64,000 bases of DNA from NCBI RefSeq assembly GCF_004768545.1, contig NZ_CP038635.1, positions 2,976,001 through 3,040,000 on the forward strand. Direction: 5' to 3'. Made by a program: the position numbers and the translations under genes. This stretch comes from Cupriavidus oxalaticus. Its GTDB lineage: Bacteria; Pseudomonadota; Gammaproteobacteria; Burkholderiales; Burkholderiaceae. The notes beneath the pieces are model-generated. The model worked only from the letters and a program-made list of their open reading frames with translations. It had not been told where the DNA came from and searched no databases. Shown here in pieces: positions 1 to 64,000 of the stretch (position 1 is its first letter; each line of letters begins with the position of its first letter).

Positions 1-465
1 CGCGGCAAACGCCATCGGAATGCCAAACCCGAATGCAATCCCGAGATAAGCCTGCGGAATCGCAAAGAACCGCTTGAAGAACGGATAAGTCCCCGCCACT
101 ACCGCCGCCACCACGGCGAGCCACTTGGTCAAGGCATTAAGCGGCAGCACCAGCGTAAACGCCACCAGCGCCAGCACCGCAGCAACAGCAAGCGCTTCCC
201 AGGCGGCGATCTTGCCGGCAGTCAGCGGCCGCTCCTTGGTCCGCTTCACATGCCTGTCAAAATCCCGATCCGCCCAGTCATTGATCGCGCATCCCGCCGA
301 GCGCATCAAAAACGTCCCTGCCACGAAGATCCAGAACAATCCCCACGACGGCGGCCCGCCGGCTGCCATCCACATGGCCCACAACGTCGGCCACAACAGC
401 AGCAGCGTGCCGATCGGCTTGTCGATGCGCACCAGGCGCGCGTAGAGGGAAAGGCGTTCAAGCAT
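1..465 (-). CDS. ubiA: 4-hydroxybenzoate octaprenyltransferase, 5' part only
   Basis: Integral-membrane prenyltransferase that attaches the polyprenyl tail to 4-hydroxybenzoate in ubiquinone synthesis. The window holds the first 155 codons; the rest lies beyond base 1. The start ATG (463-465) gives [20 protein letters not shown], the usual UbiA opening. The Mg-diphosphate motif NDxxDxxxD is intact (N62, D63, D66, D70), followed by the conserved basic stretch [11 protein letters not shown]. Hydrophobic helices begin near residues 20-35 and 43-60. No break is visible; the truncation is only the window edge. Confidence 0.93.
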
Positions 466-606
466 GGGAGGAGGAGGCAATGGCGACAGGGACTGCACGG
501 CGGGGATCCGGGAAGGAAGAGTCAATGAAAACGCGCCACAGCCCGGATGGCTGCAGCGCGCAATGCCGGCCGCCGCGTGGCCGCGGCCGGAAGTCGCTCA
601 AAGGCG

Positions 607-1092
607 TCAGGCGAGCATCGCGCGCAGCATCCACGCGGTCTTCTCGTGCGTCTGCATGCGCTGGGTCAGCAGGTCGGCCGACGGCTCGTCGCCGGCGGCG
701 TCGATCACCGGGAAGAGCGAGCGTGCGGTGCGCACCACGGCTTCCTGGCCTTCGACCAGCTTGCGGATCATCTCGGTCGCCTCGGGCACGCCCTCTTCTT
801 CGGCGATCGACGACAGGCGGGCGTATTCCTTGTAGGTGCCCGGTGCCGGATAGCCCAGCGCGCGGATGCGCTCGGCGATCGAATCCACGGCCAGCGCCAG
901 TTCGGTGTACTGCGTCTCGAACATCAGATGCAGCGTATTGAACATGGGCCCCGTCACGTTCCAGTGGAAGTTATGGGTCTTGAGGTAGAGGGTGTAGGTG
1001 TCTGCCAGCAGCTTGGACAGGCCTTCCGCGATCTTCTTGCGGTCCTTGTCGGAAATACCGATGTTCACGCTCATCTCATTCTTCTTTGCCAT
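607..1092 (-). CDS. dps: Dps family DNA-binding ferritin-like protein
   Basis: 161-residue Dps/ferritin-like protein, expected to form a dodecamer that oxidises and stores iron with peroxide and protects DNA. The inter-subunit ferroxidase ligands keep the E. coli Dps spacing: H43, H55, D70, E74 (compare H51, H63, D78, E82). The motif [10 protein letters not shown] at 40-49 is characteristic. The N-terminus (MAKKNEM) is short and lysine-rich, which in Dps proteins can contribute DNA contact. A GGAG lies about 10 nt before the ATG. It is in the same orientation as katA and oxyR, consistent with a peroxide-response neighbourhood, although I found no clear OxyR site directly upstream of it. Confidence 0.95.
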
Positions 1093-1184
1093 GGTAGGTA
1101 CGCTCCGTTCTGGTAAAGCACGAGGAGCGCCGCCGGAATTGCTGAAAACACGGTTCCGGGCGGCGCGTTACCCGCATTATTGCA

Positions 1185-1379
1185 TTAGCCGGCGATCCCG
1201 GACAAACCCCGGACTATCTCGATAAAGACCACCGCGGCGCCGATCAGGATCACGCCGACGCCGACTTCCTTGCGCCACAGCTTGTGGCGCAGCCGCGCGG
1301 CATCGGGGCGCTCGGGCTTGTCATGGCCGTCATGCCAAAGCTTGCGCCACTCGTCGATAAAGAACCGGATCATTGCCAT
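1185..1379 (-). CDS. Small single-pass membrane protein, function unknown
   Basis: 64-residue protein with a basic, Trp/His-rich N-terminal half (FFIDEWRKLWHDGHDKPERP) and one C-terminal membrane helix (VGVGVILIGAAVVFIEIVRGL), so the N-terminus is probably cytoplasmic. I chose the ATG at 1379 because GGGAGA lies 5-6 nt upstream; a longer ORF from 1406 has no ribosome site. It sits between katA and dps on the same strand, 45 nt after katA, and may be co-transcribed with katA. I do not recognise the family, and a role in peroxide stress is only suggested by position. Confidence 0.6.
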   Translation of the reverse strand: MAMIRFFIDEWRKLWHDGHDKPERPDAARLRHKLWRKEVGVGVILIGAAVVFIEIVRGLSGIAG

Positions 1380-1424
1380 GGTGGTTCTCCCAGGCGCGGC
1401 GGCCATGCCAGCCGCGCCAGACGG

Positions 1425-2867
1425 TTACTTCAGGTCAAGCGCGCGCTTCACGCCCTCGCCGTAGGCCGGATCGGCCTTGGTGAAGTGCTCGATCTGCTTG
1501 CGCGCGATCTCTTCCGGCACGCCCTGCATTGCCGCCGCGATATTGGCGAACAGACGCTGGCGCTGGCCCTCGTCGAACAACCGGAACAGCGCGCCGGGCT
1601 GGCTGTAGTAGTCCGTGTCGACGCGGTGGTCCCAGCGGTCGGCCGCGCCGTCGAGCGCGAGCGGCGGCTCGATCGCGCGTTCGCTGGCGCTGTAGGCGCT
1701 TTCGCGGTTCGGTTCGTAGTTCAGCTTGCCGCCCTGGTTTCCGTCCACGCGCATCGCACCGTCGCGGTGGAAGGTATTGTGGAACGGGCATTGCGGCGCA
1801 TTCACGGGGATCTGGTGGTGGTTGATGCCGAGCCGGTAGCGCTGCGTGTCGCCGTACGAGAACAGGCGGCCTTGCAACATCTTGTCGGGCGAAAAGCCGA
1901 TGCCCGGCACAATATTGGCGGGATTCATCGCCACCTGCTCGACCTCGGCAAAATAGTTGTCCGGGTTGCGGTTCAACTCCAGCACGCCTACGTCGATCAG
2001 CGGGTAGTCCTTGTGCGGCCAGACCTTGGTCAAATCGAACGGGTTGATGTGGTACCTGACCGCGTCCGCCTCCGGCATGATCTGCACGCGCAGGTTCCAG
2101 CGCGGGAAGTTGCCCTGCTCGATATTCCCGAACAGGTCGCGCTGCGCGCTCTCGCGGTCGTTCGCCACCACCTTGGCCGCCTCTTCATTGGTCCAGTTGG
2201 CAATGCCTTGCTGCGACTTGAAGTGGAACTTGACGTAGAAGCGCTCGTTGCTGGCGTTGATGAACGAATACGTATGCGAGCCGAAGCCGTGGATCTGCCG
2301 ATAGTTCTGCGGCAGGCCCCGGTCGCTCATCAGGATGGTGACCTGGTGCAGCGATTCCGGATGGCGCGACCAGAAGTCCCACACCGCGATCGGGTCCCGC
2401 AGGTTGGTGCGCGGGTTGCGTTTCTGCGTGTGGATGAAGTCGGGAAACTTGAGCGGATCGCGCACGAAGAACACCGGCGTGTTGTTGCCCACCACGTCCC
2501 AGTTGCCTTCATCGGTATAGAACTTGACCGAGAACCCGCGCACGTCGCGCTCGGCATCGGCCGCGCCACGCTCGCCGGCGACGGTCGAAAAGCGGATAAA
2601 CAGCGGCGTTTCCTTGCCGATTTCGGCGAAGATCGAGGCCTTGGTGTATTTCGTGATGTCGTGCGTGACCCGGAACGTGCCGTAGGCACCGGAGCCCTTG
2701 GCATGCACGCGGCGCTCCGGAATGACTTCACGGTCGAAGTGGGCCAGTTTTTCGAGGAACCAGACGTCCTGCAGCAGCATCGGGCCGCGCGGGCCGGCGG
2801 TCTGCGAGTTCTGGTTGTCGGCAACGGGTGCGCCGGCTGCCGTGGTGAGAGTGTCCTTCTTGCTCAT
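1425..2867 (-). CDS. katA: Monofunctional haem catalase
   Basis: 480-residue small-subunit catalase that converts hydrogen peroxide to water and oxygen in the cytoplasm. Catalytic residues are visible: distal His55 in [10 protein letters not shown], Asn128 in [10 protein letters not shown] and proximal haem-ligand Tyr338 in [14 protein letters not shown]. Length matches the small-subunit (clade 3) catalases, with no C-terminal flavodoxin-like domain. The ATG at 2867 has AGAGGAA 5 nt upstream. It lies downstream of oxyR on the same strand, with an OxyR-like operator at about 3117-3131, so peroxide induction through OxyR is likely (inference). Confidence 0.97.
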
Positions 2868-2908
2868 CTATTCCTCTTGTTGTGGGTGGGCTGGAAGAGA
2901 ATTCCGCC

Positions 2909-3019
2909 TCAGTTGGCGGCGGCGTAGCAGGCAAGGCAATCGAGCAGGTAGCGCCCCATGCGGAGAGAGAACGGGCGCTTGATCGTTGTGCCGGAAATGG
3001 ACTGGGCACTGGTGCTCAT
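2909..3019 (-). CDS. Candidate 36-residue protein upstream of katA
   Basis: Short ORF in the oxyR-katA gap. It starts at ATG 3019 with an AGGAG ribosome site 6-7 nt upstream (a better site than many real genes here) and ends at TGA 2909-2911, 41 nt before katA. The product begins MSTSAQSISGTTIKRPFSLR and ends in MGRYLLDCLACYAAAN, a short amphipathic or hydrophobic C-terminus with two Cys. No annotated family is recognised. It would sit first in the katA transcript. It could be a real small protein or a leader ORF that modulates katA translation. Confidence 0.45.
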   Translation of the reverse strand: MSTSAQSISGTTIKRPFSLRMGRYLLDCLACYAAAN

Positions 3020-3102
3020 GATCGGCTCCTTGCCTGGTTCGATGCCAGTCGGCATGGTAGAAGGCAGTCTACAAACAAACTATTACGCTGAGAATTTAAT
3101 TA

Positions 3103-3131
3103 TTTATACCTATGTATTAGGTCAAATCTAT
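3103..3131 (-). promoter_or_regulatory. Putative OxyR operator and katA promoter
   Basis: Read on the minus strand, 3131-3117 is ATAGATTTGACCTAA, which matches 9 of 10 fixed positions of the OxyR half-site ATAG-N-T-N3-A-N-CTAT. It is followed 8 nt on by TATAAA (3108-3103), a good -10 element. An AT-rich stretch continues to about 3087. Placement of the activator site just upstream of a -10 fits OxyR-activated catalase promoters. The second half-site is poor. The assignment rests on sequence only. Confidence 0.5.
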
Positions 3132-3208
3132 TCGACTTGCCGCGGTTTCATGCCGGCGCAAAGTGATGGAGCGAAGGCAGGCTCCGAAAATGCCGTACTG
3201 CGGGGACA

Positions 3209-3246
3209 GAAAAACAAAGGCCGCAACGGACAGCCCGTTGCGGCCT
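3209..3246 (-). terminator. Intrinsic terminator of oxyR
   Basis: On the minus strand an 11-12 bp GC-rich stem (GGCCGCAACGG / CCGTTGCGGCC, bases 3245-3219) with a 4-nt loop is followed by TTTGTTTTT. It lies 24 nt after the oxyR stop codon, separating oxyR from the katA transcription unit. Confidence 0.85.
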
Positions 3247-3269
3247 CTGGCTTGCGTCTGGTTGGAGGA

Positions 3270-4220
3270 TCAGGCGGCTTCCGCGAGCTCCTTGGCATCG
3301 AGCTTGCGCACGCCGGGCAGCTCGCAGGCGGCCACGGCATTGGCCAGTGCTTCCATCGCCGGCAGGCGGGTGAAGCTCTTGCGCCAGGCCAGCACCACGC
3401 GGCGGTCAGGCACCGGATCGGCGAACGGCACGTACGACAGCATGTCGCCCTTGGCCTTCAGGTCGGGTACCGAGGTACGCGGCAGCACGGTAATGCCGAC
3501 GCCGCTGGCCACCATATGCCGGATGGTTTCCAGCGAGGAGCCTTCGAACGTCTTCTGGATGCCATCCGCGGCCTGCGAGAAGCGCGACAGCTCCGGGCAC
3601 ACGCCCAGTACATGGTCGCGGAAGCAGTGGCCGCTGCCCAGCAGCAGCATGGTCTGCCGCTTCAGCTCGTCCGGGTCGATCGCGCGCGCCTCGGCGAGCT
3701 GGTGGCCGCGCGGCACGGCGACCACGAAGGGCTCGTCGTACAGCGGACGCACCGTCAGGCCGGAATCGGGGAACGGCTCGGCCATTACCGCGCAATCGAT
3801 CTCGCCCTGCTTGAGCAGCTCGATCAGCTTGTGCGTGTAGTTCTCCTGCAGCATCAGCGGCATCTGCGGCACGGTCCCGATCATCTGCTTGACCAGCGAT
3901 GGCAGCAGGTATGGCCCGATGGTGTAGATCACGCCCACGCGCAGCGGCCCGGCCAGCGGGTCCTTGCCCTGCTTGGCGATCTCGCGGATGGCCATGGTCT
4001 GCTCGAGCACGCGCTGGGCCTGCGCCACGATCTGCTCGCCGATGTTGGTCACCGACACCTCGGAGGTGCCGCGCTCAAAGATCTGCACGTTGAGTTCGTC
4101 TTCCAGCTTCTTGATGGCCACCGACAGCGTCGGTTGCGACACGAAGCAGGCTTCGGCGGCCCGGCCGAAATGGCGCTCGCGCGCCACGGCGACGATGTAC
4201 TTCAGTTCAGTGAGCGTCAT
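3270..4220 (-). CDS. oxyR: Hydrogen-peroxide sensing LysR-type regulator OxyR
   Basis: 316-residue LysR-type regulator with an N-terminal winged HTH (about 1-60) and a periplasmic-binding-like regulatory domain. The two redox cysteines fall at exactly the E. coli positions, C199 and C208, in GHCFRDHVLGVC, so disulfide-based peroxide sensing is expected. Targets in the window are probably katA just downstream and possibly dps. It follows recG on the same strand after 111 nt, the recG-oxyR arrangement common in beta-proteobacteria, and has its own strong terminator. Confidence 0.96.
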   Translation of the reverse strand: MTLTELKYIVAVARERHFGRAAEACFVSQPTLSVAIKKLEDELNVQIFERGTSEVSVTNIGEQIVAQAQRVLEQTMAIREIAKQGKDPLAGPLRVGVIYTIGPYLLPSLVKQMIGTVPQMPLMLQENYTHKLIELLKQGEIDCAVMAEPFPDSGLTVRPLYDEPFVVAVPRGHQLAEARAIDPDELKRQTMLLLGSGHCFRDHVLGVCPELSRFSQAADGIQKTFEGSSLETIRHMVASGVGITVLPRTSVPDLKAKGDMLSYVPFADPVPDRRVVLAWRKSFTRLPAMEALANAVAACELPGVRKLDAKELAEAA

Positions 4221-4331
4221 GACTTATCAATTCCGGGTAGGCGATAGATTTTACCTTCGATTCCGGGATCTGTCAGAGCGCCCCCGGGATTTGTGCGGCA
4301 TGCGTACGATGCGGCACAAGCACCGGCGCAA

Positions 4332-6533
4332 TCAGGCCTTCAGGTAGTGTTCGCGCCCGCCGAGCCAGCGCGACAGGTGTGCTTCCACCGCTTCGGGGAA
4401 CTGTGCCAGCATCAGCTCGGCCGCTTCCTGCGCGTACTCCACCAGCCACGCGTCGGTCTGCAGGTCGGCGAAGCGCAGCATGGCCTCGCCCGACTGGCGC
4501 GCACCGAGGAACTCGCCCGGGCCGCGGATTTCCAGGTCGCGGCGCGCGATCTCGAAACCGTCGGTGGTCTCGCGCATGGTCGCCAGCCGCTCGCGCGCGG
4601 TCGGCGACAGCGGCGCCTGGTACATCAGCAGGCACACCGATTCGGCGCTGCCCCGCCCTACGCGGCCGCGCAGCTGGTGCAGTTGCGCCAGGCCAAAGCG
4701 CTCGGCGTGCTCGATCACCATCAGCGAGGCGTTGGGCACGTCCACGCCCACCTCGATCACCGTGGTGGCGACCAGCACCTGCATGCGGTTGGCGCTGAAG
4801 TCATCCATCACCGAGGCCTTTTCGGCAGGCGGCAGACGGCCGTGCACCAGCCCGACGCGCAGGTCGGGCAGCGCGGCCACCAGCGTTTCATAGGTCTCGA
4901 CCGCGGTCTGCAGCTGCAGCGCCTCGCTTTCCTCGATCAGCGGACAAACCCAGTAGACCTGGCGGCCTTCTGCAGCGGCGTGATGGATGCGCGCGATCAC
5001 TTCGTCGCGCCGCTCGTCGTTGACCAGGCGCGTGACGATCGGCGTGCGGCCCGGCGGCAGTTCGTCGATCACGGATACGTCCAGGTCCGCGTAATACGTC
5101 ATGGCGAGCGTGCGCGGGATCGGCGTGGCCGACATCATCAGCTGGTGCGGCACGGTGTCGGTCGCCGGCACATCGGGCGCCGGCACATCGGTCGCGCCCG
5201 CCTTGCCGCGCAAGGCCAGGCGCTGCGCCACGCCAAAGCGGTGCTGTTCGTCGACCACCGACAGGCCCAGCTTCGCGAAGCGCACCGTGTCCTGGATCAG
5301 CGCATGGGTGCCGATCACCAGTTGCGCCTCGCCCGACTCCACGCGTGCCGCGGCCACGCGCTTGTCGCGCGCCTTCAGGCTGCCGGCTAGCCAGACCACC
5401 GGCACGCCGAGCGGCTCCAGCCAGGCCGACAGCTTGCGGAAGTGCTGCTCGGCCAGGATTTCGGTCGGCGCCATCAGCGCGGCCTGGTAGCCGGCGTCGA
5501 TCGCCTGGCACGCCGCCAGCGCGGCGACGATGGTCTTGCCGCTGCCCACATCGCCCTGCAGCAGCCGATGCATCGGGTGCGGGCGCGCCATGTCGGCGGC
5601 GATCTCGGCCACCACGCGTTCCTGCGCGCCGGTCAGCCGGAACGGCAGCGCCGCCAGGAAGCGCGTCAGCAGGCCGCCTTCGCGGCGCGGCATGGTCGAC
5701 GCGGTCTTCTCGCGCCGCGCCGCGTGCGCGCGCCGCAGCGAGATCTGCTGCGCCAGCAGTTCGTCGAACTTGATGCGCTGCCAGGCCGGATGCGTGCGGT
5801 CGGCCAGCGCCGCTTCGCTTTCTTCAGGAGGCGGCGCATGCAGCAGGCGCAGGCAGTCGGCCAGCGGGCGCAGGTGCAGGCGCGCCAGCGGACCCTGCAG
5901 CACCGGGCGCGGCAGCGTCTCCGGCATCGGCGTGCGCGACAGCGCGCCGCCGATGGCCTTGCGCAGGTAGGCCTGCGCGATGCCCGCGGTGGACGGATAC
6001 ACCGGCGTCAGCCGGTCCGGCAGCGCTTCGCCCTCCACCACCGGCCGCACCGTCGGATGGACCATCTCGGCACCAAAAAAGCCGCCGCGGATCTCGCCGC
6101 GCACGCGCAGCCGCACGCCTTCGGCCATCTGCTTGGTCTGGCTGCCGTAGAAGTTGAGGAAGCGCAGCGTCAGCTCGCCGGACGCGTCGGCAATCTTGAC
6201 CACCAGCTGGCGGCGCGGACGGAACGTGACTTCGTTGGAGATGACCTCGCCTTCCACCTGCGCCGGCTGGCCGAGCCCCGCGCGGCGGATCGCATCGGCG
6301 ATCGGCGCCAGCGTGGTCTCGTCCTCGTAGCGCATCGGCAGGTGCAGCACCAGGTCGACCGGGCGGCGCAGGCCGAGCTTGGCGAGGCGCGCTGCCGCCG
6401 ACGAGGTGGCGGACGAGGTGGTGGACGATGCGGGCTTGCCCTTGCCCTCCCCCGCCTTGCCACGCGCGGGTGCGGCCGCCTCCTTGGCGGCATCGGCGGA
6501 CAGGTCGTTCGTTTCGGTGGCGGTTCCGGGCAT
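4332..6533 (-). CDS. recG: ATP-dependent DNA helicase RecG
   Basis: 733-residue superfamily-2 helicase that remodels stalled replication forks and Holliday junctions. It has an N-terminal wedge/OB domain (about 55-240), Walker A GDVGSGKT at 327-334, the RecG-type motif II DEQHRFGV and the motif VI region QLRGRVGRG. The first 45 residues are Ala/Lys/Ser/Thr-rich low complexity, longer than usual, so the true start may lie further in, although no better ATG with a ribosome site is evident. The divergent queA starts 228 nt away. Confidence 0.96.
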   Translation of the reverse strand: MPGTATETNDLSADAAKEAAAPARGKAGEGKGKPASSTTSSATSSAAARLAKLGLRRPVDLVLHLPMRYEDETTLAPIADAIRRAGLGQPAQVEGEVISNEVTFRPRRQLVVKIADASGELTLRFLNFYGSQTKQMAEGVRLRVRGEIRGGFFGAEMVHPTVRPVVEGEALPDRLTPVYPSTAGIAQAYLRKAIGGALSRTPMPETLPRPVLQGPLARLHLRPLADCLRLLHAPPPEESEAALADRTHPAWQRIKFDELLAQQISLRRAHAARREKTASTMPRREGGLLTRFLAALPFRLTGAQERVVAEIAADMARPHPMHRLLQGDVGSGKTIVAALAACQAIDAGYQAALMAPTEILAEQHFRKLSAWLEPLGVPVVWLAGSLKARDKRVAAARVESGEAQLVIGTHALIQDTVRFAKLGLSVVDEQHRFGVAQRLALRGKAGATDVPAPDVPATDTVPHQLMMSATPIPRTLAMTYYADLDVSVIDELPPGRTPIVTRLVNDERRDEVIARIHHAAAEGRQVYWVCPLIEESEALQLQTAVETYETLVAALPDLRVGLVHGRLPPAEKASVMDDFSANRMQVLVATTVIEVGVDVPNASLMVIEHAERFGLAQLHQLRGRVGRGSAESVCLLMYQAPLSPTARERLATMRETTDGFEIARRDLEIRGPGEFLGARQSGEAMLRFADLQTDAWLVEYAQEAAELMLAQFPEAVEAHLSRWLGGREHYLKA

Positions 6534-6761
6534 CGGCAGCGAAGACAGGCGGCAGGGACGGCTGGGGCAGCGGGCATGGGCAGGAACGCCGGCAAATAGC
6601 CGAAATAGCCGGTATCACGCCCGGCCCGGCGGCAAGCACGCCCGTGGCCTTACAATATCGGATTCGCCGATTGTACCCATGCCGGCCGCCACTACGGGCG
6701 GCGAGTGCCGCTTTGTGCCTCGCTTTCCGACCCGTCGCGGGCCCCGCGCGCCGTTTCCACG

Positions 6762-8995
<2,234 letters not shown>

Positions 8996-9218
8996 AATCC
9001 GTGCAGCGGCGCGAACTTTCGTGCCGCTGCCGGTCGAATACCGGGGTTGCCCGGAGACGACATCCGGCATCCCGCGCTGTGCTCGCCGGCATCAGCCGCG
9101 AGTCGCCCCGAAGGCACCCCGAAGAAACCCGTATTCCGCCCTAGAATGCCAAAGGCGGGCGGAATGCGAATGGTAGAATGATCGATTACTTGACTGACTT
9201 TTGTGACGGAGAATCAAC

Positions 9219-9545
9219 GTGCTGATTTCTAACGCATATGCCCAGACCGCCGGTGCCGGCGGCGCGGCTGGCGGCCTGATGAGCTTCCTGCCCATCATCC
9301 TGATGTTTGCGGTGCTGTGGTTCATCATGATCCGCCCGCAAATGAAGCGCCAGAAAGAAGCGAAGGCAATGCTCGAAGCGCTGGCCAAGAACGACGAAGT
9401 CGTCACCGCCGGCGGTATCCTGGGCCGCGTGACCAAGGTCACCGACCAGTACGTCAGCCTGGAAATCTCGGAAGGCACCGAGATTACCGTGCAGAAGAAT
9501 GCCGTGACCGCGGTGCTGCCGAAGGGTTCGCTGAAGGCGCTCTGA
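9219..9545 (+). CDS. yajC: Sec translocon accessory protein YajC
   Basis: 108-residue protein with one N-terminal membrane helix (about 20-38, GGLMSFLPIILMFAVLWFIM) followed by the conserved IRPQMKRQKEAKAML and the cytoplasmic YajC fold (NDEVVTAGGILGRVTKV). It associates with SecDF at the SecYEG channel. The GTG start at 9219 follows a GGAG about 10 nt upstream. 218 nt separate it from secD. Confidence 0.94.
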   Translation: MLISNAYAQTAGAGGAAGGLMSFLPIILMFAVLWFIMIRPQMKRQKEAKAMLEALAKNDEVVTAGGILGRVTKVTDQYVSLEISEGTEITVQKNAVTAVLPKGSLKAL

Positions 9546-9762
9546 TCCGCCGATCGCCCCGATCGACTAAGCGACTCCCGCCTTTGTCTTTTCCGGCATG
9601 CCCGTTCGCGCATGCCCCGGCAGCCGCCTGATCCAGCCCGCCGGAGCCTCGTGGCTCCGTTCCGTGGCTGCCAGGCGGCTGTTTGCCAAACCGGTTCGGC
9701 CCCGCCGACGTGGCGCGCCACGCCTGCGCCGGCCCCGCCAACCGCTGAATGACTGGCCCGAG

Positions 9763-11634
9763 ATGAATCGTTATCCGCTTTGGAAATACCTCGTGATCCT
9801 GGTGGCGCTGACCATCGGCATCCTCTATACCCTGCCGAACTTCTTCGGCGAGGCACCCGCCGTGCAGGTGTCTTCGGGCAAGGCCACGGTCAAGGTCGAC
9901 CTGTCGATGCAGAAGCAGGTCGAAGAGATCCTGGCGCAGAACCAGCTGCAGCCTGACGGCGTGTTCTTCGACATTTCCGGCCAGTCCGGCTCGGTCAAGG
10001 CGCGTTTCCGCACCACCGACGAGCAGCTCAAGGCCAAGGACGTGCTGTCGCGCGCGCTCAACCCGGACGCCGCCGATCCTACCTATGTGGTCGCGCTGAA
10101 CCTGCTGTCGGGCTCGCCGCGCTGGCTGACCTCGCTGCACGCGCTGCCGATGTACCTGGGCCTGGACCTGCGCGGCGGCGTGCACTTCCTGCTGCAGGTC
10201 GACATGAAGGGCGCCGTCGACAAGAAGCTCGACAGCCTGGCCGGCGACGCGCGCACGCTGCTGCGCGACAAGAACATGCGCCACGGCGGCATCGACCGCG
10301 ACGGCGAACGCCTGACGGTGCGCTTCAACAACGCCGACGAAGGCAACCGCGCACGTGCCCTGCTGGCCGACAACCTGCGCGAAGTGGCCTTCGCCATGGA
10401 CGGCAACAACGTCGTCGGCACCTTCACCGAAGTGGCCCGCAAGGCCGTGCAGGATGCCGCGGTCAAGCAGAACATCACCACGCTGCACAACCGCGTTAAC
10501 GAACTCGGCGTGGCCGAGCCGGTGATCCAGCAACAAGGCGCCGACCGCATCGTGGTGCAGCTGCCGGGCGTGCAGGACACCGCCAAGGCCAAGGACATCA
10601 TCGGCCGCACCGCCACGCTGGAAGCGCGCCTGGTCGACAACGACGCGCCGCGCAGCCCGCGCCCGGGCGACCCGGTCCCGTTCGGCAGCGAGCTGTTCAC
10701 GCAAGGCAACGGCGCCCCGGTGGTGCTGAAGAAGCAGGTCATCTTCTCCGGCGACCGCATCGAAAGCGCCTCCGCCGGCTTCGACCAGAACCAGCAGCCT
10801 TCGGTCAACATCAAGCTCGACGCCCAGGGCGGCCGCGTGCTGCGCGACGTCTCGCGCGAGAACCTGAAGAAGCCGATGGCGATCGTGCTGTTCGAAAAGG
10901 GCAAGGGCGAAGTGCTGACGGTGGCGACGATCCAGTCCGAACTGGGTTCTAGCTTCCAGATCACCGGCTCCTACTCCACCGAAGCCGCCAACGACCTGGC
11001 GCTGCTGCTGCGCGCCGGCTCGCTGGCCGCGCCGATGGAGATCATCGAAGAACGCACCATCGGCCCGTCGCTGGGTGCCGACAACATCCAGAAGGGTTTT
11101 GACTCGGTCGCCTACGGCTTTGCCGCCATCGGCGTGTTCATGATCCTGTACTACATGCTGTTCGGCGTGTTCTCGGTGGTGGCGCTGGGCGTGAACCTGC
11201 TGCTGCTGATTGCGGTGCTGTCGATGCTGCAGGCCACTCTGACGCTGCCGGGCATCGCCGCTATCGCGCTGGTGCTGGGCATGGCCATCGACGCCAACGT
11301 GCTGATCAACGAGCGCATCCGCGAGGAACTGCGCGCCGGCGCGTCGCCGCAGATGGCCATCGCGGTCGGCTTCGACCGCGCCTGGGCCACCATCCTGGAT
11401 TCGAACGTGACCACGCTGATCGCCGGCCTGGCGCTGCTGGCCTTCGGTTCGGGCCCGGTGCGCGGCTTTGCCGTGGTGCACTGCCTGGGCATCCTGACCT
11501 CGATGTTCTCGGCGGTGTTCTTCAACCGCGGCCTGGTCAACCTCTGGTACGGCCGCAAGAAGAAGCTGCAGAGCGTGGCCATCGGCCAGATCTGGAAGCC
11601 GGGCAACGCCTCTGACACCCCGGTCGCCAAGTAA
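9763..11634 (+). CDS. secD: Protein translocase subunit SecD
   Basis: 623-residue RND-type subunit of the Sec translocase accessory complex; it uses the proton gradient to pull proteins across the inner membrane. I chose ATG 9763 (MNRYPLWKYLVILVALTIGI), the standard SecD opening with TM1; the frame is open to 9598 but that stretch is Arg/Pro-rich leader. The motif YLGLDLRGGVHFLLQVD begins the periplasmic P1 domain (about 130-400). Five C-terminal helices carry the conserved GMAIDANVLINERIREEL, with the proton-relay Asp and Asn. Confidence 0.97.
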   Translation: MNRYPLWKYLVILVALTIGILYTLPNFFGEAPAVQVSSGKATVKVDLSMQKQVEEILAQNQLQPDGVFFDISGQSGSVKARFRTTDEQLKAKDVLSRALNPDAADPTYVVALNLLSGSPRWLTSLHALPMYLGLDLRGGVHFLLQVDMKGAVDKKLDSLAGDARTLLRDKNMRHGGIDRDGERLTVRFNNADEGNRARALLADNLREVAFAMDGNNVVGTFTEVARKAVQDAAVKQNITTLHNRVNELGVAEPVIQQQGADRIVVQLPGVQDTAKAKDIIGRTATLEARLVDNDAPRSPRPGDPVPFGSELFTQGNGAPVVLKKQVIFSGDRIESASAGFDQNQQPSVNIKLDAQGGRVLRDVSRENLKKPMAIVLFEKGKGEVLTVATIQSELGSSFQITGSYSTEAANDLALLLRAGSLAAPMEIIEERTIGPSLGADNIQKGFDSVAYGFAAIGVFMILYYMLFGVFSVVALGVNLLLLIAVLSMLQATLTLPGIAAIALVLGMAIDANVLINERIREELRAGASPQMAIAVGFDRAWATILDSNVTTLIAGLALLAFGSGPVRGFAVVHCLGILTSMFSAVFFNRGLVNLWYGRKKKLQSVAIGQIWKPGNASDTPVAK

Positions 11635-11684
11635 GCGGCCAGGACAGTCGATCAGCAAACTAGCAGTACAGAACAGGATTCAAC

Positions 11685-12656
11685 ATGGAATTCTTCCGCA
11701 TCCGGCGCGACATTCCGTTCATGAAGCACGCGTTGATCTTCAACGTGATCTCCTTCGTGACGTTTGCCGCGGCCGTGTTCTTCCTCTGGCAAAAAGGCTT
11801 GCACCTGTCGATCGAATTCACCGGCGGCACGGTGATGGAGGTCAGCTACCAGCAGGCGGCCGACCTGGAAAAGATCCGCGGCCAGGTAAGCAAGCTGGGC
11901 TATACCGACGTGCAGGTGCAGAACTTCGGCACCTCGCGCGACGTGATGATCCGCCTGCCGCTGCAGAAGGGCCCGGACGGCAAGCCCGCCACCTCGGCCC
12001 AGCAGAGCGAGCAGGTGATGGGCGCGCTGACCGCGGCGTCGCCTGACGTCAAGCTGCAGCGCGTCGAGTTCGTCGGCCCGCAGGTCGGCAAGGAGCTGGC
12101 CACCGACGGACTGCTGGCGCTGCTGTTCGTGGTGGCCGGCATCGTGATCTACCTGTCGTTCCGCTTCGAATGGAAATTCGCGGTGGCCGGCATCATCGCC
12201 AATCTGCACGATATCGTCATCATCCTGGGCTTCTTCGCCTTCTTCCAGTGGGAGTTCTCGCTGTCGGTACTGGCGGCGATCCTGGCGGTGCTGGGCTACT
12301 CGGTAAACGAGTCGGTGGTGATCTTCGACCGGATCCGCGAGGCCTTCCGCAAGTACCGCAAGATGACCACGCATGAGGTCATCGACCACGCGATCACGAG
12401 CACGATGTCGCGGACCATCATCACCCACGGCTCGACCGAAATGATGGTGCTGTCGATGTTCTTCTTCGGCGGCCCGACCCTGCACTACTTCGCGCTGGCG
12501 CTGACGGTGGGTATCCTGTTCGGTATCTATTCGTCGGTGTTCGTGGCCGCGGCGCTGGCGATGTGGCTGGGCGTGAAGCGCGAGGACCTGGTCAAGACCG
12601 ACAGGAAAGGCGAGTCGACCGACCGCAACGATCCGAACTTCGGTGCGCAGGCCTGA
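11685..12656 (+). CDS. secF: Protein translocase subunit SecF
   Basis: 323-residue partner of SecD with six membrane segments. It has a first TM near 15-35, the conserved IEFTGGTVMEV, a periplasmic P4 domain (45-135) and the D/N motif region ILGYSVNESVVIFDRIREAF, which also identifies SecF. It starts 50 nt after secD. A strong bidirectional terminator follows, separating it from the convergent phcQ. Confidence 0.97.
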   Translation: MEFFRIRRDIPFMKHALIFNVISFVTFAAAVFFLWQKGLHLSIEFTGGTVMEVSYQQAADLEKIRGQVSKLGYTDVQVQNFGTSRDVMIRLPLQKGPDGKPATSAQQSEQVMGALTAASPDVKLQRVEFVGPQVGKELATDGLLALLFVVAGIVIYLSFRFEWKFAVAGIIANLHDIVIILGFFAFFQWEFSLSVLAAILAVLGYSVNESVVIFDRIREAFRKYRKMTTHEVIDHAITSTMSRTIITHGSTEMMVLSMFFFGGPTLHYFALALTVGILFGIYSSVFVAAALAMWLGVKREDLVKTDRKGESTDRNDPNFGAQA

Positions 12657-12673
12657 CGCCCTGCAGCCCCGGT

Positions 12674-12706
12674 AAAAAAAATGGCGCCCTGCGGGGCGCC
12701 ATTTTT
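12674..12706. terminator. Bidirectional terminator between secF and phcQ
   Basis: Stem AATGGCGCCC / GGGCGCCATT with a 4-nt loop, flanked by eight A on the left and five T on the right, so it can terminate both the rightward secF transcript and the leftward phcBSRQ transcript. Confidence 0.9.
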
Positions 12707-12727
12707 ATTGGAGCAGATACAGACGGA

Positions 12728-13735
12728 TCAAACCGGTTCCGAAAATCGCTCGATCCACGCCGCCAGCCGGTCAGCCGCGAAGGTCTCGGTGCGCGGCGCT
12801 GTCCGGCACAGGATAGTGTCGCCATCGCGCGCGAACTGCACCGCGCCGCCAACCTCGTCAAGCCACAGCAGGCTCGCCAGCCAGGCCGCATGATGCGGCG
12901 ATACCGGCGTACCTACCGGCTGCGCCAGGAACTCCGCCAGCGTGGCCGGCGTGGTCCACACCACCGAGTCGCCATCGCGGCGCACCACGTCGCTGCCGAG
13001 CGTGTCGGCAATGACCGCGACCGCATCGGCCGCGCCCTTGCCCGCGTTGGCGCTGCGCAGCGCCGCCAGGCGCGTGGCCACTGCATGGCCGAAGGTGCCG
13101 CTGCGCTCGGCCTCGGCACGCACGAGGTCGGCATAATCCATGCGCTGCCAGTCCGGGTCGGCATTGCGTGCGCCGGCCAGGTCGACCGCCGCCAGGTAGG
13201 TCTCCACCGGCTGGAAACGGCCCGGGCCGATCAGGCTCGCGCACAGCGCATGCAGCATGCCGATGCGGGTGGCCACGGTCTGCGTCTGCAGCACCGCCAG
13301 CTTCTCTCGCACCAGCTGGTCGCGCTCCTTGCGCAGCCCGGACAGCTCCAGCGCCTGCTTTAGCTCCATGCGCAGCGCGGTGATGTCCCACGGCTTCTTG
13401 ATATAGCGGTGGATCTGCCCCTGGTTGACCGCCTCGACGGTCTGGTCCAGCTCGGAATAAGCCGTGGTCAGGATGCGCACGATGTGCGGATAGCGCTCGC
13501 GCGCATAGCGCAGCAGCTCGTTGCCGTATTCACCGGGCATGCGCTGGTCCGACACCAGCACCGCCAGGCTGTCGGCGTGCGCGTCCAGCAGAGCCTTGCC
13601 CTCTTCCACCGAACCGCCGGTCACCACCGGTGCCAGCGCCCCGATGGCGCGCTGGAAATACTTGACGGCGGTGGCTTCGTCATCGACGAACAGAATCGCC
13701 GGGGGTGGTGCCTGGGTGGCATTCGGTTCGCTCAT
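12728..13735 (-). CDS. phcQ: Quorum-sensing response regulator PhcQ
   Basis: 335-residue protein with an N-terminal receiver domain (12-125: acidic pair D18/D19, phospho-acceptor D63 in VSDQRMPG, TAY at 91-93, KKPW at 113-116) followed by a coiled segment and an alpha-helical output region with no DNA-binding motif I recognise. Position and architecture match PhcQ, the last gene of the Ralstonia phcBSRQ operon, which carries the 3-hydroxy fatty-acid methyl ester signal toward PhcA. Its ATG overlaps the phcR stop (ATGA), so it is translationally coupled. Confidence 0.88.
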   Translation of the reverse strand: MSEPNATQAPPPAILFVDDEATAVKYFQRAIGALAPVVTGGSVEEGKALLDAHADSLAVLVSDQRMPGEYGNELLRYARERYPHIVRILTTAYSELDQTVEAVNQGQIHRYIKKPWDITALRMELKQALELSGLRKERDQLVREKLAVLQTQTVATRIGMLHALCASLIGPGRFQPVETYLAAVDLAGARNADPDWQRMDYADLVRAEAERSGTFGHAVATRLAALRSANAGKGAADAVAVIADTLGSDVVRRDGDSVVWTTPATLAEFLAQPVGTPVSPHHAAWLASLLWLDEVGGAVQFARDGDTILCRTAPRTETFAADRLAAWIERFSEPV

Positions 13736-14874
13736 CGGTCACTCCTAATCATTCGATTCTTGAAACTTGGAAAGTCCAGCGTCACGGTCGTGCCGGCGCC
13801 GGACGCGGATGCGATCCGGATGCCGCCGCCAAAGGACTGCATGACGCGGTTGCAGAAAATCATGCCCAGGCCGCTGCCGCCGGCGCTGGCGTGGGTGGTC
13901 ACGGGATCGACCAGCAGGCGCTCCATCACCTCGGGCGGGATGCCGGGTCCGTTGTCGCTGATATGGATTTCCTGGTGCGGGTGGGCCATCACCACGAAGC
14001 GCAGCGCCGGCGACGGCGTGCCGGCAAGCGCGCGCAGCGCGTTGCTCATCACCGAGGACAGCACCAGCGCCACGCAGTTGGGCAGCGTCTGCACCGGGAA
14101 ATCGCCGTGCATCTCGACCTGCACCCACTGGCGCTGGTCGCCGGAAAACGGATAGGTATCGAGCAGCGACGCCACCAGCGCACCCGCGCTGACCTCGGCA
14201 CCGGGCTCGGGCCGCGCCGCCTTGCTGCCGGCACTGCTGCGCACCGACTGCAGGAACGACGACAGCACCGCCAGGCAATATTGCGCGTTGTCATGCATGG
14301 CGCTGGCGGCCTGGCCGATCTCGCCCTGGCGCTGCTCGCTGTACTCGCCCGCGACCCGGCTTTCGATGCCGCGCGCGAAGTTGGCGATCGCCGCCAGCGG
14401 CGTGTTCAGTTCGTGCGCCAGGAAGGCCAGGGTCTCGTCGATCGCCATCAGCCGGTGCTGGCGCAGCGCGCGTTCGCGGTGGCGCTCGCCGGCCAGGCGC
14501 AGCACTTCGCGCACCTGCGCCACGCTCAGCGGCTTCTCCAGGATGCGGAACACCTCGCCGCTGTTGACCGTCTGCAGCAGCATGTCCTTGTCGGCATACG
14601 CCGTCACCAGGATGCGCACGATCTGCGGGTACAGTTGCGCCACTTCGCGCAGCAGCTCGCCGCCATCGCGGCCGGGCATGCGAAAGTCGGTTACCAGGAC
14701 GGCAATGCGCGCGCCATCCGTGGCGAGCGTGGCGATCGCCTCCTCGGCACTGGCGGCCAGGAGTACCTCATACTCCGAGCCCACCGCGCGCGCGAAATAC
14801 TTGCGCGCCATGTCTTCGTCGTCGACGTAAAGCAGGGTCGGCCGCGCTTGCTGCACCTCGGTCATGGTACTCAT
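13732..14874 (-). CDS. phcR: Receiver-histidine kinase hybrid PhcR
   Basis: 380 residues: a receiver domain first (D63 in VTDFRMPGRDG, T91, K114), then a complete kinase module with the phospho-His H154 in FLAHELNTPL, an N-box (MSNALRAL), DNGPGIP and GGSGLGM. In Ralstonia, PhcR takes phosphate from the sensor PhcS and controls PhcA activity. The unusual receiver-then-kinase order, with no DNA-binding domain, matches PhcR. It starts 6 nt after the phcS stop with its ribosome site inside phcS (GGAG), and overlaps phcQ by 4 nt. Confidence 0.9.
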   Translation of the reverse strand: MSTMTEVQQARPTLLYVDDEDMARKYFARAVGSEYEVLLAASAEEAIATLATDGARIAVLVTDFRMPGRDGGELLREVAQLYPQIVRILVTAYADKDMLLQTVNSGEVFRILEKPLSVAQVREVLRLAGERHRERALRQHRLMAIDETLAFLAHELNTPLAAIANFARGIESRVAGEYSEQRQGEIGQAASAMHDNAQYCLAVLSSFLQSVRSSAGSKAARPEPGAEVSAGALVASLLDTYPFSGDQRQWVQVEMHGDFPVQTLPNCVALVLSSVMSNALRALAGTPSPALRFVVMAHPHQEIHISDNGPGIPPEVMERLLVDPVTTHASAGGSGLGMIFCNRVMQSFGGGIRIASASGAGTTVTLDFPSFKNRMIRSDR

Positions 14875-14880
14875 GACGGC

Positions 14881-16212
14881 TTACTCCGCGCGCGGCAGGT
14901 CGAAGCTGAACGCGGCCCACTGCCCCAGCTCGCTCTCGGCGAAGAGCTGGCCGCCATGGCGCTCGATCACCGCGTAGCTGATCGACAGCCCCAGCCCCAG
15001 GCCCTGCCCCACGTCGCGCGTGGTGAAGAAGGGCTCGAACACGCGCGCCAGGTTTTCCTCGGCGATGCCGGGGCCATTGTCGCGCACCGTGACGTGGAGC
15101 CGGCCGTCGGCCCAGCGCACCGTGGTATGGATCGCCGGCGCGGCCGTGCCGGCCTTGCGCATGGCCAGCGCGGCGTTGGAGAACAGGTTGATCAGCACGC
15201 CGATGACCGCGGCCTCGTCGCCCAGCACCAGCGTGTCGGCCGGCAGCTCGCGCGTCACCTTGACGCCGCGCAGCTCGTGCGCGGTCAGGCGGATCGAGGA
15301 ATCCAGCGCCTTCTCGAACAGGAACGGCGTGCCCTCCACCTCCGCACCCGGCTTGCGGTAGGCGAAGGTCTTCAGGTCGGACACGATATGCTGGATGCGC
15401 TGCATGCCCTGCTTGGCATCGACCAGGCATTCGGTCAGCGACTCGCTCTCCTTGGCCTGCGGCTCTTCCATCGCCACCTCGATCGCCATCAGGCAGAAGT
15501 TGACCGGGTTGTTGACCTCGTGCAGCAGCCCGGCCGCCAGCGTACCGATCGCGGCCATCTTTTCCTGCTGCAGCATCTGGCCCTTGATGTCGACCAGCTT
15601 GCGGTTGATGACTTCCAGCTCGGCGTTGGTCTCGGCCACCTCCGCCTTCAGCCGGAACAGCATGAAACGCGCGCGCTCGTTGAAGAAGGTATAGACGCCG
15701 CTGGCGGCGGCCGCGAATAGCAGGAACAGCGAGTTGACGATAAACGTCCCCATCGGCTCGATGCCCCCTGCGTGGAACAGGCACGCCAGCACGTACAGCA
15801 GGTAGGAAAGCAGACCGAAGACCAGGTTCTGCCACAGCCCGAACGGCAGCGCGATGCCCGAGGCGAAGATCGCCAGGTTCAGGCCGACGTAGTAAGGCGA
15901 CTGCACGCCTTCGGTCTGCGAGATCATCCACGCGATCATGATCTGCGGCAGCAGCAGCCAGGTCAGCGTCAGCCACGGCGCAAACCGGCGCCCGATCGCG
16001 CTGTACAGCATCACCACCACGCCCGCGATCAGCAGCGACACCACCACGCGCGCCACTGCGAACGCCAGCTGTTGCTGCGGATACTGGCCGTAGTCAAGCC
16101 CGACGCCGAGCAGGACCAGCACGATCGCGGTATAGGCGCCGCCGCGGCTGAACGCCAGGCGGAAGTCGGCCAGTTCGGACTGGTAACCGGCGTAGAGTTG
16201 GTTGGTGCTCAT
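14881..16212 (-). CDS. phcS: Quorum-sensing sensor histidine kinase PhcS
   Basis: 443-residue membrane kinase with about five to six hydrophobic segments (about 25-40, 50-70, 80-98, 108-125, 130-148, 157-175), a short coiled coil (185-215), a HisKA phospho-site H231 in LLHEVNNPVNF and an HATPase domain ending in DNGPGIA and GLGLGLSIS. It should sense the PhcB-made ester in or near the membrane. Start ATG 16212; a longer reading from a TTG at 16257 overlaps phcB and is not preferred. It lies 22 nt after phcB in the operon. Confidence 0.9.
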   Translation of the reverse strand: MSTNQLYAGYQSELADFRLAFSRGGAYTAIVLVLLGVGLDYGQYPQQQLAFAVARVVVSLLIAGVVVMLYSAIGRRFAPWLTLTWLLLPQIMIAWMISQTEGVQSPYYVGLNLAIFASGIALPFGLWQNLVFGLLSYLLYVLACLFHAGGIEPMGTFIVNSLFLLFAAAASGVYTFFNERARFMLFRLKAEVAETNAELEVINRKLVDIKGQMLQQEKMAAIGTLAAGLLHEVNNPVNFCLMAIEVAMEEPQAKESESLTECLVDAKQGMQRIQHIVSDLKTFAYRKPGAEVEGTPFLFEKALDSSIRLTAHELRGVKVTRELPADTLVLGDEAAVIGVLINLFSNAALAMRKAGTAAPAIHTTVRWADGRLHVTVRDNGPGIAEENLARVFEPFFTTRDVGQGLGLGLSISYAVIERHGGQLFAESELGQWAAFSFDLPRAE

Positions 16213-16234
16213 GGGGTGGTCCGCGCGGACAGCC

Positions 16235-17626
16235 TCATTCAATGGTGGCTTCGGCAAAGACGTTGACGCCGGTGGCGTCGACGTAGATGCGGTGCGAGTG
16301 CGAATTCTCCGGCAGCAGCTGCGCCATGCCGGCGTCGTCGCGGTAGATCAGGTACCACTCCAGCAGGTGCTCCATGCCGAATTTCTCTGGATTGTTGGCA
16401 TGCACGTTGGTGACCAGCACCTGGCCGGCCGCACGCGAACGCGAGGCGAAATACGCCAGCAGCCGCGTGCAGACCTTGTCCGACAGGTAATCGAACAGCC
16501 CCGCGCAGTAGACCGCGTCGAACTCCCGGGCACTGATATCGTCAGGCGAGATGCGGCGCTTGAGCAGATCGTGCACCGACTGGTGCACCATCTCCACCGA
16601 CACCTTGCGCCCGGCGCCAGAGGCCGCCCGCTCGATCGAACTGCGCGTGTATTCCAGCGTTTCTTCACTGAAGTCGACCAGCTGGAACGACAGCAGCTCG
16701 GGATTGGGATACTCCCGCACGAAGCGCTGGATCTCGAAGGCTGGCCCGCAACCCACGTTGAGCACGCGGAACGGGCGGCCGGCGGCGCGCGCGCGCTCGG
16801 CCTGGCGCGTCAGGAAATCCACCAGCAGGTCGATGCGGTTGCGGTGCGCGGTCGCCACCGCCGCCTTCAGGAAGGCGGTGTTGACGATCTGGAAGTAAGT
16901 GGTCGGGCCCTGCTGCGGATCGCTCAGGATCTGGTTGACCATCTCGTAGTCGCCGGCGTAGCCGAGCGGCTTGGTGAAGGTCCGGTACACGAACGGCGCG
17001 CGCAGCAGCAGCGGGTGCAGCGCCGACTGGGCATAGGTGCGGTGCACCGGCGCGATTTCCGGGTCCACGCGCTCGGCCTCGCCCTCGAGCCAGTCAAGGT
17101 AGGTCTTGGTCTTGACCATGATCGGCGTGGCCAGCTCGTAGAACACGTCCTCGCGCAGCTTGCCGTCCTTCTTCGGCAGCGATTCGGTCAGGTCGACCTG
17201 CTCGACCCAGCGCGATACTTCGGACAGGAAGGCGCGCATTTCGTTGACCACGATCTGGTAGTCGCGCCGGATATTGAAGCGCGTATCCCAGTCCTGCACG
17301 AACAGCTCGGCTTCGCGTGCCACCGACTTGGGCTCGTTGTTCAGGTCGGTCAGCTCGCGCCACTCGTCGATCAGCGTCAGCGATACCACCGCGGTCAGGC
17401 CGGTATTCACCAGGCTCATCACCACGGCCTTGCCCAGGTAGGCATTCTTGGCGCCCATGCGGACACTGAGCTCGCTCAGCACCTCGCTGACCTGCACGAT
17501 CGAATACGGATTGTAGATTTCCATCACCAGAGACTTTCTCTGGAGATTGATGATCGTGCCCCGCACCTGCTCGCCCTGCGAGTTGCGGAAACTAACTACC
17601 GGATCGATTTGCGTTTTGGAATACAC
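16235..17626 (-). CDS. phcB: SAM-dependent methyltransferase, quorum signal synthase PhcB
   Basis: 463 residues. The C-terminal part (about 285-463) is a class I methyltransferase with motif I VLNVGCGPAFEI (G292-A296). In Ralstonia PhcB makes a 3-hydroxy fatty acid methyl ester autoinducer by methylating the fatty acid. The N-terminal 90 residues (VSFRNSQGEQVRGTIINLQR onward) look like a beta-barrel, possibly PilZ-like but without the RxxxR motif. The start is a GTG (17626) with no clear ribosome site. It is first in the phcBSRQ operon; the predicted promoter is about 220 nt upstream, with an IS element beyond it. Confidence 0.9.
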   Translation of the reverse strand: MYSKTQIDPVVSFRNSQGEQVRGTIINLQRKSLVMEIYNPYSIVQVSEVLSELSVRMGAKNAYLGKAVVMSLVNTGLTAVVSLTLIDEWRELTDLNNEPKSVAREAELFVQDWDTRFNIRRDYQIVVNEMRAFLSEVSRWVEQVDLTESLPKKDGKLREDVFYELATPIMVKTKTYLDWLEGEAERVDPEIAPVHRTYAQSALHPLLLRAPFVYRTFTKPLGYAGDYEMVNQILSDPQQGPTTYFQIVNTAFLKAAVATAHRNRIDLLVDFLTRQAERARAAGRPFRVLNVGCGPAFEIQRFVREYPNPELLSFQLVDFSEETLEYTRSSIERAASGAGRKVSVEMVHQSVHDLLKRRISPDDISAREFDAVYCAGLFDYLSDKVCTRLLAYFASRSRAAGQVLVTNVHANNPEKFGMEHLLEWYLIYRDDAGMAQLLPENSHSHRIYVDATGVNVFAEATIE

Positions 17627-17848
17627 GGTATTGCGCCAGGGAAATCCGAGAAACGCTGCGGGCCATACTGCCTGGGCGGAACGGCCGGGTACAGCAGGAG
17701 GGGCGAGGGAATCGCGGGGAAGGCTACCGGTATCGGGATGTGCAGCGAATGCTCATAGGGATGCGCTATAGCCTGTTGGGAGGGTGGCGGTCCCGCCCTG
17801 TGCGGGAGAGCACCGACAAGCCCGGATCGTGTGGAATTGCCGCGGCCC

Positions 17849-17878
17849 ATTGTACTGTGGCAATTGCGGCGCGTACAA
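17849..17878 (-). promoter_or_regulatory. Predicted phcB promoter
   Basis: On the minus strand TTGTAC (17878-17873) is followed after 18 nt by TACAAT (17854-17849). The -10 is 5/6, the -35 only 3/6, so an activator may be needed. The transcript would start near 17842 and run about 215 nt to the GTG of phcB. Confidence 0.4.
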
Positions 17879-17946
17879 CCAAGTGCCTTTCCGTCCCCTC
17901 TTGCGGCGGGATCGGCTACAGGATACCCAAAACCATGAAAAAAGGC

Positions 17947-17958
17947 CGGCGATCGCCG
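17947..17958. repeat. Left target-site duplication of the IS4-type element
   Basis: CGGCGATCGCCG, identical to 19368-19379. It is itself a perfect palindrome, being the centre of a terminator stem that was duplicated on insertion. The 11-13 bp duplication length is typical of IS4-subgroup elements. Confidence 0.9.
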
Positions 17959-17967
17959 TAATGCCGT

Positions 17968-19284
17968 TCAGTTAAGGTCCTTTCTGAGGAACCGGACGGT
18001 GTAGCGCTTAGGCAGGGCTTTGACTTCACGGGGGCACTTACGCCCCCGTCGCTTTTGGACGATCGCCAACTGAAGTTTGGCGCGCATGCGCTGCAGGTGG
18101 GCCGGCAGCTTGCCTGGGGCCATGCCGGCTGCCCAGATCAACTCGCCCTGTATCAGGCGCAAGGCCAGCACAAAGCTCAAGTCGGTGGGCTCGGCGCGGG
18201 CCTCGAGCGCAGCCTTGGCCATCTCCAGACGCACCAGGTTGTACGCAATCAGTGCCCCCCAGATTTCCTGATGCACGCCCTCAGGCTGGCGGCTGCGCAA
18301 GGTCAGTTCGGCCCCGAGCATCGTCTGCTTCAGTTCCCGATAGCTGGTTTCGATTTCCCAACGGCGCTTGTAGCACCCAATGATGTCGGCTGCCTTGAAG
18401 CGCCGACGGTCTGTCAACGAGGTCAACAGGACGCGGTCTGAGTCCTCGTCCCGGATCGCGCGAGCTGTCCAAGTCTCTGGCAAGGCAGGATTCTTGCGGC
18501 GAGCCTGAGGCGAGACCTTCATCTGGACGATGCCATCGCCCTCGTTGCCTGAGAGCAACTCCCACTGCAGATTCTTCTTAGCGGGGATCAGGAAGTGGCG
18601 CTCGCTGCCGCCCATGCGCAAGCCCCACAGGATCTCTGCGGCCAGAAAGCCCTTGTCAAAGATCGTTAACGAATGATCCGGGATCCGCTCAATGAGCTCC
18701 TTGGCATAGAGCATCTCGTTGCGCCCATAGCAGCCAAAGGCGATATCGGCAACAAGATGGGTGGGAACAGCCGTGAGCGAGACCCCGCGGACTTGTGGAT
18801 AGCTGGCGACCTTGCCGCTGGCGTAGCTCTGCGCGCCAAAGTGGAGGCGATTCTCAGGGCTATCGGCAGTGCGGAAGGTGGTCCCATCCATGGCGTAAAG
18901 CGCCAAGCCCTTCCATTTGTAGTGCGCAGCATCCTGAGCCACCCACGCCCGTGCGGTCTGCTCGAACAGCCACAACAGAGGCTTGTCTCCAAGCCGCTCG
19001 CGGGCTTGGGCGATCCCGCTCTTGCTGACACAGGCGTTGGCATCGTTGGGCAGTGCCAGGTCCAGCGTCTCCAGCACATCGGGAATCGATTGGTGCCGAT
19101 AGAGCGCCAGCGCGATGACCAGCCAGACCACCTGCTCTGCTGGCAGTCGGCGCCGGCGAACGGACGCTGTCCCCGAGGCTGCCAGCGCTTGCTCAATCCA
19201 AGCCATCGGCAGGTGCTCGCTGAGCCGGGCAAAACTGGCCGGCTCACTAAGCTCAAGGGTGGCGTGGACTTGTTCCGATAGCAT
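17968..19284 (-). CDS. IS4 family transposase
   Basis: 438-residue DDE transposase. Catalytic residues: D133 in YAMDGTTF, D210 in LTIFDKGF, and the YREK signature Y305-(2)-R308-(3)-E312-(6)-K319 in YKRRWEIETSYRELK, which identifies IS4 family members. The N-terminal part (about 1-100) is the DNA-binding region. The stop codon lies inside the left terminal repeat (TGA at 17968-17970), leaving almost no 3' noncoding DNA. Frame and length are intact. Confidence 0.95.
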   Translation of the reverse strand: MLSEQVHATLELSEPASFARLSEHLPMAWIEQALAASGTASVRRRRLPAEQVVWLVIALALYRHQSIPDVLETLDLALPNDANACVSKSGIAQARERLGDKPLLWLFEQTARAWVAQDAAHYKWKGLALYAMDGTTFRTADSPENRLHFGAQSYASGKVASYPQVRGVSLTAVPTHLVADIAFGCYGRNEMLYAKELIERIPDHSLTIFDKGFLAAEILWGLRMGGSERHFLIPAKKNLQWELLSGNEGDGIVQMKVSPQARRKNPALPETWTARAIRDEDSDRVLLTSLTDRRRFKAADIIGCYKRRWEIETSYRELKQTMLGAELTLRSRQPEGVHQEIWGALIAYNLVRLEMAKAALEARAEPTDLSFVLALRLIQGELIWAAGMAPGKLPAHLQRMRAKLQLAIVQKRRGRKCPREVKALPKRYTVRFLRKDLN

Positions 19285-19337
19285 CGGAACGGCAAGTTAA
19301 CAGCTCGACACCTTGTTTACAACCCCTGCAAAGAAAA

Positions 19338-19366
19338 ATGCCGTTCAGACTTAACTGAACGGCATT
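19338..19366 (-). terminator. Hairpin at the transposase-proximal IS end, terminator-like
   Basis: An internal copy of the terminal repeat lies in inverted orientation 6 nt from the terminus. Read leftward it forms an 11-bp stem ATGCCGTTCAG / CTGAACGGCAT with loop TTAAGT, followed by TTTTTC. It lies upstream of the transposase in the path of readthrough from yceI. Such hairpins protect IS10/IS50-type elements from external transcription; here it may also terminate yceI. Confidence 0.6.
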
Positions 19367-19367
19367 A

Positions 19368-19379
19368 CGGCGATCGCCG
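19368..19379. repeat. Right target-site duplication of the IS4-type element
   Basis: CGGCGATCGCCG, identical to 17947-17958. It joins GGCCTTTTG on the right, the other half of the interrupted terminator. Joining the two flanks rebuilds a 26-bp perfect palindrome with A and T tracts on either side. Confidence 0.9.
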
Positions 19380-19434
19380 GCCTTTTGTCGCTTCATGTGA
19401 GCGGCCCCTGCGGAGCCAGCCCATGGGCGCGCTC

Positions 19435-20025
19435 TTACTCGGCGCGCACGCCTTCCACCTGGATGGCGAGCTTGACTTCGGGCTTGAAGCCCATCTTCAC
19501 GCCGTAGTCCAGGCCGAAATCGGCGCGGTTGAACTCGCCCACGGCGTCGGCGCCGCAGGCTTCGCGCTTGAGCATCGGGTGCTGGATGCACTTGAACTCG
19601 CGGATTTCCAGCTTGACCGGCTTGGACACGCCGCGCAGCGTCAGCACGCCGTCGACTTCGGTCGGCACGTCGCCCTTGAACTTGCTGAACTTGCCCTTGT
19701 AGGTCGCCTCGGGGAAGGCTTCCACGTTGAACATGTCCGGGCCCTTGGCGTGCTGGTTCAGCTTGGCATTGCCGAAATCGATCGAGGACGGATCGATCTT
19801 GACCTCGACGGTACCGGCCTTGGCGGCACGATCCAGCGTGACGGTGCCGCTGGACTTGTCGAACTTGCCGCGCCACGTCGACAGGCCGCCCAGGTGGTCG
19901 GCCTCGAAGCTCGGGTAGGTATGGGTCGGATCGAGGTTGTACGTCACGGTATTGGCCGAAGCCACGCCGAAGGCGGCGGTTGCGGAAATGGCCGCGACGG
20001 CGGCAACGACGGAACGCAGTTTCAT
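19435..20025 (-). CDS. yceI: YceI family periplasmic lipid-binding protein
   Basis: 196 residues with a Sec signal peptide (cleavage near ASANT, about residue 25) and the YceI beta-barrel, which binds long-chain isoprenoids such as polyprenyl or quinone-like lipids. Conserved features include [20 protein letters not shown] and the [12 protein letters not shown] segment with two Cys. ATG 20025 has GGGAGA upstream; the reading from 20040 is less likely. It is the last gene of a b561-yceI-yceI string and lost its own terminator to the IS. Confidence 0.9.
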
Positions 20026-20111
20026 GGGATCTCCCGACAAAATCAGGTTAAACAGGTTAAGCGGAACGTTCTTGATTATTAACGTCCTGGTACGTCAGCG
20101 GATTGCCGGCC

Positions 20112-20699
20112 TTACTTCCTGGCCTGCACGATACGGAACTTGATCTGGACATCGTCGGCCACCACCGACGTGTCCTTCCACTCGCCGTCGCCGATATTGA
20201 AGACGGTGCGCTTGATCGGCAGCGCGCCCTCGAACACCTGGCTGGCGCCTTCCTGGCGGTAGGTGGCCGGCACCACCACGTCGACGGTCTTGCCCTTGAT
20301 GGTCAGCTTGCCGGCGACGTCGTACTTGCCCGGCGTGCCGTTCTTGATGCTGGTGGACTGGAACACGGCCTTGGGGTACTTGGCCGCGTCGAACCAGTCC
20401 TTGCCCTTCACTTCCTTGGTGGTCTCGGCATCGCCGATCTCGAAGCTGGCGACGTCGATCTCGACCTTGGCCGACGAGGTGGCCAGCTTGGCGGGATCGA
20501 AACTGACCTGCGCGTCGAACTTCCTGAACTTGCCTTCCATCGGCACGCCGATCTGGCGCGCCACGGCGGTCACCGAGCTCTTGGCCGCGTCGACCTGGGC
20601 CCAGGCCAGGTTGGCGGCGATGCCGGCGGCGGCCAGCACGGCTGCCACGGTGGCGTTGAGGGCCAGCGAGCCGCGGCGGGAATGGCGATTCATCTTCAA
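20112..20699 (-). CDS. YceI family periplasmic protein, second paralogue
   Basis: 195 residues with a signal peptide (ATVAAVLAAAGIAANLAWA, cleaved about residue 34) and a YceI beta-barrel: GKFRKFDAQVSFDPAKL, IDVASFEIGDAETTKEVKG, KGKTVDVVVPATYRQEG. It diverges clearly from the next gene, so it is an old duplication. It lies between cytochrome b561 and the other yceI on the same strand. A shared function in redox or isoprenoid handling in the periplasm is an inference from the b561 neighbour. Confidence 0.88.
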   Translation of the reverse strand: MKMNRHSRRGSLALNATVAAVLAAAGIAANLAWAQVDAAKSSVTAVARQIGVPMEGKFRKFDAQVSFDPAKLATSSAKVEIDVASFEIGDAETTKEVKGKDWFDAAKYPKAVFQSTSIKNGTPGKYDVAGKLTIKGKTVDVVVPATYRQEGASQVFEGALPIKRTVFNIGDGEWKDTSVVADDVQIKFRIVQARK

Positions 20700-20764
20700 T
20701 GACTCCTGTCAGGTTCGGGGTTTGGCGCAAGGCGCCGCGGTAACGGTAATGTCAGCGCAGAAGT

Positions 20765-21319
20765 TCAGCGCAAGAACGGCAGCATCCGGCCCAGCGTGCC
20801 GTCGCGGTCGACGAACTGGTGCTTCACCGCCGCCGCCGCATGGACAACGACCACGGCGGCCATCAGATAGTTCAGCCAGGCATGCGCAAACTTGAGCACT
20901 TCCTTCAGTTCGTCGTTCTTCTCGATCAGCACCGGCATCTTCCACAGGCCGAGGTAGACCACCGGCACGCCAGCCGCCAAGCTGTAGAGATAGCCGCTGA
21001 TGGGAACGATCACGATCAGCAGGTACAGCAGGTGATGCGCGCCGGCTGCGGCCCTGGCCTGCCACACGGGCGTGCCCGGCGCGACCGGCGGCGCCGCGTG
21101 CGTGGCGCGCCACAGCACGCGCAGCAGCGCCACGGCAAAGATCGTCACGCCCAGCCACTTGTGCCACGAATACAGCTTCAGCTTGGTCGGCGTCAGCCCC
21201 GGGATGCCGGTCATGTACAGGCCGAGCCCGAACGCGCCGAAGATCGCCAGGGCGACGATCCAGTGCAGCGCGATGGCGGTGGCACCGTAGCCGGCCGGGG
21301 CATTGGCGGTAGAACGCAT
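20765..21319 (-). CDS. Cytochrome b561 family membrane protein
   Basis: 184-residue four-helix di-haem b cytochrome (CybB type). The first helix carries HWIVALAIFGAFGLGLYM, with H in YGATAIALHW; further His are in YSWHKWLGV, AAGAHHLLYLLIV, AHAWLNYL and VVHAAAAVKHQ. It moves electrons between quinols and periplasmic partners. I chose ATG 21319 because AGAGGA lies upstream; the frame is open to 21370. It leads a unit of three genes with the two YceI paralogues. Confidence 0.92.
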   Translation of the reverse strand: MRSTANAPAGYGATAIALHWIVALAIFGAFGLGLYMTGIPGLTPTKLKLYSWHKWLGVTIFAVALLRVLWRATHAAPPVAPGTPVWQARAAAGAHHLLYLLIVIVPISGYLYSLAAGVPVVYLGLWKMPVLIEKNDELKEVLKFAHAWLNYLMAAVVVVHAAAAVKHQFVDRDGTLGRMLPFLR

Positions 21320-21540
21320 CTGTTTCCTCTCGCCCGTGGTCATGGGCATTTCACAAATTTGGGGACGCACCCAGCAATTGGATCCGCCGGGCCGCTGAAG
21401 ATTCTCGCATTATTGCGGCGGGAAGTGCGCCCATGCAGGACAGTCCTTCATTAAGTTATTCAAATGCTTTGAAGTGTCATTCTGCCGCATACGCCACAAC
21501 GCCGCAGGCGGCCGGCCAGTTGGCGCAACCCGTTGCCACA

Positions 21541-21575
21541 AAAACAAAAAAGCCATCCTGCGGATGGCTTTTTCG
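21541..21575 (-). terminator. Intrinsic terminator of purB
   Basis: Minus strand stem AAGCCATCC / GGATGGCTT (4-nt loop) followed by TTTTGTTTTT, 34 nt after the purB stop. Confidence 0.88.
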
Positions 21576-21608
21576 GCTATGCCGACCCAGCGGCCGGCAA
21601 ATGTGCCT

Positions 21609-23051
<1,443 letters not shown>

Positions 23052-23235
23052 TCAGCGTCGGATGGGCGGAGGCGCCTGAAGCGCCGGCAACAAGGGCGAA
23101 GCGCCCGATGCGCCGCACCGGCACCCGGCGCTGCGCAACGCGGGATTTTACCACCCCTGCCCCGGCTCCGGGGCAGCGGTCCAGTGCGCCCGCGGGGCAT
23201 CGGTGCGCGACCCCGCATTCGTCCGGTACCGCAGG

Positions 23236-23241
23236 TATACT
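23236..23241 (+). promoter_or_regulatory. Putative -10 element of the GST gene
   Basis: TATACT, 111 nt before the ATG. No good -35 is present at the matching distance. If used, the mRNA would start near 23248, placing the whole inverted repeat (23264-23335) in the 5' leader. Confidence 0.35.
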
Positions 23242-23263
23242 CGCGCACGCCGTTCCAGTAGCC

Positions 23264-23335
23264 TGTTATGAAGTGCATCGGGCAGCAGCGCACCCCGGCG
23301 CCGTTGCCACGCGGCAGGCGATGCACTTCATAACA
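23264..23335. repeat. 17-bp inverted repeat in the GST leader
   Basis: Arms TGTTATGAAGTGCATCG (23264-23280) and its exact complement (23319-23335) are separated by 38 nt. The right arm ends 16 nt before the GST ATG, just upstream of the GGGGAG ribosome site. It could form a stable RNA stem-loop that presents or controls the start region, or be two operator half-sites. Confidence 0.8.
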
Positions 23336-23351
23336 AGCTCAAGGGGAGAAC

Positions 23352-23966
23352 ATGAAGCTGTATGCGTCCCATACCAGTCCCTACGCGCGCAAGGTGCGCG
23401 TGGTGATGGCGGAAAAGAAGATCGACTACCAGCTGGTTGAAGAGGACGTCTGGTCGCCGGAATCGAAGATCGTCCAGTACAACCCGCTGGGTAAGGTGCC
23501 TTGCCTGGTGATGGAAGACGGCAGTGCCATCTACGATTCGCGCGTGATCGTCGAGTATGTCGACACGCTGACGCCGGTCAGCCGGATGATCCCGCAGGGC
23601 GGGCGCGAGCGGCTGGAAGTGCGCTGCTGGGAAGCGCTGGCCGACGGCCTGCTCGACGCGGCCCTGCTGGCTCGCCTGGAAGTGACGCAGCGCGAGCCGC
23701 ACGAGCGCAGCGAGCGCTGGGTCAAGCGCCAGCTCGGCAAGATCGACACGGCGCTGGCCGCCATGGCCCAGGGCCTGGCCGACCGCCCGTTCTGCACCGG
23801 CACGCACTATTCGCTGGCCGACGTCGCGGTAGGCTGCGCGCTGTCCTACCTGGATTTCCGCTTCCCCGACATCGCCTGGCGCGAGCGCCATCCCAATCTG
23901 GCGGCGCTGGAAGAAAAGCTGTCGAAGCGGCAGTCGTTCATCGATACCGCGCCGCCGCGCGGCTGA
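23352..23966 (+). CDS. Glutathione S-transferase family protein
   Basis: 204 residues with an N-terminal thioredoxin fold (MKLYASHTSPYARKVRVVMA, cis-Pro in KVPCLV, about 1-80) and an all-helical C-terminal domain. The N-terminal pattern resembles beta-proteobacterial GSTs related to stringent starvation protein-like forms. The catalytic side chain is uncertain (Ser9 or Tyr11 region). The substrate is unknown. A strong SD (GGGGAG) precedes the ATG, and a 17-bp inverted repeat lies just upstream. Confidence 0.88.
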   Translation: MKLYASHTSPYARKVRVVMAEKKIDYQLVEEDVWSPESKIVQYNPLGKVPCLVMEDGSAIYDSRVIVEYVDTLTPVSRMIPQGGRERLEVRCWEALADGLLDAALLARLEVTQREPHERSERWVKRQLGKIDTALAAMAQGLADRPFCTGTHYSLADVAVGCALSYLDFRFPDIAWRERHPNLAALEEKLSKRQSFIDTAPPRG

Positions 23967-23980
23967 AACCCGCCTGCCTC

Positions 23981-24017
23981 AATAAAAAACACCCGCACGC
24001 AGTGGGTGTTTTTTATT
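23981..24017. terminator. Bidirectional terminator between GST and mnmA
   Basis: Stem AATAAAAAACACCC / GGGTGTTTTTTATT around a 9-nt loop. It serves the convergent GST and mnmA genes. Confidence 0.88.
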
Positions 24018-24033
24018 CGGCCGACGGCAGCGC

Positions 24034-25137
24034 CTACTGGATGATGCCGCCGCCCAGGCACACCTCGCCGTCATACAGCACTGCCGACTGCCCCGGCGTG
24101 ACGGCCCATTGCGCCTCGGCAAACCCCAGCTGCAGCGTGTCGCCGTCCGCCGCCTGCACGGTGCAGGCGGCATCGCTCTGGCGATAGCGGGTCTTGGCCG
24201 CCATCGCCGCGCCCGCCGCCGGTGCCTCGCCCGCCACCCACGACAAGTCCGACGCGGTCAGCACCGGCGTCAGCAGCCACGGGTGGTCGTGGCCCTGCAC
24301 CACGTACAGCGTGTTATTCGCCATATCCTTGCGTGCCACGTACCAGGCATCGCCGTTGCCGTCGCGGCTGCCGCCCAGGCCAATGCCCTTGCGCTGGCCC
24401 AGCGTATAGAACGCCAGCCCGATATGCTCGCCCACGACCTTGCCCTCGGGCGTCTTCATCGGGCCCGGTTTGGTCGGCAGGTAGCGGTTCAGGAAATCGC
24501 GGAACGGCCGCTCGCCGATAAAGCAGATGCCCGTCGAGTCCTTCTTTTTCGCGTTCGGCAGGCCGATCTCGGCGGCGATCTCGCGCACGCGGGTCTTGGG
24601 GATCTCGCCCAGCGGGAACAGCGTGCGCGACAGCTGCGCCTGGTTCAGCCGGTGCAGGAAATAGCTCTGGTCCTTGGTGTGGTCGAGTGCCTTGAGCAGC
24701 TCGAAGCGCCCTGCCGCGTTCTGGCGCACGCGCGCGTAGTGGCCGGTGGCGATGGTCTCGGCGCCGAGCGTCATCGCATGGTCGAGGAAGGCCTTGAACT
24801 TGATCTCGGCATTGCACAGCACATCGGGGTTGGGCGTGCGGCCGGCCGAGTACTCGCGCAGGAAATCGGCAAAGACGCGGTCCTTGTACTCGGCGGCAAA
24901 GTTGACCGCCTCGACGTCGACGCCGATCAGGTCGGCCACCGACACCACGTCCAGCCAGTCCTGGCGCGTGGAGCAGTACTCGCTGTCGTCATCGTCTTCC
25001 CAGTTCTTCATGAACAGGCCGATGACCTCGTAGCCCTGCTGCTTGAGCAGCCACGCGGTCACTGACGAATCGACCCCGCCCGACATGCCCACGACCACGC
25101 GCTTCCCGTTCGCGCTTCCGTTGCCGTTCGCGCTCAC
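24034..25137 (-). CDS. mnmA: tRNA-specific 2-thiouridylase MnmA
   Basis: 367-residue PP-loop ATPase that makes s2U34 in tRNA-Lys, -Glu and -Gln. It has the PP-loop GMSGGVDSS at 17-25, catalytic Cys108 in TPNPDVLCN and persulfide Cys205 in [11 protein letters not shown]. The start is GTG 25137, which overlaps the stop of the Nudix gene (GTGA), so the pair is translationally coupled; no ATG lies before the PP-loop motif. A longer frame to 25614 is only the overlap with the Nudix gene. Confidence 0.95.
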
Positions 25138-25625
25138 AGCTGTGCTCCCATGGACAACGCCGAAGGGTGCGTGTACAGCGCGTCCAGCGCGAAGCGCTTG
25201 CCGGCCAGGTAGTCGTCGATGCAGGCCATCACCAGCGGCGAGCGGTGGCGTTCCGGGCAGGCGCGGATCTCGTCGGCGCTCATCCACACGGTGCGGACGA
25301 TACCGGTGTCGAGCTGTCGGCCGGCGTCGAGCGAGCCCAGGTCGCCGGTAAAGGCAAAGCGCACGTATGTGACATCCGTACCGGTGCGCGACGACAGCGA
25401 GCGGCCCATGTAGCAGCCGAGCAACGCGCGCGGCTCGAAGGTGTGCGCGGTTTCTTCCAGGGTTTCGCGGATGACGGCGCGGATCAGGCTCTCGCCCGGA
25501 TCCAGGTGGCCGGCCGGCTGGTTCAGGCGCAGCCCGTCCGCAGTTTCCTCTTCGACCAGCAGGAAACGTCCACCACGCTCGATCACGGCGGCAACGGTCA
25601 CGCTGGCATTCCAATCACGTGGCAT
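25134..25625 (-). CDS. Nudix hydrolase, NudJ/phosphatase type
   Basis: 163-residue Nudix-fold pyrophosphatase. The Nudix box [20 protein letters not shown] is intact (G..GE..xxA..RE..EE). NudJ-type proteins hydrolyse HMP-PP or nucleotide di- and triphosphates; the substrate here is unknown. I chose ATG 25625 ([11 protein letters not shown]); a TTG at 25634 is the only other option. It overlaps mnmA by 4 nt, an association seen in many proteobacteria. Confidence 0.9.
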
Positions 25626-25906
25626 GATGCTCAATTTTTAGGCAATCTCGCATTCTACCGGTTGCCGGGCCATCGTGCAGCGCCATGGGCTTGCCGGCCG
25701 CCCAGCGCTGCGTAACTGTTCGGAACTGTCCGGAAATCCGGCACCGCAGTGCAGCAATAACCGACCGCGCGGTCACACCATAGCGCGTCAGATTGCTGTA
25801 AGCTGCGAAAAAATTGTGCGCTGCGGCCAAACCGGCACGGCGAGCAACGGGCCAGACGTCGGTCCGACCAACCAGATTACGACGCCAGCTAAAGGAGAAA
25901 TCGACG

Positions 25907-27028
25907 ATGTACATCGGCATCCCGCAGGAGACGCGGGCAGGCGAAACTCGCGTCGCCGCCACCCCCGAGACGGTCAAGAAATACGTCGCCCAGGGCCACA
26001 AGGTGGTCGTGCAGGCCGGCGCCGGCGTTCGCGCCAGCCAGCCCGACGGCGCGTATGAAGCGGTCGGCGCCACCATCGGCACCGCTGCCGAAGCGCTGGG
26101 GGCACAGCTGGTGCTCAAGGTGCGCGCGCCCGACGACGCGGAACTGGCACAGATGAAGCCGGGGGCCGTACTGGTGGGCATGCTCAATCCCTTCGATGCC
26201 GAGAACAACGCGCGCATGGCGGCAGCCAACGTGATCGCGTTCGCACTCGAGGCCGCGCCGCGCACCACGCGCGCGCAGAGCATGGACGTGCTGTCGTCGC
26301 AGGCCAACATCGCCGGCTACAAGGCCGTGCTGGTGGCCGCGCACCACTACCAGCGCTTCATGCCGATGCTGATGACCGCCGCCGGCACCGTCAAGGCCGC
26401 ACGCGTGCTGATCCTGGGCGCCGGCGTCGCCGGCCTGCAGGCGATTGCCACCGCCAAGCGCCTGGGCGCGGTGATCGAAGCGTCCGACGTGCGCCCCGCG
26501 GTCAAGGAGCAGATCGAATCGCTCGGCGGCAAGTTCCTCGACGTGCCGTTCCTGACCGACGAAGAGCGCGAGATCGCGCAGGGCGTGGGCGGCTATGCGC
26601 GGCCGATGCCGCCGGACTGGATGAAGCGCCAGGCCGAGCTGGTGCACCAGCGCGCGATCCAGGCCGACATCGTCATCACCACCGCGCTGATCCCGGGCCG
26701 CAAGGCGCCGGTGCTGCTGCAGGAAGCGACCGTGCAGCAGATGAAGCCGGGCTCGGTGGTGGTCGACCTGGCCGCCGCGCAGGGCGGCAACTGCCCGCTG
26801 ACGGTGGCCGACGAAGTGGTCGAGCGCCATGGCGTCACCCTCATCGGCCATACCAACCTGGCCAGCATGGTGGCGGCCGACGCCTCGGCGCTCTATGCGC
26901 GCAACGTGCTGGATTTCCTCAAGCTTGTCGTCGACAAGGATGGCCAGTTCACGCTCAACCTCGAAGACGACATCGTCGCCGCCTGCCTGATGTGCCGGGA
27001 CGGCCAAGTCGTGCGCGAGGCTGCGTAA
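25907..27028 (+). CDS. pntAA: NAD(P) transhydrogenase subunit alpha, part 1 (NAD-binding)
   Basis: 373 residues, cytoplasmic NAD(H)-binding domain dI of the proton-translocating transhydrogenase. It has AlaDH/PNT N-terminal motifs (IGIPQETRAGETRVAATPETV) and the Rossmann GAGVAGLQAIATAKRLGA near 190. AAAGGAG lies 9 nt before ATG 25907. It lacks the membrane part, which is the separate gene pntAB 188 nt downstream, as in split three-subunit enzymes of alpha- and beta-proteobacteria. Confidence 0.96.
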   Translation: MYIGIPQETRAGETRVAATPETVKKYVAQGHKVVVQAGAGVRASQPDGAYEAVGATIGTAAEALGAQLVLKVRAPDDAELAQMKPGAVLVGMLNPFDAENNARMAAANVIAFALEAAPRTTRAQSMDVLSSQANIAGYKAVLVAAHHYQRFMPMLMTAAGTVKAARVLILGAGVAGLQAIATAKRLGAVIEASDVRPAVKEQIESLGGKFLDVPFLTDEEREIAQGVGGYARPMPPDWMKRQAELVHQRAIQADIVITTALIPGRKAPVLLQEATVQQMKPGSVVVDLAAAQGGNCPLTVADEVVERHGVTLIGHTNLASMVAADASALYARNVLDFLKLVVDKDGQFTLNLEDDIVAACLMCRDGQVVREAA

Positions 27029-27076
27029 TGCCCGCGGGCGCCGCGCGCGAGGAAATCAAGAAGGTTTGAGTCTGCG

Positions 27077-27102
27077 CCCCTCTCCCGCAAGCGGGAGAGG
27101 GG
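27077..27102. repeat. 26-bp REP-like palindrome, copy 1
   Basis: CCCCTCTCCCGC, AA, then the complement arm. It lies in the pntAA-pntAB gap. The same sequence recurs at 34140-34165 and, with a central CGCG, at 34044-34069. It can form a 12-bp hairpin in the mRNA, perhaps tuning pntAA relative to pntAB-pntB. Confidence 0.85.
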
Positions 27103-27216
27103 GCACGCAACGGTCTTCCAGAGCCACTGGCCCTTGACGTGCCCTGACCGTAATACTGCAAAGAACAACATAGCGACACGCAGCATCCCGGTTTCAAAGC
27201 AAAGGAGGAGAAGTCG

Positions 27217-27558
27217 ATGGAGATGGTGAACCACACGGTGATCAACCTGATCATCTTCGTGCTGGCAATCTACGTGGGCTACCACGTGGTCTGGACGGTC
27301 ACGCCAGCCCTGCATACGCCGCTGATGGCGGTAACCAACGCAATCTCGGCCATCATCATCGTCGGCGCGATGCTCGCCGCGGGCCTGACCGAAGGCGCCA
27401 CGGGCCGCATCATGGGCACGCTGGCGGTGGCACTGGCCGCGGTCAACGTGTTCGGCGGCTTCCTGGTCACCCAGCGCATGCTGGAAATGTTCAAGAAGAA
27501 GGAGCCGAAGGCCAAGGCGGCCGAACCCAAGCAGGCACTGGCCAGGGAGGGCGCGTAA
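27217..27558 (+). CDS. pntAB: NAD(P) transhydrogenase subunit alpha, part 2 (membrane)
   Basis: 113 residues with about three membrane helices (about 8-27, 36-55, 62-82), matching the small membrane subunit of a split transhydrogenase; a charged [13 protein letters not shown] tail follows. A good GGAG lies 7-8 nt before the ATG. Its TAA overlaps the pntB ATG by one base (TAATG), giving coupling. Confidence 0.93.
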
Positions 27559-29036
27559 TGGCAGCCGGCCTCGTCAGCATGAACCTCGTCACCCTGCTCT
27601 ACCTGGTGGCCTCGGTCTGCTTTATCCAGGCGCTCAAGGGGCTGTCGCACCCGGCCTCGGCCCGCAAGGGCAATGCCTTCGGCATGATCGGCATGGCGAT
27701 CGCGGTGGTCACCACGCTGGTCCTGATCATCAAGCTCAAGAATGAGTTCCTGGCGGCCGGCACGGCGCAGTCGTCGGTGGGCTCCGGCCTGGCGCTGATC
27801 TTCGGCGCGCTGGTGGTCGGCGGCGGCATCGGCGCCTACGTGGCGCGCAAGGTGCAGATGACCAAGATGCCCGAGCTGGTCGCGGCGATGCACTCGCTGA
27901 TCGGTCTCGCGGCGGTGTTCATCGCGGTGGCCGCGGTGGCCGAGCCGGCCGCGTTTGGCATCACGCCGGCAGGCTCGCACCTGATCCCGCTGGGCAACCG
28001 CATCGAGCTCTTCATCGGCTGCTTCGTCGGCGCCATCACCTTCTCCGGTTCGGTGATCGCCTTCGGCAAGCTGGCCGGGCGCTACAAGTTCCGCCTGTTC
28101 CAGGGCGCGCCGGTGGTGTTCGCCGGCCAGCACTGGCTGAACCTGCTGCTGGCGGTGGCGATGGTCGGCTTCGGCGTGATCTTCTTCATGTCGCAGGACT
28201 GGCTGCCGTTCCTGATCATGCTGGCGATCGCGTTCGTGCTGGGCGTGCTGATCATCATCCCGATCGGCGGCGCCGACATGCCGGTGGTGGTGTCGATGTT
28301 GAACTCGTACTCGGGCTGGGCGGCGGCGGGCATCGGCTTCTCGCTGAACAACCCGATGCTGATCATCGCCGGCTCGCTGGTGGGCTCAAGCGGTGCCATC
28401 CTCTCGTACATCATGTGCCGCGCGATGAACCGCTCGTTCTTCAACGTGATCCTGGGCGGCTTCGGCGGCGATGCGTCGGCTGGCGCGTCCGCCGGCGCGC
28501 AGGCGCAGCGCAACGTGAAGTCCGGCTCGGCCGACGATGCCGCCTTCCTGATGGGCAACGCCGAGACCGTGATCATCGTCCCCGGCTATGGCCTGGCGGT
28601 GGCGCGCGCGCAGCACGCGCTGAAGGAACTGACCGAAAAGCTGGCCGAAAAGGGCGTGACCGTGAAGTACGCGATCCACCCGGTGGCGGGCCGCATGCCC
28701 GGCCACATGAACGTGCTGCTGGCCGAGGCCGAGGTGCCGTACGACCAGGTCTTCGAGATGGAAGACATCAACAGCGAGTTCGGCCAGGCCGACGTGGTGC
28801 TGGTGCTGGGCGCCAACGACGTGGTCAACCCGGCGGCCAAGACCGATCCCAAGTCGCCGATCGCCGGGATGCCGATCCTGGAGGCGTACAAGGCCAAGAC
28901 CATCATCGTCAACAAGCGCTCGATGGCGGCCGGCTACGCCGGCCTGGACAACGAGCTGTTCTACATGGACAAGACCATGATGGTGTTCGGCGACGCCAAG
29001 AAGGTGGTCGAGGACATGTTCAAGGCGGTCGACTAA
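27558..29036 (+). CDS. pntB: NAD(P) transhydrogenase subunit beta
   Basis: 492 residues: eight to nine helices of domain II (about 1-280), then the NADP(H)-binding dIII (about 310-492) with VIIVPGYGLAVARAQHAL, HPVAGRMPGHMNVLLAEA and VLVLGANDVVNPAA. With the two alpha parts it forms a complete proton-pumping pyridine nucleotide transhydrogenase. It keeps the NADPH/NADH ratio. A gap of 154 nt follows before the next gene. Confidence 0.97.
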   Translation: MAAGLVSMNLVTLLYLVASVCFIQALKGLSHPASARKGNAFGMIGMAIAVVTTLVLIIKLKNEFLAAGTAQSSVGSGLALIFGALVVGGGIGAYVARKVQMTKMPELVAAMHSLIGLAAVFIAVAAVAEPAAFGITPAGSHLIPLGNRIELFIGCFVGAITFSGSVIAFGKLAGRYKFRLFQGAPVVFAGQHWLNLLLAVAMVGFGVIFFMSQDWLPFLIMLAIAFVLGVLIIIPIGGADMPVVVSMLNSYSGWAAAGIGFSLNNPMLIIAGSLVGSSGAILSYIMCRAMNRSFFNVILGGFGGDASAGASAGAQAQRNVKSGSADDAAFLMGNAETVIIVPGYGLAVARAQHALKELTEKLAEKGVTVKYAIHPVAGRMPGHMNVLLAEAEVPYDQVFEMEDINSEFGQADVVLVLGANDVVNPAAKTDPKSPIAGMPILEAYKAKTIIVNKRSMAAGYAGLDNELFYMDKTMMVFGDAKKVVEDMFKAVD

Positions 29037-29190
29037 GACCGCCGTGCCCGCAGGCGGCCGGGCCGTCCCGGCCGCCTGCGGCGCCGTGCCTTGCAAGGCA
29101 GCCACGGCGCGCTATACTGGCCTGCGAATGCGCACGCCGGCTTGCCGAATGCGCCGAACCCCTGCCCGCCGGCCCCGACGCCAACGCATC

Positions 29191-30237
29191 ATGACCTTCA
29201 ACCCGCATGACCGGAACCTGTCGGTCTTCCATCACCCGGTCCTGACCGTCCTGGTCGACGACAGCAAATCGTTCATCGACAGCCTGGCCTTCCAGATGGA
29301 TGCCTCGCGCGCGGTCATCACCTTTACCGATCCGCGTGAAGCACTGCAATGGATCCGCGAGGCCTATGCCACCCGCTTCCCCGGCTTCCTGCCGGTGCGG
29401 GTCACGCATGACGACCTGACCTTCCTGACCGAGCGCCGCACCGTCCAGCTCGACATCGACCGGATTTACCGCCAAATCCACGATGTCAACCGCTTCCTGC
29501 AGCCGGGCGTGATCGTGGTGGACTACTCGATGCCGCAAATGGACGGACTGGAGTTCTGCCAGGCGCTGCAGGACCTGCCGTGCAAGACCATCCTGCTGAC
29601 CGGCACGGCTGACGAAAGCATCGCCGTGCAGGGCTTCAACCACGGGCTGATCGACCGCTACGTCAAGAAGCACGACAGCAATATGGTGGAGCGGCTGGAC
29701 CAGGAAATCGAGGCCATGCAGCAGGCATACTTCGCCACGCTGTCGCGCACGCTGCGCGAGCTGCTGACGCGGCATTCGTTCTCGTTCCTGTCCGACCCGG
29801 CCATGACCGAGCGGGTGCGCCAGCTCACGGCGCGCTACGGCTTTGTCGAGTACTACCTGTACCCCAACCCGGCCGGCATCCTGCTGTTGACTGCGCAAGG
29901 CCACGCCACGCTGATGGTGATCGAGACCCGCGCCGGCCTTATGAGCCAGGTGGAATCGGCCGAAGCCTACGATGCGCCCGCCGCGCTGATCGAAGGCCTG
30001 CGCGAGGGCCGCCTGATACCGTTTTTCTGGCCGGGCAACGGCATGTACACGCCCGCCTGCATCGACTGGGAGCAATACTGCCTGCCGGCCGAGCGCTGCG
30101 AGGGCAACGAAGAGTTCTTCTACGCCCTGTTCGACCTGCCGCGCCACCTGCTGCAGGAGCCGGTGGTCAGCCTGCAGGGCTTCCTGGCCGATTTTTCGCG
30201 CCATTCCGAGGCCTTGACGGGGCGCAAGCGCCTCTGA
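29191..30237 (+). CDS. Atypical receiver-domain protein with an internal insertion
   Basis: 348 residues. Receiver features are recognisable: acidic pair D23/D24 in LVDDSKSF, acceptor D111 in IVVDYSMPQMDGLEF, T137 in LLTGTAD and K159/K160. But D24 to D111 is 87 residues, about 40 more than a standard receiver, so an insert lies around residues 55-100. The C-terminal half (190-348) has no known output motif. A good SD is not evident; the frame is open upstream. It lies between pntB and the convergent rlmL gene. A signalling role is likely; the output is unknown. Confidence 0.6.
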   Translation: MTFNPHDRNLSVFHHPVLTVLVDDSKSFIDSLAFQMDASRAVITFTDPREALQWIREAYATRFPGFLPVRVTHDDLTFLTERRTVQLDIDRIYRQIHDVNRFLQPGVIVVDYSMPQMDGLEFCQALQDLPCKTILLTGTADESIAVQGFNHGLIDRYVKKHDSNMVERLDQEIEAMQQAYFATLSRTLRELLTRHSFSFLSDPAMTERVRQLTARYGFVEYYLYPNPAGILLLTAQGHATLMVIETRAGLMSQVESAEAYDAPAALIEGLREGRLIPFFWPGNGMYTPACIDWEQYCLPAERCEGNEEFFYALFDLPRHLLQEPVVSLQGFLADFSRHSEALTGRKRL

Positions 30238-30270
30238 CACCGGCCGGGCACTGCCAGGACAGAGAGGCGC

Positions 30271-31524
30271 TCAGTCCGCCTGCGGCACCCGGTTGGTGCC
30301 GCGCACCATGTCAAAGCGGAACAGCCGGCATTCGATATTGCCGTTGTAGAGCGGCGTGCGGCGCGATTCTTTAAGCCGCAGCCGGCGCGGAAAGCCCAGG
30401 TCGCCGGTAAAGACCCACGCCTGCCAGCCCGCGAAGTTCTGCTTGAGCGTCGTGGCAAAGGCGTTGGCGAACTGGTTGGCGGCCGCCTCCTCCACCTCGT
30501 CGCGCGGCATCTCCTCCTCCGCCATGCGGCGCTGCCCGCGGACCGCGATGCGCTCGCCGTATGGCGGGTTCATCAGCAGCAGGCCCGGCTCGTCGTAGGG
30601 CGGCTGCACGAAGCGCGCATCGACCTGCTTGGTGCGCGCCTCGCCCGGCAGGCCGGCGCGCTGCCAGTTGGCCTGCGTGATGGCCAGCATGTCGGTTGAG
30701 ATGTCCGATCCCACCACCTGCAGCTCATCCGCCGAGGCCAGCATGCGCGCGCGCTGGGCGTCGTCCTTGAGCTTCTGCCACGCCTTGCGGTCGACGCCCT
30801 TGAGCCATTCGAAGGCAAAGCTGCGGCTGCCGCCCGGGGCAATGCCCAGCGCCACCTGGGCGGCTTCGATCAGGAACGTGCCGCTGCCGCACATCGGGTC
30901 GTAGAACGGCCGGAAGGTCTGCCCAGGGACCCAGCCCGCCAGGCGCAGGATGCCGGCGGCCAGGTTTTCCTTCAGCGGCGCCTCGCCCTTCTCGGTGCGC
31001 CAGCCGCGCTTGAACAGGGGCTCGCCGGTGGTGTCCAGGTACAGCGTGCAGTCGCGCTCGGTCAGGTGGGCATAGACGCGCACATCCGGGCTGACGGTAT
31101 CGACACTCGGGCGCGCGCCGAGGCGTTCGCGCATGGCGTCGCAGACGCCGTCCTTGACCCGCAGCGCGATGAAATTCAGGCTGCGCAGCGGCGACTTGTG
31201 CGCGGTGATATCGACGCGCAGCGATTCGTCCGGCGAGAACCACTGCTCCCAGCGCACGCCGCGCGCCAGGTTGTAGATGTCGTCCTCGTGCCGGTAGCCG
31301 CGCGCGGCCACGCGCAGCAGCACGCGGCTGGCAATGCGCGAATGCAGGTTGACCGCATAGGCTGCGGCCATCTCGCCGGAGAAATTGACCCCGCCCGGCA
31401 CCTCCTGGTGCACCGTGAACGGCGCCAGCGCGGCCATGCCCGGCCGGGCGGCGATCTCGCGCAGTTCTTCGGCGAGGGCGCCCTCCAGGCCGCGCGGGCA
31501 AGGGGCAAAAAAGGCTTGGGTCAT
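30271..31524 (-). CDS. rlmL: THUMP-domain class I RNA methyltransferase, RlmL-like
   Basis: 417 residues: a THUMP domain (about 45-155) and a methyltransferase domain with FYDPMCGSGTFLIEAAQ (motif I, near 205) and the catalytic LLLMNPPYGERI (NPPY, near 320). It resembles the N-terminal part of RlmKL, which methylates 23S rRNA G2445 (m2G); it lacks the RlmK half, as is common outside gamma-proteobacteria. The exact target is inferred. Confidence 0.85.
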   Translation of the reverse strand: MTQAFFAPCPRGLEGALAEELREIAARPGMAALAPFTVHQEVPGGVNFSGEMAAAYAVNLHSRIASRVLLRVAARGYRHEDDIYNLARGVRWEQWFSPDESLRVDITAHKSPLRSLNFIALRVKDGVCDAMRERLGARPSVDTVSPDVRVYAHLTERDCTLYLDTTGEPLFKRGWRTEKGEAPLKENLAAGILRLAGWVPGQTFRPFYDPMCGSGTFLIEAAQVALGIAPGGSRSFAFEWLKGVDRKAWQKLKDDAQRARMLASADELQVVGSDISTDMLAITQANWQRAGLPGEARTKQVDARFVQPPYDEPGLLLMNPPYGERIAVRGQRRMAEEEMPRDEVEEAAANQFANAFATTLKQNFAGWQAWVFTGDLGFPRRLRLKESRRTPLYNGNIECRLFRFDMVRGTNRVPQAD

Positions 31525-31540
31525 GGGTCAGGTTTCCTGC

Positions 31541-31567
31541 AAACAAAAACGTCCGCCGTAGCGGACG
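31541..31567 (-). terminator. Terminator downstream of the DsbA-fold isomerase gene
   Basis: Minus strand stem CGTCCGC / GCGGACG with a 4-nt loop followed by TTTTTGTTT, ending 22 nt beyond the stop of the gene at 31589 and separating it from rlmL. Confidence 0.75.
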
Positions 31568-31588
31568 GGAGATATCCGATAGCTTAGT

Positions 31589-32194
31589 TCAAGCGGCGGC
31601 GAGCGCGCGCTCGAGGAAGTCGAGCCGGTCCTGGCCCCAGAACGGCTGGCCGTCGAACACATACCACGGCGCACCGAACACGCCGGCCGAGATCGCATCC
31701 TGCGTGTTCTGCGCGTAGGCCGCCTGGACCGACTGGGCCTCGCTGGCCTTGAGCAGGCCAGCGCCATCCAGGCCGGCCTCGTCGGCGATCTGCGCCAGCG
31801 TGGCGGCATCGGCGATATTGCGCTGCTGCGCCCACACCGCTGCGCCGATCGCGCCGGTCAGCTGCATCGCGCGCGCGGTGCCGTGCGCCAGTTGCGCCGC
31901 GATGATCAGCTTGCTGGCCGCGTCGCCGGAGACCGGGAAGAAGGTTGGCTCCAGGTTCAGCGGCAGGTCCAGGAATGCGCTCCAGCGCTTGAGCTCGACC
32001 AGCCGGTAAGCCTGGCGCTGCGGCGGGCGCTGCGCCAGCGGCAGTCCGCCGGAGACGGAGAATACCTTGCCCATGTCGCAGGGCTTCAGGTTCACCTGCA
32101 CGCCGTGGCGTTCGGCCATGGCGGCAAAGCGCGCATGGCCCATGTAGACGAACGGCGATTGCGGCGTCAGGTAGTAGTCAACCAGCTTGCTCAT
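31589..32194 (-). CDS. 2-hydroxychromene-2-carboxylate isomerase family protein
   Basis: 201 residues, DsbA-like thioredoxin fold with helical insert; kappa-class GST relative (MSKLVDYYLTPQSPFVYMGH, SAFLDLPLNLEPTFFP, GVFGAPWYVFDGQPFWGQDR, the usual C-terminal strand). Members isomerise hydroxychromene carboxylate in naphthalene catabolism or act as glutathione-dependent reductases. No aromatic-degradation genes are near, so the native substrate is unknown. Confidence 0.88.
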   Translation of the reverse strand: MSKLVDYYLTPQSPFVYMGHARFAAMAERHGVQVNLKPCDMGKVFSVSGGLPLAQRPPQRQAYRLVELKRWSAFLDLPLNLEPTFFPVSGDAASKLIIAAQLAHGTARAMQLTGAIGAAVWAQQRNIADAATLAQIADEAGLDGAGLLKASEAQSVQAAYAQNTQDAISAGVFGAPWYVFDGQPFWGQDRLDFLERALAAA

Positions 32195-32228
32195 CTCGAT
32201 CTCGCAATTTGTGGAGCGGTCGCCCTGC

Positions 32229-32651
32229 TCAGAACGGCTTGACGACCACCAGGATCACCACAGCCAGCAGCACCAGCACCGGCAGCTCGTTGAACCAGCG
32301 ATAAAACTTGTGCGAGCGCGTATTGCGCCCGCCTTCGAACTTGCGCAGCAGTACGCCGCAGCCGTGGTGGTAGCCGATCAGCACCAGCACCAGCGCCAGC
32401 TTGGCATGCATCCAGCCCTGCCCGGTGCCGCGGCCGATGCCGTAGCCCAGGTACAGCCACAGCCCGAACACCACCGCCGGCACCGCCAGCATGGTCATGA
32501 AGCGGAACAGCTTGCGCGCCATCAGCAGCAGGCGCTGGGTGCTGGCGGCGTCGGTCTCCATCGCCAGGTTGACGAAGATGCGCGGCAGGTAGAACAGGCC
32601 GGCGAACCACGAAACGACGAAGACGATATGCAGCGCTTTGACCCAGAGCAT
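32229..32651 (-). CDS. hemJ: Protoporphyrinogen IX oxidase HemJ
   Basis: 140-residue, four-helix membrane protein of the HemJ/CopD family. It has the opening MLWVKALHIVFVVSWFAGLFYLPRIFV with conserved His8 and later KFEGGRNTRSHKFYRWFNELP. HemJ oxidises protoporphyrinogen IX to protoporphyrin IX in organisms lacking HemG and HemY. It is followed 34 nt later by the isomerase gene. Confidence 0.9.
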   Translation of the reverse strand: MLWVKALHIVFVVSWFAGLFYLPRIFVNLAMETDAASTQRLLLMARKLFRFMTMLAVPAVVFGLWLYLGYGIGRGTGQGWMHAKLALVLVLIGYHHGCGVLLRKFEGGRNTRSHKFYRWFNELPVLVLLAVVILVVVKPF

Positions 32652-32725
32652 CGGCGGACAGACGTTGGCTTGCGGTTGTTATTGTTGTTGGCGGGCCGGC
32701 TTGAGGTCCGGCCTCAGGTCCAGCT

Positions 32726-34006
32726 TCAGGTCCGGATCTCGCCGTGCCCGAAGACCACGTACTTGAGCGAGGTCAGCCCTTCCAGCCCGACCGGGCCGCG
32801 TGCGTGCAGCTTGTCGTTGGAGATGCCGATCTCCGCGCCCAGGCCGTATTCGAAACCGTCGGCGAAGCGGGTCGAGGCGTTGATCATGACGCTGGCCGAA
32901 TCGACCTCGCGGATAAAACGCATGCCCGCCGAGTAGTCCTCGGTGATGATCGAATCGGTGTGGTGCGATCCGTATTCGTTGATATGCGCGACGGCGTCAT
33001 CCAGGCCGGCGACGGTCTTGATGGCGAGGATCGGGGCCAGGTATTCCAGGCGCCAGTCTTCCTCGGCGGCATCGACCAGGCCGCTGAAGCCGGCGGCTTC
33101 CAGCGTGGCGCGGGTGGCCGGGCAGACGCGCAGTTCGACGCCCTTCTCCTGGTAGATGCGGCACAGCGGCGGCAACGCGGTGGCGGCAATGTCCCGCGAC
33201 ACCAGCAGCGTTTCCATGGTGTTGCATGGCGCGTAGCGCTGGGTCTTGGCGTTGTCGCAGACGCGCACGGCCTTGTCCAGGTCGGCGGCGGCGTCGATGT
33301 AGACGTGGCAGATACCGTCCAGGTGCTTGATCATCGGCACGCGCGCTTCTTCCATCAGGCGCGCGATCAGGCTCTTGCCGCCGCGCGGCACGATCACGTC
33401 GACGAATTCGGTCATGGTGATCAGGCGGCCGACCGCGGCGCGGTCGGTGGTCTCGATCACCTGCACGGCTTCCGGCGGCAGGCCGGCGGCGGCCAGGCCC
33501 TCTGCCACCAGCGCGGCCAGCGCGGTGTTGGATTCAATCGCTTCGGATCCGCCTCGCAGGATGGTGGCGTTGCCCGACTTCAGGCACAGCGCCGCGGCAT
33601 CGATGGTCACGTTGGGGCGCGACTCGTAGATGATGCCGATCACGCCCAGCGGCACGCGCATCTGGCCGACCTGGATGCCGGTCGGGCGGAACTTCATGTT
33701 TGAGATCTCGCCGATCGGGTCGGCCAGCGCGGCGATCTGCTCCAGGCCGGCGGCCATGGTGGCAATGGCCTTGTCCGACAGCGTCAGGCGGTCGACGAAG
33801 GCGGCATCCTGGCCGTTGGCGCGGGCACGTTCCACATCGCGCGCATTGACGGCCTTGAGCTTGTCGGCATCGCGGCGGATGGCGGCGGCAATGGTCAGCA
33901 GCGCCTGGTTCTTGTCCGCCGTGGAGGCACGCGCCATCGCGCGCGACGCCGCGCGGGCCTGGCGGCCGACGCGGTCCATGTATTGGTTGAGGTCGAGCTC
34001 GTTCAT
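32726..34006 (-). CDS. proA: Gamma-glutamyl phosphate reductase
   Basis: 426 residues, aldehyde dehydrogenase superfamily. It reduces gamma-glutamyl phosphate to the semialdehyde in proline synthesis. The catalytic Cys is in [15 protein letters not shown] and the nucleotide-binding region in [12 protein letters not shown]. It opens with [20 protein letters not shown]. It sits downstream of holA on the same strand, after a gap with two REP-like palindromes. Confidence 0.97.
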
Positions 34007-34043
34007 GTCAGTGGCCGGGGGAAGGCCGTCAGTGTGTGTTCCT

Positions 34044-34069
34044 CCCCTCTCCCGCGCGCGGGAGAGGGG
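34044..34069. repeat. 26-bp REP-like palindrome, copy 2
   Basis: Perfect palindrome whose arms are CCCCTCTCCCGCG and complement. It lies between holA and proA and differs from the other copies only in the central four bases. Confidence 0.85.
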
Positions 34070-34139
34070 TTGGGGGAGCGGGCCGGTGCATCAACGGGCG
34101 ATATCGCAAGATTTCCCGCCTGCCTGCCCTCTCCCCCGG

Positions 34140-34165
34140 CCCCTCTCCCGCAAGCGGGAGAGGGG
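34140..34165. repeat. 26-bp REP-like palindrome, copy 3
   Basis: CCCCTCTCCCGC, AA, then complement; identical to the copy at 27077-27102. A partial C-rich copy, CCCTCTCCCCC, precedes it at about 34127. Confidence 0.85.
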
Positions 34166-34189
34166 AGCAAACCCTCAGGGAAGCAAACC

Positions 34190-35248
34190 CTAGCGCGCAA
34201 TCATCAGCGCCAGCTGCTGCAAACCGTCCCATGGCTCGGCCGGCAGCGGCGCGCCGCCCGGTGGCGGCAGGTCGTACAGGCCCTTGACCTGCCGGTCCAG
34301 CCGCGCCGCCAGTGCCAGCGCCGCTTCCAGCCGGGGCAGCTGGAGCCGCTGCGCGGCCTGTGGCACCAGCCGCTCGCGCGGTCCCCAGACGCGCAGTTCG
34401 CGCATCAGCACGCCCGCCGGCTTGCCGGCCGCAAGGCCTTGCCGGACCTTGGATAATACGCGAATTTCCTCAGTCAGCGCCCACAGCACCAGCACCGTCG
34501 CCTCGCCCTCGCCGCGCAGCCCTTCGAGCATGCGCACCAGGCGCGGCACGTCGCCCGACAGCATCGCCTCGGACAGCTTGAAAACGTCGTAGCGGGCCAC
34601 GTTCAGCACCGCGTCGTGGACCTGGTCGAAGCTCAGTTCCCCCGGCGGGTACAGCAGGCCCAGCTTCTGGATTTCCTGGTGCGCCGCCAGCAGGTTGCCC
34701 TCGACCTTGTCGGCGACAAACTGCAGCGCGCGCCGCCCAGGCTCGCCGCCCTCGACGCGCTGCTGCTGCAGTGCCAGCCGTTCGCCGACCCAGGCCGGCA
34801 GCCGGGTGCGGTCCACCGTGTCGACCTTGATCGACACGCCGGCGCCTTCCAGCGCCTGGAACCACGCCGACTTGGAAGTGGCGAAATCCAGCCGCGGCAG
34901 CGTCACCAGCATCACCACGTCCGGCGACGGCTGCGCCGCCACCGCGCGCAGCGCCTCGCCGCCGTCCTTGCCGGGCTTGCCCGAAGGGATGCGCAGCTCG
35001 ACGATCTTGCGGTCGCCGAACAGCGACATCGACTGCTGCGCCTCGACCAGCTGGCCCCAGTGGAAGCCGCGCTCGGCCACCAGCACCTCGCGCTCGGAAA
35101 ACCCCGCTTCGCGCGCCGTGGCGCGCAGGCGATCCACGGCCTCCAGCACCAGCAGGTGCTCGTCACCGTGCACCACATACAGCGGCGCCAGGCCGCGGGC
35201 CCTGGCCTGCTTCAGGTGCGCGTCGAGCCCGTCGAGCTTGAGTTGCAT
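34190..35248 (-). CDS. holA: DNA polymerase III subunit delta
   Basis: 352 residues, clamp-loader delta subunit that opens the beta sliding clamp. Family features: MQLKLDGLDAHLKQARARGL opening, PLYVVHGDEHLLVLEAVDRLR, later AMLSGDVPRLVRMLEGLRGEGE and the C-terminal lid region. It starts 18 nt after the lptE stop, so it is co-transcribed with lptE and leuS, the usual leuS-lptE-holA order. Confidence 0.95.
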   Translation of the reverse strand: MQLKLDGLDAHLKQARARGLAPLYVVHGDEHLLVLEAVDRLRATAREAGFSEREVLVAERGFHWGQLVEAQQSMSLFGDRKIVELRIPSGKPGKDGGEALRAVAAQPSPDVVMLVTLPRLDFATSKSAWFQALEGAGVSIKVDTVDRTRLPAWVGERLALQQQRVEGGEPGRRALQFVADKVEGNLLAAHQEIQKLGLLYPPGELSFDQVHDAVLNVARYDVFKLSEAMLSGDVPRLVRMLEGLRGEGEATVLVLWALTEEIRVLSKVRQGLAAGKPAGVLMRELRVWGPRERLVPQAAQRLQLPRLEAALALAARLDRQVKGLYDLPPPGGAPLPAEPWDGLQQLALMIAR

Positions 35249-35266
35249 GCCGTCACTCTGCCCTGC

Positions 35267-35782
35267 TCAGATGGCCTTGACCGCGGCCAGCCGGCGCATC
35301 AGCTGCTGCACGATGTCGCGCTGCATGTCGCGGTACAGCTGCTGCTCTTCGTAGTCCTTGGCCAGCGTGTTGGCTTCGTTGTAGGTCAGGTCGCGCGTCA
35401 GCACCAGCTGCGACGGCGCGATCAGTTCCTTGCCGGCGGCATCGCGCAGGCGGAAGGTGAAGCGCTGCGTCAGGCGGTATTCGCGCACCACGCCCTCGGT
35501 CGTGATCGACAGGATGGACTTGGTGCGGGTGTCCTGTAGCACGTCCAGCAGCGCGTCGGCCTCTTTCTGGTCGGCCACCACCTGGGTGTCGGAGCCGCCG
35601 CGGATGGCGCGGCGCAGGTCCGCGCCCATCAGCGAGTTGGGCGGGATCCCGATATAGAGCCGCTTGAACGCGAAGTCCGAATTGCCGCGCATGTGGAAGC
35701 CGCAGCCGGCCAGCAGGCCCGTTGCCGGCACCGCCAGCATCGCCGCGAGCGCCTTGCGGCGGCCCATGTTCAGTCGCTTCAT
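35267..35782 (-). CDS. lptE: LPS-assembly lipoprotein LptE
   Basis: 171 residues. A lipoprotein signal peptide ends in the lipobox LLAGC (lipidated Cys27), then FHMRGNSDFAFKRLYIGIPP of the LptE fold. It plugs the LptD barrel in the outer membrane and helps insert LPS. It lies between leuS (40 nt upstream) and holA (18 nt downstream). Confidence 0.95.
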   Translation of the reverse strand: MKRLNMGRRKALAAMLAVPATGLLAGCGFHMRGNSDFAFKRLYIGIPPNSLMGADLRRAIRGGSDTQVVADQKEADALLDVLQDTRTKSILSITTEGVVREYRLTQRFTFRLRDAAGKELIAPSQLVLTRDLTYNEANTLAKDYEEQQLYRDMQRDIVQQLMRRLAAVKAI

Positions 35783-35822
35783 TCTTGGCGATTCCTCAGT
35801 CAGGTTCCGGGCCGCTGACCCG

Positions 35823-38624
<2,802 letters not shown>

Positions 38625-39422
38625 TTACTTCAGGCCCAGCACGTCCTGCATGTCGAACAGGCCGTTGGGCTTGTCGGCCAGGAAACGGGCCGAACGCACG
38701 GCACCGTCGGCATAGGACTGGCGGCTGGACGACTTGTGGCTGATCTCGATGCGCTCGCCGATGCCGGCAAACATCACGGTGTGGTCGCCGACGATGTCGC
38801 CGCCGCGGATGGTGGCAAAGCCGATCGAATTGGGATCTCGCTCGCCGGTATGGCCCTCGCGGGCATAGACGGCGCAGGTCTTCAGGTCGCGGCCGAGCGC
38901 ATCGGCGATCACTTCACCCATCTTCAGCGCGGTGCCCGACGGGGCGTCGACCTTGAAGCGGTGGTGGGCCTCGATCACTTCGATGTCGTAGCCGGTCGAC
39001 AGCAGCTTGGCCGCCACTTCCAGCAGCTTGAAGGTGGCATTGACGCCGACGCTGAAGTTGGCGGCAAAGACGATGCCGATGGACTTGGCGGCTTCGGCCA
39101 GCGCGGCCTTGCCGGCGTCGTCGAAGCCGGTAGTGCCGACCACCATCTTGACGCCCAGCTTCTTCGCCACGGCCAGGTGCGCCAGCGTGCCTTCCGGACG
39201 GGTGAAGTCGATCAGGCAATCCGCAGCGGCCAGGCCGGCTTCCAGGTCCGCCGTGATCGCCACGCCGGTGTTGCGGCCCAGGAACAGGCCCGCGTCCTGG
39301 CCCAGTGCCGGCGAGCCCGGCAGGTCGAGCGCGCCCGACAGCTTCACGCCCTCGGTGTTCAGCACTTGTTCGATCAGCATGCGGCCCATGCGGCCGGATG
39401 CGCCTGCGATGGCGATGTTCAT
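38625..39422 (-). CDS. dapB: 4-hydroxy-tetrahydrodipicolinate reductase
   Basis: 265 residues, lysine and diaminopimelate synthesis. The nucleotide-binding motif GASGRMGRM is at residues 7-15, the DapB signature [16 protein letters not shown] near 160. The start ATG at 39422 is clear. It is downstream of bamE on the same strand, the standard omlA-dapB order of Burkholderiales. Confidence 0.97.
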
Positions 39423-39520
39423 GGTGTCTGGCTCAGCGGAATGTGCGCAATACGCGAAAAGTGAATGGGCCGGTCATGGCTGACCGGCCCGGGAACAGAT
39501 GGCAAGCCGCGGATGGCGGC

Positions 39521-40171
39521 TCAGTTGGCCTTGGACGCTTCGGCGGGCGCGGTGGCCTGGGCGGGGGCGGGGGCCGCAGCCGGCGGCGCTTCAGCCGCGG
39601 GGGCGGCAGATGCAGCGGGCGCCTGTGCCGGCGCGGCGGCCGGCTCGGCCGCCTGCCGCGGCACGAAGTTTTCCACGGTGGTCTGCGGCTCAGCCTGGGC
39701 AGCGGCCGTGCTGCTGGTGGACACCTTGCCCGGGGTCTGGTCCTTCAGCGCCTTCTTCATGCCGTCAATTTCGGCGATCAGCTCGTATTCGGACGGCAGT
39801 TCGTCGCCACCAAACTTGACCAGGCGGTCGCCATCGAAAAAGACCGTATAGCGGCGCTGCTGCACCACCGGGGTATTGCCGCGGCGGAACGAGAACACAT
39901 AGTCCCAGCGGTTGGCGTGGAACACATCGGTCAGCAGCGGCGTGCCGAGCAGGAACTTGACCTGCTCGCGCGTCATGCCTTCGCGCAGTTGCGAAGCGGC
40001 CTCGCGGGACACGAAGTTGCCCTGCACGATATTGATCCGGTACGGCGTGATGGCGTTGGCTACCTTGCGCGAGGTGGAATCGTAGGCCGAGCAGGCGCCG
40101 GCCAGCAGAGCCGCGGCCAGCAGGGAGACAACCAGCGTCGGGCGCATGGCGGACGAACGGATATAACGCAT
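39521..40171 (-). CDS. bamE: Outer-membrane assembly lipoprotein BamE
   Basis: 216 residues with signal peptide and lipobox LLAGAC (lipidated Cys, near residue 27), then the SmpA/OmlA fold (YRINIVQGNFVSREAASQLR, GMTREQVKFLLGTPLL, YTVFFDGDRLVKFGGDELP) to about residue 130. The remainder, about 75 residues, is Ala/Pro/Glu low complexity. ATG 40171 has GCGAG upstream. It is divergent from fur. Confidence 0.93.
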   Translation of the reverse strand: MRYIRSSAMRPTLVVSLLAAALLAGACSAYDSTSRKVANAITPYRINIVQGNFVSREAASQLREGMTREQVKFLLGTPLLTDVFHANRWDYVFSFRRGNTPVVQQRRYTVFFDGDRLVKFGGDELPSEYELIAEIDGMKKALKDQTPGKVSTSSTAAAQAEPQTTVENFVPRQAAEPAAAPAQAPAASAAPAAEAPPAAAPAPAQATAPAEASKAN

Positions 40172-40414
40172 GTATCTCGCTTCCGGGAGGGAAAGGGAAA
40201 GTACGGAAAGTACCGCGGAAGACCGGCGCAGCAAGCGCTGCAAGAGCCGGCTACACCACATGCGGACGGGGCGCCTGCCGCGGCAACCACATGGGACCGA
40301 CGGCAAATGCCTGAGGCGCGTTGCCCACATGGCATGCGGCACCGCGGGCGACTTTTGCTGTCAAAACCCTTATGATTCAACTATCCAGACATTGTACTCT
40401 AGGGAGTCACGCCC

Positions 40415-40846
40415 ATGCCGAGTCCGGCGGACCTCAAGAATATCGGCCTGAAGGCGACCGTGCCCAGGCTGAAGATTCTTGAAATTTTTCAGACCAGCGA
40501 ACAGCGGCACCTGAGCGCGGAAGACGTCTACCGTATCCTGCTGAACGAGCATATGGATATCGGCCTCGCAACCGTCTACCGCGTGCTCACCCAGTTCGAA
40601 CAGGCAGGCCTGCTGTCGCGCAACAACTTCGAATCCGGCAAGGCCATTTTCGAACTCAACGAAGGCAAGCACCACGACCACCTGGTCTGCCTCGATTGCG
40701 GCCGCGTCGAGGAGTTCTTCGACTCCGAGATCGAGCATCGCCAGCAAAGCATTGCGCGCGAGCGCGGCTTTACCCTGCAGGAACATGCACTGTCGCTGTA
40801 CGGCAACTGCACGAAGACCGACTGTCCCCACAGACCCAAACGATAA
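40415..40846 (+). CDS. fur: Ferric uptake regulator Fur
   Basis: 143 residues. Winged helix (about 1-85) and dimerisation/metal domain with [17 protein letters not shown] (Zn/Fe ligands, CxxC) and a second CxxxxC near NCTKTDCPH. It represses iron uptake genes with Fe(II). A GGAG lies 10 nt before the ATG. Divergent from bamE and followed by a strong terminator shared with phcA. Confidence 0.97.
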
Positions 40847-40880
40847 GCCGGCGCACGCACCGCGTAGCGCATCCGGCAAA

Positions 40881-40912
40881 ACAAAAACCGGCGCCAGGCG
40901 CCGGTTTTTTTA
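40881..40912. terminator. Bidirectional terminator between fur and phcA
   Basis: Stem CCGGCGCC / GGCGCCGG-type (40888-40904), flanked by AAAAA on the left and seven T on the right. Confidence 0.88.
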
Positions 40913-40927
40913 TGGGAATGCCCTGGT

Positions 40928-41923
40928 TCAGGGCTCGCGCAGCGCCTGCAGGTCGTCTGCAGCAACCACGCGCGACGGGCGCGACGCCGACAGGCCGACA
41001 AACTCGGCCACCACCTGGCGGAACAGGTTGCGCGCCCATACCAGCATCGGATGGGTGTTGCGGCTGCGGTGCCAGAACATGTTCAGGCCGACCGTGGTAT
41101 TGAGTTCAGCCGGCAGCGGGAACGCCTTCAGGCCGTAGGTTTCGCAGGCCATGTCCTTGGTCAGCGCATTGACAGTGAAGATCATGTCGGTCTGCGCGGC
41201 CATCTCGGCCTGCGCCCGCCACGAATGCACCGTCAGCGTCGCATTGCGCTTGAGGCCGCGCTGCTGCAGCGCGTAGTCGAGCGGGATCAGCGACGGCGCC
41301 GGGCGGCCCGCGCCGCCGGAATGCGCCATGAAGATATGGCCGCAGTCCAGGTATTGCTCGAGCGTGCAGTGGTTCTTCAGCACCGGGTGGTTCTTGCGCG
41401 CGCACACCCACAGGTTCAGCGACGTCACCATTTCCTCGACGATTTCCGGATGCCGGGTCGGGAACGGGGAAAACGCCAGGTCCAGCTCATTGGCGCGCAT
41501 CGAGGCCACGTCGGCTTCCCAGGAATGGGACTCGACCAGCTTGATATGCAGGTCCGGCGCCAGCTGCTTGATGCGCAGCACGAAGCGGTTGAACACCGTG
41601 TCGCCCAGCTCGGCGGCAAAGCCGATGCTCAGCGTGCCGGTGGCCACCGCGGGATCGAAATTATCGGCGTCGCCTTCGTTGATCGACGACCACAGGTCCA
41701 GCATGTCGCGGATCTTGGGGCCCAGCTCCAGCGCGCGGGGGGTGGGCGTCAGGCCGTGGGGAACGCGGATGAAGAGCGGATCATCAAAAATCTCGCGCAA
41801 CCGGCCCAGCGAATGCGATACCGCCGGCGCGGTCATGTGCATCTTCTCCGCGACGTAGGTGGCGTTTCGCTTACTCAGCAGCTCGGTGAAGATCACTAAA
41901 AGCTTTGTGTCTACGTTCACCAT
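40928..41923 (-). CDS. phcA: LysR-type global virulence/quorum regulator PhcA
   Basis: 331 residues. N-terminal winged HTH (ELLSKRNATYVAEKMHMTAP, AVSHSLGRLREIFDDPLF) and a LysR substrate-binding domain. The sequence MVNVDTKLLVIFTELLSKRN and the surrounding order (bamE-fur-LysR) match my recollection of Ralstonia PhcA, master regulator downstream of the PhcBSRQ signal. This identification is from memory of the family, not a search. It is convergent with fur; upstream lies a 300-nt promoter region. Confidence 0.8.
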   Translation of the reverse strand: MVNVDTKLLVIFTELLSKRNATYVAEKMHMTAPAVSHSLGRLREIFDDPLFIRVPHGLTPTPRALELGPKIRDMLDLWSSINEGDADNFDPAVATGTLSIGFAAELGDTVFNRFVLRIKQLAPDLHIKLVESHSWEADVASMRANELDLAFSPFPTRHPEIVEEMVTSLNLWVCARKNHPVLKNHCTLEQYLDCGHIFMAHSGGAGRPAPSLIPLDYALQQRGLKRNATLTVHSWRAQAEMAAQTDMIFTVNALTKDMACETYGLKAFPLPAELNTTVGLNMFWHRSRNTHPMLVWARNLFRQVVAEFVGLSASRPSRVVAADDLQALREP

Positions 41924-42223
41924 GATCAGGCCCAGGTCAGATTTTTCTTAGCAAAGATGGCCCCACCACTTGCACTGGCTGCACATCAGAGTTCAACGGC
42001 ATCTTGATAGTGTAAGAGGAAAAAACAAGCTCGGAAAGCAAATTCGGCATTTTCGGAGCGCCAAACCTTGTCACATTTCTGAAAAATGAGGTCATTTTTA
42101 TGAAGTTGGTCTCATATACGCATACTTTCCGTGCCGCAGCAGAGCCTTGGGCATCGGCGTATATTGGGGGTCACCATCCCATTTTTGTCATTCTTTTCCC
42201 AGGCCGCGAACGCGTCCGCCATC
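41924..42223. other. phcA upstream region, 300 nt, with palindrome
   Basis: AT-rich relative to its neighbours. It contains a perfect 18-bp palindromic stretch at 42082-42099 (AAAAATGA, GG, TCATTTTT), with poly-T/poly-A tracts nearby. This may hold the phcA promoter and an operator for PhcA itself or another regulator. No ORF is convincing except the start of the flavin reductase. Confidence 0.4.
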
Positions 42224-42847
42224 ATGCCTGACTCCCGCACCGACCATTACCGCCTTCCTGTCGAACTGCCCAAGGCCTACCGGCTGCTCAACCATGGCCC
42301 GACCGTGCTGGTCAGCGCGGCCGCGGGCGGCAAGCGCAACATCATGGCCGCCGCGTGGGCAATGCCGCTGGATTTCGCGCCGCCCAAGGTTGCGGTGGTG
42401 CTGGACAAGAGCACCTGGACCCGGCGCCTGCTGGAAGAGAGCGGCGAATTCGTGCTGCAGGTGCCCACCGTCAGCCAGGTCGACCTGACCGAAGCGCTTG
42501 GCTCCAGCTCCGGGCTGGCCCTGCTGGAGCAGGAAGGGATCGACAAGTTCGATGCCTACGGGCTGGGCACCTTTGCCGGCACCGTCGTCGGCGCGCCGCT
42601 GCTGGAAGGCAGCGCGGCCTGGCTCGAATGCAGGCTGCTGCCGGAACCGGCAACGCAGCAGACCTATGACCTGTTCCTCGGTGAGGTGGTAGCCGCGCAT
42701 GCGGATTCGCGCGTGTTCAGCAATGGGCGCTGGCATTTCGAGGGCCACGACGCGCTGCGTACGATCCACCATGTCGCCGGCGGCCACTTCCTGGTGGACG
42801 GCGCGGCGGTCGACGCGCGCCCGCTGGCGCCGCGCGAGGGCGCCTGA
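42224..42847 (+). CDS. Flavin reductase family protein
   Basis: 207 residues, flavin reductase-like FMN-binding split barrel: PVELPKAYRLLNHGPTVLVS, NIMAAAWAMPLDFAPPKVAV, then DKSTWTRRLLEESGEFVLQV. These NAD(P)H:FMN oxidoreductases supply reduced flavin to partner monooxygenases; no partner lies next door. The start is uncertain: ATG 42224 lacks a clear SD, and the frame is open to a GTG at 42131. It is divergent from phcA. Confidence 0.85.
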   Translation: MPDSRTDHYRLPVELPKAYRLLNHGPTVLVSAAAGGKRNIMAAAWAMPLDFAPPKVAVVLDKSTWTRRLLEESGEFVLQVPTVSQVDLTEALGSSSGLALLEQEGIDKFDAYGLGTFAGTVVGAPLLEGSAAWLECRLLPEPATQQTYDLFLGEVVAAHADSRVFSNGRWHFEGHDALRTIHHVAGGHFLVDGAAVDARPLAPREGA

Positions 42848-42860
42848 ACGGCCATCGCGC

Positions 42861-42897
42861 CCAATAAAAAACGCGCCCGAAGGCGCGTTTTTATTGG
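42861..42897. terminator. Bidirectional terminator between the flavin reductase and gap genes
   Basis: Hairpin AACGCGCC / GGCGCGTT around CGAA, flanked by A and T tracts (AATAAAA and TTTTATT), convergent genes on both sides. Confidence 0.88.
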
Positions 42898-42914
42898 CTG
42901 CAAGGACAGCCGGA

Positions 42915-43997
<1,083 letters not shown>

Positions 43998-46031
43998 TTA
44001 GATAAGGGTGTCTTTCACCGTACGCACGACGTTGTCGACGGTGAAGCCGAAGTGCTTGAACAGCACGCCGGCCGGGGCCGATTCGCCGAAGGTGTCGATG
44101 CCCACTACCGCTTGGACCTGGTACTTCCACCAGAAGTCCGTCACGCCCGCCTCGACCGCCACGCGCGGCACGCCGGCCGGCAGCACGCTGGCCTTGTAGG
44201 CGGTGTCCTGCTTGTCGAACACGGTGGTCGCCGGGATCGAGACCACGCGCACATGCACGCCTTCCGCTGCCAGCGCGTCTGCCGCGCCAACCGCCAGGCC
44301 CACTTCCGAGCCGGTCGCCATGATCACGGCGTCCGGACGGCCGGTGCTGGCGTTGACGCTGTCGCGCAGCACGTAGCCGCCGCGCGCGATATTGGCGCGG
44401 GTGGCGTCGTCGCGCTGCTGGAACGGCAGGTTCTGGCGGCTGAAGATCAGGCAGCTCGGGCCATTCTCGCGGCGGATCGCCTCGGCCCAGGCCACCGCGG
44501 TCTCGGTGGTGTCGGCGGTACGCCAGACGTCCATGTTGGGGATCAGGCGCAGGCTGGCGACATGCTCGATCGACTGGTGCGTCGGGCCGTCTTCGCCCAG
44601 GCCGATCGAATCATGGGTGAACACGAACAGCGAGCGGATCTTCATCAGCGCCGCCATGCGCAGCGCATTGCGGCTGTAGTCCGAGAAGGTCAGGAAGGTC
44701 GCGCCGTAGGGGATGTAGCCGCCATGCAGCGTGATGCCGTTCATGATGGCGCTCATGCCGAACTCGCGCACGCCGTAGTTGATGTGGTTGCCCCAGGCGT
44801 CCACGCGCACGGCCTTGCTGCCCGACCAGTTGGTCAGGTTCGAGCCGGTCAGGTCGGCCGAGCCGCCGAGGAACTCGGGCAGCACCGGGCCGAAGGCTTC
44901 GATGGTGTTCTGGCTGGCCTTGCGGGTGGCGATGGTCTCGGCCTTTTCCTCGCACTTGGCGATGAAAGCCTCGACGGCGGCGTCGAACGAACCTGGCAGC
45001 TCGCCCTTCATGCGGCGGGTGAATTCGCCGGCTTCATACGGGTGGCGCTCGGCGTACGCGTCGAACAGCGCGGTCCAGGCACGCTCCAGCGCCTGGCCGT
45101 TGGCCTTGGCGTCCCAGGCGTCATAGACGTCGGCCGGCACTTCGAACGGGGCATGGGCCCAGCCCAGCGCCTCGCGCGTGGCCAGCACTTCGGCGCCGCC
45201 CAGCGGCGCGCCGTGCACGTCGTGGCCGCCTTCCTTGTTGGGCGCGCCCTTGCCGATCTTGGTGCGGCAGCAGATCAGGGTCGGCTTGTCGCTGGCCTTG
45301 GCCTGCGAGATCGCCAGGTCGACGGCGGTAACGTCATGGCCGTCGATGCCGCGGATCACGTTCCAGCCGTAGGCTTCGAAGCGCTTCGGGGTGTCGTCGT
45401 TGAACCAGTGCACGACGTCGCCGTCGATCGAGATGCCGTTGTCGTCCCACAGCGCAATCAGCTTATTAAGCTTCAGCGTGCCGGCCAGCGAGCAGGCCTC
45501 GTGCGAGATGCCTTCCATCAGGCAGCCATCGCCCAGGAAGACGTAGGTGTGGTGGTTGACGATATCGAAACCGGGGCGGTTGAATTCTTCGCCCAGCAGG
45601 CGTTCGGCCAGCGCCATGCCGACCGCGTTGGTGATGCCCTGGCCGAGCGGGCCGGTGGTGGTCTCCACGCCCGGGGTGATGCCGTATTCCGGGTGGCCGG
45701 CGGTCTTGCTGTGCAGCTGGCGGAAGTTCTTCAGCTCTTCGACCGGCAGGTCATAGCCGCTCAGGTGCAGCAGCGAATAGATCAGCATCGAGCCGTGGCC
45801 GTTCGACAGCACGAAGCGGTCGCGGTCGGCCCAGTGCGGGTTGGCCGGGTTGTGCTTCAGGTGCCGGCCCCACAGCGCCACGGCGATATCCGCCATGCCC
45901 ATCGGCGCACCGGGGTGGCCGGAATTGGCCTGCTGGACGGCGTCCATGGCAAGCACGCGGATGGCATCGGCCATCAGCTTGGCGGGCTGGGAAGCGAAGG
46001 GACTCGTGGCGGGATGGGCTAGGGCGGACAT
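43998..46031 (-). CDS. tkt: Transketolase
   Basis: 677 residues, thiamine-diphosphate enzyme of the pentose phosphate pathway and Calvin cycle. Motifs: [18 protein letters not shown]-binding [18 protein letters not shown]...DDN (near 155-185), and EHVASLR and [16 protein letters not shown] region [17 protein letters not shown] 46031 ([10 protein letters not shown]) is chosen over the open frame to 46238. It precedes gap on the same strand. Confidence 0.97.
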
Positions 46032-46306
46032 TCGTGCGGTCTTGGACGTGAGCTTGGACGCGGGCGGGCGTGAGCCTGTCGGCGGGAAAACCGCAATTTT
46101 AACAGAAGCTAAGGGGTTTTCCGGACTCCCGGACACCGGCAGCGGGCATGGCTCGGGGATCACCCGGGTGGCTGTGCACGTAGCGCTGCGCCGCACTTCG
46201 ACAGCGCACCGCCACGCGCGTAAGATGCACACTCGCACCGCGCGGGCCGGCTCGGCAATAGACGAGTGACAGACCGCGCCGGGTTTCCCGCAGACAGGAG
46301 ACGATC

Positions 46307-46735
46307 ATGAGCAGACCGGCCAACACCCCCTGGCTCACCCCCTACCTGACCGTCGCCAACGGGCGCGCCGCACTGGACTTCTACAGCCGCGCCTTCGGCT
46401 TTGCCGCCGGCAACGTGGTCGATGAAAACGGCGTGCCGACCCATGCCGAAATGCACTACCAGGGCGACCTGGTGGTAATGTTCGCACCCGAAGGCGCCTG
46501 GGGCAGCACCGCCCGCACGCCCCGCTCGCTGGGCGTGGAATGCCCGCAAACCTTCTATGTCTACTGCGACGATGTCGACGCGATGCACCAGCGCGCGGTC
46601 GACGCCGGCGCCGTCAGCCTGATGGCCCCCGCCGACCAGTTCTGGGGCGACCGCTACTGCATGGTCGAGGACCCGGACGGGTACCGCTGGGGCTTCGGCA
46701 AGCCGCTCGATCCGAACGGGGGCAAGGCAAGCTGA
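46307..46735 (+). CDS. VOC (glyoxalase/bleomycin-resistance) family protein
   Basis: 142 residues, PhnB-type vicinal oxygen chelate fold (TPYLTVANGRAALDFYSRAF, HAEMHYQGDLVVMF, MVEDPDGYRWGF). Substrate unknown. CAGGAG is well placed before ATG 46307. Its TGA overlaps the rsmE ATG by one base. Confidence 0.9.
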   Translation: MSRPANTPWLTPYLTVANGRAALDFYSRAFGFAAGNVVDENGVPTHAEMHYQGDLVVMFAPEGAWGSTARTPRSLGVECPQTFYVYCDDVDAMHQRAVDAGAVSLMAPADQFWGDRYCMVEDPDGYRWGFGKPLDPNGGKAS

Positions 46736-47490
46736 TGGCTCCGCGTTTCTTTGTCGGCGGCACGGACACGGTCCTGGCCGCCGAAGCCGAATTTCCGCTG
46801 CCCGAGCCGGTGGTACGCCACGCCCAGGTGCTGCGCCTGGCGCCCGGTGACGCCATCACGCTGTTCGACGGTCGCGGCGGCAGCCACGCCGCCACCCTGC
46901 TTGAACTGGGCAAGCGCCATGCGCTGGCGCGCATCGGCGCGCACGACGCGGCCGAGGCCGAGCTGCCCTTCCGCGTCACGCTGGCGCAAGGGCTGGCCGG
47001 CGGCGACAAGATGGACTGGCTGATCGAGAAAGCGGTAGAACTCGGTGTCGCCGCGATCCAGCCCCTGCAGGCCAACCGCTCGGTGGTGCGCCTCGCCGGT
47101 GACCGCGCGCACAAGCGCCAGGCGCACTGGCAGGCGCTGGTGCAGGCCGCCTGCGAACAATGCGGGCGCAATCGCTTGCCGGCAGTGGCCCCGGTCGCTA
47201 ACTTTGAGACGTGGCTGGCGCAGTCAGGCAGCGGCGCCGGTGCACGGCTGCTGGTATCGCCGCGGGCCGAGCAGTCGCTGCCGGCCTATATTGCCGAGCA
47301 CCGCGACGCCCTGCTCGCCGATGGCGTCACGCTGCTGATCGGACCGGAAGGCGGGCTGTCGCCCGATGAAGAACAAGCGGCGCGGCAAGCCGGCTTCACC
47401 GGCGTGTCGCTCGGCCCGCGCATCCTGCGCACCGAGACCGCCGGGCTGGCCTGCCTTTCCACGCTCAACGCCTTGCTTGGCGGATTCTGA
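46735..47490 (+). CDS. rsmE: 16S rRNA m3U1498 methyltransferase
   Basis: 251 residues, SPOUT knot enzyme. N-terminal PUA-like part (PRFFVGGTDTVLAAEAEFPL, LRLAPGDAITLFDGRGG), then KMDWLIEKAVELGVAAIQPL, and the knot LLIGPEGGLSPDEEQ with LGPRILRTETA. Start ATG 46735 overlaps the previous stop (TGATG). Co-transcribed with the VOC gene and then the YidB-like gene 48 nt downstream. Confidence 0.96.
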   Translation: MAPRFFVGGTDTVLAAEAEFPLPEPVVRHAQVLRLAPGDAITLFDGRGGSHAATLLELGKRHALARIGAHDAAEAELPFRVTLAQGLAGGDKMDWLIEKAVELGVAAIQPLQANRSVVRLAGDRAHKRQAHWQALVQAACEQCGRNRLPAVAPVANFETWLAQSGSGAGARLLVSPRAEQSLPAYIAEHRDALLADGVTLLIGPEGGLSPDEEQAARQAGFTGVSLGPRILRTETAGLACLSTLNALLGGF

Positions 47491-47538
47491 CGGCGGCGGC
47501 CATCCGGCCAGCGCCAACCTTGACTGAAGGAGTCGACC

Positions 47539-48141
47539 ATGGGACTACTCGATAGCGTGCTGGGCGGCGTGCTCGGACAACTGGGCAATGCCCGCGGCGA
47601 AGAAGGCAGCGCCGGCGGGCTCAATCCGAAGCTGATGATGGCGCTCGGCCTGCTGGCAATGCTGGCCATGCGCAACCGCAGCCAGGAAAGCGGCTCCGCA
47701 GCGCCGGTCGACGATGGGCTCGGTGGACTGGGCAGCCTTGGCGGGCTGCTAGGCGGCATGATCGGCGGCAATGCCAGCGCGCCCGGCGCCACCGGCGGGC
47801 TCGACCTTGGCTCCCTGCTCGGCGGGCTGCTTGGCGGCCAGGGTGGCGCCCCGGCCAACAGCCAGGCGCTGGGCGCTGCCGCAGGCGGCATCGGCGCGCT
47901 GCAGCAGATCCTGGCGCAGGCGGGGCTGGGCGAGCAGGTGGATTCGTGGATCGGCACCGGCGCCAACCAGCCGGTCACGCCTTCGGCGCTGAGCGACGCG
48001 CTGGGCGGGACCGGGGCGCTGGACTCGCTGGCACAGTCGACCGGGATGTCGCAGGAGGACGTGGCAGCGCAACTGAGCGAGGGCCTGCCCGAGCTGATCG
48101 ACCGGCTGACGCCGCACGGGCATGTCCCTGCGCAGGAGTGA
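47539..48141 (+). CDS. YidB family (DUF937) protein
   Basis: 200 residues, GLL-rich low-complexity N-terminal half (GLLDSVLGGVLGQL, GGLLGGMIGG) and a C-terminal helical domain (ILAQAGLGEQVDSWIGTGAN, PVTPSALSDALGG, TGMSQEDVAAQLSEGLPELI). Typical of YidB/DUF937 proteins. Function is not established. Good GGAG before ATG 47539. Confidence 0.85.
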   Translation: MGLLDSVLGGVLGQLGNARGEEGSAGGLNPKLMMALGLLAMLAMRNRSQESGSAAPVDDGLGGLGSLGGLLGGMIGGNASAPGATGGLDLGSLLGGLLGGQGGAPANSQALGAAAGGIGALQQILAQAGLGEQVDSWIGTGANQPVTPSALSDALGGTGALDSLAQSTGMSQEDVAAQLSEGLPELIDRLTPHGHVPAQE

Positions 48142-48160
48142 GGCCGGCACGCGCCGCGCG

Positions 48161-48204
48161 CATACAAGCAAAAAGCCCGCAATTGCGGGCTTTTTGCTTG
48201 TATG
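48161..48204. terminator. Terminator with a 44-bp perfect palindrome
   Basis: The arms extend 22 bp to each side of AATT, with a GC-rich core (GCCCGC / GCGGGC) flanked by A5 and T5. It can terminate both the YidB-like transcript and the convergent barstar gene. Confidence 0.9.
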
Positions 48205-48219
48205 GAACGGTACCGGCGC

Positions 48220-48840
48220 TCAGGCGAACGAGTAGAACACCCGGAACTGCACCTTACGCTCGCCCCAGAACTCGGCGGCATCGCGAAACACGTCGAGCAG
48301 CACCTCGCGCCCTTCCTTGTCGAACTTCTGCGCAATCGGCAGGCCTTCCAGAACGATGACAAAGCCCGGCTGCGGGCCGGCCTTGTAGATCAGGTCGGTC
48401 AGGCAGTCCGCCAGCGCATCGAAGTTCTTGCCGAAATGCTTGGGGAAGATAAACGACGTTGCGATCGTTTCCAGAACCTCGGCCTTGCTGGCGCAATGCG
48501 CGCAGTTGGCATACAGGAAATGCTGGCCGAGATCGGCGGCCGCCTGGGCCAGCTCGGGCACGCGGAAGGCGCGGATCGACTGGACGATGTTCGGACGCAC
48601 CGTCTTGAACAGGTTCATGGCCCCCTCGCTGGTGCCGTCAGCCCAGCCTGCACCGGCCGGCATGGCCACGGGCGCGTTCGCGGGCGGGAGTTTGTGCGTG
48701 AGCTCTTGGCGCTGCGGCATCGTCAGCACGTTGTCGTATAGGTTCTGGGCCTGCTGCTGGGCCCGCTGCCAGCCATCTCCGGCGCCGCGCTCTTCGCGGG
48801 CGGCAAGGGCGTCGCCCAATCCGAAAATGTCAGTCATCAT
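48220..48840 (-). CDS. Barstar-type ribonuclease inhibitor with N-terminal extension
   Basis: 206 residues. The C-terminal 90-100 residues are a barstar domain (FIFPKHFGKNFDALADCLTD, GFVIVLEGLPIAQKFDKEGR, FWGERKVQFRVFYSFA). Barstars bind the RNase active site. The first ~105 residues are extra (ALAAREERGAGDGWQRAQQQ), absent from classical 90-residue barstar. ATG 48840 overlaps the stop of the RNase gene by 4 nt (ATGA). This coupling is expected for a toxin with its cytoplasmic antidote. Confidence 0.88.
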   Translation of the reverse strand: MMTDIFGLGDALAAREERGAGDGWQRAQQQAQNLYDNVLTMPQRQELTHKLPPANAPVAMPAGAGWADGTSEGAMNLFKTVRPNIVQSIRAFRVPELAQAAADLGQHFLYANCAHCASKAEVLETIATSFIFPKHFGKNFDALADCLTDLIYKAGPQPGFVIVLEGLPIAQKFDKEGREVLLDVFRDAAEFWGERKVQFRVFYSFA

Positions 48841-49226
48841 TTGAGTATCCGTTTGAAGCTGTTGTAGTGGTCTTCCGTGTAGTAACAATCGTTGGCAGCG
48901 CGCTGTTCCCCGCCGCATACGATCCGCCTGGCTCCCCGGTTCCGGCTTCTGGCGCTCTTTACCGTGTACTCGCGGTAGTAGCCGCGTTCTTTTTGCGGCA
49001 GCAGGCGTTCGTAGTTGCCGAACCTGGTTCCGTCCTTGTCATACGGAAACGGGCCGCCGGCTTCGATGCGCTCCAGGGTCTGCCGTGCTTCGTTGGGCAA
49101 CTGCTGCACCGCAATGGTTCCCATGCCTTCGGTCTGCGCCTGGCGCGCCAGCGCGGGCTGCGCCAGGGCCAGCACCAACGCCGCGCCGGTCATCGACCGG
49201 GCCAGCATCCGCGCTGCCTGCTGCAT
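48837..49226 (-). CDS. Secreted barnase/RNase N1-type ribonuclease
   Basis: 129 residues from ATG 49226 (or 136 from GTG 49247). A signal peptide (SMTGAALVLALAQPALA, cleaved after ARQ region) directs export. The mature domain is a microbial guanyl-preferring RNase: GGPFPYDKDGTRFGNYERLL, then E93 in YYREYTVK, R107/R108 in GARRIVCGG and H127 in YYTEDHYNSF (numbers from the GTG) form the catalytic triad-like set. Two Cys (C111, C121) may pair. Its coupled partner gene encodes a barstar. Confidence 0.88.
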   Translation of the reverse strand: MQQAARMLARSMTGAALVLALAQPALARQAQTEGMGTIAVQQLPNEARQTLERIEAGGPFPYDKDGTRFGNYERLLPQKERGYYREYTVKSARSRNRGARRIVCGGEQRAANDCYYTEDHYNSFKRILK

Positions 49227-49522
49227 CAAGGGTACTTGGGAAACCACGTTGCTTGTCTAGGTTGAACCGGAAATCGAGCCTGCCGCTGTTTGGGTAGACG
49301 ATCTGTCCGGGCCACCCTGGCCGGCAAACCTTGCGCGCCTTTCAATTCACGCGCCGGATGCCAACCGCACCGGGGCGCTCATGGCGAGCGCCTGTATCAA
49401 AGGCGTAAGGTTACGCGCATGCACGCAATTAATCAATCCCGGCCCCGGCGCAGCGGGATTTCTTCAATTGTTTCAATATGTTAAGCGTATGTGTGCGCAT
49501 ACTAACCGTCACCGCCAAGCGA
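49227..49522. other. RNase-maeB intergenic region, about 300 nt, no gene seen
   Basis: No convincing coding ORF. Contains the RNase 5' region and the downstream end of maeB. Low-complexity motif GCGCATGCACGCAATTAATC at about 49410 is moderately AT-rich; promoter elements are not clear. Confidence 0.4.
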
Positions 49523-49549
49523 CAAAAAAGCCGGGCGAACCCGGCTTTT
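49523..49549 (-). terminator. Intrinsic terminator of maeB
   Basis: Minus-strand stem AGCCGGG / CCCGGCT with CGAA-type loop followed by TTTTTT, 26 nt past the maeB stop. Confidence 0.85.
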
Positions 49550-49574
49550 CCGCAACCGCTGCAACGCAGCCGGC

Positions 49575-51899
49575 TTAACGCTTGGCAGCAGCGTCCACCA
49601 CCACCAGCGAGGTCATGTTGACGATGCGGCGCACCGTCGCCGACGGCGTCAGGATATGCACCGGCGCGTTCACGCCCAGCAGGATCGGGCCGATCGCCAC
49701 GTTGTTGCCCGCGGCAACCTTGAGCAGGTTGTACGAGATATTGGCTGCGTCGATGTTCGGGCACACCAGCAGGTTGGCTTCGCCCTGCAGCGTGCTGTCC
49801 GGTACCAGCCGGTCGCGCAGCTTCTGGTCGAGCGCGCTGTCGCCGTGCATTTCACCGTCGACTTCGAGTTCCGGCGCGCGCTCGCGCAGGATGGCGAGCG
49901 TATCGCGCATCTTGCGGGCCGAAGGCGCCTCGGACGTGCCGAAGTTCGAGTGCGACAGCAGGCCGACCTTGGGCTCGATACCGAAGCGCTTCAGTTCTTC
50001 GGCAGCCATCAGCGTGATCTCGGCCAGCTCCTCGGCGGTCGGGTCCACGTTGACGTGGGTGTCGACCAGGAAGATCTGGCGGCCCGGCAGCACCAGGCCG
50101 TTCATGGCCGCGTAGACCTTGCCAGTGCCGCCCAGCACCTGGTCGATGTAGCGCAGGTGCGCCGCGGTGGTGCTGACGGTACCGCAGATCATGCCGTCGG
50201 CCTCGCCCTGCTTGACCAGCATGGCGCCGATCAGCGTGGTGCGGCGGCGCAGTTCCAGCTTGGCGTACTGGGGCGTGATGCCCTGGCGCGCCATCATGCG
50301 GTAATACGCGTCGGAGTAGTCGCGGAAGCGCTCGTCGTGCTCGGGATTGACCACAGTGAAGTCGACGCCGGCGCGCAGGCGCAGGCCGAAGCGCTCGATG
50401 CGGTGCTGCAGCACGGCCGGGCGGCCGATCAGGATCGGGTTGGCCAGCTTTTCATCGACGATCACCTGCACGGCGCGCAGCACGCGCTCTTCTTCGCCCT
50501 CGGCAAAGACGATGCGCTTCTTCTCCATCTCGACCTTGCGCGCGGCGGCGTAGATCGGCTTCATCAGCGTGCCGGAGTGGTACACGAACTGCTGCAGTTG
50601 CAGGCGGTAGGCGTCCATGTCCTCGATCGGACGGGCGGCCACGCCCGACTTCATCGCGGCTTCGGCCACGGCCGGCGCCACCTTGACGATCAGGCGCGGA
50701 TCGAACGGCTTCGGGATCAGGTACTCGGGGCCGAACGACAGGTCCTGGATGCCATAGGCGCTGGCAACGATGTCGCTCTGCTCCTGGCGCGCCAGCTCGG
50801 CCAGCGCGTTGGCCGCGGCGATCTCCATCTCGCGCGTGATGGTGGTGGCGCCGCAGTCCAGCGCGCCACGGAAGATGAACGGGAAGCACAGGACGTTGTT
50901 GACCTGGTTCGGGTAGTCGGTGCGGCCGGTGGCCATCACGGCGTCCGGGCGCACTTCCTTGACCAGCTCGGGCGCGATTTCCGGGTTCGGGTTGGCCAGC
51001 GCCAGCACCAGCGGCTTGTCGGCCATGCGCTGGACCATGTCCTGCTTGAGCACGCCCGCGGCGGACAGGCCCAGGAAGATGTCGGCGCCGTCGATGACCT
51101 CACCCAGCTTGCGCTTGTCGGTTTTCTGCGAGAAACGGGCCTTTTCCGGATCCATCAGCTCGGTACGGCCTTCATAGACCACGCCGGCCAGGTCGGTCAC
51201 CCAGATGTTCTCGATGGGCAGGCCGATGTCGACCAGCAGGTCCAGGCAGGCCAGCGCGGCGGCGCCGGCGCCCGAGGCGACCAGCTTGACCTTGCTGATG
51301 TCCTTGCCGACCACCTTCAGGCCGTTGATCACGGCCGCGGCCACCACGATTGCGGTGCCGTGCTGGTCGTCGTGGAAGACGGGAATCTTCATCTTCTCGC
51401 GCAGCTTGCGCTCGACGTAGAAGCACTCCGGTGCCTTGATGTCTTCCAGGTTGATGCCGCCGAAGGTGGGCTCCAGCGCGGCGATGATCTGGACCAGCTT
51501 TTCCGGGTCCTTCTCGTCGATTTCGATATCGAACACGTCGATACCGGCAAACTTCTTGAACAGGCCGCCCTTGCCTTCCATCACGGGCTTGGAGGCCGCG
51601 GCGCCGATGTCGCCCAGGCCGAGCACGGCGGTGCCGTTGGTGATCACCGCGACGAGGTTGCCGCGCGCGGTATAGCGGAAGGAATTGGCCTGGTCGACCA
51701 CGATCTCTTCACAGGCCGCGGCCACGCCCGGCGAGTAGGCCAGTGCCAGGTCGCGCTGGTTCGACAGCGGCTTGGTCGGGGTGACGGAAATCTTGCCGGG
51801 GGTCGGAAACTCGTGGTACTCGAGCGCCGCTTTGCGCAGCGCCTCACGCTGCTGCTGTTTCAGATCGTCTTGGGACAGGGACTGCTGAGGGCTGGTCAT
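49575..51899 (-). CDS. maeB: NADP-dependent malic enzyme (fused phosphotransacetylase-like domain)
   Basis: 774 residues. N-terminal malic enzyme (about 1-430) decarboxylates malate to pyruvate with NADP ([48 protein letters not shown]); C-terminal ~330 residues form a phosphate acetyltransferase-like domain, thought to bind acetyl-CoA as allosteric regulator. I chose ATG 51899 ([12 protein letters not shown]) over the TTG at 51914. Promoter overlaps a perfect palindrome (52007-52023). Confidence 0.95.
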
Positions 51900-52006
51900 C
51901 GGCGCATTTTCCAATCGGTGGAGCCGTCATTGACTGGCGGGGACGATCGGCGGACCGGCTCCACGTGTCCGCCCTTCTCTTCCTTTGGAACCCAGCATTT
52001 TATATA

Positions 52007-52023
52007 GTGAAATACTATTTCAC
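52007..52023. promoter_or_regulatory. 17-bp palindromic operator-like site in the maeB promoter
   Basis: GTGAAATA, C, TATTTCAC, perfect. Read leftward it is followed by TATATAAAATG, a probable -10 for maeB, so a bound repressor would cover the promoter. No regulator gene is adjacent, so the binding protein is unknown. Confidence 0.6.
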
Positions 52024-52268
52024 AATAAGCCTTTTGCTTGGGGCACCTTTGCTATTCGGTACAATATGCCCCATCCAGCGGGGCAACACCAGCAAGCGTA
52101 GCGCCGCCCGGCGCATGGCTGGTGACTCGCTGCGGTCATGGCTGTCGTGCGCGGCAGTATCTTGCTGAAACGCTGCCGGCGCCGCATCCTGATGCGCCCA
52201 TCCGAGTCCTTCCGTCCCTCCGGTGCCTGCCGGCCGGGCAAACACCTGTCCACTGCCAGTTCGCCGCG

Positions 52269-53249
52269 ATGTCCGACGCCCAGACCGCTCCCCTTTCAGA
52301 GTTCGACCTGATTCGCCGCTATTTCACGCGTCCGGTGCACAAAGCCGCACTCGGCGTGGGCGACGACTGCGCACTGATCGAAGGCCGCCCGGGCCATCAC
52401 CTCGCCATCAGCACCGACATGCTGGTCAGCGGCCGCCATTTCTTTGCCGACGTGGCGCCACGCGCGCTGGGCCACAAGGCGCTGGCGGTCAACCTGTCCG
52501 ACCTCGCCGCGATGGGGGCCGAGCCGCGCGCCTTCACGCTGGCGCTAGCCCTGCCCGAGGCCGACCCGGCATGGCTGGCCGAGCTGGCCGACGGCATGCT
52601 GGCCCTGGCCGACGCCCACGGCTGCGAGCTGGTCGGCGGCGACACCACGCGCGGTCCGCTGACGCTGTCGCTGACCGTGTTCGGCGATGTCCCGCACCGC
52701 GCGGCGCTGCGCCGCGACGCGGCACGCCCGGGCGACGATATCTGGATCTCCGGCACGCTTGGCGACGCGCGCCTTGCACTGGGCGACTGCCGTGGAGAAT
52801 GGCTGCTGCCCGAGCCCGACTTCACCCAGGTACGCCCGCGCATGGACACGCCGACACCGCGCGTGGCACTGGGCATGGCCCTGCGCGGCGTAGCGCATGC
52901 AGCACTCGACATCTCCGACGGCCTGATCGGCGACCTTGGCCATATCCTGGCACGCTCGCAGGTGGGCGCACTGGTCGATGTCGACGCCCTGCCGCGCTCG
53001 GCGGTGCTGGCCAGCCAGCCGGAGGCGATCCAGCGTGAATGCGTCTTGGCGGGCGGGGACGACTACGAGCTGTGCTTCACCGCCCCGGCGGGCAACCGCG
53101 ATGCGCTCGCCGCAATCAGCGAACGGCTGGCGTTGCCGCTGACGCGAGTCGGGGCGATCACATCGGAGCCGGGCCTGCGCCTGGTCGACCATGCCGGCAA
53201 CCCCACGCGCTACACCGGCGCCAGCTTCGACCACTTCGCCTCCTCCTGA
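52269..53249 (+). CDS. thiL: Thiamine-monophosphate kinase
   Basis: 326 residues, PurM-like fold. Mg/ATP-binding motifs GVGDDCALIE, STDMLVSGRHF, NLSDLAAMGAEPRA, then GGDTTRGPL and GGDDYELCFTA. Makes thiamine diphosphate from TMP. ATG 52269 is the standard start; the frame is open to 52038. About 200 nt follow a TACAAT (52060-52065), a possible -10, giving a long leader without TPP riboswitch features. Confidence 0.96.
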   Translation: MSDAQTAPLSEFDLIRRYFTRPVHKAALGVGDDCALIEGRPGHHLAISTDMLVSGRHFFADVAPRALGHKALAVNLSDLAAMGAEPRAFTLALALPEADPAWLAELADGMLALADAHGCELVGGDTTRGPLTLSLTVFGDVPHRAALRRDAARPGDDIWISGTLGDARLALGDCRGEWLLPEPDFTQVRPRMDTPTPRVALGMALRGVAHAALDISDGLIGDLGHILARSQVGALVDVDALPRSAVLASQPEAIQRECVLAGGDDYELCFTAPAGNRDALAAISERLALPLTRVGAITSEPGLRLVDHAGNPTRYTGASFDHFASS

Positions 53250-53395
53250 CACCGGGGCACAGGCGTGTCATGATGCCGGCATCGGCGCGCCGCGCGGGAA
53301 CCGGAGTCCCGCCTTTTGCAGCACTAAAAGCAGCAGTTGCCGCAGCAAGCCGGCCATAACCATAAGCAGCATCCGCATCACACGAGCCAACCTTG

Positions 53396-53962
53396 ATGTC
53401 CACCATCCCGTCCGGGGCCGCACCCCGCGATCCCGCCATGACCCTGGAAGCCGGCCAGACCGTCAAGGTCACGCGCCCGACGGCGCGCTTCATGCTGGCG
53501 CATCCGGCCCACCTGATCGCCTTCGGCTTCGGCTCGGGCCTGTCGCCGGTCAGCCCCGGCACGGTCGGCACGCTCTACGCGTGGCTGTCGTTCGTGGTGG
53601 TGTCGCTGTGGATCGAGCCGACCACCTGGCTATGGGTGGTAGGCGGCGGCTTCCTGCTGGGCCTTTGGGCCTGCGCCAAAACCGCGCGCGACATGGGCGT
53701 GCATGACCATGGCAGCATGGTGTGGGACGAGATCATCGCGTTCTGGCTGGTGCTGGCCTTTGTCACGCCGACCGGATTCTGGGGGCAGTTCGCCGCCTTC
53801 CTGTGGTTCCGGCTGTTCGATATCGCCAAGCCCGCGCCGATTGGCTACTACGACCGCACGCTCAAGGGCCCCGGCCTGCGCGGCGGCTTCGGCGTGATGT
53901 TCGACGACATCTTCGCGGCCTTCTACACGCTGCTGGTGTTCGCGCTGTGGCGCTCGTTCTGA
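53396..53962 (+). CDS. pgpA: Phosphatidylglycerophosphatase A
   Basis: 188 residues, membrane enzyme that removes phosphate from PGP to give phosphatidylglycerol. Typical segments: LIAFGFGSGLSPVSPGTVGT, MVWDEIIAFWLVLAF, FRLFDIAKPAPIGYYDR, and GGFGVMFDDIFAAFYT; about four membrane helices. A 30-residue N-terminal tail precedes the conserved core. It lies 147 nt after thiL, the usual thiL-pgpA-pncC order. Confidence 0.94.
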   Translation: MSTIPSGAAPRDPAMTLEAGQTVKVTRPTARFMLAHPAHLIAFGFGSGLSPVSPGTVGTLYAWLSFVVVSLWIEPTTWLWVVGGGFLLGLWACAKTARDMGVHDHGSMVWDEIIAFWLVLAFVTPTGFWGQFAAFLWFRLFDIAKPAPIGYYDRTLKGPGLRGGFGVMFDDIFAAFYTLLVFALWRSF

Positions 53963-53995
53963 GTCCCGCCCCTTCCAACAAACCCCAAATCCATC

Positions 53996-54493
53996 ATGTC
54001 AGTCAGCCGCCTGCTCGACCAGCTTGCCGTCCAGTCCGGCGTCGCCCTTGCCGATAAATCCCTGATGCTGGCCACCGCCGAGTCCTGTACCGGCGGACTG
54101 GTCGCCGCCGCCATCACCGATGTCTCGGGCTCTTCAGGCTGGTTCGAGCGCGGCTTCGTCACCTATTCCAACGAAGCCAAGTCCACTATGCTGGGCGTGC
54201 CGGCCAAGCTGATCCGCGACCACGGTGCCGTCAGCGAAGAGGTCGCGCGCGCGATGGCGGAAGGGGCGCTGCTGAACAGCCGCGCGCAGGTCTCGCTGGC
54301 GATCACCGGCGTGGCCGGCCCCAACGGCGGCACGCCGGAAAAACCGGTGGGCATGGTGTGCTTTGGCTGGAGCAACCGCATCACCACCATCGTGGAAACC
54401 CAGCGCTTTCCCGGCGACCGGGCGCAGATCCGGCGCCAGGCGGCGGAGCACGCGATGCGGGGGTTGCTGGAGTTGCTGCGCAATGAGGCCTGA
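53996..54493 (+). CDS. pncC: Nicotinamide-nucleotide amidase (CinA C-terminal family)
   Basis: 165 residues, the stand-alone CinA amidase domain: TAESCTGGLVAAAITDVSGSS (Ser-nucleophile), AMAEGALLNSRAQVSLAITG, GPNGGTPEKPVGMVCFGW. It hydrolyses NMN to nicotinate mononucleotide in NAD recycling. 33 nt after pgpA. Confidence 0.94.
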   Translation: MSVSRLLDQLAVQSGVALADKSLMLATAESCTGGLVAAAITDVSGSSGWFERGFVTYSNEAKSTMLGVPAKLIRDHGAVSEEVARAMAEGALLNSRAQVSLAITGVAGPNGGTPEKPVGMVCFGWSNRITTIVETQRFPGDRAQIRRQAAEHAMRGLLELLRNEA

Positions 54494-54544
54494 GGGCTCC
54501 TGCCGTCCCAGGGTGCCCAACCGCAGCCCACACTGCAGCCCAAC

Positions 54545-54577
54545 AAAAAACCGCGCCAGCTGGCGCGGTTTTTTTTT
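54545..54577. terminator. Bidirectional terminator between pncC and pyrF
   Basis: Palindromic stem CCGCGCCAG / CTGGCGCGG with A6 on the left and T9 on the right. Confidence 0.9.
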
Positions 54578-54596
54578 AACCTGCCGCATGCGGCAG

Positions 54597-55415
54597 TCAG
54601 CCGTGGCGGTAGCGATTGATGGTCTCCCGCGTCTGCAGCGCCACGTTGCGCGCCGCCGCCGCGAAATCCTTCTCGCGGCTGGCGTACAGGATCGCGCGCG
54701 ACGAGTTGATCATCATGCCGGTGCCATCCGCGGTACGCCCGGCCTTGACCGTCGCTTCGATATCGCCCCCCTGCGCGCCGATGCCGGGGATCAGCAGCGG
54801 CATGTCGCCGACGATCTGGCGCACGCGCGCGATCTCGTTGGGGAAGGTGGCGCCCACCACCAGGCCCATCTGGCCGGTGGTGTTCCAGCGCTCGCGCGCG
54901 GCCTCGGCCACCAGCTGGTACAGCGGCTTGCCCTCGACCTGCAGGAACTGCACGTCCGAGCCGCCGGGGTTGGAAGTGCGGCACAGCACGATCACCCCGC
55001 GGTCCGGGTAGGCCAGGTACGGCTGCATCGAATCGAAGCCCATGTACGGGCTGACCGTGACTGCGTCGGCGCGGTAGCGCTCGAATGCTTCCAGCGCATA
55101 GTGCTCGGCGGTCGAGCCGATATCGCCGCGCTTGGCGTCCAGGATCACCGGGATGCCGGGGTGGGCGTCGTGGATGTAGTGGATCAGCTGCTCGAGCTGG
55201 TCTTCGGCGCGCTGCGAATGGAAATACGCGATCTGCGGCTTGAAGGCGCAAACCAGGTCGGCGGTGGCATCGACGATCTCGCGGCAGAACGAGAAGATGG
55301 CGCCGCCCGTGCCGGTCAGCGACAGCGGCAGCTTATGCGGATCAGGGTCGAGCCCGACGCACAGAAGGGAATCGTTGCGCTGCCAGGCGGCAGCAAGCTG
55401 CTCGGTGAAAGTCAT
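54597..55415 (-). CDS. pyrF: Orotidine-5'-phosphate decarboxylase (type 2)
   Basis: 272 residues, last step of UMP synthesis. Catalytic [15 protein letters not shown] near 95-109 marks the type 2 family; opening [20 protein letters not shown]; ends NRYRHG. ATG 55415 is preferred to the open frame to 55460. Convergent with pncC. Confidence 0.96.
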
Positions 55416-55617
55416 GGGATGCTCGAAATTTCCTGGTGGCGCCGGCGCCTCATGGGACATCCAAGTCCCAGGCCGGCACGGTTGGCCGCAGCGGCGTGAA
55501 AACCTTTCATCCCTGCAGCATATGTCGTTTCCGGCAATTTTACCCGCTGCGTGCTATCGTTTTGCGCTTCCTCTCAAAACAAAGAGCGGCATCGCGCACA
55601 GCCGCCATCCTGCAGTC

Positions 55618-56517
55618 ATGTCTCTCGATCGCCGCGGTATTTTCCTGCTTGTCGTTCTGACCCTCGCCTGGGGCATCAACTGGCCCATCATGAAGGTCGG
55701 GGTTGCGCATTTTCCGCCGATGGGCTTCCGCCTGCTGTGCATGGCCGGCGGCGTGGTCGCGCTGGGCCTGGCGCTGCGCCTGCGCGGCGATTCGCTGGCG
55801 GTGCCGCGGCGCGAATGGGGCACGGTGTTCCGCCTTGCCCTGCCCAACATGGTGGTGTGGCACCTGTTCGCCATCTGCGCGGTCAAGATGCTGTCGTCGG
55901 GACGTGCCGCCATCCTCGGCTACACCATGCCGATCTGGGCCGTGGTGTGGGGCCTGGTCTTCTTCCGCGAACGCATCGGCGGCTGGGCCTGGATTGGCAT
56001 CGGCTGCGCGCTGGCGGGCACGGTGCTGCTGCTGTCGGGCGAAATCAGCGCGCTGACCGGCAGCCCTGCCGGCACGCTGCTGATGCTGCTGGCCGCGGCT
56101 GGCTGGGGCTTCGGCACCCAGTTGATGAAGCGCACCCAGACTGACGTGCCGATCGGCGCCATGACCTTCTGGATGCTGCTGGCAACCGTGCCCTTCCTGC
56201 TCGCCGGCACGCTGCTGCTGGAGCACGGGTGGCGCATGCCGACCGCCGTCGAATGGGGTGCGATCGCCTACAACGCGGTGGTGGTCTTCGCCTTCTGCCA
56301 CCTGGTCTGGTTCGGGCTGGCGCGCAGCCTGCCGCCGGTGGTGTCGAGCCTGTCGATCATGTTCATCCCGGTGGTCGGCGTCTTCTCGGGCATGTGGCTG
56401 CTGGGCGAGCAGCCGCACTGGCAGGACTACGCCGCCATCGTGCTGATGTTCATGGCCCTGTCCTCGGTGATGCTGGCGCCGCTGTTGTGGCGCCGGCTGC
56501 GGGGTGCCATGGGCTGA
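55618..56517 (+). CDS. EamA/DMT family drug-metabolite permease
   Basis: 299 residues with about ten membrane helices arranged as two EamA repeats (FLLVVLTLAWGINWPIMKVG, then GTLLMLLAAAGWGFGTQLM). Basic C-terminus RRLRGAMG. Exported substrate unknown. Start ATG 55618; the frame is open to 55240 but that overlaps pyrF. Divergent from pyrF. Confidence 0.9.
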   Translation: MSLDRRGIFLLVVLTLAWGINWPIMKVGVAHFPPMGFRLLCMAGGVVALGLALRLRGDSLAVPRREWGTVFRLALPNMVVWHLFAICAVKMLSSGRAAILGYTMPIWAVVWGLVFFRERIGGWAWIGIGCALAGTVLLLSGEISALTGSPAGTLLMLLAAAGWGFGTQLMKRTQTDVPIGAMTFWMLLATVPFLLAGTLLLEHGWRMPTAVEWGAIAYNAVVVFAFCHLVWFGLARSLPPVVSSLSIMFIPVVGVFSGMWLLGEQPHWQDYAAIVLMFMALSSVMLAPLLWRRLRGAMG

Positions 56518-56582
56518 GCCCGCCTGGGGGGCGGAGCACAACGGCCACGCCGCCTGCCGCGCCGACTTCGCGGAGATTTCAC

Positions 56583-56612
56583 TTAACAAGCGCCCCTTCG
56601 TTGGGCTACACT
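56583..56612 (+). promoter_or_regulatory. Predicted promoter of the corA leader
   Basis: TTAACA (56583-56588), 18-nt spacer, TACACT (56607-56612): a near-consensus sigma-70 pair. The transcript would start about 56619, giving a leader of around 455 nt to the corA ATG. Confidence 0.55.
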
Positions 56613-56641
56613 CGCGGCCATCACAATCCCGGAGAAATTAC

Positions 56642-56719
56642 GTGGGCAGTAGCATCGGGTGTTCGAGTTGGCGCAGTCATGCGGCCACTGCGAATGCCAT
56701 GTCACTGCGGGCTGCGTAA
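56642..56719 (+). CDS. Candidate 25-codon leader peptide upstream of corA
   Basis: GTG start with GGAG 7 nt upstream; translation begins (M)GSSIGCSSWRSHAATANAM and ends TAA at 56717-56719. It lies between the predicted promoter and the hairpins. Position resembles leader peptides that control Mg transporter genes such as corL in Salmonella; no sequence similarity is claimed. Confidence 0.35.
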   Translation: MGSSIGCSSWRSHAATANAMSLRAA

Positions 56720-57074
56720 CGACGACCTGCCCGGAGCACCCGGCTCCGCGCTTCGTCGGCCTTGCCCGCAGTCAGAACTGCGGGCGAGTGTCTTTCCGTG
56801 CCACCGGCGGCGCCTCCATGCGCGCCCTGCCGTGGCGGATCTTCCCTCTCCCGGCTAGCCAGCCAACCCAGGCAAACGCCATCGCCTTGTCCGCCCTGCT
56901 CTCGCGCAGCCGCGGGACAGCGCGATCACGCTTGCCCGTGGCCCGGCCTTTCGCGGCTTGCCGCTGGGCCATGACGGGGCATGACGCAATACCTGGGATG
57001 CGGCGAGCCGCCTGCGCTTGTCTTCGCGCTTGTCATTGTTTTTCGTCGCAAATCAGCAATAAGGAATCCCGGGG

Positions 57075-58037
57075 ATGATCAACCTGTTCGTCCTGCAGAA
57101 AGGCCGGCTTGCCCAGGAGCAAGTCGACGAGCGCAATGAGCTGCTGCAGCACAAGCCGATCTGGATCGATGTCGTCAACCCTGACGACGAAGAGCTGAAC
57201 TGGATCAAGGAAGCCTACGGCGTCGCCCTTCCCGAGCTGGAAGACCTGGGCGACCTGGAGGCGTCGGCGCGCTATTTCGAGGGCGAGGACGAAAATATCC
57301 ATATCCGCACCGACTTCCTGCTCGCCGAGGAAGAGGTCTCGCGCAACGTGCGCGTGGCCTTCGTGCTGACCAAGGACGTCCTGTTCTCCATCCACGACGA
57401 AGACCTGCCGGTGTTCCGGCTGGTGCGGCTGCGCGCGCGCATGCGACCGGGCTCGGTGCGCAACGCCAAGGATGTGCTGATGGACCTGTACGCGACCGAT
57501 GCGGAATACTCGGCCGACTCGATCGAAGAAGTCTACGAGCGCCTGGAAGAAGCCAGCCGCCGCGTGCTGGCCGAGAACGTGACCGATGCCGCCGCGGCCG
57601 ACGTGCTGGAAACCATCGCCCGCGAGGAAGACCTGAACGGCCGCATCCGCCGCAACGTGATGGACACGCGCCGTGCGGTGTCCTTCCTGATGCGCAGCCA
57701 GCTGCTGTCGGCCGAGCAGCAGGACGAAGCGCGCCAGATCCTGCGCGACATCGACTCGATCGAGAACCACACCGCGTTCCTGTTCGACAAGATCAACTTC
57801 CTGATGGATGCGACCGTCGGTTTCATCAACATCAACCAGAACAAGATCATCAAACTGTTCTCGGTGGTGTCGGTGGCATTGATGCCGCCCACGCTGATCG
57901 CGAGTATCTACGGCATGAACTTCAAGGTGATGCCGGAACTGGACTGGGCCGCGGGCTATCCGTGGGCGATCGCGCTGATGGCGGTGTCGGCGGCGATCCC
58001 GCTGGTGTATTTCCGCCGCAAGGGGTGGCTGAGCTGA
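57075..58037 (+). CDS. corA: CorA family magnesium/cobalt transporter
   Basis: 320 residues: long cytoplasmic domain and two C-terminal helices with the selectivity motif YGMN (at IASIYGMNFKVMPEL). Homopentameric channel. SD GGAATCC-type before ATG 57075; starts MINLFVLQKGRLAQEQVDER. Long leader upstream suggests leader-based control, possibly by Mg. Confidence 0.95.
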   Translation: MINLFVLQKGRLAQEQVDERNELLQHKPIWIDVVNPDDEELNWIKEAYGVALPELEDLGDLEASARYFEGEDENIHIRTDFLLAEEEVSRNVRVAFVLTKDVLFSIHDEDLPVFRLVRLRARMRPGSVRNAKDVLMDLYATDAEYSADSIEEVYERLEEASRRVLAENVTDAAAADVLETIAREEDLNGRIRRNVMDTRRAVSFLMRSQLLSAEQQDEARQILRDIDSIENHTAFLFDKINFLMDATVGFININQNKIIKLFSVVSVALMPPTLIASIYGMNFKVMPELDWAAGYPWAIALMAVSAAIPLVYFRRKGWLS

Positions 58038-58058
58038 GTCCCGGAGGCCCGCCGGGCC

Positions 58059-58829
58059 TCAGTCCGGCAGCGTCGCCGCGCCCATCCGGCGCGCGATGAT
58101 CCCCGCCTTGGCGCGGAAATTCACCCGCACGTTGGCGCAGTACTCCTTCTTGTCGAAGCACTTGGGCGCCGGCAGCGCCGCCGCCAGCCGCGCGGACTGG
58201 CCGATGCTGAGCTTGTCGGCATTGGTGCGGAAGTAGTGCTGTGCCGCGGCCTGCGCGCCGAACACGCCCTCGCCCCACTCCACCGAGTTCAGGTAGATCT
58301 CGTAGATGCGCTGCTTGTCCAGCCAGAACTCCAGCATCCACGTGATCGCCAGCTCCTGCCCCTTGCGCAGGTAATGCTGCTCGGACGACAGGAACAGGTT
58401 TTTGGCCAGCTGCTGCGTGATGGTCGACGCGCCGCGCACGATGCGGCCGCGCTTCTTGTTGCGCTCCCAGGCATCGAGCATGGCGTCGAGTTCGTAGCCG
58501 GGATGGTTGACGAAGCCCGCATCCTCGCTGGCGATCACCGCGCGCTTGAGGTTGCGCGAGATGCGCTCGTATGGCACCCAGTCGCGTTCCAGCCCGCAGC
58601 TCCAAAAATTGAAGCCGCACAGCCGCCAGCGCTCGGCTCGCATGAAGGTCGTGCTCGACGGATTGACGTACTGCCAGCTGGCAATCTGCACGAAGAAATA
58701 CAGCTGCATCGCCAGCACGCCCGCGACCACGCAGCCCAGCAGGTAGCCGAGCCAGCGCAGCGGATTGAGCGCCGAGCCGGCGGAAGCAGCGCCGCGGGCA
58801 GCGCCGGCCGTGCGGTTGCGGATGGCCAC
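58059..58829 (-). CDS. mtgA: Monofunctional biosynthetic peptidoglycan transglycosylase
   Basis: 256 residues from GTG 58829, 17 nt after aroE. One N-terminal membrane helix ([20 protein letters not shown]) and a GT51 domain: [15 protein letters not shown] (catalytic Glu), [36 protein letters not shown]. Polymerises lipid II glycan chains at the inner-membrane face. The ATG-less start is chosen because family length is ~240 and no earlier in-frame candidate is plausible. Confidence 0.92.
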
Positions 58830-58846
58830 GGCTGGCGGCGCCCCGC

Positions 58847-59746
58847 TCAGCCCTTGCGTTCGGCCTGCAGCGCTTCGCGCAGCTCGGCCAGCACGGGAGC
58901 GGTGCGGGGACGCACGCCGCGCCAGATATAGAAGGCCTCGGCGGCCTGCTCGACCAGCATGCCCAGGCCGTCGCTGGTGCGCGCGCCGCAGCGCGCGGCG
59001 AACTGCAGGAACACGGTCGGCTCGGCACCGTACATCATGTCGTAGGCCAGCACGCCTTCGCCCAGCAGGAACTCGGGCAGCGGCGGCACTTCGCCATGCA
59101 GGCTGCTCGACGAGGCGTTGATCACGATGTCGCAGGCCTCGTCCTCGGACAGGCCTTCGAGCGCATCGAGGCCGCCGCCCCACAGCTCCACGCCGAACTG
59201 GTCGGCCGCTTCGACGAATTCTTCAAGCATGTCGGACGCGCGCGACGCGGTGCGATTGGCCACCACGATGCGCGACGGACGCGCCTCGATCAGCGGCAGC
59301 ATCGCACCCATGGCCGCGCCGCCCGCGCCAAGCAGCAGCACGCGCTTGCCTTCGACCAGCGTGTCGAGGTTGTCCTGGATATCGCGCACCAGGCCCACGC
59401 CATCGGTGTTGTCGCCGTGGATCAGGCCATCCTCGATCCACAGCGTATTGACCGCGCCGGCGGCTTCGGCACGCTCGGTCAGGCGGTCGGCCAGGTCATA
59501 GGCCTCCAGCTTGAACGGCACCGTCACGTTGCAGCCGTAACCGCCGTCGGCGAAGAACTTGCGCACGGTATCGGCAAACCCGTCCAGCGGCGCTTCCAGC
59601 CGGTCATACTGCACCGCTTCGCCGGTCTGGCGCGCAAAGGCGGCGTGGATCGCCGGCGAACGGCTGTGCGCGATCGGATTGCCGATCACCACATACTGGT
59701 CCGGCGTGTTCTGGGTGCTGTCGGGCGTAGTGTCTGGAGTTGTCAT
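58847..59746 (-). CDS. aroE: Shikimate dehydrogenase
   Basis: 299 residues. Substrate motif [15 protein letters not shown], catalytic Lys in [11 protein letters not shown], Asp in INNTDGVGL-type [13 protein letters not shown]-binding [15 protein letters not shown] and VANRTAS. The ATG overlaps the tonB-like stop by one base (TGATG), so co-translation is expected. Confidence 0.96.
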
Positions 59747-60678
59747 CAGCGTGCCTGCAGCCGGGTTTCCAGCCCGCTGCGCGAAAACTTGAAGGTGGAA
59801 ATGACTTCCAGGATGTCCTGGCGTGCCGCCATTTCCGCGGTGAAGGCGCCGAACGGCGCGGCCGCGCGCACGATCGCCACGGCCTGTCGGTCCAGCGCGG
59901 GATCGCCCGAGCTCTTGACCACGTCGATGGCGTCGATGTTGTAGCCGTCGCGGTTGTAGCCGAGCTTGCCGAGCCGGTTCACGTTGATCACCAGGATCAG
60001 CTGGCCGTACAGCGGCTTGCCATTGCGCTGCGGGAAATCGGTGGTGCCGCGCGCCTCGATCTTGCGGCGCAGCCGGTCGTAGTACTGCGCGTAGTCGACC
60101 GCCTGCGCGCTGGTCGCGGTCAGCTGGAAGCGCTTGGGCCGCTTGGCGTAGTGGTCCAGGTTGCGGCCGATCTCGGCTTCGAGCTTGGCCATCTCGTCGG
60201 CCGAGGTGCGCTCGTCCTGGCCGCGCCGGGGATTGTCCTGGCGCTTCTCGCCGGGCTTGAGCGGCTGGCTGTGCACCGCGGGCGCGGCCTCGCGCGCCTG
60301 TGTCAGCAGGCGTTGCTGCTCCATTTCGAGCTGCTCGACGCGGCGCTGCACCTGGCGCACAAGGTCGCCCTCCTGCGTCACGGTCTGCGCGGGCAGCGGC
60401 GTGGTGGCGCGCTGCAGGTCGTGGTCGCCGCCGCCGTCGAGGTTGGCTTGCGCCAGCGCGGTCGGGTTGCGCGGCTTTTGCGCCGACTTGGCATTGACCA
60501 GCACCACGTCAAGCGGCGAGTCGGCGCGCTTGATCTCGAACACCTCGGGCGCGGCGACGCGCACCATCAGCAGCAGCGCATGCACAACCAGGGAAATGGC
60601 CAGCGCCTTGGCCAGCGTACTGCTGTTGTGCCACCTGGCGTGCCACCAGTGGCGGGGAGCGGCGAATGCGGCGTTCAC
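59746..60678 (-). CDS. TonB-like energy transducer protein
   Basis: 310 residues: N-terminal signal-anchor helix (LAKALAISLVVHALLLMVRV), a long Gln/Arg/Glu-rich periplasmic linker (about 95-200) and a C-terminal TonB-like domain (GKPLYGQLILVINVNRLGKLG, GDPALDRQAVAIVRAAAPFG). No ExbBD genes adjoin, so the energy partner is elsewhere if it is a true TonB. Start GTG 60678, no clear SD. Confidence 0.8.
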   Translation of the reverse strand: MNAAFAAPRHWWHARWHNSSTLAKALAISLVVHALLLMVRVAAPEVFEIKRADSPLDVVLVNAKSAQKPRNPTALAQANLDGGGDHDLQRATTPLPAQTVTQEGDLVRQVQRRVEQLEMEQQRLLTQAREAAPAVHSQPLKPGEKRQDNPRRGQDERTSADEMAKLEAEIGRNLDHYAKRPKRFQLTATSAQAVDYAQYYDRLRRKIEARGTTDFPQRNGKPLYGQLILVINVNRLGKLGYNRDGYNIDAIDVVKSSGDPALDRQAVAIVRAAAPFGAFTAEMAARQDILEVISTFKFSRSGLETRLQAR

Positions 60679-60789
60679 GATGGCGGGAATTTGGCTCGGA
60701 AGGTGCGAGGCGACTGGTTGACGAGCATTCCCGGCCAGCCGGGAATGCCGCTAGGCATTGTAAGTGAGCCCCGCCGATTTCCGAAGGCT

Positions 60790-62904
60790 TCAGCCCGCGG
60801 CGGTGCCGCCGGTGTCGCGCTCAGCCGACGGCTCCGCCGGCACGTTGCCACCGGCTTCTGCGGGGGCTTCTGCGGCAGCCTCTTCCGAGGCCCCCGCGGC
60901 CTGCTCGGCAGCGTCTTCCGCAGCAGCCTCGGCAGCGGCTTCGGCTGACATTTCAGCGGCTTCCTCGTCGCTTTCCAGCTCTTCTTCAGGCAACACACCC
61001 TCGCCGGCAAAGATTTCCAGCACGCGGCACGAGACTTCCAGCGTGATCTCGTCGGTCTCGCCGATCTCCAGCAGCACCTGGGTGCCGCGCTGCGCCTGGA
61101 CCAGCTCGGGTACGCGCGTGACCAGCGGGATCTCGGTAAAGCGCACCGCGCCTTCCTTGAGCACTGCGGCGACCAGGCGCTCGCGGTTCTCCTGCTTGAG
61201 CCAGCGCAGGCACCAGTAGCGCTCCATGGTCGACTGGTGGTCGGCATAGGCGGCATAAGTGCCTTCGAAGTCGGCCACGGCAGCCAGCAGGTCGGCGTCC
61301 TTGGGCTTGAACGGCGCCACCAGCTTGGCGGTCACGCCGTGCTGCGCCACCGCCAGGATCTGCCACTGGTTGACCAGGTCGACGTAGCGGCGCAGCGGCG
61401 AGGTGCTCCACGCGTACTGCTGCACGCCCAGGCCTTCGTGCGGCGCCGGGTAGGTCTGCATGCGGGTGCGGTGCATGCCCCACGCCTTCTGCGTGCGGTA
61501 GATGCCCGGTACGCCGTTGTCCGCCAGCAGCTTGCCCCACGTGCTGTTGGCCAGGATCATCAGCTCGGCCACGATCTTGTCCAAGGGCGAGCCACGCTTG
61601 CGCTGCTCGATGCGCACGCGCTGGCTGCCGTCGTCCTGGTCGTCGAGGTAGAAGTTGAAGTCGGCGCGGTTGTGTGTCTCGGGGCGCAGGCCGCTGGCCA
61701 GGCGCGCCTTCTGGCGCTCATCGTACAGGTAGCCGGCGAAGTGCCACAGCTGGGTCAGCGCCTCGCGGAACGGGTAGTCGCCGGTGCCGTCGGCGAGCGA
61801 GGCCTCGGTGATGACATCGTCGAGCAGGTTGTGGCGCAGGTTGGCGGAGATCGGCACCATCTCGGCGCGGGTCTCGCTGCCGGTGATCAGCCAGACCGTC
61901 GGGTCCACCGTCACATACAGCGACAGGGCCGGGCAAACCCGGCCTTCCTGCAGCGTGTAGCGCTCGACCACCGGGTCGGGCAGCATGGTGATCTTGTCGC
62001 CCGGGAAGTACACCGTAGACAGGCGCTGGCGCGCGATCACGTCGAGCGCCTCGCCTCGGCGGATACCCAGCGCGGGCGCGGCGATATGGATGCCGATGCG
62101 CAGCTTGCCATCGGGCAGCTTCGTCACCGACAGCGCATCGTCGATCTCCGTGGTGGTGACGTCGTCGATCGAGAACGCCTCGACCTCGGCCAGTGGCAGG
62201 TCGGCGGGCGGCTCGGGCACGTCGGTATCGGGGAAGCCGGTGCCCTTCGGAAAGCACTCGGCGAGGAACTTGGCCTCGTGCAGCGCACGTGCGCTGGCGA
62301 CGCCGCCGACGGCCACCATCAGCCGCATCGGCGTCATGCCGAGCGCGGTGCAGGCCGCGTCCATGGCCTTGTATTCCAGGCTGTTCTTGTCCGGCTTGAA
62401 CAGCAGTTGCAGCACCTTGTTGCGGAACGATTCCGGCAGCGTCAGCGCCTTGAGCTGTTCTTCATATTCGGCCTGGACCAGCGCCTGCTGGCGCTTGCGC
62501 TCGAGCGCGGCCAGCGCGGCCTTGAGCTGGTCCTCGGGCGCGCGCTGGTAGCGGCCACGCCCCTTGCGGCGGAAGTACACCGGGTTGCCGTGCAGCGCCA
62601 TCGCAAGCGCCGCCTGCTGCACCGCGCCAGGCTCGGCGCCGTAATACTCGGCGGCCAGCTCGGCAAAGCCGAACTCGGCCTCGGGGGCGCATTCCCACAG
62701 GAAGTCCAGGTCGATCTCGGCCACCATGTCGCCGGTCTGGCGGACCAGCTCGATCGCCGACGGCTGCGCAAACTGCAGCAGCACGTCGCGCGACTTGACC
62801 TTGGTGCGCTTGCCGGCCGGCAGCTCCACCTGGTAAGCCTCGCCCTGCTGGTTCAGCACGGTGCCGGCGCGGATCTCGCCGCCTTCTTCGAACAGCAACT
62901 GCAT
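60790..62904 (-). CDS. RNase II/RNase R family exoribonuclease
   Basis: 704 residues. RNB domain with metal-binding Asp cluster SIDDVTTTEIDDALSV (about 245-260), and conserved YAWSTSPLRRYVDLVNQ. The N-terminal region lacks clear cold-shock domains. The C-terminal 70 residues are Glu/Ala-rich (EEAAEMSAEAAAEAAAEDAA...), acidic rather than the basic S1 tail usual in RNase R. Degrades RNA 3'-5'. Transcribed toward the tonB-like gene. Confidence 0.88.
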   Translation of the reverse strand: MQLLFEEGGEIRAGTVLNQQGEAYQVELPAGKRTKVKSRDVLLQFAQPSAIELVRQTGDMVAEIDLDFLWECAPEAEFGFAELAAEYYGAEPGAVQQAALAMALHGNPVYFRRKGRGRYQRAPEDQLKAALAALERKRQQALVQAEYEEQLKALTLPESFRNKVLQLLFKPDKNSLEYKAMDAACTALGMTPMRLMVAVGGVASARALHEAKFLAECFPKGTGFPDTDVPEPPADLPLAEVEAFSIDDVTTTEIDDALSVTKLPDGKLRIGIHIAAPALGIRRGEALDVIARQRLSTVYFPGDKITMLPDPVVERYTLQEGRVCPALSLYVTVDPTVWLITGSETRAEMVPISANLRHNLLDDVITEASLADGTGDYPFREALTQLWHFAGYLYDERQKARLASGLRPETHNRADFNFYLDDQDDGSQRVRIEQRKRGSPLDKIVAELMILANSTWGKLLADNGVPGIYRTQKAWGMHRTRMQTYPAPHEGLGVQQYAWSTSPLRRYVDLVNQWQILAVAQHGVTAKLVAPFKPKDADLLAAVADFEGTYAAYADHQSTMERYWCLRWLKQENRERLVAAVLKEGAVRFTEIPLVTRVPELVQAQRGTQVLLEIGETDEITLEVSCRVLEIFAGEGVLPEEELESDEEAAEMSAEAAAEAAAEDAAEQAAGASEEAAAEAPAEAGGNVPAEPSAERDTGGTAAG

Positions 62905-63151
62905 CGATCGGTACTTTCAGAAATGCGCGGATCCGCTTCGGGGCGCCACGGAGCGGGCGCAGCGGTGGATCCTGTGGGAGAAATGGTGCAAACGGCCCCG
63001 GCCGGCGGCGCGCTGCACGCCGCGCCGTGGCCACGAGGGCCAGGCCGCAGACCCGGAATGATACCGCACCGGCGCTGCGGCCCCGGGCGTGCGCCCCGGG
63101 GCGGTGCGCGCCGCAGGACGCCGGGGACCGGGCCGGAAATAACCGGAAGGG

Positions 63152-64000
<849 letters not shown>

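Follow-up and report, generated by a model that had tools for sequence, protein, structure and literature searches.

IS4 is a long-known insertion sequence. The subgroup that includes Escherichia coli IS4 is described as having ends of the form -AATR--------WTW, a length of 1,400–1,650 bp and target duplications of 10–13 bp (De Palmenaer et al. 2008, PMC2266710, Table 1), and section 6 of the same article presents the target preference of IS4 as conserved arms only. A term search of the main text of that article gave no occurrence of 'terminator', and neither dyad centring nor a carried entry-end hairpin was found in that text. Insertion at the axis of a palindrome is described for REP-targeting insertion sequences, such as ISRm22 of the IS4 family (Tobes and Pareja 2006, PMC1525189); these hit a repeated REP sequence, whereas the element described here has a different terminator as its target each time. 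Group IIC introns (PMC3522654) are mobile elements that home to Rho-independent terminators, but they are retroelements that insert downstream of the hairpin, whereas the present element is a DDE transposon that inserts inside it. Neither the ribozyme nor the reverse transcriptase of a group IIC intron is apparent here, the long open reading frame (ORF) being that of a DDE transposase. Shielding of transposase genes from outside transcription is an established idea for other insertion sequences, some of which carry 5′ terminators (Naville and Gautheret 2010, PMC2965389). The present element likewise has a terminator-like structure upstream of its transposase gene, but builds it from the terminal repeat, and the relevant passages of that article are silent on the targeting of host terminators. 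Among the matches listed from titles and abstract openings of open-licence PMC papers, none reported IS4 elements that target terminators.

We analysed a stretch of 64,000 nucleotides from Cupriavidus oxalaticus (contig NZ_CP038635.1, positions 2,976,001 to 3,040,000; called the window, whose numbering is used throughout), in which an insertion sequence separates a yceI-like gene from a methyltransferase gene. We provisionally take the latter to be phcB, and its surroundings to be the phc operon, from protein domains and gene order. The reading that we favour, with a probability of roughly 0.85, is that this is a terminator-homing element of the IS4 subgroup that splits a host terminator and brings a hairpin of its own, the phcB site being one instance. 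The features of the locus are as follows.

14881–16257, strand not given: histidine-kinase ORF overlapping the end of the phcB-like gene (ORF and domain)
16235–17626, minus strand: methyltransferase gene, phcB by position (Pfam Methyltransf_25)
17847–17886, no strand: conserved block upstream of the phcB-like gene, a possible control region, intact after the insertion (29 relatives)
17938–17946, no strand: left half of the split host terminator, an A6 tract (T6 on the yceI strand) and the arm GGC (direct reading)
17947–17958, no strand: target duplication, copy 1, CGGCGATCGCCG, a perfect palindrome (direct reading)
17959–19367, minus strand: IS4-subgroup insertion sequence, 1,409 bp (18-bp perfect repeats, open transposase frame, 12-bp duplication)
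17959–17976, plus strand: terminal inverted repeat at the transposase 3′ (exit) end, 18 bp, perfect, TAATGCCGTTCAGTTAAG
17968–19284, minus strand: transposase, a single ORF of 438 amino acids, open throughout (Pfam Nterm_IS4 and DDE_Tnp_1; NCBIfam IS4_1 equivalog)
19337–19366, minus strand: terminator-like hairpin in which the terminal repeat pairs with its subterminal inverted copy (12 pairs, loop of 6), then a T-rich tail (generic scan)
19350–19367, minus strand: terminal inverted repeat at the transposase 5′ (entry) end, 18 bp, perfect, TAATGCCGTTCAGTTAAG
19368–19379, no strand: target duplication, copy 2, CGGCGATCGCCG (direct reading)
19380–19386, no strand: right half of the split host terminator, the arm GCC and T4 (direct reading)
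19435–20040, minus strand: yceI-like gene, owner of the targeted terminator (Pfam YceI)

A preliminary description of this DNA had noted 18-bp ends, a palindromic 12-bp duplication and an intact transposase, all of which are present on direct reading; the interval 17947–19379 comprises the element with both duplications, so that the borders of the element itself are now drawn more sharply. The same description had called the element IS4-type, which is borne out by the end signature, size and duplication length of the subgroup and by traits of the family, namely a single-ORF transposase and a duplication near one helix turn. The DDE residues D133, D210 and E312 are invariant in a 21-row alignment, their spacings of 76 and 101 fit the family pattern D(60-110)D(100-150)E, and the Y(2)R(3)E(6)K motif reads YKRRWEIETSYRELK in the translation. 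The element thus resembles the subgroup of E. coli IS4 in ends, size, DDE and YREK residues and duplication length. Excision and integration by its own transposase would be expected of a subgroup member and are putative here. The transposase profile gave no match to solved structures at E 0.001.

When the two flanks are joined, a 26-bp perfect palindrome, AAAA-GGC-[CGGCGATCGCCG]-GCC-TTTT, is rebuilt. Read on the yceI strand, this site forms a GC hairpin of 7 bp (−15.2 kcal/mol) with T6 after it. Two yceI-like genes adjoin in tandem on the far side (window 19435–20699). The phcB-like locus was found in all 60 genomes searched, this one included, and 29 of the 59 relatives were examined. All 29 have a gap of 345–437 bp between the phcB-like and yceI genes that lacks the element and its repeat, and 26 of them hold a terminator-like hairpin there, whose sequence varies while its pairing is kept. 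The host target therefore has the attributes of an intrinsic terminator (a GC hairpin, a T-tract and retention in relatives). Because close relatives hold an uninterrupted terminator at the same place, the rebuilt terminator is not a product of chance, and the earlier proposal of an insertion into the yceI terminator stands.

The insertion also appears to be recent, since six full copies in this genome differ by only 0–5 bases; one more copy is 98% identical, and there are fragments besides. A simple, recent event had been proposed before, with the proviso that relatives sharing the same element at the same place would speak against it; the near-identical copies and the empty site in 29 of 29 relatives agree with the proposal. 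In a DNA search of the genus, 17 of 60 genomes gave matches, of which many were short; a class-level pattern search matched 3 of 369 genomes and an order-level search 2 of 399, the last two counts including this genome.

All six own copies with perfect ends carry a 12-bp duplication, and their six targets differ in sequence, yet five of the six reconstructed sites resemble GC hairpins between A and T tracts. For three further own copies, the two joined flanks were aligned to some of the returned relatives. Alignments that crossed the junction were obtained for L002 in 1 of 4 relatives, for L006 in 7 of 8 and for L004 in 3 of 4. None of these eleven loci has the element's repeat, and by eye there is a hairpin at the junction. 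These comparisons bear on the idea that the element, and not its target, supplies the A-tract, hairpin and T-tract. Such tracts and hairpins do flank most copies, but the flank sequences differ between copies and, for four own copies, the empty site in relatives holds an unbroken terminator (some relatives being unalignable through the junction), which leaves that idea with next to no probability.

For a wider view of targets, copies in other genomes were collected by a protein search of 299 family genomes, 25 of which had a match (for named-genome loci, the best 80 of 140), and were supplemented from an order-level search, viral contigs, E. coli K-12 and plasmids (six of at least 60 hits, with L187 later dropped). 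Element ends were set by repeat and duplication, blind to target symmetry. This yielded 69 distinct sites, 46 of them in a core clade of at least 50% identity, and 66 further transposase-match loci were left out for contig-end truncation, decay or lack of a duplication. Five elements without a duplication (L100, L102, L137, L148 and L149) have ends that adjoin, by eye, halves of apparently two different terminators, which suggests recombination between copies. A site was called a terminator if it held an ungapped stem that had at least four GC pairs and a midpoint no more than 1 bp from that of the duplication, followed by at least four T in five positions, on either strand. The first version of this rule gave 47 of 69 and missed long stems that extend into the tracts; it was revised once, and version 2 was frozen ahead of the hold-out scoring, which ran in the same script. 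Counts refer to distinct sites, although the elements are partly dependent and seven core sites hold copies from this genome.

Under the frozen rule, 52 of the 69 sites are intrinsic terminators, compared with 109 of 27,597 random positions from the same loci. The calls comprise 41 of 46 core-clade sites, 4 of 4 sites of small non-coding elements that share these repeats, 7 of 14 sites of distant relatives and 0 of 5 sites of a subclade with variant repeats. Five core sites fail: L198 (in this genome), L147 and L152 are non-terminators by eye, and L040 and L076 resemble terminators but escape the rule. Among hold-out elements, all five new transposase-bearing ones pass, including one of double length (L298), as do 6 of 7 small elements of Chromobacterium amazonense, whereas 0 of 6 small elements of Collimonas silvisoli do. 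One-sided insertions in two multi-copy genomes pass in 12 of 13 cases (19 of 20 flanks; control 339 of 27,598). Seven further one-sided rows (L287, L299, L264, L269, L271, L275 and L276) pass without exception, with L271 duplicating L313 and L287 duplicating the site of L138, and the single repeats L190 and L191 from other genomes fail. One-sided rows from viral contigs pass in 25 of 50 cases, many of them the same site repeated. The preliminary description had made the phc location its main point and the terminator incidental. This order is now reversed: terminators are the target, 6 of the 7 full-length copies in this genome lie in one by the frozen rule, and on these sequence comparisons the phcB insertion is one instance of a general habit.

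At the core sites, a search within 10 bp placed the best dyad no more than 1 bp from the duplication centre in 43 of 46 cases. In the 36 of 46 core sites where a simple home-made gene call identified both neighbours, these are, in raw counts, convergent at 22, tandem at 12 and divergent at 2; a convergent setting is as would be expected for shared two-way terminators. Convergent neighbours are also the least costly setting, as would follow if insertion were unselective and survivors were found in terminators because no gene had been harmed. Selection alone can neither centre the duplication on a hairpin axis to within 1 bp nor require A/T tracts at a fixed distance, and we consider this explanation very improbable. 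The transposase showed no preferred orientation with respect to the terminator, either by the T-rich right side (larger at 32 sites, smaller at 20, equal at 13; p 0.13) or at tandem sites (4 co-directional, 8 opposite; p 0.39), and the idea that the element inserts as the last gene of an upstream operon was therefore dropped.

E. coli IS4 itself has a similar but looser preference. Twelve of at least 60 hits (2,739 records), a non-random set chosen for multi-copy strains, gave eight distinct sites, five of which are terminators by the rule, including those after adhE and between crr and pdxK. A control on IS4 flanks, which are partly redundant, called 2 of 9,445 positions. The other three sites, that of K-12 among them, are non-terminators that retain A/T flanks.

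Such sites raise the question of whether the transposase reads only an A-tract and a T-tract at fixed spacing (AAA-N about 18-20-TTT), terminators being the commonest such layout in GC-rich genomes. The three non-terminator IS4 sites and the six Collimonas sites all have A-rich and T-rich flanks, and in the 69-site profile no positions are stronger than those of the A/T tracts. Indeed, when cores were shuffled and tracts kept, the rule still fired in 1,019 of 6,900 cases. Nevertheless, at a tract score of at least 9, 28 of 30 real core sites have a dyad, compared with only 25 of 72 among background sites that combine such a score with a GC-rich core (Fisher 2e-8), even though this background includes the yceI terminator of 29 relatives, which inflates its dyad count. 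The hairpin thus adds to the tracts at high tract score; at weak tract score a dyad is found in 10 of 16 core sites. Furthermore, paired positions covary between sites: across 38 core sites with a 12-bp duplication, 197 of 266 pairs are Watson–Crick, compared with 138 ± 6.5 for permuted partners (maximum 160 in 5,000). Reading of the tracts alone is accordingly an unlikely account, albeit the strongest competitor to terminator homing, and since Collimonas and 3 of 8 IS4 sites lack the dyad, the tracts may be primary and the hairpin secondary in some lineages.

How a dyad could be recognized is a separate matter. Because complementarity is favoured while the paired bases vary, the most likely route, at about even odds, is that the transposase senses the dyad as a DNA structure, such as an extruded hairpin or cruciform. 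Symmetric base contacts by a dimer are a more tentative candidate, and coupling to terminating RNA polymerase is less probable still.

In addition to breaking a terminator, the element carries a hairpin at its entry end that reads inward and faces transcription from yceI. Its predicted stability (−18.6 kcal/mol) exceeds that of the broken host hairpin. A generic terminator scan alone is no evidence, since it reports 2 sites in the 2-kb focal region against 1.4 in shuffled sequence. The comparison across elements is more telling: the entry-end hairpin occurs at 45 of 46 core sites and a counterpart at the opposite end at none, compared with 53 of 1,380 random 75-mers, where counts are again of sites and seven of the 46 hold own-genome copies. 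The 14 distant sites, six of which are copies of E. coli IS4, have no entry-end hairpin; 11 have an inward hairpin at the exit end, which starts in the repeat in 8. The five variant-repeat sites, four from one species, have no hairpin at either end, and among the four small elements, whose orientation is arbitrary, two have one at one end and one at the other. In 41 of 46 core sites a motif, TTGTAAAC, occurs within 90 bp of the transposase 5′ end, immediately interior to the carried hairpin. Its focal counterpart falls in window 19300–19367 and is a possible promoter or regulator site.

These features can be assembled into the following model. The transposase would pick intrinsic terminators, mostly symmetric ones between convergent genes, in which a GC-rich dyad is flanked by an A-tract and a T-tract. 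Judging from position, two cuts about 6 bp either side of the hairpin axis would give a duplication of 11–13 bp that contains the loop and inner stem, and insertion would split the host terminator. The entry-end hairpin, formed by the element's own repeat with its subterminal inverted copy and followed by T's, is predicted to terminate transcription arriving from the upstream gene; we infer that it thereby replaces the lost terminator, restoring the end of that gene, and shields the transposase from outside transcription. At the exit end, the duplicated inner hairpin and the host T-tract are predicted to form a weakened terminator for the transposase transcript. A stronger version, in which the GGC of the repeat regenerates a full terminator at the exit, is predicted for the focal copy but is not general. 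Exit junctions reach −6 kcal/mol in 34 of 47 cases against 42% of shuffled controls, and their energies overlap those of the controls (median −7.2 versus −5.5).

What the insertion means for the phcB-like gene can be judged from the same elements. In Ralstonia, insertion sequences in phcA are stated to alter behaviour (PMC10433421), so that the general concern about phc changes voiced in the preliminary description was reasonable. It had also placed the insertion near a predicted phcB promoter. The element lies 60–70 bp beyond the conserved block at 17847–17886, where the mean identity of 29 relatives to this genome is 0.86 and 0.74, falling to 0.44 and 0.28 over the two 20-bp blocks that follow; the promoter itself is unconfirmed, because a consensus scan of 17500–19500 found no sigma-70-like site. 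With the host terminator split and the transposase pointing at the phcB-like gene, transposase transcription might enter the operon, or yceI transcription might read through, and quorum sensing might be altered. We regard such an effect as quite unlikely: the entry-end hairpin faces yceI transcription, a weaker hairpin (−8.4 kcal/mol) with T6 remains at the exit towards the phcB-like gene, the conserved upstream block is intact and the site is of the type that the element generally targets. Read-through of the transposase transcript into the phcB-like gene is possible on this layout, and changed phcB expression would be possible too, but is not the outcome we favour.

The variant-repeat elements (L135, L136, L144, L154 and L140, from Massilia cavernae and a Duganella) are inserted in GGGTCAGACC-like palindromes. 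Matches to CGGGGTCAGACC number 68 in M. cavernae, in clusters and both orientations, 6 in Duganella OV510 and 0 in this genome. The sequence looks like a REP family, and the variant subclade in M. cavernae resembles the REP-targeting case. In a tree without the Massilia proteins, the core clade includes the transposase L140 of the Duganella (support 96/90), on a long branch and with its placement flagged as unsure. If this placement holds, the terminator target and the carried hairpin may have been lost together in this subclade.

The hairpin-free subclade in REP-like palindromes and the opposite-end hairpin of E. coli IS4 would fit a co-evolution of target choice and hairpin. We lean slightly towards a broader proposal, in which a widespread class of DDE elements would use terminators as a safe harbour, directed by structure to the hairpin axis and swapping the broken terminator for a repeat-built one, with target and hairpin evolving together. 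A terminator-hairpin target, if real, would explain both the conserved arms of IS4 targets and the tolerance of insertions, would predict new insertions and would provide an example, open to experiment, of a DDE transposase with a preference for targets with base-pairing symmetry. It would also illustrate how mobile elements could replace transcription terminators without obvious phenotype, and a carried hairpin resembling a stop signal may make insertions nearly harmless. Across Proteobacteria, such elements would also reset where convergent genes end at the 3′ side and how far transcription reads through between them.

Small non-coding elements of 114–191 bp with the same terminal repeats (L280–L286, L193, L204, L227 and L050) were also observed, most of those examined lying in terminators. 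C. amazonense has 23 and 24 repeat matches on its two strands. The Collimonas elements (L288–L293) have 12-bp duplications and A/T-rich flanks with no dyad by the rule, and are possibly moved by a transposase with looser targeting. Finally, L298 spans 3,673 bp, with intact repeats 3,273 bp apart and a duplication around a transposase and further ORFs, and represents either a nested insertion or passenger genes.
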